Source: Candidatus Sumerlaeota bacterium (GTDB lineage Bacteria > Sumerlaeota > Sumerlaeia > JAFGJS01). Taken from it: DNA of 10,868 nt. Position 1 is the first letter of the stretch. Each line of letters starts with the position of its first letter. The stretch covers positions 1-10,868 of the forward strand of contig JAFGJS010000090.1 of the NCBI GenBank assembly GCA_016928995.1, written 5' to 3'. The position numbers and the translations under genes are program-made. Positions 1 through 10,868 of the stretch are shown one piece after another. The notes beneath the pieces are model-generated. The model was not told the DNA's origin, made no database searches, and was given only the letters and a program-made list of their open reading frames with translations.

Positions 1-11
1 ACCCTCAATTC

Positions 12-16
12 AGGAG
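12..16 (+). promoter_or_regulatory. Shine-Dalgarno site that decides the first gene's start
   Basis: AGGAG lies 8 bases before the ATG at 25. An in-frame GTG at 16 overlaps the last base of this site, so it cannot use it. The ATG at 25 is therefore the better start, giving 539 residues and beginning just ahead of the first receiver strand. Confidence 0.75.
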
Positions 17-24
17 TGACTAAC

Positions 25-1644
25 ATGAATACCGAACCATCATTGCTCGTAGTCGATGATGAACCTATCGTTTGTGAAAGCTGCGTGCGTGTGCTGAAGC
101 CGCAGGGATATCAGGTTGAGGTCATCAACGACTCACGTCAAGGCTTGGAAATGGCCGTCAACAACACATATGACGCTATTTTGCTTGATCTGAAAATGCC
201 TTATCTTGATGGCATTCAATTCCTGGAGCGGCTGCGCGATCAAAATAAAGACATCCCGGTGCTGATGATCACCGGTTATGCGAGCATTCCGTCGGCCTCG
301 GCGGCGATGCGCCTGGGCGCATGCGATTATATTGCGAAGCCCTTCACGCCGGATGAAATCAGCGTGGCTGTCAGCCGCACACTGGCTACGCGAACCAAGA
401 TCGACGAAATAGCGCAAGTGGTTCAGGTGGCGCCTGCACCGCCAGTGGAGAAGGCGCCGGCAACAGAAGACGCCGCAACAGACACCGACACAGTCCGCTT
501 TTATCAGGAAAGCTGGGTGCGCTGCGAGACGCCGGCGATGTTGCGCATTGGCGGTTTCATCAGCCATGAAGCCGGTCTGACGACGACACAGGTGCGTCTG
601 CCGCGTGTTGGAGAGATGGTGTACCGGGGATTGCCAATGGCCGCGCTGTTCCGTTTCAAGAATCCAGCGATTTACATTCCCGCTCCCGCCACCGGCCGAG
701 TCGTGGAAGTGAATTACGCCGTGGCCGACGATCCCTCGGCGCTGTGGAATGATCCATGCGGCGCGGGCTGGATCGCGCGCATTCGCACCCAGGCGGACGA
801 TTATACGGAGAACGCCGTCCGCGAGGTGACCGTGATTGGCGCCGAGGATGCGGATCTGAGCGCCACGGCTGAGGCTTTGATCAATTTTGGCTGCAATGTT
901 TCGCGGAGCCATGATGTTCCTTCGCGCGAGCAGCTGATGGCTTCGTCCGATTCGCCGGTGGTGTGGATCGACGCAGTCTCGTTGGGCGCTCTTGGACCTG
1001 ATATCGTTGAGCGGCTCAATCTCAATGTGCCGGAAGCGAAAATCGTCGTGCTGGCTGATCCGGCTTCCACGCTGGAGAAAAGCTATCGCGCTCGCCGGTT
1101 GTTTTACTACGCCGTCGAGGAATTGGGTGAATTCGAATTGAATGAAATTCTGGCCTCCGCTTTCCGCGCGCCGCTGCCGGAGCATCCGAAGTCCAGTCAG
1201 TCCAGCCTGCTTCCGCGCTGGATCGACCGCATTGATGTGACGAACCGCGACGGCGACAAGGCGTCTTGCTTGATCGACGGGCAGCTGTTGGACAGTCAGG
1301 ACGGCCTGGGTTGCCGCTTGGTGAAGATGCTGCTGGAGAAAAATTATCCGGTTGAAACGCTGCATGGGGAAGGCGAATTGACCGGCCAGATGATTCACAA
1401 TGCGCTCTACGACAATGCACGCGTATTCATTCTCAAATGCGCTGATAGCGGCAGGTTGCCGGGAAGCCTGACGGCCCGGCAGAACGATGAACTCGTCGAA
1501 ACGCTGAAGGCGCCGAATTGCAAATTGGTCGATCTGACCATGCAGCCGGCGTTGAATGAGAATCTGGTTCAGTTTACTCCGGATGTGATCGAAGCGATGG
1601 CCGCTAATCTGGCCCGCATGTTGACGGAGAAGCAGAGCAACTAA
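25..1644 (+). CDS. Receiver / GcvH-like / pseudo-receiver / HybD-like fusion protein, probable hydrogenase-linked response regulator
   Basis: Four domains can be read in 539 residues. Residues 4-121 are a canonical response-regulator receiver: acidic pair D11-D12, phospho-acceptor D55, T83 and K105 are all present, so phosphorylation by a histidine kinase is expected. A Pro/Ala/Thr-rich linker (about 130-156) follows. Residues 158-256 align with glycine cleavage H protein (SWVR, PRVGEMV, PATGRVVEVN, DPCGAGW); K212 sits near the lipoyl-lysine position but in an altered context (FRFKN) with one extra residue after it. Residues 265-381 look like a second receiver fold with D316 but no beta-5 lysine. 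Residues about 410-535 align with HybD/HycI maturation proteases (LLDSQDGLG, DSGRLPGS, QFTPDVIEAM), but the second metal ligand position is K471 and no histidine equivalent is seen. No helix-turn-helix or AAA domain is visible, so it probably acts through protein contacts. The receiver is certain and the GcvH-like domain strong; the last two are my own alignments. The cognate kinase is not in the window. Confidence 0.85.
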   Translation: MNTEPSLLVVDDEPIVCESCVRVLKPQGYQVEVINDSRQGLEMAVNNTYDAILLDLKMPYLDGIQFLERLRDQNKDIPVLMITGYASIPSASAAMRLGACDYIAKPFTPDEISVAVSRTLATRTKIDEIAQVVQVAPAPPVEKAPATEDAATDTDTVRFYQESWVRCETPAMLRIGGFISHEAGLTTTQVRLPRVGEMVYRGLPMAALFRFKNPAIYIPAPATGRVVEVNYAVADDPSALWNDPCGAGWIARIRTQADDYTENAVREVTVIGAEDADLSATAEALINFGCNVSRSHDVPSREQLMASSDSPVVWIDAVSLGALGPDIVERLNLNVPEAKIVVLADPASTLEKSYRARRLFYYAVEELGEFELNEILASAFRAPLPEHPKSSQSSLLPRWIDRIDVTNRDGDKASCLIDGQLLDSQDGLGCRLVKMLLEKNYPVETLHGEGELTGQMIHNALYDNARVFILKCADSGRLPGSLTARQNDELVETLKAPNCKLVDLTMQPALNENLVQFTPDVIEAMAANLARMLTEKQSN

Positions 1645-1880
1645 GCACGAAGTGCGGCCGCGGCCGCGAGCCGGATTTCACCAGGACGGTCTTGTTTCCA
1701 ATCAAGCGCCTCTCCAGAGAAACGATTCATTTCCGCGGCAGATATGATGCAGCAGCCCTCCTTTAAGGGAGGGCTGCTGCCTCCTGCTTTCGCTCAAGCG
1801 GCGTTTGATGAGAGCAGCCAACATCGAGCACAAGACCGACAAAGACTGAAAACCACAATTTCAATATAAGGAAGGCATCA
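1645..1880. other. Intergenic region before the hydrogenase operon
   Basis: This 236-base gap separates the regulator gene from hoxE. It holds a 14-base GC palindrome (1654-1667), a strong 13-bp hairpin (1749-1780) and the hoxE Shine-Dalgarno site (AAGGAAGG, 1868-1875). I searched by eye for a sigma-54 GG-N10-GC element and a good -35/-10 pair and found neither. A hydrogenase promoter is expected downstream of the hairpin but I cannot place it. Confidence 0.5.
1749..1780 (+). terminator. Strong hairpin, possible terminator or leader structure
   Basis: GCAGCAGCCCTCC (1749-1761) pairs perfectly with GGAGGGCTGCTGC (1768-1780) around a 6-base loop. This 13-bp GC-rich stem lies 104 bases after the regulator stop. 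It lacks a following T-run (the next bases are CTCCTGCTTTC), so it is not a textbook intrinsic terminator. It could end the regulator transcript with help, stabilise an RNA 3' end, or act in a hydrogenase leader. Confidence 0.5.
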
Positions 1881-2390
1881 ATGAGCGCGAAGACAGATGT
1901 AATGGAAGCGTCCGAACAGAAAGCAGATCCGCGCTGGCGCAGCGTCGAAAAGACTATGCGGCAGCACGGCTATCACGCGAACGGCCTCATCGAGACTCTG
2001 CATGCGGTTCAGGAGGCGTATGGCTGTCTGGATGAAGAAGCCCTGCGCAGAATCGCCGCTGAGTTGCGAGTCGCCTTAAGCCACGTTTACGGCGTGGCCA
2101 CGTTTTATAACTATTTCACCATGGCGCCGCCCGGGCGCCACACCTGCGTGGTTTGCATGGGCACCGCATGCTACATCAAGGGCGCGGGCGAGATCATGGA
2201 GCGCATCAGCAAGGAATTCAACGTCGCTCCGGAAGAGACATCCGACGACGGCAACCTGTCGCTGCTCAGCGCGCGCTGCATCGGCTGCTGCGGACAAGCG
2301 CCGGCCCTGGTGGTCGACGGTGAAATCTGGGGCGGACTTTCCGCCGACGAAGTGATCGAACGATTAAGGAGAGTTTTGAATGACGCCTGA
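1881..2390 (+). CDS. hoxE: NAD-reducing [NiFe] hydrogenase diaphorase subunit HoxE (NuoE-like)
   Basis: This 169-residue protein belongs to the NuoE / 24-kDa thioredoxin-like [2Fe-2S] family. An N-terminal helical segment (about 15-75, with the family pattern GVATFYNYF near 71-79) precedes the thioredoxin-like cluster domain. The four cluster ligands are C92 and C97 (C-x4-C) and C133 and C137 (C-x3-C, followed by GQAP). It passes electrons within the HoxEFU module that connects NAD(H) to the hydrogenase. The ATG at 1881 has an AAGGAAGG site just upstream. Its end overlaps hoxF by 11 bases. The same family includes HndA and complex I NuoE; the downstream HoxYH genes decide the name. Confidence 0.93.
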
Positions 2391-4017
2391 AGAATTGCAC
2401 GACCTATGCACCCAAGAACAGGAAGCCGCCGAGCAATATCCGCATCATCTCTATGTTTGCTCGAGCGACCCGAAATCCATCCTGGCGAAAGACTTGCGTC
2501 AGGAAATAAAAAAACGCGACAAGGAAAAGACGATCTGCGTCCATGAGGTCGGTTTCATGGGGCTGGGCGCCGAAGAGCCGATTGTGCGCGTCGAGCCGCA
2601 ACAGGTATATTACCAGCGCGTCGGCGCCGAGGATATTGATGCGTTGTTCGACAGTCTGGATAGCGGAAAATCCATTGAGCGCCTTGCCTGCGAGACCTTG
2701 CCGGAATTGCTGAAGCATCAACGGCTGGTAGTGCTGGATAAAAATGATCGAATCAATCCCAACCGGATTGAAGATTACATCGCCTGCGGCGGCTATCAGG
2801 CGCTAATGCGCGCGCTGACTGAGCAATCGCCTGCTCAGGTCCTTGAGGAAATCACACAGAGCGGACTGCGCGGACGCGGCGGCGCCGGATTTCCCACTGG
2901 TCTGAAATGGAATCTGGTGGCCAAGGCCCAAGGCGAGAAAAAATATGTGGTCTGCAACGCGGATGAGGGCGATCCCGGCGCGTTCATGGATCGCATGATT
3001 TTGGAGTGCAATCCGCACCGCGTGCTGGAGGGCATGCTACTCGCCGGTTACGCCGTAGGCGCAAGCCAGGGCTACATCTACATCCGCGCGGAATATCCGT
3101 TGGCGATCAAGCGTCTGCGACTGGCGATCAAGCAGGCGCAACGGCTCGGACTGCTGGGTCACCGCATCGGCGAAGTCGGTTTTGATTTCAACATCGAATT
3201 GCGGCTGGGCGCCGGCGCCTTTGTCTGCGGCGAGGAGACGGCGCTGCTGGGCTCCATCGCCGGACGTCGTGGAACTCCGCGGCCGCGGCCGCCCTATCCC
3301 GCGGAGCGCGGCCTGTGGAACGCCCCGACATTGATCAACAACGTGGAGACGTTCGCCAATATCGCGCCGATCATGAAACACGGCTCCGCGTGGTTCGCCA
3401 ACATCGGCACGGAAAAAAGCAAAGGCACCAAGGTCTTCGCCCTGGCTGGCCGCGTGACATACACCGGTCTTGTCGAAGTGCCGATGGGCGTGCCCTTACG
3501 CGACATCATCTTCAAACTTGGCGGCGGCATTCCGAATCATTGCGAATTCAAGGCCGTGCAAACCGGCGGACCATCCGGCGGCTGCATCCCGGCCGAGCAT
3601 CTCGACATTTCCGTTGATTATGATTCGCTGGCGCAGGTTGGTTCGATCATGGGCTCCGGCGGCATGATCATCATGGACGAAACATCCTGCATGGTCGACG
3701 TGGCCAAGTTTTTCATGGCGTTTTGTTGCGAAGAGTCGTGCGGAAAATGCATTCCCTGCCGCGTGGGCACATCGCAAATGTATCACATCCTTCAACGCAT
3801 CACCAACGGCCAGGGCACGCTTTACGATCTGGAACTACTAGAGGAACTTTGCGACGTCATGCAAAACACCAGCCTCTGCGGACTAGGGCAGACTGCGCCG
3901 AATCCATTGCTCAGCACCTTGCGTTTCTTCCGCCACGAGTATCTGGCGCACATTCTGGACAAGCAATGTCCGGCGAAAGTCTGTAAAATTCATAAAGTGA
4001 TGGAGGCGGTCTCATGA
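2380..4017 (+). CDS. hoxF: NAD-reducing [NiFe] hydrogenase diaphorase subunit HoxF (NuoF-like), NAD/FMN-binding
   Basis: This 545-residue protein carries the FMN and NAD(H) site of the diaphorase. The family blocks are present: [16 protein letters not shown] (162-177, nucleotide/FMN glycine-rich loop), [14 protein letters not shown] (192-205), [16 protein letters not shown] (283-298), NNVETFANI (320-328), and a C-terminal [4Fe-4S] site [12 protein letters not shown] with C454, C457, C460 and C500. Residues about 20-90 resemble the thioredoxin-like domain that precedes NuoF in HydB/HoxF proteins, but of its four expected cysteines only C27 stays: the GCxGxC pair reads GFMGLG (F59, G63). No bacterial-ferredoxin extension follows residue 520, which separates it from longer HydB/HndC forms. 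AAGGAG at 2366-2371 sets the start, inside the end of hoxE. Its stop overlaps the hoxU start in an ATGA. Confidence 0.95.
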
Positions 4018-4736
4018 ATGCAACCAGCGTACGAATCGTCACGCTTAAGATCGACGATAGGGAACTCAGCGCGCGGGAGGACCGCACCATCCTGGAAGTG
4101 GCGAGGGAAAACCAGCTTGACATCCCTACGCTTTGCCACCTGGACGGCTTGAGCAGTTCAGGCGCCTGCCGTTTGTGCCTGGTGGAGATCACGGGCATCC
4201 GCCGGCTGCTGCCGGCCTGTGTCACAACGGTCGGCGAAGGCATGGAAGTCTATACGAACACGCCGCGCATTCAACATTACCGCAAGCTGATTCTCGAATT
4301 GCTGTTTTCCGAGCGGAATCACGTTTGCTCGGTGTGCGTGTCGAACGGGCAATGCGAATTGCAGGAACTGGCCCGCAAACTGGGCGTGGATCATGTGCAT
4401 TATCCATACCTGATGCCCGAGCTGCCGGTCGATGCGTCGAATCCGCGTTTTGTCGTGGATCACAACCGCTGCATCCTCTGCGGACGCTGCACGCGGGCTT
4501 GCGACGAAATCGAAGGGGCGCACACCTGGGATATGCGGGGGCGTGGCATCGAGACCCGCGTGATCACCGACTTCAGCGATCCCTGGGGCGCATCGTCCAC
4601 CTGCACCGGCTGCGGCAAATGCGTGCATGTCTGCCCGACCGGCGCGCTTTCGGAAAAAGGGCGCTCCGTCGCCGAAATGGTGAAGCACAAACATTTCATG
4701 CCTTATCTGACTTTGATGCGAAAGGAACAATCATGA
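4014..4736 (+). CDS. hoxU: NAD-reducing [NiFe] hydrogenase subunit HoxU (iron-sulfur relay, NuoG N-terminal-like)
   Basis: This 240-residue protein matches the N-terminal part of NuoG and wires the diaphorase to the hydrogenase dimer. It starts with a plant-type [2Fe-2S] domain with ligands C41, C52, C55 and C69. Next is a [4Fe-4S] site of the NuoG His/Cys type, with C105, C108, C114 and probably H103. Two ferredoxin-type CxxCxxCxxxC clusters follow (C153-C163 and C197-C207, the latter ending in CP). There is no molybdopterin-type C-terminal domain, as expected for HoxU rather than full NuoG. GGAGG at 4002-4006 precedes the ATG. The gene overlaps hoxF and hoxY by 4 bases each (ATGA), indicating translational coupling. 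Confidence 0.95.
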
Positions 4737-5248
4737 GCAAACCTCGCTTAGCCTCGATTTGGCTGGATGGATGCAGCGGCTGCCATATGTCGCTGATCGA
4801 TCTGGACGATCAATTATTCGCGCTCGCGGAAAAGGTCGATGTGGTTTTCGGACCGCTGGTCGACACCAAGGAGTTTCCCGAAGGCGTCGACATCACCCTA
4901 GTGGAAGGCGCCGTCAGCACCGACGAAGACCATGAAGTGATCAAACTCATCCGCCAGCGCACGAAATACTTGGTGGCGCTGGGCGATTGCGCGGTCACTA
5001 CGAATATTCCCGGCATGCGCAACAGCTCGGGAACACAGGAGATGCTGCAGGGCGTGTATCCCGAAGCCCCGGCATGGACCGATGATCTGCCGAAACTGCA
5101 GCGTGCGTTGCCATTGCATGCCGTGGTCAAGGTCGATGTGCATCTGCCCGGCTGCCCGCCGCCGCCCGAGATGTTTTTTGCCGTCATCGCGGCGCTGTTG
5201 GAAGACCGCATTCCCGACGTCCAGAACCAAGTCCGCTTCGGAATGTGA
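4733..5248 (+). CDS. hoxY: [NiFe] hydrogenase small subunit HoxY
   Basis: This is the 171-residue small subunit of the Hox-type cytoplasmic hydrogenase. It should bind one proximal [4Fe-4S] cluster through C14 and C17 (DGCSGCHMS), C86 (GDCAV) and C141 (LPGCPPPPE), passing electrons from the HoxH active site to HoxU. It has no twin-arginine signal and none of the extra cluster-binding domain of membrane uptake hydrogenases, fitting a soluble group 3 enzyme. The frame is open far upstream, but the ATG at 4733 matches the family start (hydrophobic strand then CSGC). AAGGAA at 4722-4727 lies 5 bases before it, and it overlaps the hoxU stop. hoxH follows after 34 bases. Confidence 0.95.
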
Positions 5249-5282
5249 CGAATGAACGAGAAAAATTGATGGAGCATAGACA

Positions 5283-6707
5283 ATGACGAAAAAGATCACA
5301 ATCAAGCCGATCAGCCGCATCGAGGGGCACGGCAAGATCACGCTGCATTTGAACGATGAAGGAGAAGTGGACAAGGCGCTGTTTCATGTCACGCAGGTGC
5401 GTGGTTTTGAAAAAATCTGCGCCGGACGCCCATTCTATGAGATGCCCTCGTTGACCGCGCGAATCTGCGGCATCTGCACCGTCTCGCACTTGATGGCTTC
5501 GGCCAAGGCCTGCGATGCGCTGCTGGCGGTTCGCATTCCGCCCGCCGGCGGAGAATTGCGGCGCCTGATGAACCTGGCGCAGATCATTCAATCCCACGCC
5601 TTGAGTTTTTTCTACCTCAGCTCGCCCGACTTGCTGCTGGGATTGGATGACGAACCGCAAAAGCGGAATGTGTTCGAATTGGCCAAAACACATCCGCAGT
5701 TGATCAAGGACGGCATCGCGCTGCGGCAATTCGGCCAGGAAGTGATTCAGATCCTGGGCGGGAAACGAATTCACCCGACCTGGGTGGTGCCGGGCGGCGT
5801 CAGCGAGCCATTGCGTCTCGATCAACGCGATGAGATTCTGCAACGGATCCCCGATGCGCTGGATTGCATTCAGCGCACCCTCACGGTGAAAAAGCGGCTG
5901 CTCGATCAGCGCCGGGAAGAGGCGAGAACTTTCGCCAATTTTCCCAGTCTGTTCATGAGCATGGTGGACGACAAGGGACGGCTTTCGTATTACGACGGTC
6001 ACCTGCGTTTCATGGACGCCACCGGCAAGATCATCGCCGACAACATTGAAGCCGAAGACTACGCCGATTGGATCGGCGAGGCCGTGGAGCCTTGGACCTA
6101 TCTGAAGTTTCCGTATTACAAACCGCAGGGATATCCCGGCGGAATGTATCGCGTCGGACCACTGGCGCGTTTGAATCTGATCGACTATTGCGGAACGCCG
6201 CTGGCCGACCGCGAATGGACAGAGTTCCGCCAGATTGAACGCGGCCCGACATTGAGCTCCTTCTATTATCATTACGCGCGTTTAATCGAAGTGCTCTTTT
6301 GCCTTGAACGCATGCAACGCTTGCTCGATTCGCCGGAGATCCTCTCCAAGCATGTCCGGGCGCATGCGCAGGTCAACGCCCTGGAGGGCGTCGGCATGGT
6401 GGAGGCGCCTCGCGGCACGTTGATCCATCATTATGAGATCGACGAAGAGGGGTTGATTCAAAAAGCTAACTTGGTGGTCGCCACCGGCCATAACAACCTG
6501 GCGATGAATCAGGGCGTGCTGCAAGTCGCGCGGCATTTCATCCACGGCGGCAAACTGGAGGAAGGCATGCTGAACCGCGTTGAGGCCGTCATTCGCACGT
6601 TCGATCCGTGCCTGAGCTGTTCGACGCATGCGTTCGGCGAAATGCCGCTGGTGGTTGAATTATACGACGCCGAAGGACAGAAGTGCGATCAGTTGCTGCG
6701 GAGATAA
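5283..6707 (+). CDS. hoxH: [NiFe] hydrogenase large subunit HoxH (group 3d-like), unprocessed precursor form
   Basis: This 474-residue protein holds the Ni-Fe(CN)2CO active site. The N-terminal block RIEGHGKI (12-19) and the L1 motif RICGICTVSH (C62, C65) give two nickel ligands. The C-terminal L2 motif DPCLSCSTH gives C443 and C446. Beyond H449 there are 25 more residues beginning AFGEMPLVVE and ending QLLRR. In this family a maturation protease removes such a tail after nickel insertion, and hoxW downstream supplies that enzyme. The L2 block DPCLSCSTH fits NAD(P)-linked group 3d enzymes, and the hoxEFUY neighbours support bidirectional NAD+/H2 chemistry in the cytoplasm. GGAG at 5271-5274 lies 8 bases before the ATG. 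The exact subgroup needs a tree; the family is certain. Confidence 0.96.
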   Translation: MTKKITIKPISRIEGHGKITLHLNDEGEVDKALFHVTQVRGFEKICAGRPFYEMPSLTARICGICTVSHLMASAKACDALLAVRIPPAGGELRRLMNLAQIIQSHALSFFYLSSPDLLLGLDDEPQKRNVFELAKTHPQLIKDGIALRQFGQEVIQILGGKRIHPTWVVPGGVSEPLRLDQRDEILQRIPDALDCIQRTLTVKKRLLDQRREEARTFANFPSLFMSMVDDKGRLSYYDGHLRFMDATGKIIADNIEAEDYADWIGEAVEPWTYLKFPYYKPQGYPGGMYRVGPLARLNLIDYCGTPLADREWTEFRQIERGPTLSSFYYHYARLIEVLFCLERMQRLLDSPEILSKHVRAHAQVNALEGVGMVEAPRGTLIHHYEIDEEGLIQKANLVVATGHNNLAMNQGVLQVARHFIHGGKLEEGMLNRVEAVIRTFDPCLSCSTHAFGEMPLVVELYDAEGQKCDQLLRR

Positions 6708-6743
6708 CGTAGCGCTTGCATCAGAAGTTTATCGACTAGAAAA

Positions 6744-6775
6744 ACGGGCAGCTCCGTTTATTCGGCGCTGCCCGT
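6744..6775. terminator. Hairpin between hoxH and hoxW
   Basis: ACGGGCAGC (6744-6752) pairs perfectly with GCTGCCCGT (6767-6775); an inner CCG/CGG (6754-6756 with 6763-6765) extends the stem around a TTTATT loop. On the + strand no T-run follows (TATATGCCC), so it may weaken or process the transcript before hoxW. On the - strand the stem is followed by TTTTT (complement of 6740-6744), a better intrinsic-terminator shape, which could stop antisense transcription arriving from the lyase gene. Confidence 0.55.
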
Positions 6776-6811
6776 ATATGCCCTTTAAGCATGGGTCAAT
6801 GGAAAAGAAAG

Positions 6812-7294
6812 ATGAAAACACTGATTATCGGTTACGGCAGTCCATTGCGCAGCGACGACGGCGCCGGTCCATGGCTCGTGGATGCTTTGTCGCGTCAAAT
6901 CGACGATCCATCGATGCAGTTCATGACCTGCCATCAATTAAGCCCCGATCTCGCCGGCGCCTTCAGCCGTGTCGATAAAGTCGTATTCGTTGACGCGCGC
7001 CGCGCGGATAAAACGGGCGACTTGCAGCTTCAACAGCTTTCGCCTGACGATTTATGCTCCGATTTTTTCTCTCATCACATGCCGCCGCAGAACATTCTGG
7101 CGCTATGCCGGGCGCTTTACGGCGCATGCCCCGAAGCGCTGGTTGTCACCGTGTCCACGTCGGAATTGGAGCCGGGTTTGGACCTCTCTCCGGCCTTGCG
7201 GCGAGCGCTGCCTGAAATGCTGCGCCGGATCAAAGCGCTGCTCATGGAGAATGATTTTTCCGGTGATGTATGTCAAATGCATTGCCGCGCTTAA
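6812..7294 (+). CDS. hoxW: Hydrogenase maturation protease HoxW (HyaD/HybD/HycI family, peptidase M52)
   Basis: This 160-residue enzyme is the nickel-dependent endopeptidase expected to remove the 25-residue tail of HoxH. The N-terminal block LIIGYGSPLRSDDGAG (4-19) carries D16, equivalent to E16 of HybD. D61 in VVFVDARR matches HybD D62. H88/H89 in SHHMPPQ matches HybD H93. All three metal-contact positions are thus filled. I chose the ATG at 6812 because family members begin almost directly with the strand leading into GxGxxxxxDDG; an in-frame ATG at 6791 would add seven residues (MGQWKRK). The ribosome site is only a weak purine run. The gene follows hoxH after 104 bases with a hairpin in between, and a clear terminator follows it. 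The C-terminus (QMHCRA) has two cysteines nearby of unknown significance. Confidence 0.92.
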   Translation: MKTLIIGYGSPLRSDDGAGPWLVDALSRQIDDPSMQFMTCHQLSPDLAGAFSRVDKVVFVDARRADKTGDLQLQQLSPDDLCSDFFSHHMPPQNILALCRALYGACPEALVVTVSTSELEPGLDLSPALRRALPEMLRRIKALLMENDFSGDVCQMHCRA

Positions 7295-7350
7295 AATGCC
7301 CGCGGTGTTGCCGCGCGTTTCGCAGCAATCATTTCACGCAATAACTGCGA

Positions 7351-7384
7351 CAGGTGGATGGCATTTGCGCCACCCGCCTGTTTT
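7351..7384 (+). terminator. Rho-independent terminator of the hydrogenase operon
   Basis: CAGGTGGATGGC (7351-7362) pairs with GCCACCCGCCTG (7369-7380), a 12-position stem with one G-T wobble and one A-C mismatch, a 6-base ATTTGC loop, and TTTT at 7381-7384. It lies 57 bases after the hoxW stop. On the other strand the stem lies about 35 bases beyond the lyase stop but has no T-run, so it may serve both convergent genes imperfectly. Confidence 0.75.
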
Positions 7385-7414
7385 GCATCACTGTCATTCA
7401 ACGCGACCGAATCA

Positions 7415-10168
7415 TCATGGCTTGACGACTTCGATGTTGGGCTTGGGCGGCGCATCCATGCCGTCGCCCAGATAAAAGCCGGTGTGTGGCGGCTGGTTGT
7501 ACGAGTTGTTTTGCCAGGCCACGTTCTCCCGGTAATGCGGATCGTGCATCAGCGTGTAGATGCGATGCCCGGTCGGGATGGTTGTCGAGTAGATACGCAG
7601 TTCCCGGTTGTCCGCGGAACGCCAGACCACTTCCTCGCGCCAGTCGCCGAACAGATCGGCCTGCAAGGTCGGCGTGCCTTTGGTCCAGTTGCAGGAGTAC
7701 GCGCCTTCGGCGTTGAGGATCACGTCCGCTTTTTTCTGCTCATAATCCCATTTGAAAATCTGGCCTGTGCCTGCGCCGACTTCGCCGCCCAGCCAGTGAT
7801 GATCGAGCAGCTCTCGCAACAGGTCGCCGTCCCACCAGACCATGAAATTCATCGGCAGCGAGCTGGGGCCGATTTCTTCGCCTTTGCAGGTGTACATCGG
7901 ACTCCCCGTGCTGCCCCAGAGTTCAAATCCCCGATGAGTTGGATCAATATCTCCGGCGCAGCAACGGCCCACGTCCTTGGGATTGTCGTATTCAAAGATG
8001 ATCAGGCCAGTCTTCGCGTCGCGGAATGTGATTCCGCTGGCTTGGGTTTCATGGCACTGCCAGACTTCCAGGCCGGGGCGACCCGGGTCCATGTCCGACA
8101 CGTGCAGCGCATCGCCATGTCCCAGTTCCGTGGTGTAGAGTCCTTTGCCGTCTTGATCGATGGTCATTGAGGCGTAGATGATTTCGTCGTATCCGTCGTT
8201 GTCGACATCGCCGGTGCTCATATTATGGTTGCCCTGGTAGCTGTATCCAGGCCACTCGTTGCTGTTGAAACGCCATAGTTTTTCCAGCTTTCCATTACGG
8301 AAATTCCACGCCTCCAATTTAATCAACGCGTAAATACCGCGTGTAATAAAGAGGCTGGGTTTCTCGCCGTCCAGATAAACCGCGGCGAACATGCATTTCG
8401 TCGCGCGATGGCCGTAGTTGTCGCCGTATTGAATCACCGGGTTGCGTTCGATGTAGTCCGCCCGATCCAGTTCGCGGCCGGTCATGCCGTCGAAGACGGA
8501 AAGGAAATCCGGGCCTTTGCTGATGAACTTCCAGCTGAATGGGCGATAGTCGCCGATGCCGTCGCGGTTTTCATCGCCGATAGTGGCGCCGGCGCCGTCG
8601 GTTGTGCCTTCCGAGGTGCGCGTCACCATCTCCGCCTTGCCGTCGCTATCGAGGTCATACACCAGGAAATTCAACTCGGCGTCATACAAGTAATTCGGCC
8701 CCATGTTAATGCGCCACATCATCGTGCCGTCCAGCTTGTAGGCTTCGAACAGCATGTGTTCATCCGGATCAGGCGAAATGCGCTTGATCACGATTTCATA
8801 TTCGCCGTCGCCGTCCAGATCGCCGCATTCGCCGTCATTGATGAAGTAGGAGAAATTATCGTCGCCCGGAACCTGCTGCACCGGAATGCTGAAGTGCTCT
8901 TTCGGCCAGGCTTTCACTTCGCGCGACACGGCTTGCTCTTTCCCATCCAGCACCGCCCGGACGCAGTACGTCGCTTCAAGCGTTCCGTTCGCATCGACAT
9001 AGTTCGTGGAATCGGTGATCGGCGAATGGTTCAGCAGTTCGCCGTCGCGATATACATTGAACGCGATCGCATCCGGTTCGGTTCCGAGCAAGCGCCAACT
9101 GAGGAATATGCCGTCGTTGCTCTTAATGGCGACAAGCCCCCGGTCGAGATATTCCATGCGGCGCGGTTTGAGCTTGTTCACATACGTGAAAGACCAAAGG
9201 TCGCCTTTCGTGGTTTCGCCGTCTCGCACGGTGTCCACGCGCCAATAACATGTCGTGTCTAGTTTTGCATAGGCTGGCATGCTGATCACAGCGCCTTGGG
9301 TGCTTCCCAGAAAGATTGCCGGATTATCTTTTGCCGCGCTTTCCACGGCATTGGCGTCAGCGCCAAAGTAAACCTCGCTGATCACATCGCCCGGCCCCGG
9401 CGTCCAACTGAGCCTGTCCGGTTGTTCCAAGGTGTGCACGCCGTTCCAGGGACGCGGCATGGTGGCGCCGGCGATCCGGCGCGCATTCAGCGTCGTATTA
9501 TTATCAGCGGGATTGTATGTGGCGACGACGATGAAACCCGGATCGGTGACGATCTTGCCTGTGTGGATCAGCTCCTTGAAAATCCCGGTCGTATCGCCCG
9601 GCGTATAGCAAAATCCAGAGTCCTGAATGTAGATCGATCCTTCGCCGCCATTAACGCCGAATTTGGGCGGTTCGTTGAGATGCACATATCCGTTCAACAC
9701 CCTCAACGCGCCATTGCCATTGGCGCCATCTCCCAGAATCATCCCGCCTTTAAGCCGGAATGTGCCGCCATTGATCGTCAGCGCGCCAACGCCATCACGG
9801 CCGACGTAAACATCCGACCGAATATTCAATTCCGCTCCGTTGCCTAGTTCCACTTTGCCGTTCAGGTGGTGAGTGCCCCAGGGCATCAATTGTCCATTGT
9901 TGATCAGCAGATCGGCCTGTTCAGTAGTATTCAGGACTCCCGGGCGCCAATCCTTGGCGCCTTGCCTGGTTTTATGCTGCATCGGATTATGCGGATTGCC
10001 TGCGCCGATGGTGAGAACTCCGTCCAGCGCGCCTTCCCAGTTCTTCTCGTCCCACATGTCATTGCTGATCCCGCCGACCCAGACGCAATCGGCCCACACC
10101 CCCAGCGAAATCACGAAAAACGCTGAAATTATCAGCGTTAGCAGATAACGCTCTCTTGCTCCGCTCAT
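7415..10168 (-). CDS. Secreted rhamnogalacturonan lyase, polysaccharide lyase family 11, with N-terminal beta-repeat region
   Basis: This 917-residue protein should cleave the rhamnogalacturonan I backbone of pectin by beta-elimination outside the cytoplasm. Residues 1-26 form a Sec signal peptide: charged RER, hydrophobic 8-25, likely cut after VWA. Residues 27-235 open with a W-x-G...WDEKNW module and glycine-rich repeats (about 105-190). Residues 240-330 form an Fn3-like 'VYFG...CYWRVDTV...LWSFTY' module. From about 338 the PL11 pattern begins (MEYLDRGLVAI, GIFLSWRLLG, FNVYRDG) and a propeller domain runs to the end. Aspartate-rich calcium-type loops lie at 450-458, 505-513, 532-540 and 654-662. 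Family blocks GHGDALHVSDMDP, ADLFGDWREEVVWR and YTLMHDPHYR (872-880) are present. No sorting signal or dockerin follows. The start has AAGGGGG upstream (10179-10185 complement). No transporter or regulator gene accompanies it here; it converges on the hydrogenase operon. Family assignment is strong; the N-terminal modules are described, not named. Confidence 0.93.
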   Translation of the reverse strand: MSGARERYLLTLIISAFFVISLGVWADCVWVGGISNDMWDEKNWEGALDGVLTIGAGNPHNPMQHKTRQGAKDWRPGVLNTTEQADLLINNGQLMPWGTHHLNGKVELGNGAELNIRSDVYVGRDGVGALTINGGTFRLKGGMILGDGANGNGALRVLNGYVHLNEPPKFGVNGGEGSIYIQDSGFCYTPGDTTGIFKELIHTGKIVTDPGFIVVATYNPADNNTTLNARRIAGATMPRPWNGVHTLEQPDRLSWTPGPGDVISEVYFGADANAVESAAKDNPAIFLGSTQGAVISMPAYAKLDTTCYWRVDTVRDGETTKGDLWSFTYVNKLKPRRMEYLDRGLVAIKSNDGIFLSWRLLGTEPDAIAFNVYRDGELLNHSPITDSTNYVDANGTLEATYCVRAVLDGKEQAVSREVKAWPKEHFSIPVQQVPGDDNFSYFINDGECGDLDGDGEYEIVIKRISPDPDEHMLFEAYKLDGTMMWRINMGPNYLYDAELNFLVYDLDSDGKAEMVTRTSEGTTDGAGATIGDENRDGIGDYRPFSWKFISKGPDFLSVFDGMTGRELDRADYIERNPVIQYGDNYGHRATKCMFAAVYLDGEKPSLFITRGIYALIKLEAWNFRNGKLEKLWRFNSNEWPGYSYQGNHNMSTGDVDNDGYDEIIYASMTIDQDGKGLYTTELGHGDALHVSDMDPGRPGLEVWQCHETQASGITFRDAKTGLIIFEYDNPKDVGRCCAGDIDPTHRGFELWGSTGSPMYTCKGEEIGPSSLPMNFMVWWDGDLLRELLDHHWLGGEVGAGTGQIFKWDYEQKKADVILNAEGAYSCNWTKGTPTLQADLFGDWREEVVWRSADNRELRIYSTTIPTGHRIYTLMHDPHYRENVAWQNNSYNQPPHTGFYLGDGMDAPPKPNIEVVKP

Positions 10169-10216
10169 ATGTGGAATTCCCCCTTATCTGATGTTTCATT
10201 TTTGGATGTTCATCGA

Positions 10217-10244
10217 AAATTATCTGTAAAAACTGTGAGTTCAA
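10217..10244 (-). promoter_or_regulatory. Candidate sigma-70-type promoter for the lyase
   Basis: On the - strand TTGAAC (complement of 10239-10244) and TAATTT (complement of 10217-10222) are separated by 16 bases, about 50 bases before the lyase ATG. Matches are partial in an AT-rich stretch, so this is a weak call. Confidence 0.3.
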
Positions 10245-10562
10245 TGATCGCCAGAAAATCCAAGCAAAGCATAGCAGCAATCAAAAGCCTTGTAAATCCG
10301 TATTTTAAAACGTCTGTGAAATTTCATAAGATAAACCGGCTATTGAAAACTATGCTGTAAATACATCCTTGTTTCAATAGAGCCTTGGCATCCTCTTATG
10401 GTTTGCCGCGATATTGAGAATTTATGATCGGCTAACTAATCCGCATTTCTCACGATCTGAAACGTGCTGGGCGGTAAGAAATACCGGCTTGATCCACCCA
10501 AAATAATTTCAGAATGGATTTAAGCTTGACTTGAAAAGGAATAGATATTTGAATGCTGCCAT

Positions 10563-10576
10563 ATACTAATTGGTAT
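10563..10576. promoter_or_regulatory. Operator-like dyad 1
   Basis: ATACTAATTGGTAT is a near-perfect palindrome: the ATAC/GTAT arms match exactly around an almost symmetrical centre. It resembles a regulator half-site pair and shares its arms with a second dyad about 100 bases to the right. No regulator can be named. Confidence 0.25.
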
Positions 10577-10633
10577 GCAAAAAGATAATTAGGTGCAAGT
10601 TTCCTCCATGTTTAACTTCGGCATCATTATTGC

Positions 10634-10659
10634 TCAATCAATCAATCAATCAATCAATC
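10634..10659. repeat. Tetranucleotide tandem repeat (TCAA)6.5
   Basis: Six and a half uninterrupted copies of TCAA span 26 bases. It lies in non-coding DNA, 31 bases before the extended -10 promoter at 10690. Such short arrays can change copy number by slippage. Confidence 0.9.
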
Positions 10660-10666
10660 TTTTGTA

Positions 10667-10676
10667 ATACTGGTAT
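10667..10676. promoter_or_regulatory. Operator-like dyad 2
   Basis: ATACTGGTAT has exact ATAC/GTAT arms around a TG centre. It overlaps the region where the -35 contact of the promoter at 10690-10695 would fall, a usual place for an operator. The motif is short and could be chance. Confidence 0.25.
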
Positions 10677-10686
10677 ACGCTAAGTC

Positions 10687-10695
10687 TGTTATAAT
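10687..10695 (+). promoter_or_regulatory. Extended -10 promoter element
   Basis: TGTTATAAT is a perfect TATAAT hexamer (10690-10695) with an upstream TG in the extended position (10687-10688). No good -35 lies at 16-18 bases, as is common for extended -10 promoters. Transcription would start near 10702, close before a terminator. Confidence 0.45.
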
Positions 10696-10714
10696 CCATT
10701 TTCAGGTCTTTTCC

Positions 10715-10745
10715 ACCGGAGCGTTATCACGCTGCCGGTTTTTTT
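10715..10745 (+). terminator. Rho-independent terminator
   Basis: ACCGG-AGCG (10715-10723) pairs with CGCT-CCGGT (10730-10739, with G10734 bulged) around the loop TTATCA, followed by seven T residues (10739-10745). This is the best intrinsic-terminator shape in the window. No + strand gene precedes it here; the nearest upstream signal is the extended -10 element. Confidence 0.75.
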
Positions 10746-10868
10746 ATTTTCCGCCAGTTCTCGCAAGAAGCCTTCGTATATTCGATCCCACGTAAGCCTT
10801 TAGCCAAATGTTGCAAAGGGTGGCCGGGCTATGGTTCGGGCGGCTGCGCGGGGGGCAGGGGCGGCAGG

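Follow-up and report, generated by a model that had tools for sequence, protein, structure and literature searches.

The C-terminal domain of P0001, a response-regulator fusion protein of 539 aa, is homologous to the hydrogenase maturation protease HycI/HybD, which is held with very high confidence, and it has lost the metal site of that protease. Judging by its residues, the domain is catalytically dead. The presence of the family in six genomes from two phyla suggests that a dead protease has been kept as part of a signal switch. As the best explanation, P0001 is tentatively regarded, at somewhat less than an even chance, as a non-catalytic docking or feedback adaptor that is gated by phosphorylation and couples the state of the [NiFe] large subunit to a sensor-kinase/NtrC pathway. 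No earlier description of a response regulator with a dead hydrogenase maturation protease in its output was found in the open-licence literature.

Domain organization of P0001

The coding span of P0001 covers positions 25-1641 on the forward strand of the window, that is, the whole stretch of 10,868 nucleotides that was analysed, which is an entire contig (G000:C134). The gene and its domains are arranged as follows.

25-1644, forward strand: response-regulator fusion gene, protein P0001, 539 aa; 5' region cut by the contig end
25-390, forward strand: receiver (REC) domain; PF00072, E = 2.6e-30, residues 8-116; D11, D12, D55, T83, K105
505-810, forward strand: GcvH-like domain; PF01597, E = 6.3e-12, residues 161-262; lipoyl-lysine position is N213
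817-1170, forward strand: degenerate receiver domain; hhalign to the family's own REC, 88%; residues ~265-382
1216-1641, forward strand: pseudo-HycI domain with the HybD fold; E16 replaced by D426, D62 by K471, His loop and helix deleted; residues ~398-539

Only the receiver and the glycine cleavage H domain are recognised in P0001 by Pfam. The fusion to a response regulator, which had been proposed in an earlier sequence-only reading, was borne out, with a working receiver in which all five phosphorylation residues are kept (acidic pair, phospho-Asp, Thr and Lys). These residues are identical across the four family members that have a REC domain, the mean identity of which is 63%, and on this residue set the N-terminal receiver of P0001 can be phosphorylated. 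The GcvH-like domain scores well over the profile cut-off (45.9 bits for PF01597 against 22.2), and its lipoyl-lysine position is occupied by N, G, G, E and G in five members, with Lys in none. The degenerate receiver retains the strand-3 Asp (D316, invariant) and is without both the acidic pair and the Lys. No DNA-binding domain was seen in P0001. Read in this way, P0001 begins with a single working receiver, behind which come three folds that once served as carrier, receiver or enzyme, and the lipoyl-less GcvH, the degenerate receiver and the pseudo-HycI domain may represent a stack of protein-binding domains derived from them. The AlphaFold model of the full-length protein had a pTM of 0.34, so that the arrangement of the domains was left uninterpreted.

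Homology and fold of the pseudo-HycI domain

When the C-terminal 140 residues of P0001 were searched alone, matches were obtained to TIGR00072 (hydrogenase maturation protease, E = 4.9e-4) and TIGR00140 (E = 9e-4) in NCBIfam, both under the curated cut-offs (for TIGR00072, 20.1 bits against 47.45). Of the six family members, four independently have TIGR00072 as their top-scoring NCBIfam model, again under the cut-off. A profile comparison and a structure prediction had been proposed in the sequence-only reading, and both point to HybD. The profile of the C-terminal domain from the six members was aligned with 28 HycI sequences, taken from the searched genomes of the same two phyla, at an hhalign probability of 97% over 120 columns (E = 1.2e-10, as a single comparison), while the decoys reached 1.0% for the reversed profile, at most 0.3% for 30 column shuffles, and at most 1.0% for the other domains of P0001. 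The AlphaFold2 model of the domain, built from an alignment of the six family members only, with no HycI sequence, has a mean pLDDT of 85.9 and a pTM of 0.82. In the Foldseek comparison of this model with the PDB, ranks 1-6 are all HybD/HycI (5ija, 1cfz, 5ttx, 5zby), with a best E of 1e-4 and E < 0.001 only for 5ija and 1cfz. The blocks LLDSQDGLG, VFILKCADSGRLPGS and QFTPDVIEAM, previously aligned with HybD/HycI, do occur in the same order as in HycI profiles, and the collinearity extends to the PG[ST] turn after strand 3. An extra strand precedes the HybD core and the domain begins near residue 398; the domain assigned earlier to 1252-1635 is thus present, but its start lies nearer nucleotide ~1216.

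It might be argued that the likeness to HycI is due to chance or to convergence of a common alpha/beta fold. Such a view could draw on the lack of a match between Pfam PF01750 and P0001, on the search of PDB sequences with the family profile, which reached HycI only at E = 0.82, no better than chance, and on VIA-align, where the Z of 6.0 for 1cfz is not above that of unrelated alpha/beta enzymes (up to 6.9, amidase Ami1), values of about 6-7 being not discriminating. The separation of the hhalign result from its decoys, the independent choice of TIGR00072 in four members, the Foldseek ranking and the collinear blocks all speak against it, and chance or convergence is considered very improbable. 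A phmmer search of PDB sequences with the domain gave a chance match only (8ubh, E = 0.37), and a Pfam match to TseH (E = 0.1) was likewise taken as chance. In the phylogenetic tree, the six pseudo-domains come out together as a single clade, separate from working HycI (100/99 support, with long branches); the long branch on which this clade sits limits what the tree can say of its source among the HycI groups.

Loss of the metal site

The alignment was made on E. coli HybD, with the ligands numbered E16, D62 and H93. In 28 of 28 ordinary HycI proteins, including the HoxW of the window, positions 16, 62 and 93 are occupied by D, D and H, so the earlier statement that an intact HoxW lies in the same locus is correct. 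Among the six pseudo-domains, the residue at position 16 is D, T, R, R, E and S in turn, and that at position 62, in the same order, K, N, R, Q, D and L. Position 93 is absent in all six, and this region comprises 11-16 residues against 32-39 in HycI, implying that the His loop and the following helix (~20 residues) have been deleted. The sequence-only reading had placed D426 and K471 at metal-ligand positions, and they are found there, at the positions of E16 and D62; it had also reported no metal-binding His, which is right as to the His itself, but what is missing is the entire His loop and helix. The complete metal site is retained in none of the six family members, in agreement with the proposed inactive protease. 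The first acidic position varies across the family, and D426 of P0001 is therefore probably without function.

It was also considered whether the domain might be an active hydrolase whose metal site has been rearranged. One member, that of G319, retains both E16 and D62. The His is found in no member, however, position 62 is K, N, R, Q or L elsewhere, and no alternative conserved set of acidic or His ligands is visible in the six-member alignment, so that this explanation is scarcely credible. The invariant positions of the domain are structural (L422, G427, G429, L437, P442, G480 and F517). It is also the least conserved and fastest-evolving part of the protein, with a mean identity of 25.6% against 63% for REC, which implies that its surface may escape tight constraint.

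Relatives and distribution

Five homologues of P0001 were obtained in the whole-genome search, namely L009 (G011), L041 (G182), L040 (G319), L059 (G388) and L060 (G389), which gives a family of six genomes in two phyla; for the phylum other than Sumerlaeota, 14 genomes were examined. The pseudo-HycI domain is present in all five, at pairwise identities of 16-34%. L009 is a C-terminal half at a contig end, and L040 is without REC. A single-sequence scan of 84,980 genomes and a tblastn search of plasmids recovered no relative of P0001, and a scan with four sequences recovered only two loci already known, a result obtained with one short peptide pattern that does not prove rarity. A [NiFe] large subunit (PF00374) and an intact HycI are found in all six carrier genomes. 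Hydrogenase is also found in 29 of 48 non-carriers, and its possession separates carriers poorly. A candidate HycI in a 346-aa frame (G386:C3) was set aside, as its surroundings resemble a membrane-complex operon in a GC-rich region.

Genomic neighbourhood

In the window, the regulator gene is located directly upstream of hoxEFU, after which come the two hydrogenase subunits, small and then large, and HoxW, all in the same orientation. The remaining features are listed below.

1749-1780, forward strand: hairpin, 14-bp inverted repeat without mismatch, loop of 4 bases, no T run; RNA -38.9 kcal/mol, z -5.5
1881-2390, forward strand: hoxE, NuoE-like diaphorase subunit; NF005747, E = 8.6e-65
2380-4017, forward strand: hoxF, NuoF-like; TIGR01959, E = 4.8e-146; PF01512
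4014-4736, forward strand: hoxU; NF005745, E = 1.6e-117, over cut-off
4718-5248, forward strand: [NiFe] hydrogenase small subunit, start codon uncertain; NF045875, E = 5.6e-37; PF01058
5283-6707, forward strand: large subunit of the [NiFe] hydrogenase, extended C-terminally beyond DPCLSCSTH; best PDB matches 7t2r, 5xf9
6809-7294, forward strand: HoxW/HycI maturation protease, intact, all three ligands (D, D, H) kept; TIGR00072 above the cut-off at E = 5.1e-26
7415-10168, reverse strand: gene for a rhamnogalacturonan lyase of family 11, in convergent orientation to the hydrogenase operon; RGL11_C, E = 7.7e-171

The hairpin between the regulator gene and hoxE was not called as a terminator; it may be a transcript end or a processing signal. 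Among solved structures, the large subunit of the window comes nearest to 7t2r (E = 1e-155); 5xf9, an NAD-reducing hydrogenase, and Mvh 5odc rank after it. Its partners are HoxEFU. A second hydrogenase operon in the same genome (L193) contains Hdr, MvhD- and MvhA-like, HycI, HypA and HypF genes and no such regulator. Hydrogenases of groups 3b, 3c and 3d have been reported in Sumerlaeota (PMC8092238).

In G011, also of Sumerlaeota (JABWBI010000094.1), the genes downstream in the same orientation are, in order, Crp, HycI, HdrC, HdrB, HdrA, MvhD, MvhG and MvhA, as named by reading of the sequences. The gene therefore stands beside a hydrogenase operon in both Sumerlaeota carriers, which belong to one class and to different families, and the kind of operon differs (HdrCBA-MvhDGA in G011 against hoxEFU in the window). 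In the four members from the other phylum, no hydrogenase gene was seen near the gene in the available sequence. A survey for the fusion beside hydrogenase genes, as suggested at the outset, thus finds it again in G011, while four of the six members do not adjoin such genes; a link to hydrogenase is plausible. These four are instead associated with a kinase/NtrC pair. G388 and G389 have a histidine kinase first, next an NtrC regulator and then the P0001 homologue; in G182 a CotH-like gene separates the pair from the homologue, and the contig stops a short way beyond; in G319 the pair is located ~11 kb from the homologue on the same contig. A CotH-like/lamin-tail gene (~900 aa) was observed upstream of the regulator in G319 and G182 (L053 5371-8073, L054 5015-7705).

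The kinases consist of a single Cache (sCache_3_3), HAMP, HisKA and HATPase. Five of the six carriers possess a full-length orthologue (49-55% identity), that of G011 being elsewhere in the genome, and so does G394, where no P0001 homologue was found. No full-length orthologue was found in the window's own assembly, which is 92% complete. More remote orthologues (39-43%) were seen in a further four Sumerlaeota; in two of these, a REC-linker-REC regulator stands where the gene would be. Auxiliary regulators of this REC-linker-REC type, with a repeated 'VDxPF...RSDxP', were observed behind related kinase/NtrC pairs in other Sumerlaeota (L169 5908-7125, L170 4977-6179).

These neighbourhoods bear on a further explanation, in which the pseudo-HycI domain is a generic binding or dimerisation module of an auxiliary regulator for the kinase/NtrC pathway, acting as a phosphate sink or kinase modulator, with the hydrogenase neighbourhood in Sumerlaeota being secondary. 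The kinase/NtrC association of four of the six members is what this would lead one to expect, as are the free replacement of the ligand positions in the fastest-evolving domain and the similar pairs in other Sumerlaeota whose REC-linker-REC regulator has no HycI part. The ancestry of the domain is nevertheless specific to hydrogenase, and the gene occurs beside two kinds of hydrogenase operon in two Sumerlaeota of different families. A generic module is the main rival of the adaptor reading given below and is regarded as possible, though clearly short of an even chance.

Proposed role of P0001

Precedents for the docking of a maturation protease on its large subunit are available. HydD and HyaD associate stably with large subunits that have yet to be processed, for which cofactor synthesis is required; this docking does not need the C-terminal extension, and a tail-less large subunit is bound as well (PMC5299533). 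Recognition by HybD is likewise independent of the C-terminal extension (PMC6769069). Such docking, together with the working receiver and the kinase-linked relatives, leads to the reading of P0001 as a phosphorylation-gated adaptor. The pseudo-HycI domain would keep the docking of the protease on the body of the [NiFe] large subunit without cutting, phosphorylation of the receiver would gate the adaptor, and the state of the hydrogenase would be passed to the sensor-kinase/NtrC pathway. The computations show the homology and fold, the lost metal site, the intact receiver, the conservation in six genomes and the two kinds of neighbourhood; from these elements we infer that P0001 docks on the large subunit, which way the signal runs, and that the kinase receives feedback. 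Weighing against the adaptor are the four members away from hydrogenase genes, the low conservation of the C-terminal domain, the lack of a full-length kinase orthologue in the window's own assembly, and the poor separation of carriers from non-carriers by possession of a hydrogenase. In a more specific form, which is thought rather unlikely, the pseudo-protease would bind the cofactor-loaded, unprocessed large subunit and alter the flow of phosphate between kinase and NtrC, so that transcription would follow the maturation state. If this form were true, a sensor would have evolved from a maturation enzyme, and a two-component regulator would read hydrogenase assembly directly.

The sequence-only reading had instead suggested recognition of the HoxH precursor or its 25-residue tail, or competition with HoxW; as a model, such competition would brake processing when the regulator is phosphorylated. 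An intact HoxW and a tailed large subunit are indeed encoded in the same locus, and proteases can bind their substrate stably and uncut (PMC5299533). Recognition of the HoxH tail is disfavoured, since the published docking site of the protease lies away from the C-terminal extension (PMC6769069, PMC5299533). Moreover, the deletion takes out part of the active-site cleft, and in the tree the pseudo-domains fall outside the HoxW clade (weak, long branches). Competition with HoxW is accordingly held to be improbable. Should the adaptor bind large subunits, signalling would be linked to the assembly of a metallo-enzyme. A naturally inactive protease could also be used to map the HybD-type docking site, of which published work says only that it lies away from the tail.

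Comparison with known systems

The pseudo-HycI domain shares with HycI/HybD (TIGR00072, peptidase M52) the fold, the order of the blocks, the DxG-type turn and the PG[ST] turn after strand 3. It differs in having no His loop or helix, in the replacement of D62, in a score under the cut-off and in its fusion behind the receiver and GcvH-like domains. The REC-GcvH response regulators (L188:1363-2538, L191:787-1956) have a receiver followed by a GcvH domain, as in P0001, but are without the pseudo-HycI domain; as such regulators exist in other genomes, the pseudo-HycI domain represents the new element. At these loci (L188 1363-2538, L191 40-1956), tandem REC-GcvH regulators, some with an N-terminal hydrophobic segment, were observed beside genes for HybA-like ferredoxin and NrfD/HybB-like proteins, and their GcvH domains also seem to be without the lipoyl lysine. 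In REC-REC auxiliary regulators with an FYYY-type receiver (L050, L190), the first receiver resembles the degenerate receiver of P0001, a likeness for which G140 was matched over profile columns 113-239; unlike P0001, L050 and L190 contain neither a GcvH nor a HycI part. Caulobacter FixT is a receiver protein with no DNA-binding domain that acts on a two-component pathway as a feedback inhibitor of its kinase (PMC7078487). FixT is a single domain with an Fe-S cluster and is related to P0001 through REC alone; the likeness is a functional analogy only, with both proteins built on a receiver and P0001 proposed to act on a kinase pathway in a comparable manner.
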